Shown here in pieces: positions 1 through 64,000 of a stretch of 64,000 nt of DNA. The stretch comes from Fimbriimonadaceae bacterium. Its GTDB lineage: Bacteria > Armatimonadota > Fimbriimonadia > Fimbriimonadales > Fimbriimonadaceae. The notes under the pieces are model-generated. The model was not told the origin of the DNA, did not search any database, and worked only from the letters and a program-made list of their open reading frames with translations. The stretch is from positions 124,001-188,000 of the forward strand of contig JABAQM010000001.1 of NCBI GenBank assembly GCA_019187105.1, read 5' to 3'. Made by a program: the position numbers and the translations under genes. Each line of letters begins with the position of its first letter. Position 1 is the stretch's first letter.

Positions 1-1
1 G

Positions 2-136
2 CAGGATGGCGCGGTCGCTGACCTGGATACAGTGCAGGATGCCGTTCTGGTGACGCTTTGCAGCAGCGACGGCGGATCGATGATCGATCACATTGTTCGT
101 CCGATCGACCACGAGTTGATCCTGTCACCGGTGTAG
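2..136 (+). CDS. C-terminal fragment of an unrecognised protein
   Basis: An open frame enters from the left edge and stops at TAG 134-136, giving the last 44 residues, ending in DHELILSPV. The fragment is too short to assign a family. It faces the minus-strand operon that ends at 206, with a strong hairpin between them, which is what one expects of a true gene end. It could be a chance open frame. Confidence 0.4.
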   Translation, partial: QDGAVADLDTVQDAVLVTLCSSDGGSMIDHIVRPIDHELILSPV

Positions 137-160
137 GCACGCTTGACTGGTGGTGAGCCG

Positions 161-183
161 CCTCCACGCCTCATGCGTGGGGG
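161..183. terminator. Hairpin between convergent genes
   Basis: CCTCCACGC (161-169) pairs over nine bases (one G-T) with GCGTGGGGG (175-183) around a five-base loop. It lies between a plus-strand gene end (136) and a minus-strand gene end (206). There is no T-run on either side, so terminator function is inferred from position and stability only. Confidence 0.5.
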
Positions 184-205
184 CGAACCCCAGATGACCC
201 CGACC

Positions 206-661
206 TTACCAGTAGGGCGGAAAGGTCATGGAGTCCTCGTTGCGGTCCATGGAGGTGACGATGTTGTATTCCTCGACCTTCCAGTTTTCACCGTTGCGGG
301 CGAGAGTGATGGCGACCACGGGGTTCTCGGTCCCGCCCCAGGAGGCTCGCTCGATACCAACCGCGATCACGCGAGCCTTGGTTGGCATCAGGCGAATGAT
401 CTTGTAGTACTTGAGGCCCTCGTCGCAGCCTATGTCGTCGATGACGGTCGCCACGGCCGTTTCCATCGGCTTCCCATATCCACGGGTCAGGATCTCTGCA
501 TACACGTAGGGTGCGATGCAGATGAGAAAGAACATGACGAGCAATACTCGCCAGCTTCGCATTTCCCCGCGGTTCTTGATCGGCCTGAACATCGCCCAAA
601 GGAGCGTAAGCAAGCAGGCCACCGCAAAGCAAGCCATCAGATAACCGATGATCCCGATCAT
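206..661 (-). CDS. Small two-helix membrane protein, unrecognised
   Basis: A 151-residue protein with two hydrophobic helices near the N-terminus (about residues 3-24 and 37-57), followed by a soluble domain of about 90 residues. I do not recognise the domain; the phrase ITLARNGENWKVEEYNIV looks like a small beta sheet. It is the last gene of a minus-strand run (ABC permease, hisS, beta-barrel, coiled-coil, J-like, this gene) and starts 24 bases after the J-like gene ends, so it is probably cotranscribed. An antisense frame over the same bases lacks family features. Confidence 0.6.
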   Translation of the reverse strand: MIGIIGYLMACFAVACLLTLLWAMFRPIKNRGEMRSWRVLLVMFFLICIAPYVYAEILTRGYGKPMETAVATVIDDIGCDEGLKYYKIIRLMPTKARVIAVGIERASWGGTENPVVAITLARNGENWKVEEYNIVTSMDRNEDSMTFPPYW

Positions 662-685
662 CTCACATGGATTTTCGGCAGATTG

Positions 686-1093
686 TCAGTCGAGTTCCAG
701 GTTTCTGAAGCGCTTTTCCGAGGTTCCGACATTCTCGCTCAGCTTTTGGTAAGCCCAGAGCACGCGGTCGTGGATTTGCTTTGCCCGGCGAGCTTCCTCG
801 CTTCCAGGAGGAAAATTGCCCGGATCGCTACGCTTGTGGAGCCGCTCAAAAGCCTTTCGGATCGCCTCGTAATCGTCCGTCTCCTTGACGCCCAGAATCT
901 GGCGGGCACGCCGAACTGGATCTTCGGAGCCGTACTCCTCGCGGTGGTGGATATGCTGATTGCCGTTGGGATCCTGTGAAGGAACCTGCTCAAGTTCGCG
1001 CTTGGCATCGAGTTCCTCGACGCCGCTTATGCGGTCCCATTCCCGATTGATGTAGCCCCGAAGCAGATCGTAGGCCCGGCGTGGACCGCTCAT
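686..1093 (-). CDS. Degenerate J-domain-like protein
   Basis: A 135-residue protein. Residues about 62-121 follow the J-domain pattern: RARQILGV, then an amphipathic helix (YEAIRKAFERLH), a loop, then a helix ending AYQKLSE. The HPD tripeptide that stimulates Hsp70 ATPase is replaced by RSDP (residues 88-91). In known J proteins loss of HPD abolishes DnaK stimulation, so this is probably a J-like protein with a structural or binding role. Its start codon overlaps the stop of the upstream coiled-coil gene (TGATG), indicating translational coupling. A canonical DnaJ is encoded separately at 13847-14956. Confidence 0.65.
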   Translation of the reverse strand: MSGPRRAYDLLRGYINREWDRISGVEELDAKRELEQVPSQDPNGNQHIHHREEYGSEDPVRRARQILGVKETDDYEAIRKAFERLHKRSDPGNFPPGSEEARRAKQIHDRVLWAYQKLSENVGTSEKRFRNLELD

Positions 1094-1617
1094 CAGGAAC
1101 CGAGCACCTGCCGGAGTTCTTCGCGGGCATCTTGAGCCGCCTGGAGTTCATCGACCGTTTCGCGCAAGTCCTGGAAGTTTACTGAATCAACGCTCGCCGA
1201 GGCCGTCGTCGCCAAGTAGGAATGAACCTGTCCACGAATCCGCTCCACGGCACGCTCCAATGCCTGCCGCTGTTGCGACTCGGCATGTTGAAGCGCCTCG
1301 ACGTGCAAGGGATTCACATTTGGCAACCCGCTTAAGCGCTTTGCCGCCAAATCCGACTCCAGCCAGGCCAGCGATACCGGCAGCATCGCGCCGAGGATCT
1401 GATCGATCTCTTTCATGAGGGGGTGACCGGTCGGCGAACCAAGTTTGTCGGCAAGCCAATTACGCTCTCGGATGCCGGCCATGATCCAATGACGGGCCCG
1501 CGGATCGACGTCTTGCACACGCCGTACCCAGTCCAATGTCGGTTTACGAGATCGTCCGGCCATAAAGGCGAATGCGATAAGCGCCAGCATCAATACGCCG
1601 AGGACGATGTAATTCAT
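1093..1617 (-). CDS. N-terminally anchored coiled-coil protein
   Basis: A 174-residue protein with one hydrophobic segment at residues 3-21, then a soluble, charged, helix-rich region. Residues about 105-174 are rich in Gln, Glu, Ala and Arg with heptad-like spacing (VERIRGQVHSYL, ELQAAQDAREELRQV), so a coiled coil is likely. The start follows the stop of the beta-barrel gene directly (TAGATG). No family is recognised. The chain with the J-like gene downstream suggests an envelope-associated function, which is inference. Confidence 0.55.
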   Translation of the reverse strand: MNYIVLGVLMLALIAFAFMAGRSRKPTLDWVRRVQDVDPRARHWIMAGIRERNWLADKLGSPTGHPLMKEIDQILGAMLPVSLAWLESDLAAKRLSGLPNVNPLHVEALQHAESQQRQALERAVERIRGQVHSYLATTASASVDSVNFQDLRETVDELQAAQDAREELRQVLGS

Positions 1618-2496
1618 CTAGAACCTGATAACGAGGCCTGCACCACTTTCCCGTCGCCGACCATCCTCGATTCTCACGAAACCGACCGCTTCGATCTTGT
1701 CACTCACGATCAAGCGGCCCTCAAGTAGGGCGCCGTCCTTTTTTCCAAGCCAATCCCGCACCCAGGCGACCGATACCACCGCCAGAGGGTTGATTCGGTA
1801 CGAAATCTGCGCCAAAGAAAGATTCGAATCCAAGTCGAGGTTGGTTTCACCGCTTCGAAGGGCGATGAACTCGAGATCGATCGTAACTGGACCCCGAGTA
1901 GTCCGCAAGTCCGCGCCGTAGGCCTGCTTCCAGCCTCGCCCCACGCCGGCGGACAGCTCCGGCGCCCTAAATTGCGTGAACGACGTTCCCGCCACGCCGA
2001 TGTGATTGCCAACGGCTACGCTGATCCCAAGTTGATCCCCGATTCGAGCGAAGGTCGCCCGAAGCTTCTGCCTTCCGTTGTCACCGGCGGCAATCCTTAC
2101 CGGAATGTCATCGAAGACCAAGTTCGTCGTCAACCCGGCTCCGCGAGCATATTCTCGTAAAATCGTCTCGCTGCCGAACGGCATCAGCTGCTTCCCCACC
2201 CGCCAGCGTCCCGGATCTTCGATGTAGTACTCCTCGGAGAGTTCCGGGTCGGCATCGGTATCGACGCGATGCAGGCGCTGCACGATCCGGGCGATGTATC
2301 CGGGTTCCAGATTGAGGGTGAGGCTGACGTTCGATGCCCTTCCGCGGTGGTCATACCAGCGGATGGTTGTCCGGTCGTTTACCTGGCTGCGAACGGTCGG
2401 ACGCAGCTCGAGGTTCAACTTGAAGTCCGGAGTCTGGCCCGATACCTTGAGTACCGAGCCAAACGCAGCGACAATGATCCAAGATCCTCGCCTCAT
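1618..2496 (-). CDS. Putative outer-membrane beta-barrel protein
   Basis: A 292-residue protein with an N-terminal signal peptide (about residues 1-20, ending near SGQ) and a body of alternating hydrophobic and polar strands with short loops (FKLNLELRP, SNVSLTLNLEPG, GPVTIDLEFIAL, LSLAQISYRI). It ends in Phe (GLVIRF), the usual terminal residue for BAM-assembled barrels. That supports an outer-membrane porin or channel-like protein, substrate unknown. Its ATG overlaps the hisS stop by four bases (ATGA), an odd partner for an aminoacyl-tRNA synthetase. Confidence 0.55.
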   Translation of the reverse strand: MRRGSWIIVAAFGSVLKVSGQTPDFKLNLELRPTVRSQVNDRTTIRWYDHRGRASNVSLTLNLEPGYIARIVQRLHRVDTDADPELSEEYYIEDPGRWRVGKQLMPFGSETILREYARGAGLTTNLVFDDIPVRIAAGDNGRQKLRATFARIGDQLGISVAVGNHIGVAGTSFTQFRAPELSAGVGRGWKQAYGADLRTTRGPVTIDLEFIALRSGETNLDLDSNLSLAQISYRINPLAVVSVAWVRDWLGKKDGALLEGRLIVSDKIEAVGFVRIEDGRRRESGAGLVIRF

Positions 2497-3743
2497 GATG
2501 CCAACCGGGTCGCCAGCTCATCGAATGGGCAGGGTGCCTGCTCGCCAGTTTCCAGGTTCTTGACTGTAGCGGCGCCGGAGGCCATCTCATCGTCTCCAAC
2601 GATCACGGCATAGCGGCTGCCGGCTCGATCGGCTGCCTTGAGCTGTCCCTTTAGCGCCTTTCCATCCAGGTCGAAGATCGCTGCTACGCCGTGCGAACGT
2701 AGCGAACGGGCGAGTTTGCGAACGTATGGCTGCGCCCCCTCGGTAGCAGCGACCAAGAATGCCGGTGGCGTGGCTTGCCCGATGTCCTTGCCGATTTCCT
2801 CCAGGACGATGAGCGCTCGCTCGAGGCCAATCCCGACGCCAACCGCAGGCGTGGCCGCACCGCCGATATCGGAGACGAGATTGTCGTAGCGTCCGCCGCC
2901 ACAAAGGGCCGCTTGCGCTCCCAGATGCGTACTGTGGATCTCGAAGACCGTGTCCGTGTAGTAGTCGAGGCCGCGCACGATCCCGGTCGCCACTTCGTAC
3001 TCTGCTCCACTTTCCGTCAGCGCGCATAGCAGTCCGTCCATGTGATGCCGGGACTCGTCCTCCAGGAAGTTACCAATCGAGGGGGCTTCCTGCAGCATGT
3101 TGATCATGTCCGGGTCCTTGCTGTCGAGCAGCCGGAGTGGATTCTTCTTGGCGCGCTCCTGCATTTCCGGCGATTGAGCCAGCAGCCACGGCTCAACGAA
3201 CCGCAACAGGGCCTCACCATAGGCCAAGCGCGTGGCCGCGCGTCCGATACAGTTCACGAGCACCTTCAGGTCGACGAGCCCGATTCGGCGATAGAAATCG
3301 AGCGTCATCTCGATGATCTCCGCATCAGCCATGGGGGAAGGACTCCCGATCAGTTCAAGCCCGGCCTGGTGCGCCTGTCGATAGCGGCCCTTCTGCGGCC
3401 GCTCATAGCGGAAGAATGGCGTGACGTAGCTGAGACGGGTGACCGTCCCCGGTGCGCCAAGCTGGTGCTCAAGGTAGGAGCGGATGGCGGGAGCGGTGCC
3501 CTCGGGCTTCAGCGTCAAGCTGCGGTCGCCTTTGTCGACGAACGTGTACATTTGCTTCGTGACGATCTCGCTGGTCTCGCCACTGGTCCGCGTGAAGAGC
3601 TCCGTATCCTCGAAGACCGGTGTCCGAACTTCCCCGTAGCCATAGAGGCGGGCGACCTCACGAAACGTGGATTCGAGCCGCACCCAAGCCGTTGCCTGGC
3701 CGGGAAGAACGTCGTGGGTTCCGCGGGGCGCCTGGAATCGCAT
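2493..3743 (-). CDS. hisS: Histidyl-tRNA synthetase
   Basis: This class II aminoacyl-tRNA synthetase charges tRNA-His in the cytoplasm. The 416-residue protein opens with the typical RGTHDVLP (residues 7-14), carries KPEGTAPAIRSY (79-90), motif 2 FFRYERPQKGR (110-120), the histidine-specific region GLDYYTDTVFE, and motif 3 GVGIGLERAL. A C-terminal anticodon-binding domain follows. Length is normal for the family. It lies 18 bases downstream of the ABC permease gene and overlaps the beta-barrel gene by four bases. Confidence 0.97.
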   Translation of the reverse strand: MRFQAPRGTHDVLPGQATAWVRLESTFREVARLYGYGEVRTPVFEDTELFTRTSGETSEIVTKQMYTFVDKGDRSLTLKPEGTAPAIRSYLEHQLGAPGTVTRLSYVTPFFRYERPQKGRYRQAHQAGLELIGSPSPMADAEIIEMTLDFYRRIGLVDLKVLVNCIGRAATRLAYGEALLRFVEPWLLAQSPEMQERAKKNPLRLLDSKDPDMINMLQEAPSIGNFLEDESRHHMDGLLCALTESGAEYEVATGIVRGLDYYTDTVFEIHSTHLGAQAALCGGGRYDNLVSDIGGAATPAVGVGIGLERALIVLEEIGKDIGQATPPAFLVAATEGAQPYVRKLARSLRSHGVAAIFDLDGKALKGQLKAADRAGSRYAVIVGDDEMASGAATVKNLETGEQAPCPFDELATRLAS

Positions 3744-3761
3744 TGGGTTAGATTGTGTTCC

Positions 3762-4970
3762 TTATTCGCGCTGCATCGCCCGAACAGGGTCCCGCCGCGC
3801 TGCGCTCATCGCCGGCAAGATGCCGAAAAGGCAGCCCAGGCCGATGCTTACCGAGAAGCACAGGAGTACCACCTGAGGCGTAATCAGCGGCTTGATTACG
3901 GTGTTTGCGGCAAGGACTTGGCAGACGACAACGCTGAATCCAAGTCCAACGATTCCGCCGATCGCCGAAATCAAGAGGGCCTCAAACAAAAACTGCCAGA
4001 AGATATCGCGGTTCTTCGCACCAGCCGTCTTCCGAATCCCGATCTCCTTCGTCCGCTCGTTTACCGACATCAGCATCACGGTCATGATCCCGACTCCGCC
4101 AACAAAGAGCGCGATCGACGTCAGGCCGGTAAGGAGCCAGGTTAGGATGCTCATCAGCCGGTAAACGAGCTTCAACAGGTCTTCCTGCGTCAGCACCGAG
4201 AACGTCTCCCGATCCAAACGCTGATCCAAGGCCGATTCCACTGCCCGCACCAGTGTCTTCGGCTCCCGCTCGGGATCGGTCTGAATCATGATTCGGTGGA
4301 CCTGCGGATTCTCCAGCCGCTCGCGAAGATAGCCGTAGGGAATGTAGGCGATGTTTTCGAAGCCGCCCATGGAAAAGAGGTTCTCGCCTTGCTTCTTGTC
4401 CTCGGTGACGCCGATAACCTCGTAGTCGCTACCATTGACGTTCACCTTCCGGCCAATCGCCGAGCCTTGGCCAAAGAGCTTCTCTCTGGCGATCGAGCCA
4501 ATTACGCAGACACCCTGCCTTTCGTCTCCGGGCTGAAACACCCGTCCCTCGGCCAGCTTCACGGGCCGAATCCGGAACCATTCCGGCGTCGCCGCAATGA
4601 TGAAGGTCGAAGGACTCCTCGCGTCTGGAGTCTGGATCCCCCCGCCGACGAACATCAGAGGGCCCGCCGTCCGAACTCCCGGGACGCGCCGCACAGCGTC
4701 GACGTCGGCATCCGACAGGTACGAGATTCCGGCCAGGTTTGGCGCGAGCATCGCCCCTTCGTCGATCCGACCCGGCAGAACGATGAGCAGATTCACGCCG
4801 AGGTCCTCGACCTGGCTGGTGACGTCCTTTTGTACGCCGAGGGCAATGCTGATCAGCAAAACGATCGCGGTCGCTCCGACCATCACCCCTAGGGAGCTTA
4901 GGGCTGCCCGCCAGCGCTGCTCGATCAAGCTCTTGGCAGCGGCGCCGAACGCGCGGGCAATCGTTCCCAT
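3762..4970 (-). CDS. MacB/FtsX-type ABC transporter permease
   Basis: A 402-residue permease with the MacB topology: TM1 at about residues 28-48, a large periplasmic domain (about 50-270), then three C-terminal helices with the FtsX-fold cytosolic loop VNERTKEIGIRKTAGA. Such proteins pair with a MacB/LolD-type ATPase for mechanotransmission or lipoprotein and drug export. No ATPase partner lies in the window. First gene of the hisS operon; divergent from the HAD gene at 5028. Start ATG 4970 is preceded by a weak AAGG. Confidence 0.88.
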   Translation of the reverse strand: MGTIARAFGAAAKSLIEQRWRAALSSLGVMVGATAIVLLISIALGVQKDVTSQVEDLGVNLLIVLPGRIDEGAMLAPNLAGISYLSDADVDAVRRVPGVRTAGPLMFVGGGIQTPDARSPSTFIIAATPEWFRIRPVKLAEGRVFQPGDERQGVCVIGSIAREKLFGQGSAIGRKVNVNGSDYEVIGVTEDKKQGENLFSMGGFENIAYIPYGYLRERLENPQVHRIMIQTDPEREPKTLVRAVESALDQRLDRETFSVLTQEDLLKLVYRLMSILTWLLTGLTSIALFVGGVGIMTVMLMSVNERTKEIGIRKTAGAKNRDIFWQFLFEALLISAIGGIVGLGFSVVVCQVLAANTVIKPLITPQVVLLCFSVSIGLGCLFGILPAMSAARRDPVRAMQRE

Positions 4971-5027
4971 CCTTAGTCGTTTACGCTCCGAGCGTTCTCG
5001 TCAACGCAACCAAGGTACACCAAAGCG

Positions 5028-5681
5028 ATGCCGGTCCGGTTGGTCCTGTTCGATTTGGGCGGGGTTCTCGTTCGCATCCGCACGCAGTGGCGCGATTGCC
5101 TCGAAGAGATCGGCTTGGAAACCCGCCACGGCCGCGACTGGAATCCGTGGCTTGGCGAATTCGCGCCCTTTGCTGCCTTCCAGCGTGGCGACGTCCATGC
5201 CGGCGAGGTCTTTGCCGCTCTCGCCGCGTTCCTCGGCATCGACGACGTGCGGGACGCGGAGCGCGCCAGTGCTGCGATCCTCCATGAGCCTTACCCGGGC
5301 GGTCTGGAGCTGGTTGAAGCGCTGCACGACGCTGGCATCGAAACCGGCGTGCTCTCAAACACCAATGCCCCTCATTGGCAGGAAATGCTGCAGTCCGGAC
5401 GCTTCCCCGCGGTGCCGGCGACCCGCCACCGATTCGCGTCTCAAGAGCTTCGCCTCGAAAAACCCCAGCCGGAAATCTTTCGCTTCGTCCAGAACGCAGT
5501 CGGACTGCGACCGCAGGAAATCATATTCTTCGACGATGTCGCACCGAATGTCGAGGGCGCCAGGGCTGAAGGCTGGCACGCCATCCTCGTCCCGGCTACC
5601 GACGATCCGGTCGGGTTCATGCGGGAGCGGCTGGCCGAGCACGGGCTGCCGGTCTCGATATCCACAGAGCAACCGATCTAA
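5028..5681 (+). CDS. HAD superfamily hydrolase (subfamily IA, YihX-like)
   Basis: A 217-residue predicted cytosolic phosphatase. Motif I is FDLGGVL (Asp9 nucleophile); Gly replaces the second Asp, as in the YihX-like FDLGN variants. Motif II is GVLSNTN, motif III is KPQPEIF, and motif IV is FFDDVAPNVEGA. A helical cap lies between motifs I and II. The substrate cannot be inferred. A TACACC hexamer ends six bases before the ATG, a near match to the leaderless pattern seen elsewhere in the window. Confidence 0.88.
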   Translation: MPVRLVLFDLGGVLVRIRTQWRDCLEEIGLETRHGRDWNPWLGEFAPFAAFQRGDVHAGEVFAALAAFLGIDDVRDAERASAAILHEPYPGGLELVEALHDAGIETGVLSNTNAPHWQEMLQSGRFPAVPATRHRFASQELRLEKPQPEIFRFVQNAVGLRPQEIIFFDDVAPNVEGARAEGWHAILVPATDDPVGFMRERLAEHGLPVSISTEQPI

Positions 5682-5729
5682 GGTTCCTTGCAGGTCTCTG
5701 ATAGCCAAGAGTCCACCCCGACACCACCG

Positions 5730-5918
5730 TTACCATCGTCTTGTAAGAGTCAGGATCAGCATGCCCAATAGACACACCAAAAGCAGGATCGAACTAATCT
5801 GCCGCAGGGGTCGTGGAAGGCTTCTCTCCAACAGATCTGGGAGGGTAACCAATGCGCTCGTCAGGACGACAGAGGCTACGAGCCAAATCTTCAGCCGCCG
5901 ATCTTTGCCCCGCTCCAT
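5730..5918 (-). CDS. Small two-helix membrane protein
   Basis: A 62-residue frame with two predicted transmembrane helices (about 11-28 and 40-58), a charged N-terminus and an arginine-rich end (LTRRW). It fills the 260-base space between the HAD and DinB genes. No family is recognised. The AGAGG just before the ATG is only about one base away, so translation initiation is uncertain. It could be a chance frame, though hydrophobicity and basic flanks look like a real membrane peptide. Confidence 0.4.
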   Translation of the reverse strand: MERGKDRRLKIWLVASVVLTSALVTLPDLLERSLPRPLRQISSILLLVCLLGMLILTLTRRW

Positions 5919-5945
5919 ACCTCTAGGATCATGGTACTTAGGATC

Positions 5946-6386
5946 TCAGGCGCCAACCGACCGTGCGTAGACGATGTAGTCCGTTTCGGGGAAGTCCCTT
6001 CCGTTTGCACCGGCCAGGCCACGCAGGTGGCCACGATGGTACATGCCGTGCATCAGCACGTGCCGCGTGATCTGGTCGACGGTGTTGAAATACGATTCCC
6101 CCCGCGTGTTCGTGTACGAGACGTAGGCGCCGGGGTCACAGGTCCGCACGAGCTCCATCCAGCCGTCATTCAGGCTGCCAACGTCCTGCGACAGGTCGCC
6201 AGTGAGCTCCGGGGCCTCCTCTTCGCTGAGGCACCGCGCCAGCCATACGCGCTGGGCAGTGAGCATGTGCTGAAAAACGCCAGAGCATTCAGGCACGTCG
6301 GCCAGGGCCGGCAGGTATTCAAGCCAGCGATCGTTCGCCCACCGATCGTAGCGCAAAGCATCTTGGATGGACTCGATCCACTCCAT
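5946..6386 (-). CDS. DinB family metal-binding protein
   Basis: A 146-residue four-helix-bundle protein of the DinB/YfiT group. The N-terminal helix DALRYDRWANDRWLEYLPAL, the His in FQHMLTAQRVWLAR, and the cluster HVLMHGMYHRGH are the expected metal ligands. Family members include thiol-dependent transferases and stress proteins; the specific activity is unknown. It lies 11 bases downstream of the dihydroorotase gene and is probably cotranscribed with it. Confidence 0.87.
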   Translation of the reverse strand: MEWIESIQDALRYDRWANDRWLEYLPALADVPECSGVFQHMLTAQRVWLARCLSEEEAPELTGDLSQDVGSLNDGWMELVRTCDPGAYVSYTNTRGESYFNTVDQITRHVLMHGMYHRGHLRGLAGANGRDFPETDYIVYARSVGA

Positions 6387-6397
6387 ACCGACCGACC

Positions 6398-7711
6398 TTA
6401 CCCGCTGAGCTTCCAGTCAAACTCGACCATCCGGCCTGCTCCGGGAGCGGCAGGAACCCCGCTCACAAAGGCCTGAACCGGGAAACCCGTGAGTTCAACT
6501 CCTTCGTAAGGGCTCCACTGCGAGCGACTCCGAATCCACTCGCGACGGACGGTGAATTTGCGCTGCAATTCCACGATTGCCAGGTCTGCCCAGGCACCTA
6601 GCGCGATCTCGCCACGGTCCTTGATGCCGTACAGTCGGGCGGGATTGCGCGACGTCATGGTTACGACTTGGTCGAGCGGCAGCCTTCCTTGGTCCACAAA
6701 GGTGAGCAGCACGGGCAGAAGCGTTTGCACACCGGTCATCCCGCTCGGGCTTTGCGGATAAGGCTTCTGCTTCTCCTCCAGCGTGTGAGGCGCGTGGTCG
6801 GAGCCGAACACGTCGAACACACCTTCAAGGAGCCCAGCCCAGAGCGCTTCGCGGTGCTCGGCACTTCGAATAGGCGGGTTCATCTGGACGAGGCTTCCGA
6901 GCTCTCGATAAGCGCTTGGCCACTCGAACCAGAGGTGTTGCGGTGTCACTTCGGCCGTCAGGGCCACGCCTTCGGCCTTTGCTGACCTGATTATTGGCAC
7001 CTCGTCGCCCGTACTGACGTGAAGGATGTGGACATGCCTTCCCGTTTCCCGCGATAGAAGGATCAGCCTCTCTGTCGCCAGGCGTGCAGCTTCCGCGTCG
7101 CGGATGATGGGGTGGTCGGATACGTCCGGGGCGGGAAACATCTCCTTTCGAGCCCGCAGCCGAGCCTCATCCTCGGCATGAACCGGCATCGGCCGCTTTC
7201 CGCCTTGCATCACCGCTCGGACGTTCTCGTCATCGGGCACGAGCAGCGTCCCCGTCGATGAGCCCATGAAAAGCTTGATTCCCGGAGTCCCCGGCAGCAT
7301 TTCCAGCCGCTCCAGATCGGGAATATTGTCGAGGGCGGCGCCGACGAAAAACGCGTAATTCGCCGAAGCTCGGCCCTTGGCCCGGGCCAGCTTGTTTTCC
7401 AGGAAGGCTGCTGTCGTCGTCGGGGGCAGGGTGTTCGGCATCTCGAAGAACGTCGTCACCCCGCCGGCAGCGGCGGCCTCCGAACCGGTGGCGATGTCCT
7501 CCTTATGCTCAAGCCCCGGTTCGCGAAAGTGGACCTGGGTGTCGATGACCCCAGGGAGAATCTGCATCCCGGAGGCATCGAACGTGTTTTCCGCTTCGGC
7601 GCCAGTAAGATCGCCCAGGGCAACGATCCTTCCCCCTGCGATGGCGAGGTCTTCGCGGGCAATACCTTCCGGTCGAATGACCTCGCCGCCCCGGATGACC
7701 CAATCGAACAT
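6398..7711 (-). CDS. pyrC: Dihydroorotase (class I-like amidohydrolase)
   Basis: A 437-residue amidohydrolase with the dihydroorotase layout: VHFREPG (near residue 64), a metal-bridging Lys in GIKLFMGSS, VHAEDE, HILHVST and FGSDHAPHT. The enzyme cyclises carbamoyl aspartate in pyrimidine synthesis. The usual HxH of the first motif is Gln-Val-His here, so one zinc ligand is substituted; it could be a pseudo-dihydroorotase or act on another cyclic amide. Two ATGs are possible (7714, 7711). The second is chosen because a TAACGT hexamer ends six bases upstream of it. Confidence 0.85.
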   Translation of the reverse strand: MFDWVIRGGEVIRPEGIAREDLAIAGGRIVALGDLTGAEAENTFDASGMQILPGVIDTQVHFREPGLEHKEDIATGSEAAAAGGVTTFFEMPNTLPPTTTAAFLENKLARAKGRASANYAFFVGAALDNIPDLERLEMLPGTPGIKLFMGSSTGTLLVPDDENVRAVMQGGKRPMPVHAEDEARLRARKEMFPAPDVSDHPIIRDAEAARLATERLILLSRETGRHVHILHVSTGDEVPIIRSAKAEGVALTAEVTPQHLWFEWPSAYRELGSLVQMNPPIRSAEHREALWAGLLEGVFDVFGSDHAPHTLEEKQKPYPQSPSGMTGVQTLLPVLLTFVDQGRLPLDQVVTMTSRNPARLYGIKDRGEIALGAWADLAIVELQRKFTVRREWIRSRSQWSPYEGVELTGFPVQAFVSGVPAAPGAGRMVEFDWKLSG

Positions 7712-7811
7712 CATTCGACGTTACCAGTCGGGCGCAGGGGTTGGTTCAATTCGCCGTCGAGCGACGTCTGGAATAGTCGGTGATCGCAGCGCGAGGGCAC
7801 ATCCGAATCTA

Positions 7812-8522
7812 ATGGAGCAGCCGATTCAGGAAGGGGCCCGTCCCGATGTCACCATCCTGGTACCCGCCCTCAATGAAGAGGACACGATCCGCGAGGTCGT
7901 CGAGCGACTCCTCGCGTTGCCAATTTCGAAGCAGGTAGTCGTTATCGACGACGGCTCCACCGATCAAACGCCCCAAATCCTCAAGGAGTACGTGGGCAAA
8001 ATCGACGTCCTCACCCATTCTATTCGCTCAGGAAAGGGCATGGCGATCCGCTCGGGCTTGGTCATCGCAACCGGGAAAGTCGTCATTATCCAGGACGCCG
8101 ACCTCGAATACTTCCCGGAGGAAATACCCATGCTGGTCGATCCCATCCTGCGCGGGGAAGCCGACGTCGTTTACGGCACTCGTTTTCGCAATGGGCTGCC
8201 CAAAGATATGCCCCTCCCCAACAAGCTGGCCAATCTCCTCCTTCGTTGGAGCGTCGGTGTCCTCTTTTGGCGGCGAATCAGCGACGAGGCAACGTGCTAC
8301 AAGGCGTTTCGGACCGAATTGCTTCGACGCATGAACCTGGAATGCAGCCGCTTCGAGTTCTGCCCGGAGGTAACCGCCAAGTCGATCCGGCTACGTAAGC
8401 GAATCGTGGAGATCCCCATCCAGTATGTGCCACGTACCAAGGACGCCGGGAAGAAGATCCGCTGGACGGATGCGGTCGAGGCGTTTTGGACCCTGTTTAA
8501 GCACCGCTTTAAACCGTTTTAA
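7812..8522 (+). CDS. Family 2 glycosyltransferase (polyprenyl-phosphate type)
   Basis: A 236-residue soluble GT-A enzyme. It shows VPALNEEDTI, the UDP-binding DDGSTD, and DADLEYFPEEI with the DxD-like metal motif, followed by YGTRF, the usual signature of dolichol- or undecaprenyl-phosphate sugar transferases. There are no C-terminal membrane helices. It probably transfers a hexose from a nucleotide sugar to a lipid carrier; the acceptor is unknown. The ATG at 7812 is the first before the conserved domain. An upstream in-frame extension overlaps the divergent dihydroorotase gene and is rejected. Confidence 0.88.
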   Translation: MEQPIQEGARPDVTILVPALNEEDTIREVVERLLALPISKQVVVIDDGSTDQTPQILKEYVGKIDVLTHSIRSGKGMAIRSGLVIATGKVVIIQDADLEYFPEEIPMLVDPILRGEADVVYGTRFRNGLPKDMPLPNKLANLLLRWSVGVLFWRRISDEATCYKAFRTELLRRMNLECSRFEFCPEVTAKSIRLRKRIVEIPIQYVPRTKDAGKKIRWTDAVEAFWTLFKHRFKPF

Positions 8523-8591
8523 TTGCCAGGCTGTCGAAAGGGCGGCTGGATCGTCATAATCTTGCGTGGAGTTCTCGTTAGGATCGATCGT

Positions 8592-9749
8592 ATGAAGGTT
8601 CGAGGAATTTGGGTGTCGCTGATCATTTTTACCGTTGCCGCTGGCATCATCGGCTGCGGTGGCGCGGGCGGCGGCGCCGTCCTAACCGGCGGCACTGGCC
8701 ACGTCACGAACTCGGGCAACTTTTCAACGTCATCCAGCGGAGGATCGACAACGAGTACATCGACCACGGGGACGTCATCCACCGGCGGCACCGCCACTTC
8801 CGGAACCACAACGACCACGGGTGGCACGACTTCTACCACGGGAACCACGGGGTCGACGACAACGGGATCGACCACCACCGGTTCGACGACCACAGGCGGC
8901 ACGACAACCGGAGGCACCACCGGCAGCACCACCACTGGCGGTACGACCGGTGGAACGCTCACCGCGCCGTTTGATATGGTCTTTGTCAGCGACCGCAACC
9001 TTTCCCGCGATATCTACGCGATGGAAGACGCGGGCGGCAACGTGACCAACGTCATCGTCAACAATCTCTTCCAGGATTACGACCCTTGTCTCTCACCCGA
9101 CGGTCTCAAGATCGCCTTTGTATCGGAGGTGGCGGGTGACGCGCAGATCTGGATCTGGGATACGGCGTCCTCAAGTTCACTTAAACTCACGACGACCGCA
9201 AACGCCAAGGCGAACCCGAGCTTCAGTCCCGATGGCACCAAGATCGTCTTCGCCGACTCCGTCGCCAACGAGATCTACATCATGAACGCCGATGGAACCG
9301 GCATAACCAACATCACGAACTCCGCCGATGAGGAAGATCGAGATCCAATCTTCAGCAAAGACGGTACGCGGATCATCTTCGCCTCGAATCGCGGTGTACA
9401 AGTCACACCCTCCTTCGGGATTTTCTCGATGAATCTCGATGGCTCCGACATCAAAGAGGTCTTTGACGAGACCACCAACGAGGTCCAGCCGTGGCTTTCA
9501 ACCGATGGAACGAAGCTGGTTTATCGAAACAACAATAACGTTTGGATCGCCAACGCAGATGGCACGAACCGAACCCAGCTCACTACGAGCGGCAACTGCA
9601 CGCGACCGACGTTTACCCGCGACGGCACCCGTATCATCTACACCGTAAATAGCGGCGGGGAGTCCTTGTTCTCCATGAACTTGGACGGCACGGATAACAA
9701 GAAGATCAGCGGCATCGGCAACAACTCGTCGGCACGTGGCCGACCATAG
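8592..9749 (+). CDS. Lipoprotein with Thr/Gly linker and TolB-like propeller
   Basis: A 385-residue secreted lipoprotein. The signal peptide starts at M(8592)KVRGIW and ends in a lipobox, AGIIGC. About 75 residues of almost pure Thr, Gly and Ser follow (bases about 8720-8960). The rest is PD40/TolB-like propeller repeats, recognisable as PSFSPDGTKIVF, IFSKDGTRIIF and PWLSTDGTKLVY. TolB-like propellers bind proteins or ligands at the envelope. Start choice: TAGGAT (8579-8584) ends seven bases before the ATG and there is no Shine-Dalgarno site. Confidence 0.85.
   Translation: MKVRGIWVSLIIFTVAAGIIGCGGAGGGAVLTGGTGHVTNSGNFSTSSSGGSTTSTSTTGTSSTGGTATSGTTTTTGGTTSTTGTTGSTTTGSTTTGSTTTGGTTTGGTTGSTTTGGTTGGTLTAPFDMVFVSDRNLSRDIYAMEDAGGNVTNVIVNNLFQDYDPCLSPDGLKIAFVSEVAGDAQIWIWDTASSSSLKLTTTANAKANPSFSPDGTKIVFADSVANEIYIMNADGTGITNITNSADEEDRDPIFSKDGTRIIFASNRGVQVTPSFGIFSMNLDGSDIKEVFDETTNEVQPWLSTDGTKLVYRNNNNVWIANADGTNRTQLTTSGNCTRPTFTRDGTRIIYTVNSGGESLFSMNLDGTDNKKISGIGNNSSARGRP
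8720..8962 (+). repeat. Low-complexity Thr/Gly/Ser codon repeat
   Basis: Imperfect short tandem units built on ACG/ACC/ACA Thr codons and GGC/GGA/GGG Gly codons, with runs such as GGCGGCACGACAACCGGAGG. They encode the spacer between the lipidated Cys and the propeller. The antisense frame reads as Val/Pro repeats and is not a gene. Such tracts are prone to replication slippage, so length may vary between strains. Confidence 0.8.
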
Positions 9750-9785
9750 AAACTACTGACAGACGGTAGGTGGTAAACATTCCCC

Positions 9786-12326
9786 GTGAGAGGAAGACTT
9801 GCTGTTGCAGCCTGCCTGGCTGCAGCCTGCGCTGTTGCCCAGACGCCGGCGCCCGCCATCGATACCCAGTTCCTTAATGCGATCTCGCCAAGGCAGCTCG
9901 GCCCGACGACCATGGGCGGCCGGGTGATCGACCTTGCCGTTTTCGAGAAAGAACCGAGGATCTTCTACATTGCAACTGCCGGCGGGGGACTTTGGAAGAC
10001 GGAAAACGGCGGGATTACGGTGACTCCGGTCTTTGATCGCGAGAAGCACGTTTCAATTGGCAGCGCAGCCGTCCGACAGGACGATCCCAACGTCGTATGG
10101 GTGGGCACGGGCGAAGAATCCAGCCGCAATAGCACCCAGTGGGGCGGTGGCGTGTATCGATCCGAGGACGGCGGAAAGACCTGGCAAATGCTGGGGCTGG
10201 AGAAAACTCGCCATATCTCCAAGGTCATTCTCCACCCCAAGGACAAGAATGTCGCTTGGGTGGCAGCCCTCGGACATCTGTGGGGCTACAACCCGGATCG
10301 CGGGGTGTTCAAGACCACGGACGGGGGAAAGACGTGGCAGAAAACCCTCTTCATCGATGAGAAAACCGGCATCGCCGATATGGCTATCGATCCAAACGAT
10401 CCGAATGTTCTCATTGCCGCAGCATGGGAAAAGGTTCGGCGACCCTACACCTTTATCAGCGGCGGTCCTGGCTCTGGGGTATACCGTTCGACCGATGGAG
10501 GCAAGACTTGGAAGAAGGCTAACAAGGGCCTCCCCGAAAACACCCCGTTGGGAAGAATTGGCCTCTCGTTCTTCCGCAAGAACTCCAACGTGGTGATCGC
10601 AACCGTCGAAGCAAAGGGCGGCGGAATCTTTAAGAGCAAGGACAAGGGTCAGTCCTGGACCAAGCTGAGCAATCTGAATCCTCGCCCCTTCTATTTCTCA
10701 AAGCCCCTGCAGGATCCTTCCGACGAAACCCGAATCTATGTCGTAGCGACGAACTTTCATGTCTCGACCGACTCGGGAGCGACGTTCCGCAACCTTCCGA
10801 TGAACATCCATGTCGACCATCACGCGATCTGGGTGAATCCGAACGATTCCAATCACCTGATCATCGGTAACGATGGCGGTGTCGCGCAGTCGCGGGATCG
10901 CGGACTTGCCTGGGAACACATCAACAACATGCCGCTCGGCCAGTTCTATGCGATCGCCTTCGATATGCGAAAGCCGTATTGGGTTTACGGTGGGCTGCAG
11001 GACAATGGCTCGTGGGCCGGCCCCACCCAGACAAGCAAGGGCGGCGTCACATACTTGGATTGGTACGGTATCGGCGGTGGCGATGGATTCCATGTCCAAG
11101 TCGATCCGACCGATTGGACCACCGCTTACAGCGAGAGCCAAGGTGGCGCGATAAGCCGCCTGGACCAAGTACGCGGCGACTTCCGGTTCATTCGGCCCCG
11201 CCCGCCTCAGGGCGAGCGATATCGCTTTAACTGGTCGTCCCCCTTTATCATCAGTCCGCACAACCCGCGGACCCTCTATTTCGGAGGCAACAAGCTCTTC
11301 AAGACGGTCGATCGGGGAGACAACTGGAAAGTCATCAGCCCCGACCTGACGAGCAATGATCCCAAGAAGCAGCGTCCAGGTGAAGGCAGCGTGAGTCCCG
11401 AAAATACGGGCGCGGAAGCGCACTGCACGATCGTCACAATCAGCGAGTCGCCACGCAAGGCCGGCGTCGTCTGGGTTGGAACGGACGACGGATACGTTTG
11501 GGTGACGCAGGACGACGGTAACAAGTGGACCGATGTGACGATGAACATCCCTGGCTTGCCAACGAACACGTGGTGCAGCCGGGTTACCGCTAGCAAGCAC
11601 GTGGAGGGAAGAGCCTATGCCACGTTCGATGGCCACCGCAATGATGATTACAAGCCCTATGTCTATGTCACCGAGGACTTTGGCAAGACCTGGACCAGTC
11701 TGAGCGCCGGCCTTGAGGAAGACGAATGCTGCTACGTGATTAAGGAAGGCGAGAAGAATCCTGACCTGTTGGTCCTGGGCACCGAGCTATGCCTTTGTTT
11801 CTCGCTTGATCGCGGTAAGACGTGGGCGCGTTATCGATCCGGCAACTTCCCTACGATCGCAGTCCACGACGTTGCGATTCACCCCCGCGACCAAGACCTC
11901 ATCATCGGCACCCACGGTCGGAGCATCTGGACACTGCCGATCGCGCCGCTCGAAGCGCTGACCGCGGAAGCCCTTGGCAAGGATGCGGTGCTCTGCCCGC
12001 CGCAGCCCGTCTACCTATTGGGCCGCATCGCGGGACAGGATTGGATGGGAGACCGCACCTTTATGGCTCGAAACACCCAGCCCGGAACGACGATCTTCTA
12101 CTACATCAAAGCAGACCAAACCGGCGAGGCCGTCGTCACAATCACCAACGCGTTGGGTGAGCAGGTAGCCGAGCTAAAGGGACCCGCCAAGGCCGGCCTT
12201 CATGGACTGCCGTGGACAGCAAGAGGACGCGGTCGGGTTAAGCCAGGGGAGTTGAAAGTCACCCTGAAGGTCGGCGGCCAGGAGCTCTCACAGCCACTGG
12301 TGATCGAAGACGCCACGATCAACTAA
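9786..12326 (+). CDS. Secreted BNR/sortilin-type propeller protein
   Basis: An 846-residue secreted protein. The signal peptide ends near CAVAQ (residue 19). At least seven Asp-box/BNR repeats follow (YRSEDGGKTW, FKTTDGGKTW, YRSTDGGKTW, FKSKDKGQSW, FKTVDRGDNW, YVTEDFGKTW, FSLDRGKTW), making one or two large beta propellers of the VPS10/sortilin or xyloglucanase-like type. The last 100 residues (FYYIKADQTGEAVVTITNALGEQVAEL) form an immunoglobulin-like domain resembling type IX sorting or FlgD-like domains. Often annotated as glycosyl hydrolase, but no catalytic residue is evident. Start is GTG. Confidence 0.87.
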   Translation: MRGRLAVAACLAAACAVAQTPAPAIDTQFLNAISPRQLGPTTMGGRVIDLAVFEKEPRIFYIATAGGGLWKTENGGITVTPVFDREKHVSIGSAAVRQDDPNVVWVGTGEESSRNSTQWGGGVYRSEDGGKTWQMLGLEKTRHISKVILHPKDKNVAWVAALGHLWGYNPDRGVFKTTDGGKTWQKTLFIDEKTGIADMAIDPNDPNVLIAAAWEKVRRPYTFISGGPGSGVYRSTDGGKTWKKANKGLPENTPLGRIGLSFFRKNSNVVIATVEAKGGGIFKSKDKGQSWTKLSNLNPRPFYFSKPLQDPSDETRIYVVATNFHVSTDSGATFRNLPMNIHVDHHAIWVNPNDSNHLIIGNDGGVAQSRDRGLAWEHINNMPLGQFYAIAFDMRKPYWVYGGLQDNGSWAGPTQTSKGGVTYLDWYGIGGGDGFHVQVDPTDWTTAYSESQGGAISRLDQVRGDFRFIRPRPPQGERYRFNWSSPFIISPHNPRTLYFGGNKLFKTVDRGDNWKVISPDLTSNDPKKQRPGEGSVSPENTGAEAHCTIVTISESPRKAGVVWVGTDDGYVWVTQDDGNKWTDVTMNIPGLPTNTWCSRVTASKHVEGRAYATFDGHRNDDYKPYVYVTEDFGKTWTSLSAGLEEDECCYVIKEGEKNPDLLVLGTELCLCFSLDRGKTWARYRSGNFPTIAVHDVAIHPRDQDLIIGTHGRSIWTLPIAPLEALTAEALGKDAVLCPPQPVYLLGRIAGQDWMGDRTFMARNTQPGTTIFYYIKADQTGEAVVTITNALGEQVAELKGPAKAGLHGLPWTARGRGRVKPGELKVTLKVGGQELSQPLVIEDATIN

Positions 12327-13038
12327 GAAGGGCGATCGCTGCCGCGGAAACCGCCGCAGTATCGACTCGCAGAACTCGGGGACCCAGCGTAACGGCTCGG
12401 TCCCCGATCATTTCAATTTCACGTCGCGTCCACCCGCCTTCGGGACCAACAACGATGGTCAGCGATTGCGCGCCGCCGGCGGCCGCTCGAAAGGTGTTCT
12501 CCACCCCCTCGACCTCGCTAAGGACAAGAGCGTCGGGATAGGCAGACAACACCGAGACGAGGTCCTTTTTCCAGACCAATGTCGGAAGCTTCGCCCGTCC
12601 GCAAACCTCAGATGCTTCGCGCGCGATCGTCGCGAGACGGCGGGTTCTCTCTTCCCGCTTCCTCTCGTCCCAATTGACCACGGATCGCTCGGTTGGAAAG
12701 AGCACAAATCCCGCGACGCCGACTTCCGTGCAGAGACGTACGACCTCGTCGAGCTTGTCACCCTTCGGAAGCGCCTGGGCGATGACGACCTCGCGACTCG
12801 CATCCGTTCCCACCTTGACAACCTCTAAGGGCTCGACCGCTCGGCCGACAAACCGACACCGAACAATGGTTCCGTCGTTGGGCAGAACCGCGACTTCCGA
12901 ACCGCTATGCAGCCTCAGCACATCGCGGAGCTTATGAAGCTCATCCTTGGGCAGCTCCTGCTCCCCGTCAGCCAGATCGAAGCCTGGCCAGAAGAGGCGA
13001 GGCAGTGACCTTAGCGGCGGAACGTCGCTGCTACCCAA
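12319..13038 (-). CDS. rsmE: 16S rRNA (uracil1498-N3)-methyltransferase RsmE
   Basis: A 239-residue SPOUT methyltransferase that methylates U1498 of 16S rRNA. It has an N-terminal PUA-like domain (about 20-75), then QALPKGDKLDEVVRLCTEVGV, the knot motif VVGPEGGWTRREIEM, and LGPRVLRVDTA. It ends eight bases inside the convergent BNR gene and starts 28 bases inside prmA, so it is coupled to prmA. A shorter start nearer LPRLFW cannot be excluded. Confidence 0.93.
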   Translation of the reverse strand: MGSSDVPPLRSLPRLFWPGFDLADGEQELPKDELHKLRDVLRLHSGSEVAVLPNDGTIVRCRFVGRAVEPLEVVKVGTDASREVVIAQALPKGDKLDEVVRLCTEVGVAGFVLFPTERSVVNWDERKREERTRRLATIAREASEVCGRAKLPTLVWKKDLVSVLSAYPDALVLSEVEGVENTFRAAAGGAQSLTIVVGPEGGWTRREIEMIGDRAVTLGPRVLRVDTAAVSAAAIALLS

Positions 13039-13850
13039 CGATCCTCCGTCAAGACTTCTACAAGCCCGAATCCAACCTGTTGGGCTGCCCTTTGGACGTC
13101 GGTCCAGTTCTCATCGATGATCCCTGACACGATCCACACTCCCCCTGGCTTCAAGGCCGTGGCAGCCTGGTGGGCGACGTTGATCAGCGTGGCGCTGATG
13201 ATGTTCGCAAGGACGATATCGAACGGAGCCTTCGAGGATACTGCCGCAAATCCATCGCCCACCACCGCGTCTAACGCAACCTGGTTGCGGGCCGCATTTT
13301 CAATGCTTGCCTCCACCGCAATCGGATCGACATCAACCGCCACTGCGCGTGCCGCCCCGACAAGGAGCGCGGCGATCGACAAGATCCCGCTGCCGCAGCC
13401 AATATCGGCAACCATCGCGCCCTGCAGGTCCTGCCTTTCGAGCAGTTCCAGGCACATCCTTGTCGTCGGGTGGTCGCCGGTCCCAAAGGCTTGTCCCGGG
13501 TCAAGCTCGATGACGCGATCACCCGGTTCGGCGCCGCAATCCTCCCAACTGGGCTTGATCATCCAGTGCTTCCCTACCCGCCTGGGCTTGAAGAATTGCT
13601 TCCATGACTCGGCCCACTCCTCTTCGGCTACTTCCAACGTTGTCACCGAAGCGTCTGCAAGGTGATTGAGCCGCAACTGGAAGCCTCGCAGATCGATAGG
13701 GTGGTCCCCCGCGTAGTACCCTGAAAGGCTCGGCGGCCTGTCGGTCTGCTCGGTCGAAGCCATACCAAATTGGTCGAACACATCGATCCAGGCGCCCCAG
13801 TCTTCCGGGCTTTCAGCAAGGCTTGCCGTCACCTTGATCCACGTTCTCAT
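13011..13850 (-). CDS. prmA: Ribosomal protein L11 methyltransferase
   Basis: A 279-residue SAM-dependent methyltransferase. The N-terminal domain contacts L11 (about 1-95). The catalytic core carries [17 protein letters not shown], motif [16 protein letters not shown], and [10 protein letters not shown] with the NxxxxxL signature of PrmA. It trimethylates ribosomal protein L11. The start overlaps the dnaJ stop by four bases. Its place between dnaJ and rsmE is a common bacterial arrangement. Confidence 0.94.
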
Positions 13851-14956
13851 TTCTTCTTTTTGAAGATCCCGCCGAGTACGGATCCGATGCCTTCGCCCTT
13901 AGGTTGATCGTCGCCGCTCAATTCGGCGAACTCACGCAGGAGCTTTTCCTGGGCCTCCGATACTTTCTCGGGTACGAGCAGAATCGCCTCCACCAGCATG
14001 TCTCCTCGGGGTCCGCCATGCAGCCGCGGCAGGCCGGCGTTGCGAATCCGGAAGACCGTTCCCGGTTGGGTTCCGGCCGGAATGCGAACGGTGATCTCTT
14101 GATCCAGTCCATCGAACGTCAGTTCGTCGCCGAGGGCAGCCTGGGGAAACGTCATCCCGATGCGGCTGAGCAAATCCATCCCATTCCGTTCAAATCTATC
14201 GTCCGGCGTGACGGAAATGTGAACGTAAAGGTCACCAGCCCGGCCACCACCGAGCGGATCTCCGCCCCTGCCACCGACCTGCAAAGTGGTTCCATCCTCC
14301 ACGCCCGGCGGAACGCTGATTTCGATCTGGCTGCGTTCGATCCGCATTTTCCTGCCTTTGCAGGCGGTGCACGGCTCCTTGATGACGGTGCCCTCACCGC
14401 CGCAGGTTCCACAGGGCATGGAGGTCCGCATCTGGCCAAGCAAGGTGTTTTGGACTCGAGTCACTTGGCCCGCGCCGTTGCAGGTCGGACATGTCTCGGG
14501 TTTCGAGCCTTCTGCTGCTCCCGAACCATTGCAAACCGTGCACCGTACCGGTCTCTCATACACGACGTCGCCCTGATAACCGTTCAGGACGTCCGTTAGC
14601 GTCAGAGTGACGTCGGCTTCAACGTCAGCCCCGTTCCGGTTTCCGCCTCTGCCTCGGCGATTGGACCCGGCCCCACCGAAGAAGAGGTCGAAGAGATCCG
14701 AAATTCCACCGCCAAAGAACGGATCTTGCGGGATGTCCTCCGTGGTTCCATACTGGTCGAAGCGCGCACGCTTATCGGGATCGGACAGGACGGCGTAAGC
14801 CGCACCGATCTCCTTGAACCGATCTTCCGCTTCGGGATCGTTGGGATTGACGTCGGGGTGGTACTGTCGCGCTAACTTCCGATAGGCAGACTTGATCTCA
14901 TCGGGCGTGGCAGTGCGAGAGACGCCTAGTACGTCATAGGGATCTTTGGGAGCCAC
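13847..14956 (-). CDS. dnaJ: Chaperone DnaJ
   Basis: A 369-residue type I J protein, cochaperone of DnaK. The J domain (about 5-70) has YHPDVNPND with intact HPD. A Gly/Phe/Arg-rich linker ([12 protein letters not shown]) follows, then four CxxCxGxG zinc-finger repeats ([32 protein letters not shown]; the last has Lys for the final Gly), and the C-terminal substrate-binding domains. It lies six bases downstream of rpoZ. No dnaK or grpE is present in the window. Confidence 0.96.
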
Positions 14957-14962
14957 GAATGC

Positions 14963-15493
14963 TTATCCGTTTTCGGCGTCTTCTTCGTCGTCTGCCGATT
15001 CCTGTTCTTCGATGTCAGTGAGCGACAGCGTATCATCCTCGGACTCGACGACGGTTTCCTCGGTCTCGATGGCGTCATCCATGAGATCGGCCAGAGTATC
15101 GACTCCGGCAGCTGCCTCGGTCTCGCCTTCTGCATCCTCTTCGTGCTCGGTTTCGTCGAGAAGGCTGACGGCTTCGAACTCGTCGCCCTCCAACGCCGGA
15201 AGAAGCAATCCGAGCTCGTTCGGAATCGCGTCGTCTGGGATTACGGCAAAGGAACCGGATTCCGTACCGGGTTCAACCGACTCGCCGATGAAGATCGGCC
15301 GGATCTTACCGGCCGCGATTTCGGCTAAGGCGATGGAAAGCGGATGCGTCGACTCGCAACGAACGAGTGGATGGGCGCCCTCCTTCAATTGCTTGGCTCG
15401 TTTGGCGGCCAGATTGGAGAGGATGAACTTGCCGTGCTCATAGTTCGTTAGGAGATCGGCAGAAGGCAGGATCGTGGGCGCTTGGGAATTCAT
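14963..15493 (-). CDS. rpoZ: RNA polymerase omega subunit with long acidic tail
   Basis: A 176-residue protein. The first ~70 residues match omega: KFILSNLAAKRAKQLKEG, then HPLSIALAEIAAGKI. Omega stabilises beta-prime assembly. Family members are usually about 60-110 residues; here a C-terminal extension of about 75 residues is almost wholly Asp/Glu with Ala, Ser and Thr (ETEHEEDAEGETEAA, ESADDEEDAENG). ATG 15493 is chosen because homology starts just after it; the open frame runs on upstream without omega features. A TAGACT hexamer lies 11 bases upstream. Head of the dnaJ-prmA-rsmE operon. Confidence 0.88.
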   Translation of the reverse strand: MNSQAPTILPSADLLTNYEHGKFILSNLAAKRAKQLKEGAHPLVRCESTHPLSIALAEIAAGKIRPIFIGESVEPGTESGSFAVIPDDAIPNELGLLLPALEGDEFEAVSLLDETEHEEDAEGETEAAAGVDTLADLMDDAIETEETVVESEDDTLSLTDIEEQESADDEEDAENG

Positions 15494-15570
15494 GCCAAAC
15501 GCTGAGTCTACCGTTTCCAAGGCAAGGAAGGCAACGGTTGGGGTGCCAGTTCCCACCCGTGAGCCCCGGA

Positions 15571-15576
15571 TACACT
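15571..15576 (+). promoter_or_regulatory. -10-like TACACT, leaderless start
   Basis: TACACT ends seven bases before ATG 15584 and no Shine-Dalgarno sequence intervenes, so transcription would begin at or next to the start codon. Confidence 0.5.
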
Positions 15577-15583
15577 TTATCCC

Positions 15584-16762
15584 ATGCCGGAATTCGTCGA
15601 CCCTAGCGTCGAGATGATCTTGCAGCATTATGCCGAGGATCATCGGCTGCTGGGGGCGGTAACTCCGCCGATTTTTCAGAACTCGCTCTTCGTCTTCGAC
15701 TCTTACGACGACTTTCTCGAATCCGGCGAAAACGACCATGTTCCCAAGCGTCGGCACAACTACAGCCGAATTTCTAATCCGACGCTGGAAATTGTCGAAC
15801 GCAAGATCGCCAAGCTCGAGCACATGGAGGCGGCCAAGGTCTTCACCAGTGGGATGGCTGCGATTTCCGCCGCGATCTTCAGTACCATTCGCCAAGGTAG
15901 CCACGTCGTCGCGGTGGACACCTGTTATGGTCCAACCAAGCAGCTGCTCAGTGAGTACCTGCCTAAGTTCGGTATCCAGACCACCTTCGTAAATGGCTCG
16001 GATCCCCAGGAAGTGTTCGATGCCTGTGAAGCCAATACGACCGCGATTTATCTCGAATCGCCGAGTTCGTTGGTGTTCCAGCTTCAGGATTTCGAGGCCA
16101 TCTCAGCCTTTGCTCGGGAAAGAGGCATCACCACGATAACCGACAACAGCTACTGCTCGCCGGTCTTCCAGACCCCGGGCGATTTTGGGATCGACATTAT
16201 CGTTCATAGCGCGACGAAGTACCTTGGCGGGCATAGCGACGTGGTTGCCGGAGCCTTGTGCACGTCGATGGACCGCATGAATGCGTTGATGCGCCATGAG
16301 GTCCCTCTGTTCGGTGCAGCACTACCGCCGTTCCCGGCTTGGCTGCTCATTCGGGGCTTGCGGACGCTGAAGATCAGAATGAAAGCGCATGAAGAGACGG
16401 GCAATCGGGTTGCGGCATTCCTGAAATCGCGGCCAGAGGTGGATCGGGTCATGCACCCTTCCCTGCCCGACCATCCCCGACGCGAGCTCTTCTGCAAGCA
16501 GATGCGCGGCACGTCTGGCCTCCTGTCGTTCATCCCCAAGGTTCAGGAACCAGACCGGCTGAAGCGGTTCATTGAGGACCTGGAAATCTTCCAGCTCGGG
16601 GTGAGTTGGGGTGGCTTCGAAAGCCTTGCCGTCACCTTCCCTATTCAACCCATGGGATGGGAATCGGAAAAGTGGTTTGTCAGGCTGCACTGTGGGCTGG
16701 AATCGGCAGAAGACCTGATCAGCGACCTCGACCAGGCCTTCCGCAAGCACCTTACTCCGTAA
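15584..16762 (+). CDS. Cys/Met metabolism PLP enzyme (CGS/CBL-like)
   Basis: A 392-residue PLP enzyme of the cystathionine gamma-synthase, beta-lyase or methionine gamma-lyase group. It contains YSRISNPTLEIVE, FTSGMAAISAAI (phosphate-binding), ITDNSYCSPVFQ with the PLP-ring Asp, and HSATKYLGGHSDVVAG with the Schiff-base Lys. Members act on cystathionine or related thioethers; the specific reaction is not decidable from motifs. No other sulfur-metabolism gene is adjacent. It is convergent with the NlpC/P60 gene, overlapping by 11 bases. Confidence 0.92.
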   Translation: MPEFVDPSVEMILQHYAEDHRLLGAVTPPIFQNSLFVFDSYDDFLESGENDHVPKRRHNYSRISNPTLEIVERKIAKLEHMEAAKVFTSGMAAISAAIFSTIRQGSHVVAVDTCYGPTKQLLSEYLPKFGIQTTFVNGSDPQEVFDACEANTTAIYLESPSSLVFQLQDFEAISAFARERGITTITDNSYCSPVFQTPGDFGIDIIVHSATKYLGGHSDVVAGALCTSMDRMNALMRHEVPLFGAALPPFPAWLLIRGLRTLKIRMKAHEETGNRVAAFLKSRPEVDRVMHPSLPDHPRRELFCKQMRGTSGLLSFIPKVQEPDRLKRFIEDLEIFQLGVSWGGFESLAVTFPIQPMGWESEKWFVRLHCGLESAEDLISDLDQAFRKHLTP

Positions 16763-18650
16763 TAAACCGGCGTGCGATTGTCGCCCTTCGGTGCTTGACG
16801 GTGTGGTAGTCCACGCCATGCGACCGGGCTTCAATCGTTCGGCCGTCGCCAATGTAGATGGCGACGTGTCGGCGACCGACCTCTCCGGGATAGTACAGGA
16901 CATCCCCGTAGCGAAGCGTATCTTGGACCACTTCTCCCACATCCGCGTGGGCGATGTCGCGAGAATGGCGAGGAAGCCGGATGCCAACCTCCCGAAACAC
17001 TGCACAAACGAACCCAGAACAGTCGATGCCATTGTGGGAATTGCCACCCCAGGCGTAGGGCGTTCCCAAGTACTCCTGCATCGCCTGCTGAAGGTGGTAG
17101 TGCCGCTCAAGATATGGCCTGTCGAATTCAGTACCCGATGTCACCCTGACGTACGCATCGTGGCCTAGGGCCGGATTGGGGCGGTTGACGCCCAGCAAGA
17201 TCAAATCGCCGAGCTTCGCCCTGGCAGCGATCGAAGTCGGAGGTGCAACATTTGGCGTGTCGATGATTCGGTACGCGATGGCGTCCGCGGCCAACTCCAG
17301 GTCCTCCTGCGCCTTGCCCTTACCAAGCGGCTGGACCCGGCCGTTGCCGACGTAGACGGCAAACTGGCCTCCGGACTCGATTAGGTCTCCCAGTTCCAGC
17401 TCTCGCGTTTGGGCTGACGACTTCATCGCAGCGGTGATGCGCTTAGCGGAAACTCCCGCCTTGCGGTATAGCGCGATCGCACCTTGCTTTCCTGCTGCCG
17501 TCACCTTCCTTGCGCTTGCCAGTACCGTCTTGTGCTTTCGCGATCGAGCAACAGCAGCCGACGACCCGGCCTCATACCGAATCCAGCCGGTCGACTCATA
17601 TCCCTCACCATCCCGGATAACGTCAACACGGTCGCCGTAAAGTACGTAGAGCCGCGCTTCCGACGCTGCGACAGCTATCGGCTTCTCGGTACCGGTTCCC
17701 GTTCGAAGGTACACGTCGGTCTCGCCGTCTTCGAGCGAGCTGCCGACCACCTTGCCGTCTTCGAGCCACCATGCGGCATTCGCGCCAACCACCATGGAGG
17801 CGGTGTAACGGGGCTCGATAGGGGTGCGGAGGCGATCGGGTAGCCAACTGGACTTCATGAACGGCACCCGGATGATGTCCTTGGCGTCAGCCGCCACAAT
17901 GCCCTCGGCAACGACCTTGACGTTGCCAAGGTCCGCGGTACCGAAGTCGGCAGAAAACTGCTTATCGCCCTGCCTGATCTCGACACGGGGACCCGAATCC
18001 GTTTGGAACCTCGACACGGCGCACGAAAACGCCCCCAGATATCGCCAGCCGCTCCCTGGTGAGCAATGCCATGCCGAGAGCAGCCCCATCTCCTGCACCT
18101 CGCCAAGGCCCGCATGCTCTCGCTTGATGCCGTAACGTCGCATCGTCACGAACAGCCCGCCGCGTTCTCCCCAAAAGGTGGTGCTCACCCCTTGCCTGGC
18201 TTCCCGAGCGACTTCCAGCGGCAAGACATCGCCGGTGTAATGAACCGTGGCAAATTTTGGATCGAAGAACCGCACTTCGTTTGCCGAATGAAGGACGACA
18301 TAGTCCCGCCATCGGCTTAACCGCTGTATGGGCCGTTCCATCGCCAGATCGGGCAACCTCCACCGCTTAATCTGTCCCGGCAGCACGGCTACGGACAGAA
18401 GCTCGGTGCCCTTGGCGGTGATCCAAAACGGCAACCCGTCCATGTCGAGCGAGGTTCGGGTGGGACCGTCATTTCCGGTCCCGCGGTATGTGGCCATCGG
18501 TCTCCCGCTCAAGTCGGCCACCGTCAGACCCCCCAACCCATCGCCGATCAACAGGCGATCGGCGCCACACTCGATCGACGTGTACTCGGCCCGGCTAATC
18601 GCCCCGACGAGCGATAAGCCGAGGCAGGCCACGGCCCGGATACTTCCCAT
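16752..18650 (-). CDS. Secreted NlpC/P60 peptidoglycan hydrolase
   Basis: A 632-residue exported protein with a signal peptide beginning at M(18650)GSIRAVACLG. The C-terminal ~130 residues are an NlpC/P60 domain: LGTPYAWGGNSHNGIDCSGFV with the catalytic Cys, RLPRHSRDI, RHVAIYIGDG with the catalytic His, and a third polar residue in EARSHGV. The ~480 residues before it look like beta-strand repeats, perhaps a degenerate propeller followed by SH3-like segments, and are unusual in length. Probable gamma-D-Glu-diamino acid endopeptidase. An upstream ATG (18674) is possible; AGGG six bases before 18650 favours the later one. Confidence 0.85.
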   Translation of the reverse strand: MGSIRAVACLGLSLVGAISRAEYTSIECGADRLLIGDGLGGLTVADLSGRPMATYRGTGNDGPTRTSLDMDGLPFWITAKGTELLSVAVLPGQIKRWRLPDLAMERPIQRLSRWRDYVVLHSANEVRFFDPKFATVHYTGDVLPLEVAREARQGVSTTFWGERGGLFVTMRRYGIKREHAGLGEVQEMGLLSAWHCSPGSGWRYLGAFSCAVSRFQTDSGPRVEIRQGDKQFSADFGTADLGNVKVVAEGIVAADAKDIIRVPFMKSSWLPDRLRTPIEPRYTASMVVGANAAWWLEDGKVVGSSLEDGETDVYLRTGTGTEKPIAVAASEARLYVLYGDRVDVIRDGEGYESTGWIRYEAGSSAAVARSRKHKTVLASARKVTAAGKQGAIALYRKAGVSAKRITAAMKSSAQTRELELGDLIESGGQFAVYVGNGRVQPLGKGKAQEDLELAADAIAYRIIDTPNVAPPTSIAARAKLGDLILLGVNRPNPALGHDAYVRVTSGTEFDRPYLERHYHLQQAMQEYLGTPYAWGGNSHNGIDCSGFVCAVFREVGIRLPRHSRDIAHADVGEVVQDTLRYGDVLYYPGEVGRRHVAIYIGDGRTIEARSHGVDYHTVKHRRATIARRFITE

Positions 18651-18727
18651 TTTTGCCCTCATGAATCCTAGCATGATCCGGCCGAATCGAAAACCTTTTG
18701 ACGGCCGTCACAGTAGACTAAGGAACT

Positions 18728-20347
18728 ATGTTGGCGCTGGGGATCGCGATGGCGATGCTGACGACTCCGACGCCGCCTGGGCAGGAGGTCGTACTCCAAA
18801 ATGAGCCCAAAAAGCTCGTCCTGATTCCCCTTGACGACCGGCCCGCCGCAACCCAATTCGCTCAAATGATTGGCGAGATCGCCGACGTGGAGGTGGTTAC
18901 GCCGCCCACGCCGATGCTCGGGAAGTTCCTGCAGGCCGGCAAGCCTGATGCGATTCTGGATTGGCTTGAGTCCCAGAAGCCGAGCGAGCTTCTTGCCATC
19001 GTGGTCAACACCGACATGCTGACGTGCGGCGGTCTCATCGCCAGCCGACTCCCCGACACCCCCTACCGAACCGCGATCGATCGCCTGCGGCGGTTCTGGA
19101 AGATTCGAAAGAACTTCAGCCAGGTCCCCGTATTCGCCTACAGCGCGATCATGCGGCTGGCCCCGACCGCTACCAAAGCTTCCACGCCGTGGCGAATGAA
19201 GCTGGCCAAATACATCGACCTAAGATTCCGATACAGCCTCAACCGTGACCCCGTCGCCAAAGGACTCATGGAATCCGTGATGAAGAGCATCCCACCGCAG
19301 GAGATTCTTCGCTACGATCAAGCTCGAAAACGCAACCACGACGTTCAAAAGGAAGTCGTCCGCATGACCAAAGCTGGCGTCTTCGATTACCTTATCTTGG
19401 GGCAAGACGACGCCCAGCCCAGCGGACCGCACATTCGGGAGACGAAACGCCTCAAGGAGATGGTCCACAACCTGATGATCCCAGCAAGGGTGTATTTCTG
19501 CGAAGGCATCGATCAGCACGCCAATGTTCTTGTCAGCCGCGTCATGCTGAAGCGATCGGGATGGACCCCCCGCGTGCGGGTTGTCTTCTCCGACGAGGAC
19601 GGAAAGAAGAAGATCGCCAACTACGAGACGGAAAACGTGGAAACCAGCCTCGAGGACCAGCTGCTAGCCAGCGGAGCAAGGCCGGCAAGGTCCGATACCG
19701 ACTACGACTACACCCTCTATGTGAACACTCCCGAGCCACGATACGACCGATTCGATCGCTTCTTGAATGCGCTTAAATTCGACATCGATCAGGGTTTTCC
19801 CGTCGCGATCGCCGATATCAACCTCGGCAAGTCTGGAAAGGGGGACACCAGGCTGTTCCAGGCTCTACTCGAGAATGCGAGAACCTTCCGGCTTCTATCC
19901 TATGCGGGCTGGAACACCGCCGGCAACAGCATGGGCACAGCGATTCCCGCCGCAAACCTGTACCTGCTTGCCCGCCGGCTGGGTACCGCCCCACTCCAAT
20001 GCGAGCTCTCCCAAAGGGCGTTTATCCTTCACCGGATCATCGACGATTTCGCCTTCCACCACTTCACCCGTCCTCAGGCGTACGGGATGATCGATACGAA
20101 CCCGCAGGCCTGCCGCGAAGAGACCTACGGTGAGCACTTCGAAAGCGTGGATCAGTTCGTCCGCGACGACCTGACGCGGAGGTTGGTCGAGACGTTCCGA
20201 GAACAGTATCTGGGGCGACGCTTCTTTGCCGGCAGCCGAGCCTATGTCTTTTCCGGGTTGGAAGCGATCGATGTGCGCCTACCGTGGCCCCGGGCCTATG
20301 AAGTAGCGCTCAATTTCAAGCTTCAGGTCGAAGCCGTTCAAGAATGA
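18728..20347 (+). CDS. DUF4127 family protein
   Basis: A 539-residue protein of the DUF4127 type, recognisable by LIPLDDRPAATQF near the N-terminus, the acidic LGQDDAQPSGPH, GIDQHANVLVSR, and AGWNTAGNSMGTAIP. An N-terminal hydrophobic stretch (MLALGIAMAMLTTPTPP) suggests export. The biochemical function of the family is not established; conserved Asp, His and Asn suggest a metal-dependent enzyme, which is inference. TAGACT (18714-18719) lies eight bases before the ATG. It overlaps the next gene by four bases. Confidence 0.85.
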   Translation: MLALGIAMAMLTTPTPPGQEVVLQNEPKKLVLIPLDDRPAATQFAQMIGEIADVEVVTPPTPMLGKFLQAGKPDAILDWLESQKPSELLAIVVNTDMLTCGGLIASRLPDTPYRTAIDRLRRFWKIRKNFSQVPVFAYSAIMRLAPTATKASTPWRMKLAKYIDLRFRYSLNRDPVAKGLMESVMKSIPPQEILRYDQARKRNHDVQKEVVRMTKAGVFDYLILGQDDAQPSGPHIRETKRLKEMVHNLMIPARVYFCEGIDQHANVLVSRVMLKRSGWTPRVRVVFSDEDGKKKIANYETENVETSLEDQLLASGARPARSDTDYDYTLYVNTPEPRYDRFDRFLNALKFDIDQGFPVAIADINLGKSGKGDTRLFQALLENARTFRLLSYAGWNTAGNSMGTAIPAANLYLLARRLGTAPLQCELSQRAFILHRIIDDFAFHHFTRPQAYGMIDTNPQACREETYGEHFESVDQFVRDDLTRRLVETFREQYLGRRFFAGSRAYVFSGLEAIDVRLPWPRAYEVALNFKLQVEAVQE

Positions 20348-20877
20348 ACCTCACCTTGCGTGAGATCGACTTCGAGAAGGACTTGGAGACGTATCGCCGT
20401 CTCCGTAGCCTCGGAGAGACGGAGCCCATATCCGAGGAGTACCTCCGAGATTCGGAGAAACGATTTCCTGCCACGAGCAAACGCCTTCGTCTCCTTGCCG
20501 AAGTTGACGGGAATCCGGCGGGCCTCGCGTTCTGGATTGCCCATCAGCAGTACAAGCAAGGAATGATCTGGGGGCAGATCCTGGTGGAACCAGAGTTCCG
20601 CGGTAGGGGGATTGGCCGGGCGCTTTGGTCGGGCGCCACAACGCGCGCGAAACAACTTTCGTTCACTCGCGTCTGGGGTGAATGCCGTGAAGACGATCCA
20701 ACGTCCATCCGTTTCGCCGAGAGCGTCGGCGGTGAAAAGATCGCACACATTTTCGAATCCATCCTCGACATCGATGCGCTTCCGGATCGAACCGCCGGTC
20801 TTGAACCGAGCGGTATCCAGCTTTGCGACTACCGCGACCTACCCGACACCGAGGAAACACGACGGGAAAATCTATGA
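20344..20877 (+). CDS. GNAT acetyltransferase, N-terminal half of a split tandem GNAT
   Basis: 177 residues with one GNAT fold: LRLLAEVDGNPAGLAFW, the acetyl-CoA loop VEPEFRGRGIGRALW, and TSIRFAESVGGEK. After residue ~165 (SGIQLCDYRDLPDTEETRR) the frame runs into ENL and a stop, while the continuation KIYDVFLLADADEP of a second GNAT domain appears in another frame. Reading across one fewer base in GGGAAAA (20864-20870) joins them. The substrate is unknown. The start overlaps the DUF4127 stop (ATGA). Confidence 0.7.
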   Translation: MNLTLREIDFEKDLETYRRLRSLGETEPISEEYLRDSEKRFPATSKRLRLLAEVDGNPAGLAFWIAHQQYKQGMIWGQILVEPEFRGRGIGRALWSGATTRAKQLSFTRVWGECREDDPTSIRFAESVGGEKIAHIFESILDIDALPDRTAGLEPSGIQLCDYRDLPDTEETRRENL

Positions 20878-21265
20878 CGTCTTCTTGCTCGCCGATGCGG
20901 ACGAGCCCATGACTCAGGTCGTTGGAATCATCCCATGGGAAGAATTCGCGAAGCGCTTCGAATCGCCGATCTTTCAACGGGGATTCCTTTGCCTGGCGAA
21001 GAACGGCGATCAATTCGTCGGCCTTGCCTGGGTGATCCGCTTTTCGGAGAGTTACTACAACGAGTTCACCGGAGTCCACCCCGATTTTCGTGGTCGCGGA
21101 ATCGCTCGCTCGATGAAATCGCGCTGCATTGAATGGCTCCGCGAGCAGGGCGTCTCCTCGATCCGCACCAACAACGACTCAAGAAACGCGCCAATGATCA
21201 CGGTTAACGAGCGCCTTGGCTATACCGCCGAGCCAGGTTGGTTTCTCTACGAAGCCGATCTCTGA
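20867..21265 (+). pseudogene. GNAT acetyltransferase, C-terminal half in shifted frame
   Basis: This frame, entered from GGGAAAATC, encodes KIYDVFLLADADEPMTQVVG, then FLCLAKNGDQFVGLAWVI, the acetyl-CoA loop VHPDFRGRGIARSMKSR, and IRTNNDSRNAPMITVNERLGY, a complete second GNAT domain. It has no convincing start codon or ribosome site of its own; the first in-frame ATG (about 20908) would cut into the fold. The gene was most likely one ~300-residue tandem GNAT broken by a single-base insertion, by slippage, or by a sequencing error. Confidence 0.7.
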
Positions 21266-21305
21266 ACAGCCCTGGACCTGAAAACCGGCGAAAAACGCCC
21301 CGATA

Positions 21306-21824
21306 ATGGCGATGATGCCAGTCCTACCCGTGCTCTTCTGGCAAAACGACCCGCGTCCCGCGACGCTGTTACGAGTCTCGCTGATCCGAGTCGAGGCAGC
21401 TGACGCAATGGCCATGTTGGCCCGGTCGGTTGGCGCCGGCTTTGTCATCAGCGATGGTTTCAACCGCAAGGTAACTGTCGACCTCGATGAAGTTCCCCTG
21501 GAAGTGGCCCTTCGGGCCGTTTGCGACCAAGCCAATGCCAGCTACGAGTGGAAGGATGGCGCGTTTTACTTTTCCCCTCGGGGGCCGGAAATTGGGCAAA
21601 TCGAGTTTCTTGACGAGCCTTTTTCGGAAGCGGTGACACGGCTGTTTCAGCGTTCAAGCTGCGAATACGCGGTGTCGGGCCAGATTCGCGGCCTCGTCAA
21701 TGGACGGTTCATCGACACGAGCCGCGCAGCGGTGCTGCAGGAACTCTGCCGCCAGGTCGGCGCAAAGTTCTACCGAAAGGGCTCCTTCTACCGCGTCATG
21801 CCAAGGTCGTCCACCGCAAAATAA
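21306..21824 (+). CDS. Exported protein with two STN/secretin N0-like domains
   Basis: A 172-residue protein with a short hydrophobic N-terminus (MAMMPVLPVLFWQ), then two copies of the STN/N0 fold. Copy 1 is VEAADAMAMLARSVGAGFVI to DGAFYFSP; copy 2 is EFLDEPFSEAVTRLFQRSS to GSFYRVMP. These modules normally sit at the N-terminus of secretins or TonB receptors; here they stand alone, with no secretin or receptor channel. It lies 29 bases upstream of the DUF1800 gene. The role is unknown; an adaptor to a secretin is a reasonable guess. Confidence 0.65.
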   Translation: MAMMPVLPVLFWQNDPRPATLLRVSLIRVEAADAMAMLARSVGAGFVISDGFNRKVTVDLDEVPLEVALRAVCDQANASYEWKDGAFYFSPRGPEIGQIEFLDEPFSEAVTRLFQRSSCEYAVSGQIRGLVNGRFIDTSRAAVLQELCRQVGAKFYRKGSFYRVMPRSSTAK

Positions 21825-21853
21825 CATCCGCCACCCTATAATGGAAGGCGGAA

Positions 21854-23320
21854 ATGGATCGACCCGGACAAGTCCGGCACATTTTGCGGCGATTCGGCCT
21901 GGGTGCCGGTCAAAAGGACCGGGCCGCGGCGGGTGACGTTCCTTGGCAGAAGGCCCTCGACCTGCTGTTATCCGCAGACCAGCGACCAGAGAGCTTTCCG
22001 GTCGACTATGCGGAATTCATTTACCTTCCCGACGGCAATCAAAGCCAAGACCCGAGCCGAGCCCAACTCCTCTACCTGTTCCGATTGCTTGCCACCAATC
22101 GCCCAGCATCGGAGAAAGCCGCGCTCTTCTGGATCGATCATTTCGCCATTAGTGCCGGCAAAGTTGAACACGGACCGATGATGCACGACTACATCGAGCG
22201 GGTCCGGGCCGGCGCACTTGGCAGATATCCTGATTTGCTCGTTGCCATCTCCGAATCCGCGGCGATGATCCATTGGCTGGACGGAAATGGCTCGATAAAG
22301 GGAAAGCCGAATGAGAATTTCGCACGCGAAGTCCTTGAGCTGTACACCCTTGGAATTGGACACTACAGCGAGGACGACGTGCGCGAATTGGCCCGGGCAT
22401 GCACGGGTTGGAGTCTGCGCTACCCGCAATACGAGAACGGCGGAACCAACGAGAAGCTGTTTGTCGACGACTCCCTGAAGTTCAACCGCGAGTTTGTGGC
22501 TGCGTCCTTCGCCCCGGGACTGTTCGACGAAGGTGAGAAGACGATCGTGGGCAAGACCGCGCGCTTCGACATGGCATCCGCCCTAAAGGACCTCGCCATG
22601 CGTCCGCAAACGGCTCGACACCTCGCCAAGAAGCTAATCGAGTGGTATGCCTTCCAGGCTCCTTCAGATGCCGAGATTGGCGCTGTCTCCAAGGCCTATC
22701 TTGCCAGCGGTGGATCCATGAAGGCTTGCTTGCACGCAATCGCCAAGCTGCCCGCATTCTGGGACGAGAACCGCTGCCCAAGGCACCAAATCAAGAATCC
22801 GGTGGAGTATGGAATCGGACTCGCAAGGTCACTGAGCATCGGCGATGCGATGGTCGCTCGACGCTTTGAAGAACGCAAGCGCAAGGAGGCCATGCCCGAC
22901 GAGATCGCCGGGCCCCTCTACTGGCTAAGCTCATTCCTCGAACGAATGGACATGATGCCGTTCTATCCTCCCGACGTGGGGGGCTGGGAGTGGGGCCCTG
23001 CCTGGATCAATTCCAACACGATCACCTATCGACAGAAGTTTCGCGAGTTCCTCGTCTACGCCGGCATCAAGGACCAGAGATTCTGCCACCCCTTTGTCGA
23101 GTCGTTCCGTAGCAATCCTCCGACTACGGTCGAGGCAATCGCCGACCGGCTTCTGGACGGCGTAGATGCTGAGCTTGCCAGCGAGCAGAAAGCCCTTCTC
23201 GTCGAGGTCCTCTCGAAGGCGGGCGGTCTCAATGCCTTGCAGAAATCAGACAGCGCGTTGCACCTAGTGGATCAAGGTCTGCGCGCAATCCTCGCAACGC
23301 CAGAAATCAGTCTCCACTAG
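21854..23320 (+). CDS. DUF1800 family protein
   Basis: A 488-residue protein matching DUF1800: an N-terminal helix region with HILRRFGLGA, ALFWIDHFA, the signature PNENFAREVLELYTLG, DVRELARACTGWSL, and PPDVGGWEWG near the C-terminus. No signal peptide is evident, unlike many relatives. The family usually sits beside a DUF1501 gene; none is here. Function is unknown; it is common in Planctomycetes, Armatimonadota and relatives. TATAAT lies 12 bases before the ATG, with GGAAGGCGG between. Confidence 0.88.
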   Translation: MDRPGQVRHILRRFGLGAGQKDRAAAGDVPWQKALDLLLSADQRPESFPVDYAEFIYLPDGNQSQDPSRAQLLYLFRLLATNRPASEKAALFWIDHFAISAGKVEHGPMMHDYIERVRAGALGRYPDLLVAISESAAMIHWLDGNGSIKGKPNENFAREVLELYTLGIGHYSEDDVRELARACTGWSLRYPQYENGGTNEKLFVDDSLKFNREFVAASFAPGLFDEGEKTIVGKTARFDMASALKDLAMRPQTARHLAKKLIEWYAFQAPSDAEIGAVSKAYLASGGSMKACLHAIAKLPAFWDENRCPRHQIKNPVEYGIGLARSLSIGDAMVARRFEERKRKEAMPDEIAGPLYWLSSFLERMDMMPFYPPDVGGWEWGPAWINSNTITYRQKFREFLVYAGIKDQRFCHPFVESFRSNPPTTVEAIADRLLDGVDAELASEQKALLVEVLSKAGGLNALQKSDSALHLVDQGLRAILATPEISLH

Positions 23321-23829
23321 GGTTTCCACTCAACGACCAGCACGCCAAAAACCGTGTCGCCGGCGGATACGATTCCCCTGGTCGCTCTGAGGCGATCGCC
23401 CCGTCGCTGAACAAGTGTCTTGAGTGGAGCTGACCGGATATCGGAGACATCTTGAGACGCCATCGAATCCGTGGTAGCCACCACCTTCAGGTTCCGATCC
23501 AATAGAATCACACGGCTAAGCCCACCCTGCTGAGCAATCCTCTCGATGAAGATCTGCATGCGGTTCGCGTTGTTCTCGACCATCACCGGTACACACGCGG
23601 CGGAGAGGCTGTCGATGCCCTTGGCGAACGTCTCTCTTCGCACCAGTTCATTGCTGTAGCCTGCCGCACACGACTGGAACGCAAACAGCGCGATGATGAT
23701 CAGCGCGAAAAAGCCGTATCGCAACCATGTCGGCATCCGGTCGGCGGGTGCAGCGGGCGCCGTTGCCGGCTCGGTTACCGGTGTGTGGGCCACACTTGCG
23801 GCCGTGGATTCGCTTTCAGGATCCCCCAT
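23317..23829 (-). CDS. Membrane-anchored protein with extracytoplasmic sensor-like domain
   Basis: 170 residues: an Ala/Pro/Thr-rich cytoplasmic N-terminus (1-32), one transmembrane helix (about 35-55), then an extracytoplasmic domain. ETFAKGIDSLSAACVPVMV, RVILLDRNLKVVATTD and GDTVFGVLVVEWKP resemble the dCache/PAS-like domains of sensor kinases and chemoreceptors, but no signalling output domain follows. Function unknown. It is convergent with DUF1800 (four-base overlap) and divergent from the next gene. CATAAT ends seven bases upstream of the ATG. Confidence 0.6.
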   Translation of the reverse strand: MGDPESESTAASVAHTPVTEPATAPAAPADRMPTWLRYGFFALIIIALFAFQSCAAGYSNELVRRETFAKGIDSLSAACVPVMVENNANRMQIFIERIAQQGGLSRVILLDRNLKVVATTDSMASQDVSDIRSAPLKTLVQRRGDRLRATRGIVSAGDTVFGVLVVEWKP

Positions 23830-23871
23830 ATCGCCGATTATGCGGGATTTGCGCGGCTAAAATTGGCAAGC

Positions 23872-24615
23872 ATGACGGAACCCATACTGGTGGTGCTGGG
23901 GTTGCTGGCCTTTGTCGCCTTGGCGGTCGTAGCGATCATTGCCAGCAACCGAGCCGCCGAGGCCCAGCGCGTTCGATTAGCGGCTTTTGCCGCAGAACGC
24001 GGTCTGAACTACGCACCATACGGTCTATCGTCCGAGCCACCAGGATGCCTCACATTTAGCTGGTCGCAGAACTACGATGTCCAGGCGCAGTACCTGGAGA
24101 ACTTCCTGGGCTTCGAACCCTTTGGCAAGGGAACGTCCCAAACGGTCCGGAACCGCATCTCCGGTGAGTGGCAAGGTCTCGAATGGGAAATCTTCGACTA
24201 CTCCTACACCATCAGTTCCGGCAAGAGCTCGACAACCTACCGGTACGCGATTGTCGCCGCCCAGTTTGGATTCGTCGTCCCCGATATCGACATCCGTCGC
24301 GAGAACGTCTTCGACCGCATTGGCTCGTGGGTCGGCATTCGCGACATGCAGTTCGAAAGTATCGAATTCAACGGGGCCTTTCACGTCAAGTCACAAGACG
24401 AGAAACGAGCCTATGACCTGATCCATCCCGGAGCAATCGACTATCTGATGGCATGTGAAATCAGGGAGTGGCAGCTCGCCGGCCGCACGATCGTCTTGAT
24501 CCAGAACGATACGTTGTCGATTCCGTTGATAGACCGGATGATGGGCGCGATCGTCGAGTTCTTGGCGCTGGTGCCAGACTATTATCGCGACGACAACAGC
24601 ATCCGTCGCGCTTAG
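23872..24615 (+). CDS. Membrane-anchored protein, unrecognised, upstream of lemA
   Basis: A 247-residue protein with an N-terminal transmembrane helix (residues 5-25), then a mostly beta soluble region (SQTVRNRISGEWQGLEWEIF, SSTTYRYAIVAAQ) and a C-terminal amphipathic stretch. A similar layout occurs in small integral proteins next to LemA in other bacteria; assignment to DUF3137 is a guess. The start at 23872 gives a standard membrane anchor; an upstream extension is rejected because it overlaps the divergent gene. It is five bases from lemA. Confidence 0.6.
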   Translation: MTEPILVVLGLLAFVALAVVAIIASNRAAEAQRVRLAAFAAERGLNYAPYGLSSEPPGCLTFSWSQNYDVQAQYLENFLGFEPFGKGTSQTVRNRISGEWQGLEWEIFDYSYTISSGKSSTTYRYAIVAAQFGFVVPDIDIRRENVFDRIGSWVGIRDMQFESIEFNGAFHVKSQDEKRAYDLIHPGAIDYLMACEIREWQLAGRTIVLIQNDTLSIPLIDRMMGAIVEFLALVPDYYRDDNSIRRA

Positions 24616-24619
24616 AGCC

Positions 24620-25189
24620 ATGAACATGCCGCTTCTGATCGGACTGGCCGCGCCACCGGTCTTCCTGATGATCCTCTACATCTCGACCCACAACCAGATC
24701 GTCAGAAGGCGATCCAATGTCACGGAGAGTTGGTCCAACATCGATGTCGTGCTGAGAAGGCGTCACGACCTGATTCCCAATCTCGTTCGGACCGTCCAGG
24801 CTCATGCGGCATTCGAGAAGGATCTTCTTGAGCGGCTGGTTGCGGCGCGGGAAGACGCCATCCATGGTCTGGCCAGAACCGACGAAAGCGCACGATTGGA
24901 AAGCAGATTGGCCGGAAACCTGAAGACCGTTCTTGCCAGGGTGGAAGACTATCCCGACCTGAAGACCAGCCAGGCCTTCCTCGAGCTCCAGAGCGAGCTA
25001 GTCAATACCGAGGATCGTATCGCCGCCGCGCGCCGCTTTTATAACTCGAATGTGCGGGAATACAACACCCTGATCGAAAGCTTCCCCGCCTCCTGGGTTG
25101 CTCAAAACCTACAGGCCCGCCCCGAGTCGTACTATGAACTGGACACACCCGTCGAAGCGCTGACCAGTTCCCAGTCCGCGGCAGTGTAG
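24620..25189 (+). CDS. lemA: LemA family protein
   Basis: A 189-residue LemA protein: an N-terminal transmembrane helix (about 4-21), then the characteristic SWSNIDVVLRRRHDLIPNLV and a long helical bundle with EDRIAAARRFYNSNVREYNT and SFPASWVAQNLQ. The family localises to the inner membrane facing the periplasm; its function is unclear. It is cotranscribed with the preceding membrane gene. The last 58 bases overlap the convergent GNAT gene, a large overlap for two functional genes. Confidence 0.9.
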   Translation: MNMPLLIGLAAPPVFLMILYISTHNQIVRRRSNVTESWSNIDVVLRRRHDLIPNLVRTVQAHAAFEKDLLERLVAAREDAIHGLARTDESARLESRLAGNLKTVLARVEDYPDLKTSQAFLELQSELVNTEDRIAAARRFYNSNVREYNTLIESFPASWVAQNLQARPESYYELDTPVEALTSSQSAAV

Positions 25190-25767
25190 CCGAGCCTCGC
25201 CAGCAACTGCGTTTTCATGGTCGGCCATTCCGAAGGGATGACGCTGAACATCGCAGTGTTTCGAATAAAGCCGTCTGGCATGACCATGTGATTGCGGAGG
25301 AAGCCTTCGAACTGGAGCCCTAGCTTCCGCATCGCGTTTTGACTTTGGAGGTTCCGCTCGTCGGTTTTCAGCTGAACGCGATTGGCGCCGAGGCTTTCGA
25401 TCGCATGTCCGATCATGAGGAGCTTGGCCTCTGGATTGACGAAAGTCCCGCGCCACTCATGATGAATCCACGTGTAGCCGATCTCTAATCGGCGGTGCTC
25501 CTCCGAATAATCGAAAAAGCTGGAGCAACCGACGACCGCTCCCGTCTCTTTGATCTGCATCGACTGAACGACCTGACCACGATCCCAGAACTCGCGAAGA
25601 TATCCGAGCATGGCTTCCTCGGACCAGCCTCTAGGCTTGGTGGTGAAGAGGCGAAACGTATCCGGATCGGTCGCTGCGTGGAGATCGGCGACATGGTCCG
25701 GGGTTGTGGGAATGACGCGGAGTCGAACACCTTCAAGTGTCGCCGGTCTAACCCAGGCGTCTGACAT
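25132..25767 (-). CDS. GNAT acetyltransferase (RimJ/RimL-like)
   Basis: A 211-residue GNAT of the RimL/YjcK type: LEGVRLRVIPTT, VVGCSSFFDYSEEHRRLEIGYTW, an acetyl-CoA region EWRGTFVNPEAKLLMIGHA, and RVQLKTDERNLQSQNAMRKLG, with the usual C-terminal GFIRNTAMFSVI. The substrate is probably a protein N-terminus or small amine, unknown. AGGCTA on the plus strand (TAGCCT in sense) ends six bases before the start. The 3' end lies inside lemA. Confidence 0.87.
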   Translation of the reverse strand: MSDAWVRPATLEGVRLRVIPTTPDHVADLHAATDPDTFRLFTTKPRGWSEEAMLGYLREFWDRGQVVQSMQIKETGAVVGCSSFFDYSEEHRRLEIGYTWIHHEWRGTFVNPEAKLLMIGHAIESLGANRVQLKTDERNLQSQNAMRKLGLQFEGFLRNHMVMPDGFIRNTAMFSVIPSEWPTMKTQLLARLGYTAADWELVSASTGVSSS

Positions 25768-25790
25768 TCGGTAAGGCTACCGGACGCGGA

Positions 25791-25796
25791 TACACT
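25791..25796 (+). promoter_or_regulatory. -10-like TACACT, leaderless start of M61 gene
   Basis: TACACT ends eight bases before ATG 25805; there is no purine-rich ribosome site between. The opposing gene has TAGCCT at 25774-25779, so back-to-back promoters occupy fewer than 40 bases. Confidence 0.5.
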
Positions 25797-25804
25797 CAAA
25801 CCTC

Positions 25805-27508
25805 ATGCGGCGCTTGCTGTCCTTCCTGCTGCTCCTCCTCCCTGCACTGGCTACGGCCGAAATTGGCTATCGAATCACTGTTGATCCGCCGGCCAGGTCG
25901 ATACGCGTCGCGATCCAGGCGGATGACCTTGGCGATGCCCCGACCTTTCGAATTCCGGCCTGGTGCCCCGGCTTCTACTTCCTTCAGGACTACCCGGCGA
26001 AGCTATCGGACGTGCGTGCTACCGATGCGGCGGGACGCCCACTCTCCATCGCGCGTGATGGCAAGTACGGCTGGACCGTGGCAAACCCGTCGAAAGGTCC
26101 GGTCACCCTTTCCTATTCCGTCCTGGGTGACGATGGCGGGCTTGGCTTCTTCGGCGTCAGTGTCCACCCCCACACGGCCTTTATCAACGGTCCGGCGGCG
26201 ATGATGTACGTGGATGGCAAAAAGACGGAGCCGACGACGCTGGAGCTGCGGCTGCCGACCGATTGGGAAGTCGCCACCACGATGCGCCAGGATGACCAGC
26301 GATGGCGAGCGGACGACTACGACGAGCTCATCGATCACCCGATCCAAGTTGGAAAATTCCAGCGAAGGAGATTCGCCGCTGCCGGCATTCCATTTGAAGC
26401 TGTGTTTGTATCTGAATCCGGTCGATTCAATGTCTCCATGGATCGTGAAGTCCAGGTCATGAAAGCCGTGAGCGAAGCTTCGATCAAGCTGTTTGGGAAG
26501 GCGCCGTTCAAGAAGTACATGTATTTGGTCCACTTGTCCCGGGGATCGTTTGATGGCGGATTGGAGCACCGTGCATGCAACGTAATCAACACAGCCGATG
26601 CCAGGGAGCTGGGCATTGCCGACCTATACACCCATGAGTTTCTTCACGCTTGGAACGTCAAGCAGATGCGACCAAAAGTCCTCGGCCCTTTTGATTACAC
26701 CCAGCCATGCCGAACGGGATTGCTGTGGTTCTTCGAAGGAGTAACGGACTACTACGCCTACCGATGCACCTTCCAGGCGAGGCAATTGGCTCCGAATGCC
26801 ATGCTCGATACATTCGCCTACAGCATCGCCGACCTGGAGGGCAGCAGCCGCCGCAAGTCGCTGACTCTCGAGGACGTCAGCCGGCAAACTTGGGAGAACG
26901 GTGGCTTCGGAGTTGGCGATTATAGCTATTACACCGGTGGGCTCGTGGCAGGCTTGCTACTCGACGTCAAGCTCCGAAGCCAGTCGCAGGGTTCGAAGTC
27001 GCTTGATGATGTCATGCGGGATCTCTTTGCACGATTCCAGCTGCCCGGTCCCGGCATGGAGGAAGATGAGATTAGAAGCACCCTGGTCCGAATTGGCGGT
27101 GGTGAAATGGCGGGACTCTACGATCGCGTGGCTCGGTCGACTCAGCCGCTTCCCATCGAGCTGTTCGACCTCATCGGGATGCAATATCTGCGGCCCCAAG
27201 AAACGTACCTTGACCTTGGCTACGCCATCGAAGATAACATGGTCACCGATCTTGAGAAAGAGATCGAAGCGTTGGGTCTAAAGGATGGCGACCAAATCAT
27301 AACGGTTCAGGAGCGACCGTTTGGGGACGAAGCCTTTGCCGGCGTCAGAGGGGACTACACGATGCGGGTTCGGCGGGGTGCCTCTGAAACCACCCTTGAG
27401 CTCCGACCCGTCCAGCGGAGGGCAACGGCACCGATGCTAAGGATCAATCCGTTTGCCCCGGTCGCATTCCGGCGCCTCGGGACTGCCTACCTGGCTCTAA
27501 AAGCCTGA
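25805..27508 (+). CDS. M61 family glycyl aminopeptidase-like protease
   Basis: A 567-residue exported protein with a signal peptide (ending near ATAEIG), an N-terminal beta domain, and an M61 catalytic domain: HEFLHAWNVKQMRP (zinc HExxH, about 277-281) and WFFEGVTDYYAY with the third ligand Glu. A PDZ-like domain (EALGLKDGDQIITVQE) follows. M61 enzymes are zinc aminopeptidases with a Gly/Ala preference. It ends at a strong inverted repeat. Confidence 0.92.
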   Translation: MRRLLSFLLLLLPALATAEIGYRITVDPPARSIRVAIQADDLGDAPTFRIPAWCPGFYFLQDYPAKLSDVRATDAAGRPLSIARDGKYGWTVANPSKGPVTLSYSVLGDDGGLGFFGVSVHPHTAFINGPAAMMYVDGKKTEPTTLELRLPTDWEVATTMRQDDQRWRADDYDELIDHPIQVGKFQRRRFAAAGIPFEAVFVSESGRFNVSMDREVQVMKAVSEASIKLFGKAPFKKYMYLVHLSRGSFDGGLEHRACNVINTADARELGIADLYTHEFLHAWNVKQMRPKVLGPFDYTQPCRTGLLWFFEGVTDYYAYRCTFQARQLAPNAMLDTFAYSIADLEGSSRRKSLTLEDVSRQTWENGGFGVGDYSYYTGGLVAGLLLDVKLRSQSQGSKSLDDVMRDLFARFQLPGPGMEEDEIRSTLVRIGGGEMAGLYDRVARSTQPLPIELFDLIGMQYLRPQETYLDLGYAIEDNMVTDLEKEIEALGLKDGDQIITVQERPFGDEAFAGVRGDYTMRVRRGASETTLELRPVQRRATAPMLRINPFAPVAFRRLGTAYLALKA

Positions 27509-27534
27509 ACCCGCTCCAGAATTCTGGGCGGGTT
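27508..27534. terminator. Inverted repeat between convergent genes
   Basis: AACCCGC, a one-base bulge, CCAG, loop AATT, CTGG, GCGGGTT: an 11-pair stem with one bulge. It starts at the M61 stop codon and sits 22 bases from the end of the opposing gene. A T-rich stretch (CTTTT) follows on the minus strand only. Confidence 0.65.
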
Positions 27535-27555
27535 CGGCTGACGCGATGGTGGAAA

Positions 27556-28056
27556 CTACTTTCGCTTCTTCTCGACGATGATATCACCGTCGCGGACAAG
27601 GCCCTCGAACTCAAACTTACGGTCCTCGCCATTAAAAACAACCCGAATTATATCGGGCTCGCCGGTCTGGTTCTTACGACTTCGGCGATCGACGACGCGG
27701 ACCGATACTCTGCCCGGAACATTGGCGACGAGCTGGCCGTTTTCCCAAACTCGTAGGCGGCCCTTTCCGGAGAACTCGCCGACCTTCTCGGCAACCCCGA
27801 ATTCGTCTGCCTTCGGCATGTGGATCTCGACGCGGCGGCGGGCGTCCTCATTCCGTGTGGCGAAGTTGAGTCTGCCTCGAAGAACGGACTCGTGTTCGTT
27901 CTTTCGCTTATAGACCTCGAAGTTGAAGTGGCCCTTGCCCTGCTCCCGGTTAACGGCAATCCCCCGTCCGGAAGCCTTGGAAATCTCATCGGCCAAGACC
28001 ATTGAAGTTGCGGCAATTGCCAGTGCCAAAACGGCTACAACTCGTTTAACGTTCAT
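27556..28056 (-). CDS. Exported basic beta-rich protein, unrecognised
   Basis: A 166-residue protein with a clear signal peptide (ending VLADE, residue ~22). The mature part is beta-rich and basic: GKGHFNFEVYKRKNE, LRGRLNFATRNEDARRR, GRVSVRVVDRR, IRVVFNGEDRKFEFEG, ending KKRK. The pattern recalls post-COAP-1-like domains of secreted proteins, but this is only resemblance. GAGAGGAATAAG just before the ATG is a ribosome-binding site. A TATAGA hexamer at about 28101 could be the -10. Confidence 0.65.
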   Translation of the reverse strand: MNVKRVVAVLALAIAATSMVLADEISKASGRGIAVNREQGKGHFNFEVYKRKNEHESVLRGRLNFATRNEDARRRVEIHMPKADEFGVAEKVGEFSGKGRLRVWENGQLVANVPGRVSVRVVDRRSRKNQTGEPDIIRVVFNGEDRKFEFEGLVRDGDIIVEKKRK

Positions 28057-28127
28057 CTTATTCCTCTCGTGCTGGTAAAAGCAGCGTTTAGCTCAGGTCT
28101 ATAGACGTTGCCCTCAAAGTAATGTTC

Positions 28128-28146
28128 AGCCAGGTTTAGCCTGGCT
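28128..28146. terminator. Perfect 7-bp hairpin over a response-regulator stop codon
   Basis: AGCCAGG TTTAG C CTGGCT: a perfect stem containing the response regulator stop (28136-28138) in its loop. There is no T-run. It may limit readthrough into the exported-protein gene downstream on the minus strand, or protect the 3' end. Confidence 0.4.
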
Positions 28147-28798
28147 CTACCAGTTTTGCCCTGACCGCCATCATCGCGGCTTCCGTTCGGCTGTTCACTT
28201 GGAGGGCTTTAAGGATGTTGCTGACGTGATTCTTTACGGTCTTCTCGGCGATACACAGCTTGTTGGCAATCTCTTTATTGCGGAGACCGGTGGCGACGAG
28301 CTCTAGAATCTCAGCCTCTCGATCGCTGAGCATATAAAGCTCCGTGTCGTCGGTTTCGTCGTCTTCCTTAACCCTGCGAAAGTCGTCGATCACCCTCGCC
28401 GCAATCTTAGGTGTGATTTTCGCTTCTCCGCGGTGGGCCAGTCTCACCGATTCGATAACCTCCTGCGGCGTCGAAGTCTTCAGCATGTAACCAAGCGCAC
28501 CGGCCCGAAACGCCTCGAAGATGGTTTCGTCTTCCTCGTTAACGGTTAAGACCACGACATTTACTTGCTTTTCCGTTTTCAGCAGCCGTCGAATAAGCTC
28601 GATCCCATTCATCCGCGGCATGTTCAGGTCGGTGAGCAAAACGTCCGGCGGCGACTCAAGGGCCAGTTCGAGCGCTTCCTGTCCATCCTTGCAAACGCCG
28701 ATGATCTCACATTCAGGGGCCAGGCTGATCGTCCTCTGCAGCGCGTTGCGATAGGCGGGTTCGTCGTCGACGATAAGGACACGGATTACCGATGCCAT
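28136..28798 (-). CDS. NarL/LuxR-family response regulator
   Basis: A 220-residue two-domain regulator. The receiver has VDDEPAY, phosphoacceptor Asp in LLTDLNMPRMNG, conserved Thr in VVLTVNEED, and Lys in MLKTST. The C-terminal HTH has LSDREAEILELVATGLRNKEIANKL and EKTVKNHVSNILKAL. It binds DNA when phosphorylated; the partner kinase is unknown, but the GAF-PAS kinase at 30546 is close. The start at 28798 is preferred over 28807: the upper ATG lies inside TATAAT (28806-28811), which ends seven bases before ATG 28798. Confidence 0.92.
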   Translation of the reverse strand: MASVIRVLIVDDEPAYRNALQRTISLAPECEIIGVCKDGQEALELALESPPDVLLTDLNMPRMNGIELIRRLLKTEKQVNVVVLTVNEEDETIFEAFRAGALGYMLKTSTPQEVIESVRLAHRGEAKITPKIAARVIDDFRRVKEDDETDDTELYMLSDREAEILELVATGLRNKEIANKLCIAEKTVKNHVSNILKALQVNSRTEAAMMAVRAKLVEPG

Positions 28799-28805
28799 GG
28801 GCCGC

Positions 28806-28811
28806 ATTATA
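28806..28811 (-). promoter_or_regulatory. -10 TATAAT for response regulator, leaderless
   Basis: A perfect TATAAT in the minus sense ends seven bases before ATG 28798. The divergent ABC gene has its own TATAAT at 28851-28856. Confidence 0.6.
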
Positions 28812-28850
28812 CACAGGGAATTGCGATTTCGAAGCCTGCCTACCGGCGTC

Positions 28851-28856
28851 TATAAT
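28851..28856 (+). promoter_or_regulatory. -10 TATAAT for ABC ATPase, leaderless
   Basis: TATAAT is followed by CCG and tandem ATGATG (28860, 28863). The second ATG is six bases downstream, the spacing seen at other genes here. Confidence 0.6.
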
Positions 28857-28862
28857 CCGATG

Positions 28863-29837
28863 ATGCCTTTGCTTGAGGTGGACTCCCTGACGGTTTCCTT
28901 CGGCGATACCTCGATTCTGAGAGGAGTGAGCTTTACTCTGGAAGCCGGAAAGACCCTCGGCGTTGTCGGCGAATCGGGCTGCGGCAAGACGATGACGGGG
29001 CTCTCTCTGATCGGTATGACGCCAAGAACGGCCACCGTCGGCGGCTCCATGAAGCTCAACGGTAGGGAGCTGAACGGGCTACGGGAGCGGGAGTGGTTGG
29101 ACATCCGGGGGCAAGACATCTCGATGGTGATGCAGGACCCCTTTACAAGCCTTAACCCCATGCATCGCGTCGGCGATCAAATCGCAGAAGTTCTCATCCT
29201 CCACCATGGCGCCAGCAAACGAGAAGCATGGAACGAGGCCGTTCAGATGCTCAAGAAGGTGGGTGTACCATCTCCCGAGCAGTCCGCACGAAAGTACCCT
29301 CACCAGATGAGTGGCGGCCAGCGCCAGAGAGTGGTGCTTGCCATCGCCTTTGCGGGCAAGCCCAAGCTGCTGATCGCGGACGAGCCCACCACGGCCCTCG
29401 ACGTTACGCTCCAAGCCCAAATCCTCCGCCTGATTCGCGACCTCCAACAGGCCGAGGGCACCGGCGTGATCCTGATCTCTCACGACATCGGCGTCATCGC
29501 TTCCCTCGCCGACGAGATTGCGGTCTTCTATGCGGGAAGGATCGTTGAATACGGCCCTGCCGAAGCGGTTCTCCGCCACACCGGTCACCCGTACACCCAG
29601 GCCCTGCTGGCTGCGGTACCCAAGGCTGGCGCCGAGCGTCTCGAAGCGATTCCAGGACAACCCCCGAACTTCAAATCACTTGACGGAGGCTGTTCATTTA
29701 GGCCGCGCTGCCGCTACGCATTCGAGAGGTGCGTTCAAGAGCCTGGTCTGATTCCCATGAACGAACGTCATGCTGCTGCCTGCTGGAAAGTGGCGGCTAG
29801 TTCGGATTTATCCATTCCTGCAGGTAGTGGGAAGTAA
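28863..29837 (+). CDS. Dipeptide/oligopeptide ABC transporter ATPase (DppD/OppD-like)
   Basis: A 324-residue ABC ATPase: Walker A GESGCGKT (about 38-45), Q-loop [12 protein letters not shown], signature MSGGQRQRV, Walker [15 protein letters not shown]-loop ISHDIG, and the C-terminal oligopeptide extension with [14 protein letters not shown]. It energises uptake of peptides or nickel. No permease, binding protein or second ATPase is adjacent, so the rest of the transporter lies elsewhere. Its last 41 bases overlap the convergent Lon-like gene. Confidence 0.92.
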
Positions 29838-30468
29838 GGCGGTACGAGTGTGCCGTTGGCTTGGCCTCCACGATCTGTACTTCAATCAGCCGAATTAGAT
29901 CAGCAATCCGTTCAAGGGTGTCGGTCGTCTCGAGCAGCCGCTGCTTCTGGTCGTTCTCCAGGTGAAGCGTGTTTGCGATCATGAACGAGAGTGCGGTCGG
30001 ATCGGACGGGTAGACGATCTCGATGTTGTATTCCGGCCTGCCCAGCGACGCTTCCACCAACGCTCGGAAGCTCTCCCGTACTCGCATCACCAGGGCATCG
30101 GTGCGCGGATTGTCCAAGACATCCATCTCCACGACCGGCTCGACCATTCCGACAAGATATGGCAACGATTCGTCGATCTTGCGGATTCGGAAGCGGCGCT
30201 CCCCGCTGACGCGGACGTCCATTTTGCCGTCATCGAGCATCTGCACGTTAGAAATACGGGCCGCTGTTCCTACCAGAAATGGCTCGGCTGGTCCACCTAC
30301 CTCTTCCCCTGAGCGTATAAGAGCAATACCAAAGGATTGCTCGCTTTCTGAGCAATCCCGAACCAATTGAAGGTAACGGTCCTCAAATATGTGGAGCTGC
30401 ATCTTCGCATACGGGAAGAGAACGGTGTTCAAAGGGAAAAGCGGCATGGCCTCGAGTTGCTGAGCCAT
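29797..30468 (-). CDS. Lon N-terminal (substrate-binding) domain protein
   Basis: A 223-residue protein made only of the LON/PUA-like domain: MPLFPLNTVLFPYAKMQLHIFEDRYLQ at the start, then RRFRIRKID and a C-terminal helical segment. There is no AAA or protease domain. Such proteins occur widely and are thought to bind substrates or partners; no activity is established. In sense, TATAAT (30479-30484) ends ten bases before the ATG. Confidence 0.9.
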   Translation of the reverse strand: MAQQLEAMPLFPLNTVLFPYAKMQLHIFEDRYLQLVRDCSESEQSFGIALIRSGEEVGGPAEPFLVGTAARISNVQMLDDGKMDVRVSGERRFRIRKIDESLPYLVGMVEPVVEMDVLDNPRTDALVMRVRESFRALVEASLGRPEYNIEIVYPSDPTALSFMIANTLHLENDQKQRLLETTDTLERIADLIRLIEVQIVEAKPTAHSYRLTSHYLQEWINPN

Positions 30469-30545
30469 TCGAGGACTTATTATAGCCCCCCACCGTCTCC
30501 CAACCGGAAGAGCAAGCTCGGCCTAAAGGAGTTCCAAAAGTTCAA

Positions 30546-32315
30546 GTGGTATCCTCACGAGTCGGAGAAGCTGCGTTGTCATTATCGGTTGCATCAGGAG
30601 TAGGAGACGGAGACCCAAACGACCTTCATCAGTTAGTAGCGAAGCTCAAAGACGAAGTTGAATTGCTTCGCAAGCGCAACGCCGAACTGGAGTCGCAGGG
30701 CGGCAGAGCTACAACGGGCAAACCCGTCGCTGATGCCGGATTGGAAGTTGCGCCCATCAGTGATGCGGACGCGACTCTGCGCAGGCTTGTTCAGCGGATA
30801 GCGATGATTCTGCAGGCTGAGCAGGTCGTGATCATGTTTTACGATCGTGACCGCGGCGAGCTCATTGGCATCCCGCCTGCGTTCGGCGTCGATGAAGACA
30901 GGCTCACCCACTTCCGCGTGCGAGCCACCCACGGAATCTCCGGCATGGTCTTCCGAGAGACCGAGCCCATCGTCTTCCACGACGCCGCCACCGATCCCCG
31001 AGCGGACGGCGACCCCTTCACCTTCCTCCATGTCCAGAACGGAATCACGGTGCCACTGGTCATCGAGAAGCGCGACGAGGAAAACCGCGTTATCGATCGG
31101 AACACGATCGGCGTCCTGCATGCGTTCAATAAGCGGCACGGCGAGGATTTCAACGACGAGGACGTGCGGCTTCTCGAGCGGATGTCGAAGAACGTCGGCT
31201 CGATCATCGCCAACCTGCAGCTCTACCGAGAAGTCGTCGAAGAGCGCGAAGAGCTGCTTCAGACCTTCGAATCCCTCACCGCCGGCCTGATGCTCGTCTC
31301 CCCTGAGCTCCGCATCAACCAGATGAACGGGACCGCTCGGCACATTTTTGGAGCGAACCAAGAAGCGATCGGCAAATCGATTACCGAAGTCGTCAACGAC
31401 GACAAGATGCAGCGCATGTTTGAAACCGCCCTGCGGGGGGATGAGCCACCGGCTATCGAAATCGAGCGCTACATTGGCGGATCGGAACGCATCTACCAGG
31501 TTCAGTCAGCATCAGTCCGCAACGAAGAGGGCAAGGACATCGGCGTGGTCGCCATCCTGAGCGACATCACCGAGGTCAAGAATATCGAGCGGATGAAGAG
31601 CTCATTCGTCGCCATGGCCTCCCACGAGCTGCGAACCCCCCTGACCGCAATCAAGGGCTTTTCGAGCACTTTGCTGGAAGGCGTTGACGAGGACATGTAC
31701 ACCAAGGACGACCAGAAGGAATTCCTCGGCATCGTCGTCTCCGAATGTGACCGTCTGCGCCGACTGATCGATGACCTTCTGAATACCAGCCGGATCGAAG
31801 CCGGAGAGAGCCTCAAGCCCAACTACTCCGAGATCAATGTCACCGATCTTCTCGAGAAGGTTGCAAAGGTCCAGCAGCAGGCAACGCACAAGCATCAGAT
31901 CAAGCTGGATATCCAGAACCAGCTTCCTTCGCTGATGGTAGGCGATCAAGACAAGCTTGACCAGATTCTTACGAATCTGATGAACAACGCGATCAAATAC
32001 TCACCAGAAGGCGGCGACGTTACGATTCACGCCAAGAACGAGGGTGATACGATTTTGGTCGGCATCGAAGATCAGGGCCTGGGAATTCCGAAGGATCACC
32101 TGACGAAAGTCTTCGAAAGGTTCCACCGCGTCAACAACGAAGACAATCGCAAGATTTACGGCACTGGTCTCGGCCTGTTCTTGGTGAAGCACTTGGTCGA
32201 GCAGGTTCACTTTGGCAAAATCTGGGTCGACTCGGAGCTCGGGGTCGGCTCAACTTTCTGGTTCCGCATTCCGACAGAGATCGATATCGAAAAGGCTAAA
32301 GAGATCAACCAGTAA
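30546..32315 (+). CDS. GAF-PAS sensor histidine kinase
   Basis: A 589-residue cytosolic kinase. An N-terminal coiled coil (ELLRKRNAELES), a GAF domain (about 75-235), a short helix, a PAS domain (SLTAGLMLVSPELRINQMN), HisKA with MASHELRTPLTAIKGF, and HATPase_c with N-box NLMNNAIKYSPEG, G1 DQGLGIP and G2 GTGLGLFLVK. No membrane helix, so it senses an internal signal. The response regulator at 28136 is the nearest candidate partner, an inference from proximity. Start is GTG; AAAGGAG lies about 14 bases upstream. Confidence 0.92.
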   Translation: MVSSRVGEAALSLSVASGVGDGDPNDLHQLVAKLKDEVELLRKRNAELESQGGRATTGKPVADAGLEVAPISDADATLRRLVQRIAMILQAEQVVIMFYDRDRGELIGIPPAFGVDEDRLTHFRVRATHGISGMVFRETEPIVFHDAATDPRADGDPFTFLHVQNGITVPLVIEKRDEENRVIDRNTIGVLHAFNKRHGEDFNDEDVRLLERMSKNVGSIIANLQLYREVVEEREELLQTFESLTAGLMLVSPELRINQMNGTARHIFGANQEAIGKSITEVVNDDKMQRMFETALRGDEPPAIEIERYIGGSERIYQVQSASVRNEEGKDIGVVAILSDITEVKNIERMKSSFVAMASHELRTPLTAIKGFSSTLLEGVDEDMYTKDDQKEFLGIVVSECDRLRRLIDDLLNTSRIEAGESLKPNYSEINVTDLLEKVAKVQQQATHKHQIKLDIQNQLPSLMVGDQDKLDQILTNLMNNAIKYSPEGGDVTIHAKNEGDTILVGIEDQGLGIPKDHLTKVFERFHRVNNEDNRKIYGTGLGLFLVKHLVEQVHFGKIWVDSELGVGSTFWFRIPTEIDIEKAKEINQ

Positions 32316-32357
32316 CGGCCAAGAATTCGGGCAAACTACTTCACCTTTATAGCGCTT

Positions 32358-32756
32358 TTGCTGACTTCCATAGGTATCTTCCTATGGGGCGTCAACTGGG
32401 TTATTACGAATGTAAAAGCTATGAACGAGCCCCCGCCATCGAGCGAGTGGCTTCAAGCTGCAAATAGCCATCTTGAATCCCGAGACGTTCCGATTCGCCT
32501 CGAAACCCTCACCTACATCAATCGCGACCATGAGGCGTTTATCGGACTGACTGCGCCAATCAGGGCCGAAGACCTTTCCAGCCGCGGATTCCGTCCTTGG
32601 CCAAGGCAGGGCGCCATTTCGATGGTCGTTCGAGAGGGCGACGATCCTTGGACGGTTGCCTGGCGGCCTTCGCAAACCGATCGCATCCTCTGCTGCGCAG
32701 TAGAAGGACTCCCGGGTCAGCCCCGCGTCCAGGAAATGCTTCACAAGCTCGAGTGA
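32358..32756 (+). CDS. Small single-helix protein, unrecognised
   Basis: 132 residues: a hydrophobic N-terminus (LTSIGIFLWGVNWVITN, about 2-18), then a soluble domain of about 100 residues (VPIRLETLTYINRDHEAFIG, DPWTVAWRPSQ, QEMLHKLE). The start is probably TTG 32358; the first ATG (32421) would lose the helix. No family recognised. It lies 42 bases after the kinase and could be cotranscribed. Confidence 0.5.
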   Translation: MLTSIGIFLWGVNWVITNVKAMNEPPPSSEWLQAANSHLESRDVPIRLETLTYINRDHEAFIGLTAPIRAEDLSSRGFRPWPRQGAISMVVREGDDPWTVAWRPSQTDRILCCAVEGLPGQPRVQEMLHKLE

Positions 32757-32819
32757 CGACTTCGATGCGACCAAGAAGCCGACCCAGAGTTCTTGCTTCG
32801 CTTATAGCAACTAAAGTGG

Positions 32820-32848
32820 TTGACGTTTGGGCGTTCAGGCGCTATGTT
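32820..32848 (+). promoter_or_regulatory. Consensus sigma-70 promoter without a gene
   Basis: TTGACG (32820-32825), a 17-base spacer, TATGTT (32843-32848). Both boxes and the spacing match housekeeping promoters, and no open frame of note follows before the terminator at 32910. Confidence 0.6.
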
Positions 32849-32854
32849 CTTATA

Positions 32855-32945
32855 GCATTGGACTTCTTCTAGATCGAGTCTCCTAAACCAAGTGCGGTAC
32901 GACCTTAACGGGGGTGGAATGAGAGGCCACCCCCGGTTTCTTTTG
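32855..32945 (+). ncRNA. Candidate small RNA, about 90 nt
   Basis: A transcript from the promoter at 32820-32848 would start near 32855 and end in the hairpin plus T-rich tail at 32910-32945. It contains no plausible coding frame. It lies in the 210-base gap between a kinase-linked gene and pilT. Function unknown; it might also be the attenuated 3' end of the upstream gene. Confidence 0.35.
32910..32945 (+). terminator. Rho-independent terminator
   Basis: GGGGGTGG (32910-32917) pairs perfectly with CCACCCCC (32927-32934), extended by C-G, and TTTCTTTT follows. It is the strongest classical terminator in the window. In the minus sense it also faces the pilT end at 32967, without a T-run. Confidence 0.85.
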
Positions 32946-32966
32946 TCTGGATGGCTGCGGATTGCC

Positions 32967-34046
32967 TTAGCGCCGGAGCATCTGCTTTAGTTCCGAAACG
33001 ATACCGGAGAAGTTGAGCGCGGTCTCTTCGGACACGATGCCCGCCTTGACGTACCGGGCGAGCGACTGGTTCATCGTCTGCATGCCCCAGAAGGCTCCCT
33101 CGTTCATCATGTGGTAGAGGTCGCCGAAGTGGCCGTCCTCAATCGCCTTACTGACGGTTGGCGTGCAAATCAGGATCTCGTTGACGACAACCCGTCCATG
33201 TCCGTCCGCCCGAGGCACAAGTTTTTGGGCAATGATAGCCCGCAGCGACCCCGCCAGTCGCTGGCAGAGGTGGTTCTTTTCGTGCGGCGGGAACATGTTG
33301 ATGATTCGGTCCAGCGTCTCGTAAGCGCTCGCGGTGTGAACGGTAGAAAACACGAGGTGGCCGGTTTCACCAGCCTGCATGGCGACCGACATGGTCTCTG
33401 GGTCGCGCATTTCACCGATCAGGATGACGTCGGGAGCTTCCCGGACCACGGCGCGCAGGGCCGGCTGGAACTCCATCGTATCGATGTGGACCTCGCGCTG
33501 GCTGACGTAGGCCTGCTTGTCCTTGTGGACGATTTCAAGCGGGTCCTCGATGGTGACGATGTGGCACTGGCGATTCTGGTTGATCAGGTCGATCATCGCG
33601 GCCAGTGTGGTGGTCTTGCCAGAGCCAGTGGGTCCGGTAACCAGAACCAATCCAAGCCGGTGCTTGGTCAACTCGCCCAGAACGGCGGGAAGCCCCAACT
33701 GCTCCAGCGTCTTGATTTCCATCGGGATGATTCTCATCACCGATGCCGTCGTGCCCCGTTCGCGATAGACGTTCGTGCGAACGCGACATTTATCGCCGAC
33801 CTGGAAAGCAAGGTCCATCTCGTGGGTGTCGTCAAACACCATTCGCTGGCGCTCGTTCATCAGCTCGCCGATCATCCGGTGTGAATTGGCCGGATCGATG
33901 ACGGGCCATTCACCAGGCATGGGGCGAACCAAGCTGTGCTGTTTGATGTAGGGCACCTGCCCGCCCTTGATCATCACGTCCGAAGCGACGAGTTCGTAGC
34001 CCACTTCAATGAGCTCGTGAACGCTAATGGTGCTGGGATCCCGCAT
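32967..34046 (-). CDS. pilT: Type IV pilus retraction ATPase PilT/PilU
   Basis: A 359-residue hexameric secretion ATPase: an N-terminal PAS-like domain (1-115), Walker A GPTGSGKTTTLAAM (about 137), an Asp box, Walker B LIGEMRDPETM, His box FSTVHTASAYETLDR, and the C-terminal PilT motif (AIIAQKLVPR). It drives retraction and twitching. The only pilus ATPase in the window; no pilB, pilC or pilD is nearby. It follows the exported gene at 34075 by 28 bases. Confidence 0.92.
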   Translation of the reverse strand: MRDPSTISVHELIEVGYELVASDVMIKGGQVPYIKQHSLVRPMPGEWPVIDPANSHRMIGELMNERQRMVFDDTHEMDLAFQVGDKCRVRTNVYRERGTTASVMRIIPMEIKTLEQLGLPAVLGELTKHRLGLVLVTGPTGSGKTTTLAAMIDLINQNRQCHIVTIEDPLEIVHKDKQAYVSQREVHIDTMEFQPALRAVVREAPDVILIGEMRDPETMSVAMQAGETGHLVFSTVHTASAYETLDRIINMFPPHEKNHLCQRLAGSLRAIIAQKLVPRADGHGRVVVNEILICTPTVSKAIEDGHFGDLYHMMNEGAFWGMQTMNQSLARYVKAGIVSEETALNFSGIVSELKQMLRR

Positions 34047-34074
34047 TTGAAAAGTAGAGTTTCAGGAGTCGAAT

Positions 34075-34821
34075 TTAGTTCGCTTTGCCCTTGCCGAGGC
34101 GAAGCATGAGCGAGTATACCAATGCACCCAGCGCTACGGAACCTATCACTACGATCACGTACATCATGACCGGTGAGCGTTCCGGCTCTTTCACGGGAGC
34201 AGCCTCCTTGGGTGGCGTCGTATGGCGGTCCGGAATCGTGACCGTCGCCGGATCTTCAGCGCTGATCGCGATGCGATATTCGAGGGCGGCGGGAGCACCC
34301 CGCGCCATATCGCTCATGCTGCCTCGAACGGAAACCTCTGGCGTGAACCAGCTCTGGAGCGTCATGGGCGAGGGCCTGATGCCCTCGACGATTACGGTCA
34401 GGACTCGAATCTGTGGCACGCCGGGACGAGTTCCAAAGGCTCGCACGAGCGGTTCCAGCCGGACCAGGCCCTGAGTCGCATCGATCAGATTGTTAACCGC
34501 GAACTTCGCTTTCGGAAATCCTGGTTCACCTTCCCGCACTTTTAGCGTTTGAATACTCAAGCCCCGTGGCATCGACTGTAGCGTCGTTCCAAGCCGCTGG
34601 CATTGGGCTTCCAAAGTCGATAGGGGAAACGAACCGTCAAGCACCGTAACTTCGATCAGTTGAGCGTTCATCGCATCTTGTGTCACCACGATCGTGGCGT
34701 CGGTGCGCATTTGATTGGGATCGGGAAACGCCTGCTGTTCGCCTTTCTGGGCCCAGGCGGCGGCCGCTACGGCAATGACGCCGATCGCGGCGCTGAAACG
34801 CACCGCGCAATTGAAACGCAT
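34075..34821 (-). CDS. Exported protein with C-terminal membrane anchor, upstream of pilT
   Basis: A 248-residue protein with a signal peptide (MRFNCAVRFSAAIGVIAVAA to AWAQ), a mixed alpha/beta body with a SIMPL-like or secretin-like strand pattern (NAQLIEVTVLDG, PQIRVLTVIVEGIRP, LEYRIAISAED), a Pro/Glu linker and a C-terminal transmembrane helix (VMMYVIVVIGSVALGALVYS). No family assigned. The start is ATG 34821: TATTAT (34829-34834 in sense) ends seven bases upstream; an ATG at 34830 overlaps that hexamer. Confidence 0.65.
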   Translation of the reverse strand: MRFNCAVRFSAAIGVIAVAAAAWAQKGEQQAFPDPNQMRTDATIVVTQDAMNAQLIEVTVLDGSFPLSTLEAQCQRLGTTLQSMPRGLSIQTLKVREGEPGFPKAKFAVNNLIDATQGLVRLEPLVRAFGTRPGVPQIRVLTVIVEGIRPSPMTLQSWFTPEVSVRGSMSDMARGAPAALEYRIAISAEDPATVTIPDRHTTPPKEAAPVKEPERSPVMMYVIVVIGSVALGALVYSLMLRLGKGKAN

Positions 34822-34924
34822 TTTAGGCATAATACTGTGTCTTCGCTGCTTGGGCCGCGAACCTGCGGGGCCCTGGGAGCGTCTAGAAGCATTACGCCGA
34901 CTATGTTCAAATACCGGTGCGGAT

Positions 34925-34943
34925 TTGCCAGCCATGCTGGCAA
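34925..34943. repeat. Perfect inverted repeat upstream of greA
   Basis: TTGCCAGC CAT GCTGGCAA, an 8-base perfect palindrome with a 3-base loop, 33 bases before the greA start. It could be an RNA hairpin in the greA leader or a dimeric repressor site. Confidence 0.5.
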
Positions 34944-34976
34944 GACTGATGTCGGAAGCGTTTGTAGCGAAGGAAT

Positions 34977-35474
34977 ATGGAAAGTATCGAAAGCACGACA
35001 CAATCGCAAATCTTGTTGACGCCAGAGGGCTACAAAACTCTTCAAGAAGAGCTGGAGCACCTGACCACAGTTAAGCGCCAGGAAATCGCCGACCGGCTAC
35101 GCGACAGCCGAGAACACGGCGAGTTCAGCGAAGACAACAGCGAGCTCGATGAAGTCAAATCGGAGCAGGCGATGGTGGAGAATCGAATCGCTGACCTTCG
35201 TGCGATCTTTGCCGCAGCGCAGGTCATCGACGTCAATGCGCTCAGCTCCGATTCTGTTCAGATTGGCACCTACGTCAATGTCGAAGGCGTAGATAACTCG
35301 GTGACCTTCGAGTTCCGCGTGGTCTCCAGCATCGAAGCGGATCCTGATCGCGATCTCGTGAGCGACGAATCACCCCTTGGCACTGCGGTTCTCGGCAGAA
35401 ATCCCGGCGAAGTCGTTCAAGTCGAGGCGCCTGCCGGTGCAATTCGGTACAAGATCGTCTCCATTCGCGCGTAG
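34977..35474 (+). CDS. greA: Transcript cleavage factor GreA
   Basis: A 165-residue Gre factor that rescues backtracked RNA polymerase. The N-terminal coiled coil carries LTPEGYKTLQEELEHL, the acidic-tip region FSEDNSELDEVK, and QAMVENRIADL; the C-terminal FKBP-like domain has SPLGTAVLGRNPGEVVQVEAP. GCGAAGGAAT just before the ATG is the ribosome site. Upstream sits a perfect palindrome (34925-34943). Confidence 0.95.
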   Translation: MESIESTTQSQILLTPEGYKTLQEELEHLTTVKRQEIADRLRDSREHGEFSEDNSELDEVKSEQAMVENRIADLRAIFAAAQVIDVNALSSDSVQIGTYVNVEGVDNSVTFEFRVVSSIEADPDRDLVSDESPLGTAVLGRNPGEVVQVEAPAGAIRYKIVSIRA

Positions 35475-35559
35475 CTCTTATCGAGATTAGCCCCGAACTC
35501 CTGGTACACTACCGGTATTCCCCATTGGCCTAACGGCCCCTAGGAGAATTCAGGGCTTT

Positions 35560-35820
35560 ATGAGTACCGCCATGGAAGAACGAGAACCAGTAGCTGCGCC
35601 GACTTCGATCCCTATTCCGAAGGTGCGACGGGGGCTGCGACAGTATTTTCGCGATGTCTCGCAGGAGATGAAAAAGGTGACGTGGCCAACGAGAACGGAG
35701 ACTAACCGCCTTACGGGCGTTGTCCTGGGTGTGTGCATTCTCGTCGTGCTCTTCCTGACCGCCCTTTCCGTCGTTTTCGATACGATCTTCCAGGTCGTCT
35801 TCCGCGGAGGTTTGAAGTAA
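35560..35820 (+). CDS. secE: Preprotein translocase subunit SecE
   Basis: An 86-residue SecE: a ~25-residue N-terminal extension, the conserved cytosolic amphipathic helix with EMKKVTWPTRTET, and one transmembrane helix (about 52-74). It stabilises SecY. A ribosome site TAGGAGA lies about 16 bases upstream. An extended -10 (TGGTACACT) is at about 35503-35511. It is directly followed by nusG, the standard bacterial pair. Confidence 0.95.
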   Translation: MSTAMEEREPVAAPTSIPIPKVRRGLRQYFRDVSQEMKKVTWPTRTETNRLTGVVLGVCILVVLFLTALSVVFDTIFQVVFRGGLK

Positions 35821-35823
35821 GCG

Positions 35824-36351
35824 ATGGCACGAGCCTGGTATGCCGTCCACACCATCGCCGGACACGAGAACAAGGTTAAGGACGTTTTAACCCGACGGGC
35901 CCAGGTTGAGGGCGCGTGGGACTACGACGTCTTCCAAATCCTGATTCCCACCGAACGGGAGATGACGACGCGCGGCGGCAAGCGCCGCGAAGTCGACCGC
36001 AAGGTCTTCCCTGGTTACATCCTTGTCCAGATGAACATGACCGACGACACCTACAAGCTTGTGAAATCCACAAGCGGTGTCACCGGCTTCGTTCAAAGCG
36101 GCAACAAGCCGGTCCCCCTCGAGGACTACGAGGTCAAGCGAATCATGCAGAACCTCGAATCCAGCAAGGAGGCGCCCAAGATTGCGTTCAACAAGAACGA
36201 CGCGATTCGCGTCATCGAGGGCCCGTTCAGCGAGTACACCGGCAAGATCGAGGAAGTCAACACCGCCAAGGAGATGCTCAAGGTTATGATCAACATCTTT
36301 GGTCGCGAAACGCCCGTCGAGCTCGAATTCACGCAAGTGGAAAAGCTGTAG
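35824..36351 (+). CDS. nusG: Transcription antitermination factor NusG
   Basis: A 175-residue NusG: NGN domain with WYAVHTIAGHENKV and FPGYILVQM, and a C-terminal KOW domain (DAIRVIEGPFSEYTGKIEEV). It binds RNA polymerase and Rho or S10. Usually followed by rplK, rplA, rplJ, rplL; here recJ follows instead after 44 bases. Confidence 0.97.
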   Translation: MARAWYAVHTIAGHENKVKDVLTRRAQVEGAWDYDVFQILIPTEREMTTRGGKRREVDRKVFPGYILVQMNMTDDTYKLVKSTSGVTGFVQSGNKPVPLEDYEVKRIMQNLESSKEAPKIAFNKNDAIRVIEGPFSEYTGKIEEVNTAKEMLKVMINIFGRETPVELEFTQVEKL

Positions 36352-36395
36352 ACAAACGTACAACACCCAAACGGTGGAGCCGGTAAGATGCTCCC

Positions 36396-38126
36396 ATGAT
36401 GTCGCTGGCCCAACCCACGACAGCCCGATGGCTGATCGGTGATCCCGATCCGGCACTGGTGGCTGCCGTCCGGCAGACCACGGGTATGGGTGAGTTGGCG
36501 GCGATCGCCTTGGTCCAAAAGGGCCTCGTCGAGCCAGAGGCGATCTATGACTTCCTTCATCCCTCCCTCGACGACCTCCATCCCCCACAGCTCCTCCCCG
36601 ATTACGAAAAGGCTCGCGACGAGATCCTCGGTGCGAAGGAACGGGGCGATCGAATCTACGTTCACGGCGATTACGACGTGGATGGCCTGACCAGTGCCAC
36701 ACTCCTGACCCGATTTCTCCGCAAAATCGGCTGCGATGTGGAAGTCCATGTTCCCCACCGCATGAAGGAGGGATACGGCATCCACGAGGATTCCGTGTAT
36801 GACGCGCATCGCTGTGGCGCCAAGCTATTCCTTACGTGCGACTGCGGCAGCAACTCCCACGACCAAATCGCCCTCGCCCACCAGCTTGGAATGCGTGTCG
36901 TCGTCACCGATCACCACGAACTTAGCCGTGGCATCCCAGAAGCCGAAGCCGTCGTCAACCCCCATCGGATCGACAACACCTATCCATTTCCCCACCTGAG
37001 CGGGGTTGGCGTTGCGTTCAAACTCGCCGGCGGCCTGGCCGAGGAACTTGGCTACCAGCTGGCTCATTTCTATCGCGCCTACCTGGACCTGGTCGTGCTC
37101 GGCACGGTTGCCGACGTTATGCCGCTCGTTGGCGAGAATCGGATCATTGCGCGCTACGGCCTAGAGCAGCTCCGCCAGACGAAAAAGGTCGGGCTCAAAG
37201 CTCTGATGCAGGTGGCGAATGTGACCCCCGACCGACCCATCCGGGCCGGCCACATCGGCTTCCAGCTTGCGCCGCGCCTCAACGCGATCGGTCGCATTGA
37301 CGATGCCGCCGTTGCCCTCCGCCTATTGATGGCGGACGATCCGGAAGAAGCTTGGAACCTCGCCGTAGAGGTTGACCAAGCCAACACCCGGCGTCGGTCC
37401 GAACAGGAGCGGATTCTGGAGGAAGCGCTGCTTCAAGCCCAAGAGCTGGGAGTCGACAACCGATTTGTCATCGTGGTTGGGGCCGAAGGCTGGCATCCCG
37501 GCATCGTTGGCATCGTTGCCGGCAAGCTGACCGAGAAGCTTCATAGACCCGCGTTCGTTGCGGGAATCGATGGGGAGACCGGTATGGCGCGCGGTTCGGC
37601 GCGATCCATTGCGGGATTCCACCTCGCGGACGCCATCGAGGCCCACCGCCCACTATTTACGTCAGGCGGGGGTCACGAGCTTGCCGCCGGGTTCTCTTGT
37701 CCCGCCGATGGTATCGAAGCGCTGAGAAACAGCCTCGACCTCCATGCGAGAGGCTTGCTGCGGCCCGAGGACTTGGTGCCCACGATGAGGGCGGATGCAG
37801 AAATCGATGCCGATCGAATCGACTTTGCCTCGATTGCCGAGCTTTCGAAGCTTGAGCCGTTCGGGCTGGGCAACGCGCAGCCCAAGTTCGTCAGCCGCAA
37901 TTTCGTTCTGTCGAAGGTCTCGGTGATCAAGGACGTTCATCTGTTTCTGGATTTCCTCACCCCGGGCGGAAAGTGCCTTCGTTGGAAATCGTGGTCGGGA
38001 GCGGAAGCCGCAGAAGGCTACAGAACCGGAGCACGCTTCGATGCCCTCTACTCGCTGGGTATCGACTCCTTCCAGGGCATCGACAGCATAGGCTTCGAGG
38101 TCTGCGACCTCCGGGAAGTTGCCTAG
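36396..38126 (+). CDS. recJ: Single-stranded-DNA exonuclease RecJ
   Basis: A 576-residue exonuclease: DHH domain with HGDYDVDGLTSATLL, a Ser-containing variant DCGSNSHDQI, and TDHHEL; then DHHA1 (GMARGSARSIAGFHLADAI, TSGGGHELAAGFS), and an OB-fold C-terminus (PTMRADAEIDADRIDF). It degrades 5'-ended ssDNA in repair. TAAGAT (36384-36389) ends six bases before ATG 36396; a second ATG lies at 36399. Confidence 0.93.
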   Translation: MMSLAQPTTARWLIGDPDPALVAAVRQTTGMGELAAIALVQKGLVEPEAIYDFLHPSLDDLHPPQLLPDYEKARDEILGAKERGDRIYVHGDYDVDGLTSATLLTRFLRKIGCDVEVHVPHRMKEGYGIHEDSVYDAHRCGAKLFLTCDCGSNSHDQIALAHQLGMRVVVTDHHELSRGIPEAEAVVNPHRIDNTYPFPHLSGVGVAFKLAGGLAEELGYQLAHFYRAYLDLVVLGTVADVMPLVGENRIIARYGLEQLRQTKKVGLKALMQVANVTPDRPIRAGHIGFQLAPRLNAIGRIDDAAVALRLLMADDPEEAWNLAVEVDQANTRRRSEQERILEEALLQAQELGVDNRFVIVVGAEGWHPGIVGIVAGKLTEKLHRPAFVAGIDGETGMARGSARSIAGFHLADAIEAHRPLFTSGGGHELAAGFSCPADGIEALRNSLDLHARGLLRPEDLVPTMRADAEIDADRIDFASIAELSKLEPFGLGNAQPKFVSRNFVLSKVSVIKDVHLFLDFLTPGGKCLRWKSWSGAEAAEGYRTGARFDALYSLGIDSFQGIDSIGFEVCDLREVA

Positions 38127-38131
38127 AGTTT

Positions 38132-38713
38132 TTACGCGATCCGTTCGAGGAGCCGCAACTCATAGGGCGGCCGTTGTGGCAGCGAGCGCTCAAATGCCAT
38201 GCGATTAGTCCAGAAGGCGATTCCGATCAGTTCCTCAGAAAGGGAGGCGTTCGAACCATAAAACGAGCCCAGGTAGCCGTCCATGTACGTCATGTTTTCG
38301 AAGACGTCGTGGACTTCCGCCTCCAAATCGGCGCCAAAGCCCGGCTCAGCTCGCCTGACCGACATCGACATTGCCTGGTTCAGGGCCGTTTTCCCCGGTT
38401 CTAAGCCGTTTTTCCAGTCGATCTTTAGCGAGACCGTGGAAAGAGTCGTTTCTAGCTCCCCGACGAGGCGGTCGGCGCCGCCCGACTCGATCCAGTCATT
38501 AAGCCCCACCATTGCCGAATCGGCATCCGAGTGGAGGGTGAGCCACCGGTATTGATCCTGAAAATCAGCATCCTTCCACAGCGTGTGGGACCCAAATCCG
38601 GTAACCGACCGTAAGACGTCGAGCATCTGACGATGGAAATCCAATAGTTGGGCGAATCGATGCTCCGAGACCACGACCAGCGCCACGGTGGCGAATTCCG
38701 GCATTACATGCAT
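38132..38713 (-). CDS. Dimeric alpha-beta barrel (ABM-like) protein
   Basis: A 193-residue protein with two halves of about 90 residues that look like tandem antibiotic-biosynthesis-monooxygenase-type ferredoxin folds: VALVVVSEHRFAQLLDFHRQM and VLRSVTGFGSHTLWKDADF in the first, VHDVFENMTYMDGYLGSFYGSN to IAFWTNRMAFERSLP in the second. Function unknown; relatives include small monooxygenases. Convergent with recJ (five-base gap). Confidence 0.5.
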   Translation of the reverse strand: MHVMPEFATVALVVVSEHRFAQLLDFHRQMLDVLRSVTGFGSHTLWKDADFQDQYRWLTLHSDADSAMVGLNDWIESGGADRLVGELETTLSTVSLKIDWKNGLEPGKTALNQAMSMSVRRAEPGFGADLEAEVHDVFENMTYMDGYLGSFYGSNASLSEELIGIAFWTNRMAFERSLPQRPPYELRLLERIA

Positions 38714-38714
38714 T

Positions 38715-38825
38715 GTGACCGAATCTCTGCCTGGTTCGATGGTCCCAAATCCGCCCGCGTCTAACCGCGCAATCCGGGATTATTACCGGGTGGCCAAAGC
38801 GCTGGGAATGGAAGAGATGAGCTAG
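38715..38825 (+). CDS. Possible 36-residue small protein
   Basis: A GTG-started frame encodes VTESLPGSMVPNPPA, then SNRAIRDYYRVAKALGMEE and MS before a stop 42 bases upstream of the prepilin. An ATG start at 38739 is possible. The C-terminal helix looks protein-like, but no ribosome site is evident, and the same bases form a leader inverted repeat, so it may be chance. Confidence 0.25.
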   Translation: MTESLPGSMVPNPPASNRAIRDYYRVAKALGMEEMS

Positions 38826-38844
38826 CGGGGGTCGAATCCCGGAT
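38772..38844 (+). promoter_or_regulatory. Structured leader of the prepilin gene
   Basis: ATCCGGGATT (38772-38781) and AATCCCGGAT (38835-38844) are perfect ten-base complements closing a 53-base internal region. The 3' arm ends seven bases before GGAGG (38852-38856) and the prepilin start at 38868. It may be a regulatory RNA element. No known riboswitch consensus is matched. Confidence 0.4.
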
Positions 38845-38867
38845 AGTAATCGGAGGACATACATTCC

Positions 38868-39215
38868 ATGAAACGAATTCGCAAATCGAAGGGCTTTACC
38901 CTCGTCGAAATCATGATCGTCGTCCTGATCATCGGCATTTTGCTGGCGATCGCCGTTCCCAACTTCATCAAGGCTCGAGAGACGAGCCGCAACAAGACCT
39001 GCGTCGCCAACCTGAAGCAAATCGAGTCGGCGAAGGAGCAGTGGGCGATGGAGAACAAGATGGGCGCTGACGACGAGCCGAGCGAGGATGACCTCCTTGG
39101 CGCCGGCGGCGATGGCTACCTCAAGTCGTTCCCAGAGTGCCCGAGCGGTGGCGACTACACCATTGGCACGATCAGCGAAGATCCTGCTTGCAGCGTCGAC
39201 GGTCACGCTCTCTAA
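38868..39215 (+). CDS. Major pseudopilin/prepilin (GspG/ComGC-type)
   Basis: A 115-residue prepilin: short basic leader MKRIRKSKG then the cleavage motif FTLVEIMIVVLIIGILLAIA with Glu at +5 after cleavage, then a globular domain (KARETSRNKTCVANLKQIESA) and a C-terminal Cys-containing loop (DPACSVDG). It would assemble in a type IV pilus, type II secretion or competence-like filament. GGAGG lies 11 bases upstream. It leads a five-gene cluster (38868-42648). Confidence 0.9.
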   Translation: MKRIRKSKGFTLVEIMIVVLIIGILLAIAVPNFIKARETSRNKTCVANLKQIESAKEQWAMENKMGADDEPSEDDLLGAGGDGYLKSFPECPSGGDYTIGTISEDPACSVDGHAL

Positions 39216-39240
39216 ACAGCTCTCTGATCTGAGAATCTAA

Positions 39241-39268
39241 GGGGCAGGCGGCTTCGGCCCTCTGCCCC
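39241..39268 (+). terminator. Hairpin between major and minor pseudopilin genes
   Basis: GGGGCAG pairs with CTGCCCC around GCGGCTTCGGCCCT, an inner GC/TTCG/GC tetraloop. There is no T-run. It may act as a partial terminator or mRNA stabiliser that keeps the first gene in excess over the following minor pilins. Confidence 0.5.
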
Positions 39269-39296
39269 AGCTTCCGTTAAGCGCAGTCGAGAAGTG

Positions 39297-39755
39297 ATGA
39301 AACATCGAAATCAAAAGAAGCGCGGTTTCTCGTTGCTGGAAGTGCTTTTCGCCATGATCCTGGTCGCCACCAGCGTCGTCATCGTTGGCTCGGCAATGCC
39401 AACCGCGAACGGTTCTCGCCATCGCGCCGATCTTAACAACAAGGCCACCAGCATGGCCCAAAAGGTCTTGGAAGCGGTACGAGGGTTGGGCTATGCCTCC
39501 CTCACCCCAGACATGCTGTTCTCGGCCGGCATGATCGACAGCAAGGAGCCGGCCGAAGGCGAAGACACTTATTCGTTTCACCTTTACGACAAGACAGTGT
39601 TCGACAATCCGGCACTGATTCTCCCTGAGGGAGAAGGCTACATCACCGTTCAACAGGCCGACCTCGACCTGCGCAGCGTCGTCATCGAAGTGCGATACGA
39701 GGACCGCGGAAGCCCGCGTTCGGTTCAGTTAGGGACCCTTGTGGCCAACTTATAG
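39297..39755 (+). CDS. Minor pseudopilin (PilV/GspI-like)
   Basis: A 152-residue prepilin: leader MKHRNQKKRG, then FSLLEVLFAMILVATSVV with Glu at +5. The rest (NKATSMAQKVLEAVRGLGY, LDLRSVVIEVRYED) resembles PilV/GspI-type minor pilins. GTG 39294 is in frame just upstream; ATG 39297 is chosen. Second gene of the cluster. Confidence 0.83.
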   Translation: MKHRNQKKRGFSLLEVLFAMILVATSVVIVGSAMPTANGSRHRADLNNKATSMAQKVLEAVRGLGYASLTPDMLFSAGMIDSKEPAEGEDTYSFHLYDKTVFDNPALILPEGEGYITVQQADLDLRSVVIEVRYEDRGSPRSVQLGTLVANL

Positions 39756-39765
39756 GAGGAAGCCG

Positions 39766-40338
39766 TTGAAAGTCCGCAATCGTCTTCGCCGTGGCGCCAC
39801 AACCCTCGAGGTTCTAACGGCTGCCTCGATCAGCACGCTCGTGCTCTTTGGCGCGATCCTCGCTTTCCTGAGCGGCATGGGCAGCTGGGCTAAAGGATCG
39901 GGCCGCATCGCCTCTGAAACCCGTTCCCAGAGCGCCATACGCGCAATCAGTCAGCAGCTCCGAGAAGCCATGTCGGTTACGGTCGATGAGGACGGCCTGG
40001 GATTGAACTATCGTTTTCCGAAGGTCGATGGTGACGGCAACTACATCGTGCCCGCCGAATGGGATGGCATCGAGCGACGGATTGAATACAAGAGCGGCGC
40101 GATCCAGATAATCGTCGAGGGCAACAAACACATCGTCTGTACCGGCGTCACCCTCTCCGATCCTCTTCGCGACCCAAACGACGACAAGTACAAGATTTTC
40201 ACGAAGGGACCTGGGGCGATCACCCGTCAGGTGACCGTGCAGATTGTCTCTCAGCACACTGGCAAGATGGATGGCTATGAGCGGGCTCGAATTCGGGAAA
40301 CGATCTATTTGCGGAACATCCCCGCAATCACGAGGTGA
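39766..40338 (+). CDS. Minor pseudopilin (PilW/GspJ-like)
   Basis: A 190-residue protein beginning at TTG 39766, preceded by AGGAGG (39754-39759). The leader is KVRNRLRRG, then ATTLEVLTAASISTLVLFGAI, a prepilin-like segment with Ala in place of Phe at +1 and Glu at +5. The globular part (SAIRAISQQLREAM, GIERRIEYKSGAIQII) matches PilW/GspJ-like minor pilins. It overlaps no gene but starts ten bases after the previous stop. Confidence 0.78.
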   Translation: MKVRNRLRRGATTLEVLTAASISTLVLFGAILAFLSGMGSWAKGSGRIASETRSQSAIRAISQQLREAMSVTVDEDGLGLNYRFPKVDGDGNYIVPAEWDGIERRIEYKSGAIQIIVEGNKHIVCTGVTLSDPLRDPNDDKYKIFTKGPGAITRQVTVQIVSQHTGKMDGYERARIRETIYLRNIPAITR

Positions 40339-40342
40339 GTCC

Positions 40343-42187
40343 ATGGTGACGCGATCAACCGTGAAGAAACGTAAACAGCGCGGGTCCGCCCTTATCAGCA
40401 CGTTCATGGTCATGGCCTTGCTGTCGATTGCCGCCGTCTCCTTTATGAACTCGGCAACCCAATCGATTCGCACGTCCGTTCGCCAGACGGAGGACATTCA
40501 GGCAACCCACCTCTGCGAAGCTGGGGTCCAGTCCGTTTTGCGCGAACTTTGGCGCGATTTCAAGATCCAGCAGCATTTCGAGGACATGGACGAAGCATGC
40601 CAGGGAGCCGGGTTGCTCGACCCTAAGGTGAGCCAATCGGGTGAGCTTGAAAAGGTTGGCCGATTCTCCGCCGGGGTCGTCGGCATCGCGACGCCCGACG
40701 ATAACCCTTACGTCCGGATGATCACCGTTCGCGCCGTCGGATATATGGACACAAACGGCAACGAGTCGCTTGACGAGGGTGAGGCCGCCAAAACGATCGA
40801 CGTTACCGCGCGGTTTGAGCTGGCTCGCTCGGCGGTGTTCGACTACACCTACTTCGTGAACAACTACGGATGGATGGATGGCTTCAAGGAGACCGACCTT
40901 TATGTGAACGGGGACATGCGCGCAAACGGAAACGTCGACTTCCTCAATGGCTCGCCCACGGTCAACGGCTCCATTGTAGCGGCCAATAACGACAAGCTCT
41001 CCCCGCCGGCTCCAGGGCTCATTAACATGGCCCCCGTTAAGCAGTCCAACGGAACCTACTCAAGCACGGCCGGAAGCAACGGACGAATGCGGCAGGCATA
41101 CGATTCGGCCAAGCACGGCGCGAAGGGCTCCGCAGAGTTTGAAAAGTGGCGCGACTTCATCTACGACACGGATGCCAGCATTGTTAACGATCGCGTCGCC
41201 GGCTCGGCGCTCATGGATTCAACGGGGACCCGAGGATGGAACAGAACCTCGACTGCGCAAAACCCGACCTACAATGTGCTCGATACCGAGGCCACGAAGG
41301 AATTGATCATGCCTGATCTGGCCGACCTCAACTATTACAAGAGCCTTAGCCAGAACTACAAGAACACGAAGGCGTTTTACAATGACGGCACCGCAAATCC
41401 CAATTACAACAAAGGCGCCTACATTGAAGTCTACGACTCGGTCGCCAAGAAGTACGTGAAGATCACTACCGACGGCGTCGTGAACGGGTCTGCAGCGCTG
41501 ATCGGGACGTCGACCAATCCGATCAAGATTCATGGACCCGTCACGTTCACCCAGGACTGTGTGATTCGCGGCGTGGTCCAGGGCCAGGGCACGATCTACG
41601 CCGGCCGCAATGTCCACGTCGTCGGGTCGGTCACCTACAAGTCTGGACCTGACTTCCGAGGTGACAACATGCAGTCGATCGAGAATGCCAACGAGAAGAA
41701 GGACATGATGGGCCTATGCGCCCGGGGATCCATTATCATGGGCAATCCAAAGTCCTTCGGCTTCCCATACCCGCTCAAGTACATGACGCCCCCCTTTACC
41801 AAGGGTCGCTATGACGAAAACGGAAACTGGGTTCCGCCCTACGATGCGACCCAGGTCGACGAGACCGGTAAGAAGCGGTACCAGAGCGTAATGGGCGATG
41901 ACTACTTGAACAGCATTGCTCAAGGCGTGAACACCGTGGACGCCATCCTCTACACCAACTTTGTTGGCGGCGGGAATGTCGGCACTGGCGGAGGTGGAAC
42001 CGTGTTTAACGGAACAATTATCTGCAAGGACGAGGCGATCGTGGCGTACAGCATTCCGATCCGGATGAATTACGACACCCGCATTCGGGAACGCGGCGCC
42101 TCCAAGACTCCGCTTATCGACCTTAAGCTCCCTCGCAGCCCAGTTATGCTCCGTGCGACTTGGCAGGAGCGGTATTTCAGCAAATAA
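40343..42187 (+). CDS. PilX-like protein with polymer-forming domain
   Basis: A 614-residue protein. N-terminus MVTRSTVKKRKQRGSALISTFMVMAL with a PilX-like hydrophobic segment lacking Glu5, then SIRTSVRQTEDIQATHLCEAGVQSVLREL. The C-terminal ~400 residues contain right-handed-helix-like repeats (LYVNGDMRANGNVDFLNG, GPVTFTQDCVIRGVVQGQG, TIYAGRNVHVVGSVTYKSG), as in bactofilin-like domains. It probably is a large tip or minor pilin component. GAGGTGA upstream is the ribosome site. Confidence 0.75.
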   Translation: MVTRSTVKKRKQRGSALISTFMVMALLSIAAVSFMNSATQSIRTSVRQTEDIQATHLCEAGVQSVLRELWRDFKIQQHFEDMDEACQGAGLLDPKVSQSGELEKVGRFSAGVVGIATPDDNPYVRMITVRAVGYMDTNGNESLDEGEAAKTIDVTARFELARSAVFDYTYFVNNYGWMDGFKETDLYVNGDMRANGNVDFLNGSPTVNGSIVAANNDKLSPPAPGLINMAPVKQSNGTYSSTAGSNGRMRQAYDSAKHGAKGSAEFEKWRDFIYDTDASIVNDRVAGSALMDSTGTRGWNRTSTAQNPTYNVLDTEATKELIMPDLADLNYYKSLSQNYKNTKAFYNDGTANPNYNKGAYIEVYDSVAKKYVKITTDGVVNGSAALIGTSTNPIKIHGPVTFTQDCVIRGVVQGQGTIYAGRNVHVVGSVTYKSGPDFRGDNMQSIENANEKKDMMGLCARGSIIMGNPKSFGFPYPLKYMTPPFTKGRYDENGNWVPPYDATQVDETGKKRYQSVMGDDYLNSIAQGVNTVDAILYTNFVGGGNVGTGGGGTVFNGTIICKDEAIVAYSIPIRMNYDTRIRERGASKTPLIDLKLPRSPVMLRATWQERYFSK

Positions 42188-42198
42188 GGAGTTCGAAC

Positions 42199-42648
42199 AT
42201 GAAGCGAATAACCCTACTCTTCGTCGCCTTTGCCATCGGCCTAGCTTTGCCCAGCGCGGCCTGGCACGAAGACCGACCGCCGAACTTCAAATTCGAGCCC
42301 GAACAATCGGAAGCAGAAGTGGAACGACTGCAATCGAAGATGAAAGTCATGGGCGAAGTTGGCGGCGTGCCTGATGTTGGCGAGCGGGATACCACCGACG
42401 GAATGAATGACTCTGGAGACACTTCCGATCTGACCAAGGCGTCCAATCGAAAGTCGCGAGAGTCCAAGGCCACCGAGGATATTCGAGCTGTCGAGCGGCG
42501 GGCCCGCGGCGAAGACTCCAAGAACCGTGCCCTCCCAATCGCAGGAATCGTCTTTGCCATGCTGGGCTTCGGCGCAATCATGGCCGTGCGGCAGTACGCC
42601 GGAAAAATCGCTCCGCCAATACCTAACCGCAATCGAAAGGACTGGTAG
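42199..42648 (+). CDS. Signal-peptide protein with C-terminal helix, end of pilin cluster
   Basis: A 149-residue protein with a signal peptide (MKRITLLFVAFAIGLALPSA), a charged, likely disordered middle (EQSEAEVERLQSKMKVMG, TDGMNDSGDTSDLTKASNRK), and a transmembrane helix (IAGIVFAMLGFGAIMAVRQY) before a basic tail. AAGGAG lies eight bases before the ATG. Function unknown; position suggests a pilus or secretion-linked assembly factor. Confidence 0.65.
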   Translation: MKRITLLFVAFAIGLALPSAAWHEDRPPNFKFEPEQSEAEVERLQSKMKVMGEVGGVPDVGERDTTDGMNDSGDTSDLTKASNRKSRESKATEDIRAVERRARGEDSKNRALPIAGIVFAMLGFGAIMAVRQYAGKIAPPIPNRNRKDW

Positions 42649-42652
42649 CCGC

Positions 42653-43177
42653 TTACGCGGCTCCAGCAAGCTGACGAAGGTGCTCGCCATAAAGGTTGAG
42701 CGCTTCCCGCGTTCTGGCGATCCGAGACATCATCAATCCGTCGTCCACCCGAAGAAACTCGTCCAAGGTTGTGGCGGCAAAGAGCGCCTCGAAGGCGTCG
42801 CCGCCGTACCCATGAAGCGCCAGACTTTGACTGGCGTCCGCTTCGTCGAACATCAGGTACGCGGTCGCATAGGGGCGGATGCCCGCATAGCAACGCATCA
42901 TCCACGTCCGCAGCTCCTCATACTTTGATTCCAGGCTGGGGTCAGGGCCATACCGGGCGGCGCCGCACAGAACGTCGACCAGGTCCTCGTAGCGATTGTA
43001 AAACTCGATAAGCTGGTCGCGGCGCTCCTCCAGTGACGGTGCCGAAGGCTGCTGCCTTTTCGCCCTGGCGTCAGCGCGATCGAGGGCCAGAGACCGCAGG
43101 CGCCGCGGAACGGACTGGATTCCGTGCCACGCCACGGCAAGCTGGCGGCCGGCGGCTGCCAAAGCGCGTGCCGGCAT
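42653..43177 (-). CDS. Helical protein of unknown function downstream of pst
   Basis: A 174-residue, helix-rich cytosolic protein without membrane segments. EERRDQLIEFYNRYEDLVDVL and ESKYEELRTWMMRCYAGIRPY are its best blocks. No family recognised; it is not PhoU-like in motif. The ATG overlaps the stop of the DUF1844 gene (TGATG), so it is the last gene of the pst-DUF1844 run. Confidence 0.55.
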   Translation of the reverse strand: MPARALAAAGRQLAVAWHGIQSVPRRLRSLALDRADARAKRQQPSAPSLEERRDQLIEFYNRYEDLVDVLCGAARYGPDPSLESKYEELRTWMMRCYAGIRPYATAYLMFDEADASQSLALHGYGGDAFEALFAATTLDEFLRVDDGLMMSRIARTREALNLYGEHLRQLAGAA

Positions 43178-43473
43178 CAGGTTCCCGCCTCATTGGACTT
43201 TTCTACGAAATTCAGGCGAAGGTCCCGGATCAAGCTGTGGAGTCTCCTTTGGTCGGCTTCCTCCAGCAGCGGCTGGATGAAGCTTGCGAGGTGGGTGGTG
43301 AGATCAATCGCGACCTTGGCTTCTTCCATGTCCCTTTCGATCTTCCCGCTAATGGGGTCAGGCTGAAGTCCAAGCTTTTGCCAGGCGATGCTCGCCATTT
43401 GGTCGCACATGACCTGAATCACGTCATAGACGCTCAGCCTCTGAGGGAGTTCGACGTCAGGCCGCTCGTCCAT
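43177..43473 (-). CDS. DUF1844 family protein
   Basis: A 98-residue protein matching DUF1844: SVYDVIQVMCDQMASIAWQKLGLQPDP, then DMEEAKVAIDLTTHLASFI and LHSLIRDLRLNFVE. The family is small, cytosolic and uncharacterised. ATG 43473 is preferred; a TTG lies two codons upstream. It starts 48 bases after pstA. Confidence 0.82.
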   Translation of the reverse strand: MDERPDVELPQRLSVYDVIQVMCDQMASIAWQKLGLQPDPISGKIERDMEEAKVAIDLTTHLASFIQPLLEEADQRRLHSLIRDLRLNFVEKSNEAGT

Positions 43474-43521
43474 CGTCAAGCAAAAGACGACGGATCTGAC
43501 CGAAAAGTCGCGGAAATTGGC

Positions 43522-44409
43522 CTACCGGCCGAGACGCTTGCGCTGCCGATACCGGATGAGAATGGCCACCAGGTTGAAGCTGACGAGGACGCCGAGGAGA
43601 ACGACAATTCCCGCCGCTGCAGCCTCATGAAAGCCCTGCTGGGGGCGGCTTGTCCAGTCGAAAATCTGGATCGGCAAGACCGTGAACCGGTCCCGCACCC
43701 CGGACGGAACTTCGGCGATGTACGAAACCGCTCCGATCGCAATGAGCGGCGCAGTTTCGCCGATCGCGCGGCTAACGGCTAGGATAATCCCGGTTAGGAT
43801 TCCAGGCAATGCGTTGGGAAGGACTTGTTTGGCGATAACCTGCCACTGCGTGGCGCCCAGCGCATATGCGCCCTCACGAAAGGACCTGGGAACAGCCCGC
43901 AGTGATTCTTGCGAGACGATAATGACAACCGGCAGAATCAACAGCCCCATCGTCAGTCCGCCGGAAAGGATGGATCGATCCAGCGACATCCAGCGAACAA
44001 AGAGAGCCAAACCGAGGAGGCCGTAAACGATGGATGGCACACCCGCCAGATTGGCGATGTTCAGCTTGACAAAATCAACGAACCGATTCCTGCCCCGGGA
44101 ATACTCCTCGAGGTAGATCGCCGATGCGATACCGATTGGCACGGCAAAGAGACTGGCCACCCCGATAATCCACAGCGTGCCAAACAGCGATGCCTTGATC
44201 CCGGCGTTCTCAGGAATCCGCGACGTGAAGTTCGTAAAAAAGCTCAGGTTGACACGCGACACTCCGTCGCGAACCAGGATGTAAAGCAGGAGAATCAGGA
44301 CGGCCAGGACGAGCGCCATCGCCGCCGCGCAGACGAAGCCGAAAAGGGCGCTTTTCCGCTTGCGGCGATTGTACTGAGACGTGGACTCGAAGAACGACGC
44401 TTGAGCCAT
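43522..44409 (-). CDS. pstA: Phosphate ABC transporter permease PstA
   Basis: A 295-residue inner-membrane permease with six predicted helices, the first at about 25-47, and the cytoplasmic EAA-type loop LRAVPRSFREGAYALGATQWQV. It forms a heterodimer with PstC. It starts one base within the pstC stop codon. The family normally has pstB next; no ATPase follows here. Confidence 0.92.
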   Translation of the reverse strand: MAQASFFESTSQYNRRKRKSALFGFVCAAAMALVLAVLILLLYILVRDGVSRVNLSFFTNFTSRIPENAGIKASLFGTLWIIGVASLFAVPIGIASAIYLEEYSRGRNRFVDFVKLNIANLAGVPSIVYGLLGLALFVRWMSLDRSILSGGLTMGLLILPVVIIVSQESLRAVPRSFREGAYALGATQWQVIAKQVLPNALPGILTGIILAVSRAIGETAPLIAIGAVSYIAEVPSGVRDRFTVLPIQIFDWTSRPQQGFHEAAAAGIVVLLGVLVSFNLVAILIRYRQRKRLGR

Positions 44410-45347
44410 CAGCTGTACTCCAGCCTGAACCGTCGGACAAACCGCACGGCGAGAATATTGAGGACGAGTGTCACGATAAACAACGACACGCCAACGGCAA
44501 AAATCGAGAGATAGCTGATGCTGCCGGCGGGGGTGTCCCCTTTGCTGATCTGCACGATGAACGCCGTCATCGTCTGGATCGATTCAAGCGGGTTGAGCGT
44601 CATCTTCGGCGTCTGGCCGGCCGCAAGTGTGACGGCCATGGTCTCACCGATCGCACGGGATATTGCGATGATGAACGCGGCGCCAACGGCCGAAAGCGCG
44701 CTCGGCACGACGATCTTGGTCGTCACCTCCATCTTGGTGGCCCCCATTCCATAGGCGCCCTCGCGCAAGACTTTTGGGACCGCGCTCAGGGCATCCTCGC
44801 TCAGCGATGCAACAAGTGGCAGAATCATAATTCCGACCACAATCGCTCCAGAAAGGGCGTTAAAGATCTCCGTTTGCGGGAAGACCATGCGGATCAGCGG
44901 GGTGATGTGGATGAGGGCGAAGTAGCCGTACACGACGGTGGGAATTCCGGCGAGGAGCTCCAAGAACGGCTTCAACAGATTGCGAGCGGTTGGCGACGCG
45001 TACTCGCTAAGGTAGATCGCGCACAGCAACCCGAGAGGCAGCGCAATGATGGCCGCTCCGGCGGTGATGAGCAGCGTGCCGCACACCAGGGGCAGAACAC
45101 CGAACTTCGGGTTGCTGAAGGTCGGCGACCACTCCGTTCCGGTGAAGAACTCCTTGACACTGACCTCCGGCGACTGAAAGAACGCAATTGCCTCTCGCGT
45201 CAGGACGAAGAGGATGCCGAGAACGATGACCACTGCCATCGAAGCGCACGCAAAACAGAAGACCTTGATGGTCCCTTCGACATAGGCGCGCACACCGGGG
45301 CGTGCGCGCCAGGGATTGGTAGCGCTTTCGGCAGTTACGAGGGCCAT
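44409..45347 (-). CDS. pstC: Phosphate ABC transporter permease PstC
   Basis: A 312-residue permease with six helices; loop [22 protein letters not shown] is the EAA motif. The N-terminal extracytoplasmic loop [19 protein letters not shown] is typical of PstC. It overlaps pstS by one base and pstA by one, consistent with a tightly coupled operon. Confidence 0.92.
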
Positions 45348-46411
45348 CAGCCTTTTTCGCGACTCAGAATGTCTTCGATCTTCAGGCCAGGCTCAGCCCC
45401 GTGGAAGAGGGTCCCCGTTTTCCGCTCGGCCAGTCTCTTGAGGACCAAGTCCTTGGCAGCCTGCGGCAGTGGCACAAAGCCTGCCTCCTTGAGAATGGTG
45501 TCCGAGCCGGCAGCGAAAATGTACTTGACCATCTCCTCGATGCCGGGCTTGGACTCCAGGGACTTCTTGTTGACATAGATAAACAGGGGCCGGCTGAGCG
45601 GCGAGTAGGTTCCGTTTTGGATCGTATCAAACGAGGGAGTAACTGGACCCTTGCCGCCATCCACCGCCACCGCCGCCACAATTTCCTTGTTGTCCTCGTA
45701 ATACGAGAACCCGAAGTACCCCAACGCACCCTCGTCACCTGAAACGCCTTGAACCAGGGTGTTATCATCCTCGCTCGCCTGATAGTCGGCTCGACTCGAC
45801 TTCGACTTGCCATTCACGGCTTCCGTGAAGTAGTCAAACGTTCCGCTGTCGGTCCCAGCCCCATAAAGCTTTAAGGGCTTGTCCGGAAATCCGGAACGGA
45901 CCTCCTTCCAGTTGCTGACCTTGGAGCCTTCTTCCCACATCATCTTGAGCTCGGCGATCGTTAGGTCCTTGGCCCAGGTGTTCTTGGGGTTGACCACGAT
46001 GGTGAGGCCGTCGAAGGCAATGGGAATCTCGATGTATTCGATCCCTTTGGCTTTCGCCTGCTCGGCCTCTTCTGGCGTGATCGGCCTCGACGCATTTGAG
46101 ATATCGATTTCCCCCGCCACGAACTTCTTGAAGCCACCGCCGGTACCAGACGTGCCAACCGAGGGGCTGATAGACGAGTTGGTCTTGGTGAACTCTTCCG
46201 AGATCGCCGACATCAGCGGTTCCACGGTGCTGGATCCATCGATGATGACGTCGGCCCTGGAGCCGGCCGCAGTTCCGGTCGTCGATGTCCCACTTGTTGT
46301 TCCTGTGGAGCTCCCTCCGCTGGTCCCATTGTTCGAACCGCAACCAGCCAACACGACCCCCGCGGAGGCAAGGATTGCGAGAAAAATGACCCTCTCTGAT
46401 CGCCATCTCAT
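45347..46411 (-). CDS. pstS: Phosphate-binding lipoprotein PstS
   Basis: A 354-residue periplasmic binding lipoprotein: lipobox VVLAGC near residue 24, a Gly/Ser/Thr linker, then [32 protein letters not shown] and ISNASRPI with the phosphate-binding Ser/Thr residues, and [13 protein letters not shown]. Start: M(46411)RWRSERVIF gives a standard signal peptide; TAAACT (46423-46428 in sense) lies 11 bases upstream. An upstream ATG (46438) abuts the putative Pho box. Confidence 0.92.
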
Positions 46412-46422
46412 AAGCTGTCCGG

Positions 46423-46428
46423 AGTTTA
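46423..46428 (-). promoter_or_regulatory. Putative -10 of pstS
   Basis: TAAACT in the minus sense, 11 bases before ATG 46411 and 15 bases from the proximal Pho-box-like repeat. Confidence 0.4.
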
Positions 46429-46443
46429 CCGAAGCCATTTTTC

Positions 46444-46473
46444 CCTAACCTTGTCTTAACATTGGCCTAATTT
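46444..46473. promoter_or_regulatory. Pho-box-like triple direct repeat
   Basis: CCTAACCT (46444-46451), CTTAACAT (46455-46462) and CCTAATTT (46466-46473), each separated by three bases, give an exact 11-base period. This resembles the cyanobacterial Pho box (three PyTTAAPyPyT/A units three bases apart). It sits between pstS and the divergent riboswitch promoter, so it could control either or both. The binding regulator is not in the window. Confidence 0.6.
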
Positions 46474-46475
46474 CG

Positions 46476-46481
46476 TATACT
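46476..46481 (+). promoter_or_regulatory. Putative -10 of the riboswitch-prepilin transcript
   Basis: TATACT two bases downstream of the third Pho-like repeat. Predicted start near 46488, about ten bases before the riboswitch P1 stem. No clear -35 is present, as expected if an activator binds the repeats. Confidence 0.45.
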
Positions 46482-46499
46482 TAGTATGTAAGCGCTTGC

Positions 46500-46592
46500 C
46501 CGCAGGGGGAGCCATGAGATGGCTGAGAGTTCCCGCTCATACGGGGTGACCCCAAGAACCTGATCCGGTTAGTACCGGCGGAGGGATTGTGG
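46500..46592 (+). promoter_or_regulatory. TPP (THI-box) riboswitch
   Basis: P1 is CCGCAG (46500-46505) with TTGTGG (46587-46592). The pyrimidine-sensing half is GGGGAGCC, loop, GGCTGAGAGTTCCC with the invariant CTGAGA. P3a is CGGGGTGACCCC. The pyrophosphate-sensing half is GAACCTGATCCGGTTAGTACCGGCGGAGGGA, read in two parts, closely matching the TPP consensus. It leads into a prepilin-like gene rather than a thiamine synthesis or transport gene. Confidence 0.93.
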
Positions 46593-46596
46593 AAGG

Positions 46597-46652
46597 GACC
46601 TTCGAATGGCCTTCGCAATCAAATGCGAAAGGCACGCTTCGGAGGTCTTTTT
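46597..46652 (+). terminator. Riboswitch expression platform: terminator holding the ribosome site
   Basis: Outer stem GACCTTCG (46597-46604) with CGGAGGTC (46640-46647), eight pairs with one G-T, followed by TTTTT (46648-46652). An inner hairpin, GCCTTCGC (46609-46616) with GCGAAAGGC (46625-46633, one bulge), sits inside. The outer arm includes GGAGG (46641-46645), the ribosome site for ATG 46654, so the same stem could stop transcription or hide the ribosome site. Confidence 0.7.
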
Positions 46653-46653
46653 A

Positions 46654-47412
46654 ATGAAAATCCGAGCATTCACTCTCATCGAGCTGCTGGTTGTCATCGC
46701 GATAATCGCGATCTTGGCGGCCATTCTGTTCCCCGTCTTCGCCCAAGCCCGCGAATCCGCGAAAAAGACCCAGTGCCTGAGCAACTCCCGGCAGGTCGGT
46801 ATGGCGAACATGATGTACCTCAACGACAACGAGGGCGGAGCCCCCATCTTCTATGCGTACAACAGCCAGCCTCCGGCCGGAAAGGAAGGGCACAAGGGCG
46901 TTGAAGTACTGCTCTTTCCCTACTGCAAAGACAAGAACGTGTTTCGGAGCCCCTTGGATGTGGGCGGGCCGTACACGAACCAAGATGTCCCAGGTGCTGC
47001 AAGCTACTGGGCTGCCTACGGATCATCTTATCGCTTCACCCAGTGCATGTTCACGATAGCGGCAGGCGAGAGCAGCAGCAACAACCAGCCCTACGATTTT
47101 GATCGCCCGGTTAACGAGAGCTCGGTCGCCTATCCGGCTGAAACGCGGATCATGCGTCTGGAAATGTTTCCTTTCTTTTCCAAGGAGGTTGACAAGGACT
47201 GTGCCAGATACGGCTATGATTGTGAACCGCCTTACAACTACTATCGGAAGTGGGGTTCGACCGGTGGTTCGATGATCTTTGCGGACGGCCATGCCAAGCA
47301 CATTGCAACTGCGGGTCAGTTTGATCAGACCCGAGTCAATCCGGAAGGCAACCAATCCGGTGAGGCCAACCCCGACTCGTGGTCAGGAACCTGGTACGGC
47401 GCCTGCGACTAG
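46654..47412 (+). CDS. Prepilin-like protein with C-terminal DG motif
   Basis: A 252-residue prepilin: leader MKIRA, then [40 protein letters not shown]-type helix (here [17 protein letters not shown]), and a long beta domain ending with [12 protein letters not shown], the DG motif of the large DUF1559-like prepilin family of Planctomycetes and Armatimonadota. It carries many Cys in the C-terminal part. Controlled by the TPP riboswitch directly upstream. ATG 46654 is chosen for the prepilin leader and GGAGG nine bases upstream. Confidence 0.9.
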
Positions 47413-47873
47413 TCTTTCAGAGGTCGGAAATTAAAGCCGGTGGACTCTTCCTGGCCACCCCGCCTCCCGGCGATCCGGCATAGCATCCCGTCAGCCGTTT
47501 TCCGATAGACAATGGTTGACGGAAACTCGTTTGCAGGATTTGCCCAAACGCACTCCTCCTCATTCGACTTGACCAGGCGGAACGGTACACCCATCTTGCG
47601 CCCTTTTGAGGGCGCGCCAAGGAGCATCCACAGGTTGAGGCCACCGTCGGCGGTGGGTTCGATGCTCATGTACTCCATGAAGGCAGTGCTTCCGTCCCTG
47701 ATGTGCTTGCCGTGGCCTTGCATCGTGTTGCCTGACGGCCCCGACCACGCCTCGTGCCAAGCCCCATCCCACACCTCGCAAATCCATGACCCTTGGAGCC
47801 AGGCCATTTCCCGTATGTCCGCCGTGATGCCTTCCTGTGCCATGTAATGCCTGATGCCGGTGGGAACCGACAT
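47409..47873 (-). CDS. DUF6265-like protein
   Basis: A 154-residue protein with the small beta-barrel pattern of DUF6265: [44 protein letters not shown], and [14 protein letters not shown]. Function unknown. It follows the SDR gene by five bases, so it is cotranscribed, and overlaps the end of the prepilin gene by four bases. Confidence 0.75.
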
Positions 47874-47878
47874 TGGGC

Positions 47879-48859
47879 CTATTTTGTCCCAGTCTTGAGC
47901 TGATGAATTAGGGCGGCATGCCGGTCCATACTCATGCCGGTCTTCAAAGCCTCACCCGACCCTCGGCGACGCCACGACAGCGTGTCGGCAATGGTCTCTT
48001 CCCGAGGACGTAACGTCAGACCAAGGGAAAGGCCAAGAGCGTTGGAGACCCGGTCCATTCCCTGACTATCCTCACCTGCGAGCCACAGCGGAAGGTCGAT
48101 CCAGGGTTCGACCCGTTGCTCGGTAAGAAACGTTGGAGGCGCCCATACCGGTTTGCCCCCGCAAACCGAAGTCAGGCTGTCGGCAAATGCTGTCCATCCG
48201 AGCGACGCCGCCGGTCCGACCGCATTAACGGTAGTCGGCTTCCCTGCCTCAAGGAGCCGAACGGCGAATGCAGCGAGATCGCGGGCATCGATGAACTGGA
48301 TGCGTGAGTTCGTATCTTCAGGAACCAGGAAATCGCCTTCCGAGGCCCGCACAACCCAATACGTGAATCGATCCGTGGGGTCGTAGGGCCCTACAACAAG
48401 GCCGGGGCGAACAATGATCGGGGTCCCAGCGAATGAGGCGACGACGTCTTCGCACCTTGCCTTTAATCCGCCATAGGTCTCGGCGTCGATCGTCTCGGTG
48501 TGGGGATCTTGAAGAACACTCCGGGCACTGTTCTCGCTGGGCCCACCGGGGCCGGTTTCGGAATACACGCTGATCGTAGAGATAAACAGGTAGCGATCGC
48601 AACGGCCGGAGAGCGCGTCCACGGACTGCTGGACGATACGCGGAATGTATCCCGAAGTATCGACCACCGCGTCCCAGGTGTTCTTGCCCAGCTCGTCAAG
48701 GCCACCGTCGCGGTCTGCGAGGATGTGGTGGCAATTTGCGAACAGCTCGGGACCGGACTTTCCGCGGTGGAGGAGAGTTGGCTCATGACCACGCTCCAGG
48801 CACTCGGCCACGATTGCCCGACCGACAAAGCGAGTACCGCCAAGAACGAGAATGCGCAT
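47879..48859 (-). CDS. Extended SDR (NAD-dependent epimerase/isomerase-like)
   Basis: A 326-residue Rossmann protein: LVLGGTRFVGRAIV with a GxxFxG cofactor site, DTSGYIP, ISTISVYS with Ser, ETYGGLKARCED with the Tyr-Gly-Gly-Leu-Lys variant of YxxxK, and RPGLVVGPYDPTDRF. Similar to plant-type CSP41-like or isoflavone-reductase-like SDRs. The substrate is unknown. Its start is only six bases from the 3' end of tRNA-Trp. Confidence 0.85.
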   Translation of the reverse strand: MRILVLGGTRFVGRAIVAECLERGHEPTLLHRGKSGPELFANCHHILADRDGGLDELGKNTWDAVVDTSGYIPRIVQQSVDALSGRCDRYLFISTISVYSETGPGGPSENSARSVLQDPHTETIDAETYGGLKARCEDVVASFAGTPIIVRPGLVVGPYDPTDRFTYWVVRASEGDFLVPEDTNSRIQFIDARDLAAFAVRLLEAGKPTTVNAVGPAASLGWTAFADSLTSVCGGKPVWAPPTFLTEQRVEPWIDLPLWLAGEDSQGMDRVSNALGLSLGLTLRPREETIADTLSWRRRGSGEALKTGMSMDRHAALIHQLKTGTK

Positions 48860-48865
48860 AGGAAT

Positions 48866-48941
48866 TGGCAGGGGCAGCAGGGCTCGAACCCGCGACCTAC
48901 GGTTTTGGAGACCGTCGCTCTACCAACTGAGCTATACCCCT
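48866..48941 (-). tRNA. trnW: tRNA-Trp (CCA)
   Basis: A complete 76-base cloverleaf: acceptor AGGGGTA with TGCCCCT and encoded CCA, D-arm GCTCAGTTGGTAGAGC, anticodon stem CGGTC around CTCCAAA with anticodon CCA, and T-arm CGGGTTCGAGCCC. In many bacteria this gene lies next to secE; here it lies 13 kb away, immediately before an SDR gene. Confidence 0.97.
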
Positions 48942-48982
48942 TCGGCGCTAAGAGATGATAGCATGATCTCGGTATTTCGAGC

Positions 48983-49720
48983 CTAAAACTCGAGGATATC
49001 ACGGTAGTCTTCCCCGCTTTTGACGAGCGCTCCCACCACCCCTGCTCGCCGTGCGGCTTCCATGTCGGTGTCCTCCCGGTCTCCTACCACCAGAACTCGT
49101 TGATCCTCCACACCGAACTCCTCCATGATCTGCTCGATGAGCTTTGGTTCCGGCTTGCCGATGAGCACCGGCTCCCTCTCGCTACAGGTTCTAACGGCGG
49201 CAACCAGCGTGCCCGCACCCGGTTGAAGTCGTCCGCCCTCGAGGGGATAGACCGGATCAGGGTTGCAAGCGACGAAGTCAGCCCCTGATCGTATGGCCTG
49301 CATTGCCGCGTCGATCCATTGGTAGGTCGCCGTTCTGCAGATTCCGACGACGACTGCCTCGGCGCCGACGTACCGGAGCGGGTCTGCTGCCGAGTTTATG
49401 GTTGTGAGCCCGTGGTCCTGCAGGGTTTCGAACAAACCCGGCTCGCCCAAGACGAAGACGTTCGTTTTGCCCTGCTGTCGAAGGTGTTGGGCAGTTCCGA
49501 TGCCGCTGTTCCAGACGGAGCGCTCAACCACTGGATAGCCCATGCTTCGGAGCCGGTCTCCAAGCTGGGATGGGGTGGAACCGCTGTTGTTGGACAGGTA
49601 AGCCACTTGTGAACCTCTCCTGGCCAGGGCTTGAACGCAAGAAAGCGCCTCGGGAATGACCTCGAGACCCCGATACAGCGTGCCATCGAGATCGAAAATG
49701 TAGAGCTGGAATGATCTCAC
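48983..49720 (-). CDS. HAD-IIA phosphatase (NagD-like)
   Basis: A 245-residue HAD: motif I FDLDGTLYRGL (Asp nucleophile), motif II YLSNNSGS, motif III IGKPEPKLIEQ, and motif IV VVGDREDTDMEAA. The cap domain and residues VGICRTATYQWIDAA match the NagD/phosphoglycolate-type subfamily; the substrate is unknown. GTG 49720 overlaps the polyprenyl synthase stop by four bases (GTGA). Confidence 0.88.
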   Translation of the reverse strand: MRSFQLYIFDLDGTLYRGLEVIPEALSCVQALARRGSQVAYLSNNSGSTPSQLGDRLRSMGYPVVERSVWNSGIGTAQHLRQQGKTNVFVLGEPGLFETLQDHGLTTINSAADPLRYVGAEAVVVGICRTATYQWIDAAMQAIRSGADFVACNPDPVYPLEGGRLQPGAGTLVAAVRTCSEREPVLIGKPEPKLIEQIMEEFGVEDQRVLVVGDREDTDMEAARRAGVVGALVKSGEDYRDILEF

Positions 49721-50709
49721 GCTTGGCGTGTCGTGATTCGATTGGCGGAGGCGATGAGCATCGACTTGGCCGGACCGTCTGGCAGGAAGCTCAAATGCTG
49801 GATCGCTCGCTCTACGGCATGCTCAGCCTCTCGTTGGGCCTCCCGGATAGCCCCCCGGTGCTGCATCCAACCGCTTAGCCTGATTAATTCTTCATCATGC
49901 ACACCGTTGCCAAAGACTTTGCGAACGGCTAGATCTTCGTCGGCGGATAACACCTTACGGAGTTCGATGAGCGGAAGCGTCGCACATCCCTCCCGAAAGT
50001 CAGTCCAGACTGCTTTTCCCGTAATCGAAGGGTCGCCGGCATAGTCCAGCACATCGTCGATGAGCTGGAAAGCCATGCCGACCTCAAATCCGTAGTCGCG
50101 GAGCCGACTCCGAACATCGCTGTCAGCTCCTGCGATCATCGCGCCGACCTCACAGCAGCACGCAATGAAGTCGGCGGTCTTCATCGCGAGGATGGCAAAG
50201 TGGTCCATCCGATCAAGATCGAAATTGCCTCGAGTCTCGATCTCCCGCACCTCTCCTTCCGCCATCTGTTCCACGACGCCGGCGACCCGACGAATGATCT
50301 CAAGATCGCCATCGGCTGCGAGCAGAACCATCGCCTTCGCCAGGCACACATCTCCGCTGAGAATGCTCGCCGTATTGCCGTAGACCGATGATGCGGTGGG
50401 CCTTCCCCGCCTCGACGGAGTCTCGTCGATGACGTCGTCGTGAATCAAGGTCGCCATGTGGATCAGCTCCATGCAGGCGCCCACCTTGATCGCACGCTCC
50501 CGTTCAAAAGGCCGACCCGTGGCCTCGGCACTCAAGACGACAAAGGCCGGACGAAGCCGCTTGCCCCCGGCTTCAAGTATGTGGCGGTTGATCTTCTCCA
50601 CCAGCTCGACGCGTGATCCAAGGTCAACACCCAGTTGAGCCTCCACCTCCGAAACGATCCGCAGGTACGGCTCGAGTTCGTCGGCTTCGAGAAAAGCGGT
50701 TGGCTTCAC
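49717..50709 (-). CDS. Trans-polyprenyl diphosphate synthase
   Basis: A 330-residue all-trans prenyl synthase: first Asp-rich motif LIHDDVIDETPSRRG, second FQLIDDVLDYAGD, and GGKRLRPAFVVLS for substrate binding. It makes the isoprenoid chain of menaquinone, judging by cotranscription with menG. The start is GTG 50709 overlapping the menG stop (GTGA); an upstream ATG (50745) lies inside menG. Confidence 0.92.
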   Translation of the reverse strand: MKPTAFLEADELEPYLRIVSEVEAQLGVDLGSRVELVEKINRHILEAGGKRLRPAFVVLSAEATGRPFERERAIKVGACMELIHMATLIHDDVIDETPSRRGRPTASSVYGNTASILSGDVCLAKAMVLLAADGDLEIIRRVAGVVEQMAEGEVREIETRGNFDLDRMDHFAILAMKTADFIACCCEVGAMIAGADSDVRSRLRDYGFEVGMAFQLIDDVLDYAGDPSITGKAVWTDFREGCATLPLIELRKVLSADEDLAVRKVFGNGVHDEELIRLSGWMQHRGAIREAQREAEHAVERAIQHLSFLPDGPAKSMLIASANRITTRQA

Positions 50710-51425
50710 TTGCGCCCCCAGATGAGGCTCACGTTGCCCATGCACATGGTCTTGAATTGCGACTCGCCGAATCCGACTCCGGTCAGGTGCTCACACAGCT
50801 CCGGTGGGCTCAGAAACCTTTCCGCACTCTTTGGAAGGTACGTGTAGGCTTCACGATGGCCGAATGCGGACCCTATCATAGGAATTGCCGACTGAAAGGC
50901 GGTCCGGCTGACCCATCTGGCGAAAACATTCTCAGGCTCCGCGGTATCTACGGAAACAACCTGTCCACCCGGACGCAAAACCCGGTGGATCTCGGTTAGA
51001 GCTTCTGTAAGGTCAGGCACATTCCGCAGCCCCCACCCGACGGTAACCGCGTCCACCGAACCGCTCGCAAATGGAAGTCGGCATGCATCGGCGACGCTGA
51101 CCGCCTCTTTTGGATGCTTCTGCCGGGCGATACCGAGCATCGGAACGCTGAAATCCGCGCCGACCACTCTTCCCCGCGGCAACGCGGCGAGCAGGGGATC
51201 GAAGAAGTCACCGGTTCCGCAGCACAAATCGAGAACCGTCTCGTTTCCTTCCAGCTTGAGCCACCGCACCGCCTCCTTTCGCCATTGGTAATGAAGGCGG
51301 AAGGTCATGATTGAGTTGACCCGGTCGTAAGTTGGCGCGATCTCGCCGAACATGCGCTGAACGGCTTCCCGCTTTTCGGTTCCTTGCTTCATCCAGATCG
51401 GCGACCGAAGCGGCTGCGAACTCAC
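50706..51425 (-). CDS. menG: Demethylmenaquinone methyltransferase (MenG/UbiE)
   Basis: A 239-residue methyltransferase: MFGEIAPTYDRVNSIMT, SAM motif LDLCCGTGDF, ADFSVPML, GWGLRNVPD, and HRVLRPGGQVVSVD. It catalyses the last step of menaquinone synthesis. Start is GTG 51425, with TAGACT (51432-51437 in sense) ending six bases upstream. It is divergent from divIVA across a 142-base region that holds palindromes. Confidence 0.93.
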   Translation of the reverse strand: MSSQPLRSPIWMKQGTEKREAVQRMFGEIAPTYDRVNSIMTFRLHYQWRKEAVRWLKLEGNETVLDLCCGTGDFFDPLLAALPRGRVVGADFSVPMLGIARQKHPKEAVSVADACRLPFASGSVDAVTVGWGLRNVPDLTEALTEIHRVLRPGGQVVSVDTAEPENVFARWVSRTAFQSAIPMIGSAFGHREAYTYLPKSAERFLSPPELCEHLTGVGFGESQFKTMCMGNVSLIWGRK

Positions 51426-51431
51426 GGAGCC

Positions 51432-51437
51432 AGTCTA
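51432..51437 (-). promoter_or_regulatory. -10-like TAGACT, leaderless start of menG
   Basis: TAGACT in the minus sense ends six bases before GTG 51425, with no ribosome site in between. Confidence 0.5.
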
Positions 51438-51449
51438 CCGCGACCTTAC

Positions 51450-51476
51450 CGAAGTTTCAGAACTTCGTGAAACTTC
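51450..51476. repeat. Overlapping inverted repeats between menG and divIVA
   Basis: GAAGTTTC (51451-51458) with GAAACTTC (51469-51476) and CGAAGTT (51450-51456) with AACTTCG (51461-51467) are perfect and mutually exclusive. This could be an operator for a dimeric regulator or an RNA switch; nothing further is known. Confidence 0.5.
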
Positions 51477-51567
51477 ACTTCGGCAACCCCGAAAAAGTCC
51501 CGGCTTGCAACGAAAGTATGCCTTTCCCGTCGTAAAATACGGGTAGACGCATGGAGGCGTAAAAAAC

Positions 51568-52083
51568 ATGGACCGGTTAACACCAATCGATTTGGAGCGA
51601 ATCCAATTTCGGCGTTCGATGCGGGGCTACGACCGAAAGCAGGTCGAAGAGGTCCGGCAGAGAGCTACTAAGGAAATCGAGACCCTGCTCTCGGAGCTGA
51701 AAGAAGCTCGCGAGATCGCTGAGACGGCCCTTCGACACGTCGAGAACTATAGGTCGCAGGAAGATACGTTGAAGGAAGCCCTCGTCCTCGCCCAAAAGAC
51801 GGCCGACGAAACGCGAGCCCTGGCGCAGAAGGAAGCCGAATATATTCGCGAGAAAGCGCAGTCGGACGCCCTCACCACCGCTGACCAGTACCAGGAACGC
51901 ATCAACGACCTTCGATGGGATCTGGAGCGGCTCCGGCTCGAACGCCAGAAGTTCGTGATCCACTTCCGGGCGATCCTGCAGGAGCAGCTGCAGGCCCTTG
52001 ATGAAGGCCGCAGCGCCCAGTTCACTCTTGTGAATCTGGAAACTCTGGATCCGGCTGAAAACGAAGAAGCGGCAGCCAGCTAG
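51568..52083 (+). CDS. divIVA: DivIVA-domain cell-division protein
   Basis: A 171-residue coiled-coil protein: LTPIDLERIQFRRSMRGYDRKQVEEV is the membrane-binding DivIVA N-terminus with the Phe/Arg tip, followed by heptad-repeat helices (ETLLSELKEAREIAETAL, DDLRWDLERLRLER-like). It marks poles or septa. GGAGG lies 11 bases upstream of the ATG. It is convergent with the small membrane gene (four-base overlap). Confidence 0.88.
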   Translation: MDRLTPIDLERIQFRRSMRGYDRKQVEEVRQRATKEIETLLSELKEAREIAETALRHVENYRSQEDTLKEALVLAQKTADETRALAQKEAEYIREKAQSDALTTADQYQERINDLRWDLERLRLERQKFVIHFRAILQEQLQALDEGRSAQFTLVNLETLDPAENEEAAAS

Positions 52084-52376
52084 GGCCGACGCGGAAGCGG
52101 CAACAGATCACGCTCGATTAGCCACAAGGCGCCCATGTAGGCGCTGGTGATCGCCACGCTTGTGATGAACGCCAAAAACGTCCAGTAGAGCAGGCGTCGG
52201 CCTATCCTGCGCGCGAATCGATCTTGTCGCACCCAGCTGGCCGCAATTCGATCGCGACGCTTGGGCGGAAACCTCATGAGCAGCCAACGGCGGAATGCCT
52301 TGGACGACGGACGGCGCATCAGCCAGAGCATCAAGCCCCATGTCCGATCCGCCAGCCACAATGCCAGATGGACCAC
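52080..52376 (-). CDS. Small membrane protein, unrecognised
   Basis: A 98-residue protein from GTG 52376, one base after the stop of the upstream gene. Basic and hydrophobic; one or two membrane helices, the clearest at LLYWTFLAFITSVAITSAYMG. No family recognised. It is coupled to the ADP-ribosylglycohydrolase-like gene. Confidence 0.5.
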   Translation of the reverse strand: MVHLALWLADRTWGLMLWLMRRPSSKAFRRWLLMRFPPKRRDRIAASWVRQDRFARRIGRRLLYWTFLAFITSVAITSAYMGALWLIERDLLPLPRRP

Positions 52377-52377
52377 G

Positions 52378-54270
52378 TCAGGGCATGGGATAAAACTCGA
52401 CTGGTTTGACGACGCTTCCATCCTCGGCCAGGAAATAGATCACGGTTGGAAGCACCTCCTTGAGGTTCCGAAGGACCTTCACCATAATCTCGACCGGCCC
52501 CGTTGCGTCGAACGATGCAACATACGGTTGGATCGCCCGTGGAATCGGCGTGTGCACGTCGTGATACTTCACCAGCTGTTGGCGATTGACCCACACGATG
52601 CAGCCAGTGCTCGCCGCGCAGACGATCCGATACCTACCCGGCTCTGGGAATCGAGCTTTCGTATAGAGATAGATCACGCCTGCTCCCCGCTTGAACTCTG
52701 CCTCCAAGTCGAACCTAACGCCCGGAAAACTGCCAAGCGCCCACGATACGGGAAGATCGGAGCGACCGTTGAAGACCTCCCTCGTGTTCTGGACATCTTC
52801 ACAACGGTAGTTCTTTTCAAATCCCGTCCCTTCGTGATTGACAAAAGGTCCGACCCAGTACCACTGTTGGGGCGGAAGGATCGGTAACGAAAGTTGATAG
52901 GTGCCGAACTGGATTTTGACGGACACCGGAGTGGCGAATACGGTCCCGGCAGACGGTTGGGCTACGATCGGAAAGCTCGACGACTCACCCTGTTTCAAGC
53001 GAAAGCTCGTCAGCTTGCTCGCGAGTTCCCACCCCTCCGGAGCAGTTGCGCTTAGTTCGATCTCCCTCTCAGTTGGCTCTGGATTCGAGATCGAAAGAAT
53101 AACCTTCACCGTCTTACCGGGAAGAGCGACGGGGCTATCGACGTACTGGGCTTTGAAGACGAGGTGGTCGACAATCGCAACGGCTCCGTCGGGAGTGCTC
53201 GAAGCTAGTTTCAAGAGGTTCGGACTCGCATCGAGCGATAGCGGCTGCGGTTCCGGAGCCGGGTCGACCATTGCCTCAGCGCCGGGATCTGGCGCCAGGT
53301 CGCTGGAAACGGGAAGCTCGGGCTGCAGTTCGGGTTCTGCTGGCGCGACGATTTCATGCCTGGCAAAACGGATTCTCTCTTCGAACTCGCTCCAGGTAGC
53401 CGGAGGCGAAAGGCGCTTAAGGCCGTGCCCGGCTACAAAAACGTCTCCTAGGGGCTGGGTGAGATCACCCGGCGTCTCCCCCGCGATCGCGGAGGCGATC
53501 GCGCCAACAGCGACGCCGGTCTGGTCGGATGCTCCGCCGCACCCTGCGACCAACAGCACGGACTTCGTCACGTCGCCTTCGCCGTAGAGGAGGCCGATCA
53601 TCACGAAGGCAAGGTTCAAGCTCGCGTCAAGCGCGTCCCGTGTATCCAGGTGGAGCGGTAACTGGGCATAGACGTCCGACAACTCGCGCCCTTGGTTGAA
53701 GGAGCCAAGCACGCTCGAGACGGCCTTTAAGGACAGCGACCCAGGCGGCAATATCGAAGTCGCCGCCTTCACCAACTGGCTGACCGACGTTCCCGCCTTG
53801 GCAACCGAGGCCATTCGGGCGATTGCCATTGCCGCCCAAACCCCTTCTCCGGCATGGTCGAACGAGGCGTCGTGAAAGGCAAATTCAGCCGATTGATCGG
53901 GATCATCGGGAAAGAGGAGGCCCCAAATCACCGCGCGCCCGATCGCCTGGCTGCCGTTCGGGAGCGGATTCTCGAAGGCGCCCGACAAAGGTGCGCTCAG
54001 ACCCAGCGACAGGTTATGCAGGCCGAAGGCAGTCTCGTCGATTCGATAATCGTGGTTGGCGGGAAACTTCCAGCAGTAGCCTTCCGGTCGTCCTCCTGCT
54101 GCCCGGTGCTCGGAGGCGACGATCCATGCATCCAGGGCGGTGTTCGCCGCCATCCGCGTTGGCACGGGCTCGTAATAGTTCAGTTTGCGGAAGGTGTTGA
54201 GCCCCCGGAGCGGGGCACCAAGGGTTCCGCCGACGATAGCGCCCGTAACCGCCGCTTGCAATGAATCCAT
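52378..54270 (-). CDS. ADP-ribosylglycohydrolase-like protein with NEW3 domain
   Basis: A 630-residue protein. The N-terminal ~330 residues follow the ADP-ribosylglycohydrolase fold: AVTGAIVGGTLGAPLRGLN, WAAMAIARMASVA, and GCGGASDQTGVAVGAIASAIAG, but usual catalytic Asp positions (GD near the N-terminus, GGDTDT near the C-terminal site) read GG and GGASD, so hydrolysis is doubtful. Next comes a Pro/Glu linker, then an NPCBM/NEW3-like beta domain (LPGKTVKVILSISNPEPTE, WELASKLTSF) and a PA14-like end. ATG 54270 follows threonine aldolase by 29 bases; an upstream extension is only the other frame of that gene. Confidence 0.72.
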   Translation of the reverse strand: MDSLQAAVTGAIVGGTLGAPLRGLNTFRKLNYYEPVPTRMAANTALDAWIVASEHRAAGGRPEGYCWKFPANHDYRIDETAFGLHNLSLGLSAPLSGAFENPLPNGSQAIGRAVIWGLLFPDDPDQSAEFAFHDASFDHAGEGVWAAMAIARMASVAKAGTSVSQLVKAATSILPPGSLSLKAVSSVLGSFNQGRELSDVYAQLPLHLDTRDALDASLNLAFVMIGLLYGEGDVTKSVLLVAGCGGASDQTGVAVGAIASAIAGETPGDLTQPLGDVFVAGHGLKRLSPPATWSEFEERIRFARHEIVAPAEPELQPELPVSSDLAPDPGAEAMVDPAPEPQPLSLDASPNLLKLASSTPDGAVAIVDHLVFKAQYVDSPVALPGKTVKVILSISNPEPTEREIELSATAPEGWELASKLTSFRLKQGESSSFPIVAQPSAGTVFATPVSVKIQFGTYQLSLPILPPQQWYWVGPFVNHEGTGFEKNYRCEDVQNTREVFNGRSDLPVSWALGSFPGVRFDLEAEFKRGAGVIYLYTKARFPEPGRYRIVCAASTGCIVWVNRQQLVKYHDVHTPIPRAIQPYVASFDATGPVEIMVKVLRNLKEVLPTVIYFLAEDGSVVKPVEFYPMP

Positions 54271-54299
54271 TCCGCCTAATTGGATACCGGAATTGGCCC

Positions 54300-55334
54300 T
54301 TAGCTCGCTTGTAACGCGACCGCTTGAAACGCCGCGATGGCCTGGACGACTCCCTGGTCGTCCACATCGGCGTGGGTCACCAATCGAAGTCGATGCGGGC
54401 CAAACGGATAGCATCGAACGCCCTTGTCTTCGAGCCGGCTCTGAGCGTGAACGGAGTCCCCCTCTATGTCCACCATCACGATGTTCGTCTGGACCGACTC
54501 CATGGGCACGCGGAAGCCCGGAATCTGAGAGATGCCCACCGCAAGCTCCCGGGCGCGGCGGTGGTCTTCGGCGAGCCGATCCACCATCGTCGTCAAGCTC
54601 ACGATGCCGCAGGCGGCGAGAATGCCCGCCTGCCGCATCCCGCCACCCAGCCGCTTGCGCCAGAAGCGAGCTTCTTCGATGAACTCGCCACGCCCGCACA
54701 AGATGGATCCGACGGGTGAACGGAGTCCCTTGCTCAAACAAAAGCTGATTGAATCTACAAAGGAGCTGATCTCTTCCACGCTCACGCCAAGCGCGACGGA
54801 GGCGTTGAATACCCTCGCACCATCGAGGTGAACCCTTGCTTTCGACCTCTCGGAGAGCCTGGAAATCGTTTCCATCACCTCCAGGGGAATCACGGCGCCA
54901 CCCGCCCGGTTGTGGGTGTTTTCAAGGCAGATCAAGGTTGTCCCTGGGGTATGAAGCGACCGAGGAAGGATTTTTCTCTCAATCTCATCGATATCGGGAA
55001 TGCCGTTTTGGGAACGGAAGGTCAGGCTGAGGGCACGGGCGATAACCGCCGGGGCGGCTACCTCATACCAGATCATGTGGGCTTCCTCATCGAAGAGCAC
55101 CGAGTCGCCGGGCTGGACGTGCGTGGCCAGAGCGGCCTGGTTGCCCATCGTGCCACTCGGCATGAAAACGGCCGCTTCTTTTCCGGTGACCTGGGCGGCT
55201 AGCTTTTCCAGCCTATGGACCGTCGGGTCATCACCCAAGACATCGTCGCCAAGCTCGGCCTGACGCATTGCCTCGAACATTTCGGGGGTCGGTTTGGTTA
55301 TCGTGTCGCTGCGGAGATCGACGATAGCGGCCAT
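54300..55334 (-). CDS. ltaE: Low-specificity L-threonine aldolase
   Basis: A 344-residue fold-type I PLP enzyme: VDLRSDTITKPTPEM, LGDDPTVHRLEK, MPSGTMGNQAAL, VHLDGARVFNAS, and the PLP Lys in SFCLSKGLRSPVGSIL. It cleaves L-threonine to glycine and acetaldehyde. TAAGCT (55343-55348 in sense) ends eight bases before the ATG. Confidence 0.95.
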   Translation of the reverse strand: MAAIVDLRSDTITKPTPEMFEAMRQAELGDDVLGDDPTVHRLEKLAAQVTGKEAAVFMPSGTMGNQAALATHVQPGDSVLFDEEAHMIWYEVAAPAVIARALSLTFRSQNGIPDIDEIERKILPRSLHTPGTTLICLENTHNRAGGAVIPLEVMETISRLSERSKARVHLDGARVFNASVALGVSVEEISSFVDSISFCLSKGLRSPVGSILCGRGEFIEEARFWRKRLGGGMRQAGILAACGIVSLTTMVDRLAEDHRRARELAVGISQIPGFRVPMESVQTNIVMVDIEGDSVHAQSRLEDKGVRCYPFGPHRLRLVTHADVDDQGVVQAIAAFQAVALQAS

Positions 55335-55377
55335 CTGGCTCCAGCTTACTCAGGCTGTACGCCGACCGAAGGGGAAC

Positions 55378-56052
55378 CTAGGCAGAGCCTGATATGCCCG
55401 GAAGATGCGACAAGATCTTATCGACGACCTCGTCAGGCGTCAGCCCCTGGCTGTCCACGACGATGGCTCCAGGCGCCACCTGGAGGGGACTCTCCTGGCG
55501 CGAGGTATCCCTCTCATCCCTGGCTGCAACCGCTTCCTTGACTTCCGCAAGGTCCGAAAGCTGTCCTTTGCTTTCAAGCTCGGCCGCGCGCCGCCGAGCA
55601 CGTTCATCGAGCGACGCGGTGAGAAAAATCTTGAGATCTGCTTCGGGAGCGATCACCGTAGTTGCGTCCCGCCCTTCGAGCACGTAGCCCCCTTCCGCGA
55701 TGAAGCTTTGTTGCTGGCGAACGAGGATGCGTCTTACCTCGCCATGAACACTTAGGGCGCTGGCCATTTCGCCGACCTCGAGCGTCCTAATCGCTTCGGT
55801 GACGTCCTCGCCGTTAAGGAGGACTCGCTGCGGCGAGCCGGCCTGAAAGGCGATTTCACATCCAGTGGCGACCATTGCTATTCCAACGGAGTCTTCAGCA
55901 GAAACACCTTCCTTTAACGCCTTCAGCGCTACCGCCCGGTACATCGCGCCGGTATCGAGATATCGCAAGTTCAGGCGTTGGGCGATGAGCTTGCTGACCG
56001 TACTCTTCCCCGCCCCGGCGGGTCCGTCGATGGCGATTACAGGAGCTTTCAT
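55378..56052 (-). CDS. cmk: Cytidylate kinase
   Basis: A 224-residue CMP/dCMP kinase: P-loop GPAGAGKS (10-17), YLDTGAMYRAV with the CMP-binding region, GRDATTVIAPEADLKIFLTA, and the LID RRAAEL. The ATG overlaps the aroA stop by four bases. aroA-cmk is a common bacterial pair. Confidence 0.96.
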   Translation of the reverse strand: MKAPVIAIDGPAGAGKSTVSKLIAQRLNLRYLDTGAMYRAVALKALKEGVSAEDSVGIAMVATGCEIAFQAGSPQRVLLNGEDVTEAIRTLEVGEMASALSVHGEVRRILVRQQQSFIAEGGYVLEGRDATTVIAPEADLKIFLTASLDERARRRAAELESKGQLSDLAEVKEAVAARDERDTSRQESPLQVAPGAIVVDSQGLTPDEVVDKILSHLPGISGSA

Positions 56053-57317
56053 TTCTGCAGCGATCTTAGGTCTTCGAAGAAACCGGGGTAACTGGTTTGG
56101 ATCGAATCCGCAGCCAGAATCTGGGTTTCCCCCTCGGCAACCAGTCCGGCGACTGCAAATGCCATCGCAATTCGATGATCGCCCGTCGCATCGATCGCCC
56201 CCCCGCGGAGCGGTGTGGGACCTTCGATAACCATTCCGTCGTCGGTTGGCTCGATCTTAGCCCCCATTTGCCGCAAGCCTTCGGTGACCGTCTTGATTCG
56301 GTCGGTCTCCTTAACGCGCAGCTCACGGGCATCCCGGATGACGGTCTCGCCACTCAGTTGCGTCGCGAGCACGGCGAGGACCGGTATCTCGTCGATGAGT
56401 CTTGGGATCAGCGGACCATCCAAGGTCATGCCAATGCCCGGGCCTGATCCAACTTCGATGTCGGCAACCGGCTCCCCGGATTCCCATCGCTCGTTCCCCA
56501 CTTTTACATCCAGTCCTGCTTGCTCCAGCGCCACCAGGACCCCCGTCCGCGTCGGATTGATGCCGACACTCCTGAGCGACACCCGGCTGCCGGCAACGAC
56601 AGCCGCGGCGACCATCCAAAACGCCGCACTCGAGATATCTCCCGGGACTCGGCAGTCGATCCGGCGAGGCTGCGACCCGGCAGCAACACCAATGCCCTTC
56701 TTGCCCCGCATGATCTTCACGCCCGCGCCCTCGAGCATCCGCTCGGTGTGATCTCGCGACAGACTCGGCTCACGCACCCAGGTTTCGCCTCTCGCCCTTA
56801 GCCCCGCCAGGAGGACGCAGCTCTTTACCTGTGCGCTGGCGACCGGACTCGTGTAGTCGATCCCGTTAAGTGTTCCCGATGAAAGGCGCAGGGGCGGCGT
56901 GTCGCCATCCACGATGGCGCCCATCAACCGAAGAGGCTCGGCTATTCGCCGCATCGGACGGCGGGACAGCGATTCGTCGCCGGTCAGGGTTGCGTTGAGC
57001 CCCCAACCCGCGACGATCCCCGCCAACAAACGTATCGTCGTTCCGCTATTGCCGCAGTCGATCGGGTCTGAAGACGACCGTAGTGGCCCTGGCACGATAA
57101 GGACCGTGCCGTTCGGATCCCGCGTCACGGAACAACCGAGCCGCTTCACGGCCGAGAGGCTGCGCTCACAATCTTCACCGAGCAGGGGATTGCGAACTTC
57201 CGATGTTTCCTCGGAGATTGCGGAGAACAAGTAAGCCCGGTGCGTGATGGACTTGTCTGATGGCACCGTGACTTCGCCGCGGAGCGGCGTCGACCGGGCC
57301 ACTGTAACGAACCTCAT
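56049..57317 (-). CDS. aroA: 5-enolpyruvylshikimate-3-phosphate synthase
   Basis: A 422-residue EPSP synthase: VPSDKSITHRAYL, GNSGTTIRLLAG, SLSRRPMRRI, SAQVKSCVLLAGL, IDEIPVLAVLA, and ELRVKETDRI. It transfers enolpyruvate to shikimate-3-phosphate in chorismate synthesis. The ATG overlaps the tyrA stop (ATGA). An upstream open frame belongs to tyrA in another frame. Confidence 0.96.
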   Translation of the reverse strand: MRFVTVARSTPLRGEVTVPSDKSITHRAYLFSAISEETSEVRNPLLGEDCERSLSAVKRLGCSVTRDPNGTVLIVPGPLRSSSDPIDCGNSGTTIRLLAGIVAGWGLNATLTGDESLSRRPMRRIAEPLRLMGAIVDGDTPPLRLSSGTLNGIDYTSPVASAQVKSCVLLAGLRARGETWVREPSLSRDHTERMLEGAGVKIMRGKKGIGVAAGSQPRRIDCRVPGDISSAAFWMVAAAVVAGSRVSLRSVGINPTRTGVLVALEQAGLDVKVGNERWESGEPVADIEVGSGPGIGMTLDGPLIPRLIDEIPVLAVLATQLSGETVIRDARELRVKETDRIKTVTEGLRQMGAKIEPTDDGMVIEGPTPLRGGAIDATGDHRIAMAFAVAGLVAEGETQILAADSIQTSYPGFFEDLRSLQK

Positions 57318-58096
57318 TTCAGCGCTCCGTGAACCCATTCGGTCAACTCGGACGTTGAACCCGACTCCAGGAGCTTTCGAAAATGGCCGAGATCGTCGAG
57401 CAGCGAAGCAAGCCGTGGCAGCACGTGCTCGCGGTTGAGGACCCAGAGCTCGGCCCACTGTTCGGGATTCGAGCCGCCAACCCGCGTAGCGCCCCTAAAA
57501 GAGCCCGCCGCCAGGCGAAGCTCATCGCCCTCGACCCCACGAAGCAACGCGTTGGCGAGAATGTGGGGCAAGTGGCTGACCTGGGCCATCGCACGGTCGT
57601 GTTCCGTCGGATCCATTAGCAGCGGATCGGCGCCAACCGCGGTAACGAAGTCGCACATCGCCGCCAGAGCCGCCGCAGAAGAATTGGCCGCCGGCGTTAG
57701 CACCCACTTGGCGCCTCGGAAGATCGTCGGATCGGCGCTCGAATACCCTCTGCCCTCGTTACCGGCCATCGGGTGGCCACCGATGAAGCGCTCGCCGGCG
57801 CTTGCCGACAACTGAACGGCACGCCTCACGCCACAAGTATCCGTTACAACGCCGTCGCGATTGATCTCCAGAACTTGCTCGACGAGCAGCTTGGTGGAAC
57901 CGGGAGGAGCCGCAATGACGACCGTATGGCAGGAAGCAAGGTCTTGTAGCCCGTCGGCGACAACGCAGCCGTCGGCTGCCGCCTGCTCCACAGAGTTTGG
58001 GTCGGGGTCATGGACGATAACCTCCCGCCGCCCCAGCCAAGCCTTCGCGATCGAGCCCCCGATGTGTCCAATTCCGACAACGCCGAGCGGCCCCAT
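57314..58096 (-). CDS. tyrA: Prephenate dehydrogenase
   Basis: A 260-residue NAD(P)-binding protein: VVGIGHIGGSIAKAW, HDPDPNSVEQA, TDTCGVRRAV, FIGGHPMAGNEGRGY, and HDRAMAQVSHLPHILAN with the catalytic His. It makes 4-hydroxyphenylpyruvate for tyrosine. No ACT domain follows, so classical tyrosine feedback through that domain is absent. Four bases after the oxidoreductase gene. Confidence 0.93.
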   Translation of the reverse strand: MGPLGVVGIGHIGGSIAKAWLGRREVIVHDPDPNSVEQAAADGCVVADGLQDLASCHTVVIAAPPGSTKLLVEQVLEINRDGVVTDTCGVRRAVQLSASAGERFIGGHPMAGNEGRGYSSADPTIFRGAKWVLTPAANSSAAALAAMCDFVTAVGADPLLMDPTEHDRAMAQVSHLPHILANALLRGVEGDELRLAAGSFRGATRVGGSNPEQWAELWVLNREHVLPRLASLLDDLGHFRKLLESGSTSELTEWVHGALK

Positions 58097-58100
58097 ACGA

Positions 58101-59174
58101 TTAAAAGCTAACGTCGACCGGCTCTTCCTTTCCGGTTTCGCTGCTCTTGTATAAGGCGTCGAACACGGCGTTCAGAATCAGGCCCTGCTCGCCCGGGACC
58201 GGCGACGGCTTGTTGTTCAGGATCGCATCAACGAACGCCTGCACTTCAGCGACATGCGACGATTCAACCTTCGGCACATTGACCGGCGTCAGGTTGAAAA
58301 GCTGCCGATCCTGTTCCGTGAAGATCCGAACGGCATCGTCGCCCCAGCCCTTCACGATTGCACCAGCCTTTTCGCCGTAAAGCTGGGTCTGGAAGGGATC
58401 GCCGTCCATATTCCCCATGAACGAGCTCTCGAGCACAACGACTGACCCATCGTCAAAACGAATAAGCCCGACCGCAAAATCCTCTACCGTAAAGCGAGAC
58501 CGGTCGTAGTCGCCCCAAATGTTGTAGAGACCGGGCTGTTTTCCGAGCGTGTCCCATGTTTTGCCAGATGCGCTTACCGGCTTGGGATAGCCCATCAAGA
58601 ACAGGGTCATATCCAGAATGTGAACGCCGATATCGATGAGAGGGCCACCGCCTTGCTTTTCCTTATCGATGAAGACTCCCCATGAAGGAACACCCCGGCG
58701 GCGCAGGGCCTGCGCCCGAGCATAGTAGATCTTCCCCATGTGGCCGGCGTCGATGTACTGCTTCATGAACGTCATCGGCCCGCTAAACCGCTGCTGAAGG
58801 GCCACCTGCAGGATCTTGCCGCTCTCCTTTGCGGCGCGGCACATCTCCTTGGCCTCCTGGGCGTTCATGGCAAGCGGCTTTTCGCAAAGCACGTGCTTGC
58901 CGGACTTCAGCGCATCGATCGTCGGAAGCCTGTGAAAGGCATTGGGCGTGGCCACCGAAACCGCATCGATCTCCTTGTCGGCAAGGAGTTCTCGATAATC
59001 GTGGTAGGTCTTAGAAACCCCAAACTTCTCGGCCGCCGCTGCGGCGGTATCCGGATCGACGTCGCACACGGCGACCATTTCACATTGATCGGGAATGCTG
59101 GCGTAGCCCTTCATGTGGGCGTTTTGGGCGATGCCGCCACTGCCGATGATGCCAACTCTCAGTTTCTTAGACAT
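58101..59174 (-). CDS. Gfo/Idh/MocA family oxidoreductase
   Basis: A 357-residue enzyme: Rossmann GIIGSGGIAQNAHM, the NAD-linked VATPNAFHR, CEKPLAMNAQEAKEM with the EKP motif, and GGGPLIDIGVHILDM with the conserved Asp and His. Members act on sugars or their derivatives; the substrate is unknown. Start is ATG 59174. It lies 19 bases downstream of the TerC gene. Confidence 0.9.
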   Translation of the reverse strand: MSKKLRVGIIGSGGIAQNAHMKGYASIPDQCEMVAVCDVDPDTAAAAAEKFGVSKTYHDYRELLADKEIDAVSVATPNAFHRLPTIDALKSGKHVLCEKPLAMNAQEAKEMCRAAKESGKILQVALQQRFSGPMTFMKQYIDAGHMGKIYYARAQALRRRGVPSWGVFIDKEKQGGGPLIDIGVHILDMTLFLMGYPKPVSASGKTWDTLGKQPGLYNIWGDYDRSRFTVEDFAVGLIRFDDGSVVVLESSFMGNMDGDPFQTQLYGEKAGAIVKGWGDDAVRIFTEQDRQLFNLTPVNVPKVESSHVAEVQAFVDAILNNKPSPVPGEQGLILNAVFDALYKSSETGKEEPVDVSF

Positions 59175-59193
59175 GGGTCGGCGGAAAGGATAC

Positions 59194-60015
59194 CTATCCG
59201 GCCTGCTTGGCTTCGTCACTGGACGCGTCGGCCATCGCGGCATCGAGGTCGTCTTCCATGCCCTCTTCGTCCTCTTCCATCGCTTCCTCAATTTCAGCCA
59301 GCGGATTTTCGCCCTGCCTAAGCGACCAAACTGTACCGATCGCCGCAATCGTGAGAAGCACGCCCCAAAACACCGGCTGCGGCATCTCGCTGACGTGCCA
59401 AGTCATCGGTACGCCCGCCTTGTCCTGCGTCACGCAGTAGTTGTGGGCAGCCATCATTCCAAGCTTGACGCCAACCCAGCCAACGAGTAGGTAGGCGACA
59501 TGCTCGAGATGCGGCATCTTGTCGAGGAGCCGGATAAAGATGCCGGCGGCGAAGCGCAAAATGACGACACCCATGATCGCGCCAAGATAGACGACCCAGA
59601 TCTTGTCCTTGCTGGGCACCATCGCGACCGCAGCCAAAACGGAATCGATAGCAAACGCGATATCCGTAATCTCCACGACCATAACGGTTCGCCAGAAACC
59701 CGCACGGATCGGTTCAACTTCCTTTCCCTGGTTGTGGCGGACAAAGTGCTTGATCGGCAGCCAAAGGAGATAGAACGCGCCGATCGCCTGTAGCCACCAA
59801 AGCGAGATGATCGTGGACGCGAGCAGAATCGCAGCCAAGCGGAATACAAATGCGCCGGCCAAACCGTACAGCAGGGCCTTCCGCTGCTGTTCCTTCGGCA
59901 GGTAACGAACCAGGACGGCAAGGACCAGGACGTTGTCAGCCGAAAGCAGCCCCTCGAGGATGATGAGGAAGAAGACGACTCCAAGGTCGGCCAGTTGAAA
60001 TGTCTGAGGAATCAT
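59194..60015 (-). CDS. TerC family membrane protein
   Basis: A 273-residue integral membrane protein with about seven helices and the TerC signature EGLLSADNVLVLAVLV (SADN at 24-27) and ITDIAFAIDSVLAAVAM. Homologues export manganese or resist tellurite. It has a Glu/Asp-rich C-terminal tail (EIEEAMEEDEEGME). Head of the run TerC, oxidoreductase, tyrA, aroA, cmk. Confidence 0.9.
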   Translation of the reverse strand: MIPQTFQLADLGVVFFLIILEGLLSADNVLVLAVLVRYLPKEQQRKALLYGLAGAFVFRLAAILLASTIISLWWLQAIGAFYLLWLPIKHFVRHNQGKEVEPIRAGFWRTVMVVEITDIAFAIDSVLAAVAMVPSKDKIWVVYLGAIMGVVILRFAAGIFIRLLDKMPHLEHVAYLLVGWVGVKLGMMAAHNYCVTQDKAGVPMTWHVSEMPQPVFWGVLLTIAAIGTVWSLRQGENPLAEIEEAMEEDEEGMEDDLDAAMADASSDEAKQAG

Positions 60016-60042
60016 CTTCGGCTTGGAGTTGTGACCGCGCTA

Positions 60043-60064
60043 AGGGGTACCTGATCGTACCCCT
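60043..60064. terminator. Perfect hairpin between BMP and TerC genes
   Basis: AGGGGTAC (60043-60050), loop CTGATC, GTACCCCT (60057-60064), eight perfect pairs. No T-run either way. It may terminate the BMP transcript or be a leader element of TerC; it does not match the Mn-sensing yybP-ykoY consensus. Confidence 0.5.
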
Positions 60065-60107
60065 ACGTACTGCTACGCTGGATAAGGGTGGCCTGCCGCC
60101 AGACCGC

Positions 60108-61172
60108 CTACTTGGCGACGAATGTTTTCAATGCATCCATATCGGCAGGAACGACGATTTCTCCGGCAATGACCTTTTGCTTCCAGTCGTCCACCTTCTT
60201 GAGCTTTTCCTCGCCAATCAGATTGCGCGTGTGGGTCAAGTCAGAGATCCCCACGCCGTTCGCCTTTAGATCGTAAATGATGGTTCCGCTCTGGAATTTC
60301 CCTTCCTGCAAATCCTTGATCGTCTGGTAAACGGCCTCATCCACCCGCTTCATCATGCTGGTCAAGACTGTCCCCGGTTCGACGCCGTCCTGATCGCTGT
60401 CGACGCCGATGGCGTACTTGCCCTGCTCCTTTGCTGCTTTGATCATTCCGAGACCAGCGCGGCCAGCCGCAGCGAAAATGATGTCCGCTCCAGAGCCAAA
60501 GAGCTGAACCGCTGCCACCTTCGCGTAGTCGGCATTGTTCCAATCACCCGTGTATTTGGCTGGAAGGACTTCGGCCTTTGGATTGGAAGTCCTCACTCCG
60601 GCGATATAACCGGCTTCAAACTTCTTGATGAGATCGATCTCCATCCCGCCGATGAAGCCAACTTTGCCGGACTTCGTCATGAGTCCGGCGATGAGCCCCA
60701 CCATGAAACTTCCTTCTTCCTCTTTGAATTTCAGGTTGCGAACGTTTGGAGCATCGACGTCCGCATCGATCAAGGCGAACTTCGTTTCGGGAAACATCGG
60801 CGCGACTTTTGCCAATGCGTTCTTGGTATTGATCCCAACGGAAATCACAAGATCGCAGCCTTTCTCAGCCATTGCGGTCAGGTTGGCTTCGTAGTCCTTT
60901 TCTGCCTTCGTTTCCACGGTGCTTTCCTTCACACCGAAATCTTTAATTGCACGCTGAACTCCGGCCCAGCACGAGTCATTGAATGACTTATCTCCGCGGC
61001 CACCGCTATCGAAGACGACGCCAACGCTGAGGATCTTGCCCGAAGCTCCCGTTGATCGCGCCGTACCGTTTCCGGTACTCGTCGAACCCGTGCCCTCGGT
61101 GGCGTTCTGCCCGTTGCAGCCCGCCAATCCCAACACCACCGTTAAACCGATCCCCATCCACTTTTGCTTCAA
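60108..61172 (-). CDS. BMP-family substrate-binding lipoprotein
   Basis: A 354-residue periplasmic binding lipoprotein: lipobox VVLGLAGC, then VGVVFDSGGRGDKSFND, SVGINTKNALAKVA, GFIGGMEIDLIKKFEAGYIAGV, and ADIIFAAAGRAGLGMI, the BMP/Med pattern for nucleoside or related ligands. No ABC permease or ATPase is adjacent. Start is TTG 61172, five bases after AAGGTGG; an ATG at 61208 would overlap a -10-like CATAAT. Confidence 0.85.
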   Translation of the reverse strand: MKQKWMGIGLTVVLGLAGCNGQNATEGTGSTSTGNGTARSTGASGKILSVGVVFDSGGRGDKSFNDSCWAGVQRAIKDFGVKESTVETKAEKDYEANLTAMAEKGCDLVISVGINTKNALAKVAPMFPETKFALIDADVDAPNVRNLKFKEEEGSFMVGLIAGLMTKSGKVGFIGGMEIDLIKKFEAGYIAGVRTSNPKAEVLPAKYTGDWNNADYAKVAAVQLFGSGADIIFAAAGRAGLGMIKAAKEQGKYAIGVDSDQDGVEPGTVLTSMMKRVDEAVYQTIKDLQEGKFQSGTIIYDLKANGVGISDLTHTRNLIGEEKLKKVDDWKQKVIAGEIVVPADMDALKTFVAK

Positions 61173-61256
61173 TTGGCCACCTTTTCCTGGGTAAACTTTG
61201 GGTTCCATTATGTCCGTTAACCCGGACTGGTGCTTTCCCTTTTATCGACTCAAGCA

Positions 61257-61865
61257 ATGATTACGTGCCAGCTTTCCAAACCAGAGTCCACTCTAGATGC
61301 CATTCGCAAGAGCTATCCGAAGCTAAAGCCAACCGATGCAGCTCTGTTAACCACGTCGCTGGTCATCTCCGGTCGCCACGCGATCGCCAACTACGACAAC
61401 CACCGCTATGAGTGGACCAAGGACGTGGATGGCTTGACGAAGGCATTGCTAATCGAGGTGAAGCAAGCCCAAGGAGAGGTTGAGGGCCCCACCAAGAAGA
61501 CCTCGAAGGTGGTTGCCGAAGAAGAGCCTGTAATCGTTGGGGTCGACCTCATTCCAAACTACGAGGCGGCATCAAAGATGTTGCTTGGTCGGAAGGACCT
61601 TGAGACGCTCCTGAGCGATCTCCTCGAAAAGGGTGTCGAATATGTCTTTGGCCCCGCGGACATCGGTTGGCAGTGGGCACTGGATCGTGTAAATTGGGTG
61701 ACGCTAAGCGAGGGAGACGTTCACCGAAAAGTGCGGATTCGAACGACCTTCACCCAAGGATCAGTGGGGATTGAGCTTGGAACGACGGCGCCCAAAAAGC
61801 GGGCCACAAAAGCGGCTAAATCCGAAGCGGCTGAGCCAGCTCCCACCATTGAGGAAGCCGATTGA
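61257..61865 (+). CDS. Cytosolic protein of unknown function
   Basis: A 202-residue protein without signal or membrane segments: SYPKLKPTDAALLTTSLVISGRHAI, YEAASKMLLGRKDLETLLSDLL, and VEYVFGPADIGWQWALDRV, ending in a Lys/Ala/Glu-rich tail (KKRATKAAKSEAAE). No family recognised. An earlier GTG (61230) is possible. Divergent from the BMP gene. Confidence 0.55.
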   Translation: MITCQLSKPESTLDAIRKSYPKLKPTDAALLTTSLVISGRHAIANYDNHRYEWTKDVDGLTKALLIEVKQAQGEVEGPTKKTSKVVAEEEPVIVGVDLIPNYEAASKMLLGRKDLETLLSDLLEKGVEYVFGPADIGWQWALDRVNWVTLSEGDVHRKVRIRTTFTQGSVGIELGTTAPKKRATKAAKSEAAEPAPTIEEAD

Positions 61866-61946
61866 TTCTTAAGGCGCTGTCAACTCCCGGTATTTCTGCT
61901 GTTTCACATTTCGCCCATTTGTGATAACATCCATGCACACAGTCAC

Positions 61947-62005
61947 ACCATAGAACTGTATAGGTCCTATGGTATAACGTTGTGCATTTTGGGTTGTTTC
62001 CCAAA
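61947..62005 (+). promoter_or_regulatory. Inverted repeats in PEP-CTERM gene leader
   Basis: ACCATAG (61947-61953) with CTATGGT (61967-61973), an inner ATAGG T CCTAT palindrome (61960-61970), and TTTGGG (61988-61993) with CCCAAA (62000-62005). The last hairpin is eight bases before GGAGG (62014-62018). Operator or RNA structure; not matched to a known class. Confidence 0.4.
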
Positions 62006-62021
62006 GGAGTTTTGGAGGAAT

Positions 62022-62624
62022 ATGCGAAATCTCACCATCTTGTCGCTGCTCCTGGTAGCAGCTTCGTCAAATGCAGTTTTAATCAACTTCGATGATCTTG
62101 CTAATGGTACGGTCGTCTCGAACCAGTATGCGGGCGTAACCTTCGCGTCCGGCGGCCGATCCGGCGCCAACGAGCTCGGGTCCGGCTTCGACTACGCCAG
62201 CTCGACCGATATGCTTGCCAGCACCGACGGTGGTTCGGGGTACCAAGCCAGTGACGGCAACATGCTGCACAGCTTTGGTGGATGGCTCGGCGAAGATGGC
62301 GACCCCGTTATCACTCTCAGCTTCTCGTCTGCCATCTCGTCGATCAGCTGCCTCGTGATGGGCGTTGACGAAGCGAAATACACACGACTCATCGCTCGAA
62401 GCGGTGGCCTCGACGTCGCTACCGCCACCGCTACCGCTACCGGCGGTTCCCGACAGACGCTGAGCCTGGTCGGTCTCAACGTGACCGAAATCCAGATCAC
62501 CCCGGGTTACTTTGGTGACTGGGTTGGCATCGACAACATCCAGTATGAGCTCGTTCCGGAACCGGCAACCATGATTGCCCTCAGCCTCGCCACTGCAGCC
62601 ATGCTTCGGCGCCGGCGCAAGTAA
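62022..62624 (+). CDS. PEP-CTERM sorting-domain protein
   Basis: A 200-residue exported protein: signal peptide (MRNLTILSLLLVAASSNA), a jelly-roll-like body (VLINFDDLANGTVVSNQYAG, DPVITLSFSSAISSISCLV), and a C-terminal sorting signal: VPEPATMI, hydrophobic helix, RRRRK. Exosortase would cleave it and attach it at the surface or in EPS. No exosortase lies in the window. GGAGG at 62014-62018 is the ribosome site. Confidence 0.9.
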   Translation: MRNLTILSLLLVAASSNAVLINFDDLANGTVVSNQYAGVTFASGGRSGANELGSGFDYASSTDMLASTDGGSGYQASDGNMLHSFGGWLGEDGDPVITLSFSSAISSISCLVMGVDEAKYTRLIARSGGLDVATATATATGGSRQTLSLVGLNVTEIQITPGYFGDWVGIDNIQYELVPEPATMIALSLATAAMLRRRRK

Positions 62625-62646
62625 TCCTGAACGTCAATTGGAGTAT

Positions 62647-62680
62647 GCGGGCGGTCGGGTCCAATCTGACCGCCCGCTTT
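62647..62680 (+). terminator. Terminator of PEP-CTERM gene
   Basis: GCGGGCGGTC (62647-62656) pairs perfectly with GACCGCCCGC (62668-62677), followed by TTT. It also separates the convergent smc gene. Confidence 0.8.
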
Positions 62681-62685
62681 GCTGC

Positions 62686-64000
62686 CTAACCCTTTAGGTA
62701 AGCATCCGGAACGACTTCTCTTACCAAGTTCTGATCGGGATATCGATAGAGGATCACCGTGCTTACTCCCGGTTCATTCATCGTCACGCCGAACCAAATT
62801 GGAGCAGCGGCGATCGTGACATTGTTGTGCGTTACGACAATGAACTGGGTCGTTCCCGCGAAGGACCGAATCAGGTCGATAAACCGCTCGACATTGCGGC
62901 CGTCAAGCGGAGCGTCCACCTCGTCCAATACGACCAGCGGGCTTGGCTTGATCTGAAGCAAGGCGAACAAGAACGCACACGCGCACAGCGCCCGCTCGCC
63001 ACCGCTAAGAAGCTCGGCACGCTGCTTCCGTTTGCCTGGAATCGTGACCTCGATATACACGCCGGCATCGAGAATCGATTCCGCCTCCGAGAGGACCAAG
63101 TTGGCTTCACCCCCTCCAAAGATTCGGTGGAAGATGCCGCTGAAAGCCACCTGCAGGCGGGCGAATGTTTCAAGAAAGCGGCCCTTGGCTGCGCTATCAA
63201 GCTCCGTGATCGTTTGCTGGATCTGGGACCGCGATTCTTCGATATCTTGGCGCTGTAGGTCGATCTCGGCATATCGAGTCGATAGTCGCTCGTAGGCCTC
63301 GATCGCGCCGAGATTCACATCGCCGAAGCTCCGCAGCTCGCGACGCAGTCGCTGAACGGTCGCCGCCGCATCGTCAGGAAGGTCACCGGTTTCCGCTCGT
63401 GCCAGTTCTTCCGGCGTTAGCCCGTACTCCTCCATTAGACGCTGGGCGGCGGTGGCGCGGCGTGCCTCGGCCCGCGACTTCAGCAACTCCGAACGGTGAA
63501 GCTCCTCGTCCTGAAGCTTGGTGTCCCCCTCGAGCTTCTTGGCCACCTCATCCAGTTGGTAAGACCGTTCCAGAGCCGCCTGGCGTTGACCTGTGACCTG
63601 CTCGAATCGTTCGTCCGCAGTTCGCCGGTCTTCCTCCGCTACCGCCAGATCGGCCTTGGCGGTCTCCAGATGGGTTGTCCACAGCGCTCGCTCCGGCCCA
63701 ATCTGCTCACTGGCGCGCTGGCGCCTAGCCATCCGGTCGGTGGATTGGGTGATACGCTGCTCCGCCGATTCCAGAACGGCAGCCAGTTCGTCACGCCTTG
63801 CCGTAAGTTCGGCCAGGCGCGACCCGTAGTGCTCTCGCCCCGCGTCTCCTGACGTCACCAGTCGGAACTGAGCTTCCCGCCGACCCTCGATTTCTGTTAG
63901 ATCCGGTGCCTCCGTGGGCTGTTCCACAGTACCAAGCGAGGAGATTTCAGCTTCCAGCCGTTCCCGGGATCGGGTTGCCTCTTTCATTTCCCGCAGCAAG
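62686..64000 (-). CDS. smc: Chromosome segregation ATPase SMC, C-terminal part
   Basis: About 437 residues of the C-terminal half, running off the right edge. A long coiled coil (Glu/Arg/Gln-rich heptads) leads to the head: YERLSTRYAEIDLQRQDIEES, LSGGERALCACAFLFALLQ (signature), VVLDEVDAPLDGRNV (Walker B), and FIVVTHNNVTIAAAP (H-loop). It organises the chromosome with ScpAB. The N-terminal head and hinge lie beyond the window. Confidence 0.95.
   Translation of the reverse strand, partial: LLREMKEATRSRERLEAEISSLGTVEQPTEAPDLTEIEGRREAQFRLVTSGDAGREHYGSRLAELTARRDELAAVLESAEQRITQSTDRMARRQRASEQIGPERALWTTHLETAKADLAVAEEDRRTADERFEQVTGQRQAALERSYQLDEVAKKLEGDTKLQDEELHRSELLKSRAEARRATAAQRLMEEYGLTPEELARAETGDLPDDAAATVQRLRRELRSFGDVNLGAIEAYERLSTRYAEIDLQRQDIEESRSQIQQTITELDSAAKGRFLETFARLQVAFSGIFHRIFGGGEANLVLSEAESILDAGVYIEVTIPGKRKQRAELLSGGERALCACAFLFALLQIKPSPLVVLDEVDAPLDGRNVERFIDLIRSFAGTTQFIVVTHNNVTIAAAPIWFGVTMNEPGVSTVILYRYPDQNLVREVVPDAYLKG

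Follow-up and report, generated by a model that had tools for sequence, protein, structure and literature searches.

The intergenic region between a pst operon and a divergently transcribed TPP-riboswitch gene carries three direct repeats, at 46444–46473 of the window (the whole 64,000-nucleotide stretch of DNA analysed), that very probably constitute a Pho box. Judged by its base sequence, this box is inverted relative to pstS and aimed at the prepilin-like gene behind the riboswitch. That phosphate controls the riboswitch transcript through the box appears to be the best explanation of the arrangement, and one that we place slightly on the probable side. The features concerned are the following.

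43522–44409, minus strand: pst permease gene (BPD_transp_1), from a domain match
44409–45347, minus strand: pst permease gene (BPD_transp_1), from a domain match
45347–46411, or to 46438 if extended, minus strand: pstS1 (PF12849), from a domain match
46423–46428, minus strand: TAAACT within CGGTAAACTC, candidate -10 of pstS, from the family -10 element score
46444–46451, plus strand: Pho box unit 1, CCTAACCT, from sequence and family matrix
46455–46462, plus strand: Pho box unit 2, CTTAACAT, with a perfect CTTAAC core, from sequence, pattern search and family matrix
46466–46473, plus strand: Pho box unit 3, CCTAATTT, a weak unit with the core CCTAAT, from the family matrix
46476–46481, plus strand: TATACT, candidate basal -10 of the riboswitch transcript, from sequence and comparison with relatives
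46482–46487, plus strand: TAGTAT (TAN3T), candidate PhoB-dependent -10, from the family spacing
46495–46604, plus strand: TPP riboswitch aptamer (RF00059), from an Rfam covariance-model match
46592–46652, plus strand: predicted terminator hairpin and U run, the expression platform, just 5' of the prepilin start
46654–47412, plus strand: prepilin-like protein of 252 aa (N_methyl, PF07963), from a domain match

The pst operon of the window (43522–46438) consists of pstS and two permease genes and has no adjacent pstB. The two pstB copies are found elsewhere, one at 6771–7511 of contig C1, with a GAF-domain kinase-like gene as its neighbour, and one in a second operon, porin-pst2, described below. 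A reading of the sequence alone had reported a triple repeat with an exact 11-base period in front of pstS, and this is indeed present, with starts at 46444, 46455 and 46466; an exact search for a version of the repeat string with altered linkers gave no match. Units of PhoB type in an 11-bp tandem direct repeat characterize Pho boxes of the PhoB/PhoP type, and 46444–46473 combines both.

To place the repeat in its family, upstream regions of pstS orthologues were sampled from 64 relatives of the same family and order. CTTAACN5CTTAAC occurs with at most two mismatches on the pstS coding strand in 57 of them, and these 57 yield the consensus tCTTAACaattcCTTAACA, followed after 10 nt by a -10 of the TAN3T type with GG before TAN3T. 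In 40 of the 57, the distance from the C of unit 2 to the best -10 is 16 nt, and TAN3T spacing itself peaks at +16 (27/57), with any other spacing reaching three relatives at most. The three-repeat array exceeds chance by far. With a scoring matrix trained on the pstS promoter sites of the 57 relatives (training range 16.6–33.4), units 1 and 2 score 21.9, which is inside that range and ranks first among 127,958 window positions, while units 2 and 3 score 10.9 and rank third in the window; a score of 21.9 was reached by none of 4000 Markov sequences modelled on the same AT-rich region. Scans of the whole genome were pattern searches, and CTTAACN5CTTAAC with at most one mismatch gave nine matches in 3.3 Mb, including the window site and the array of the porin-pst2 operon. 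Most of the remaining one-mismatch sites lie inside coding sequence or not close to phosphate genes and were taken as chance.

When the whole promoter of the family (two units, spacer and GGTANNNT) is used as the pattern, the 3.3-Mb genome gives a single match with zero mismatches, at the phoB operon. This perfect Pho promoter precedes a reading frame of 373 codons with no significant Pfam family, which is followed by the best PhoB candidate (C1:1522151–1522822, minus strand), whose top NCBIfam model is PhoB with 246.5 bits, below the curated cut-off; frame and candidate together span C1:1522151–1524083. A Pho box about 1.25–1.35 kb upstream of phoB scores at least 13 in 13 of 22 family genomes, the present one included, and the PhoB candidate is backed by a predicted Pho box of its own. 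A six-unit array with 11-bp period stands ahead of a phosphate-selective porin O/P gene that is followed by pstS2, pstC2, pstA2 and pstB2. In this porin-pst2 operon (C1:227676–234678) CTTAAC units alternate with weaker ones. Among relatives, a box scoring above 17 lies about 1.5–1.9 kb upstream of a pstS2-like gene in 11 of 15, the porin having been checked in the present genome. Four TTAA-like units with 11-bp spacing at C1:1688939–1688977, between tRNA-Leu and an FAD-dependent oxidoreductase, possibly mark a further Pho target.

The sequence-only reading would have been contradicted had the repeat failed to recur at other phosphate-regulated genes; the motif was observed directly at the phoB and porin-pst2 operons, so that its interpretation as a Pho box, now of the CTTAAC type, withstands this test. 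The likening to cyanobacterial boxes holds in part: the 8-bp repeats and 3-bp linkers are laid out as in the SphR box, however, the relatives are Fimbriimonadaceae (Armatimonadota), and the family to which the box belongs is not cyanobacterial.

The box is assigned to the riboswitch side because three observations favor the plus strand. The repeat shows one mismatch on the strand opposite pstS compared with five on the pstS strand, the matrix scores are 21.9 on the plus and -7.5 on the minus strand, and each of the three window units, when read towards pstS, has a G directly 3' of the TTAA core, a base that none of the 114 half-sites of the 57 relatives carries there. The usual arrangement of the relatives, a box on the pstS coding strand and 10–11 nt from the -10, is one that the window does not have. 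Here, as had been counted before, 15 bases separate unit 1 from the pstS -10 (TAAACT, 46428–46423), against a family norm of 10. This -10 is itself of the family type: GGTAAACT has been kept by pstS, and CGGTAAACTC scores highest of 127,980 window positions against the family PhoB-dependent -10 element. GTTAAG-type repeats in some relatives from another family of the order (L014, L027) were considered as a precedent for inverted boxes; their orientation is ambiguous, and they therefore give no clear support.

Towards the riboswitch, the family orientation and the distance of 10 nt to a TAN3T element are both found, through the weak unit 3 and TAGTAT, which lies at +16 from unit 3 and 10 nt past its CCTAAT core, i.e., at the canonical family spacing. 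From TAGTAT, transcription is predicted to begin near 46494, immediately at the riboswitch. Counted from the strong units 1 and 2, the canonical -10 position reads TTTCGT, and the probability of meeting TAN3T by chance at a given position is about 2.8% in this AT-rich stretch, three anchors having been examined. The hexamer TATACT, which begins two bases past unit 3, had been proposed as the -10 of the riboswitch transcript. It is a good hexamer and resembles the G-TAGAAT/G-TATAAT found at similar places before the riboswitch genes of relatives; however, canonical Pho spacing selects the adjoining TAGTAT. TATACT is 5 nt off the Pho spacing rule when counted from unit 2, and it was rejected as the PhoB-dependent -10 because of the family spacing rule and not because of hexamer quality, in which it surpasses TAGTAT. 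We infer that TATACT is a basal -10 directly beside a PhoB-dependent TAGTAT.

The aptamer matches RF00059 with 71.1 bits, the gathering score being 54.3, and is accordingly predicted to be a TPP riboswitch. Of the 50 riboswitch loci in the order, 38 have a prepilin gene after the TPP riboswitch and nine have thiC; the riboswitch-prepilin arrangement is conserved in Fimbriimonadaceae and in a second family of the order, and six aligned prepilins of such loci are 57–68% identical to that of the window. No thiC is present in this genome. ThiC is absent from 24 of 25 sampled Fimbriimonadaceae genomes, this one included, and the family f2 retains thiC, preceded by the riboswitch. The prepilin may help to acquire thiamine or a precursor. 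A literature search for TPP riboswitches of Armatimonadetes/Armatimonadota gave no publication on the subject. At the 37 other TPP-prepilin loci no Pho box was found (at least four mismatches forward and three in reverse), and a search for a genome of the same genus with this gene order gave none. Because none of the 37 carries a box, there is no conservation behind a joint use of phosphate and TPP, and such control would be peculiar to this genome, at most a feature of it and not a conserved circuit.

With its position between a divergent pair of promoters, those of pstS and of the riboswitch transcript, a single site could reach both, as the sequence-only reading had suggested. Under phosphate starvation, PhoB~P would occupy the three units and draw RNA polymerase to the plus strand, where a PhoB-dependent transcript would arise from TAGTAT, with TATACT serving as phosphate-independent -10. 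The leader RNA would then read TPP and either terminate or continue into the prepilin gene. The same box might still drive pstS, less canonically: E. coli PhoB activates only with strict spacing and misplaced sites are inert (PMC10294691), so that with a reversed box and a 15-nt gap activation of pstS is possible but not canonical. The pst1 operon would be weakly co-activated or independent, and porin-pst2 would be the strong starvation system. PhoB binding, the direction of its effect and the effect on either gene are here read from motif, strand and spacing. The fuller scheme, a two-input gate in which PhoB sets transcription of the leader, TPP sets read-through into the prepilin, and the box also serves the divergent pst operon, is a tentative proposal that we hold to be clearly less probable than phosphate control as such.

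Three other explanations deserve consideration. The box could serve pstS alone, having been flipped in this lineage and activating via GGTAAACT, with the riboswitch promoter TATACT abutting it by chance. The box does stand before pstS, as in nearly all relatives, pstS has kept its very family-like -10, and the other TPP-prepilin loci do without a Pho box; however, the orientation is opposite to that in 57 of 64 relatives, the gap is 15 instead of 10 nt, and PhoB spacing is strict, misplaced sites being inert in E. coli (PMC10294691). We regard this as unlikely. The proximity of TATACT, 2 nt past the end of unit 3, could point instead to an operator, at which PhoB bound over 46444–46473 would block TATACT and repress the riboswitch-prepilin transcript in phosphate starvation while porin-pst2 takes over; in a variant, pstS1 would be repressed, provided that its transcription begins upstream of the box. 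Because the genome has another porin-pst operon with a strong box, pst1 might be the system used when phosphate is replete. Repression is less easily squared with the placement of the array, which precedes a -10 just as the activating boxes do in the 57 relatives, or with TAGTAT at the canonical activating distance. An operator is somewhat less likely still.

Least probable of the three, with a slight chance, is that an old pst Pho box was inverted by a rearrangement and is bound by PhoB with no effect on either gene. That the arrangement is unique, inverted and not conserved would fit such a remnant, and E. coli commonly has PhoB sites that are without effect (PMC10294691); however, the score falls within the 16.6–33.4 range of the relatives' pstS boxes and indicates no decay, and the -10 elements are intact on both sides. 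Phosphate control of the riboswitch transcript is retained as the preferred reading.

For Fimbriimonadales, the analysis defines a concrete consensus of the Pho box and the geometry of its promoters, together with a PhoB candidate that has its own Pho box; to our knowledge, none of these has been described before. The window site would furthermore be an example of a Pho box redirected towards a riboswitch gene. Should joint control hold true, phosphate and thiamine status would be linked to a pilin-like protein, and a transcription factor and a riboswitch would act in series on a non-metabolic gene, which is testable. We know of no riboswitch neighbour of the Streptomyces PHO box. The latter, bound by PhoP, resembles the window site in that direct repeats of 11-nt units precede pstS, but has a different consensus (PMC7866108). 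The E. coli PhoB Pho box shares the 11-bp period and the 10 bp from the end of the box to a TAN3T -10, and differs in unit sequence, which is of the CTTAAC type in the window (PMC1906773). The cyanobacterial SphR Pho box likewise consists of three CTTAACCT-like 8-bp direct repeats with 3-bp linkers upstream of pst genes (PMC1906773); however, it belongs to another phylum, and the window repeat faces the riboswitch gene, away from pstS. Compared with the TPP riboswitch (RF00059) upstream of thiC, the window aptamer is equally canonical, but is predicted to control a prepilin-like gene.
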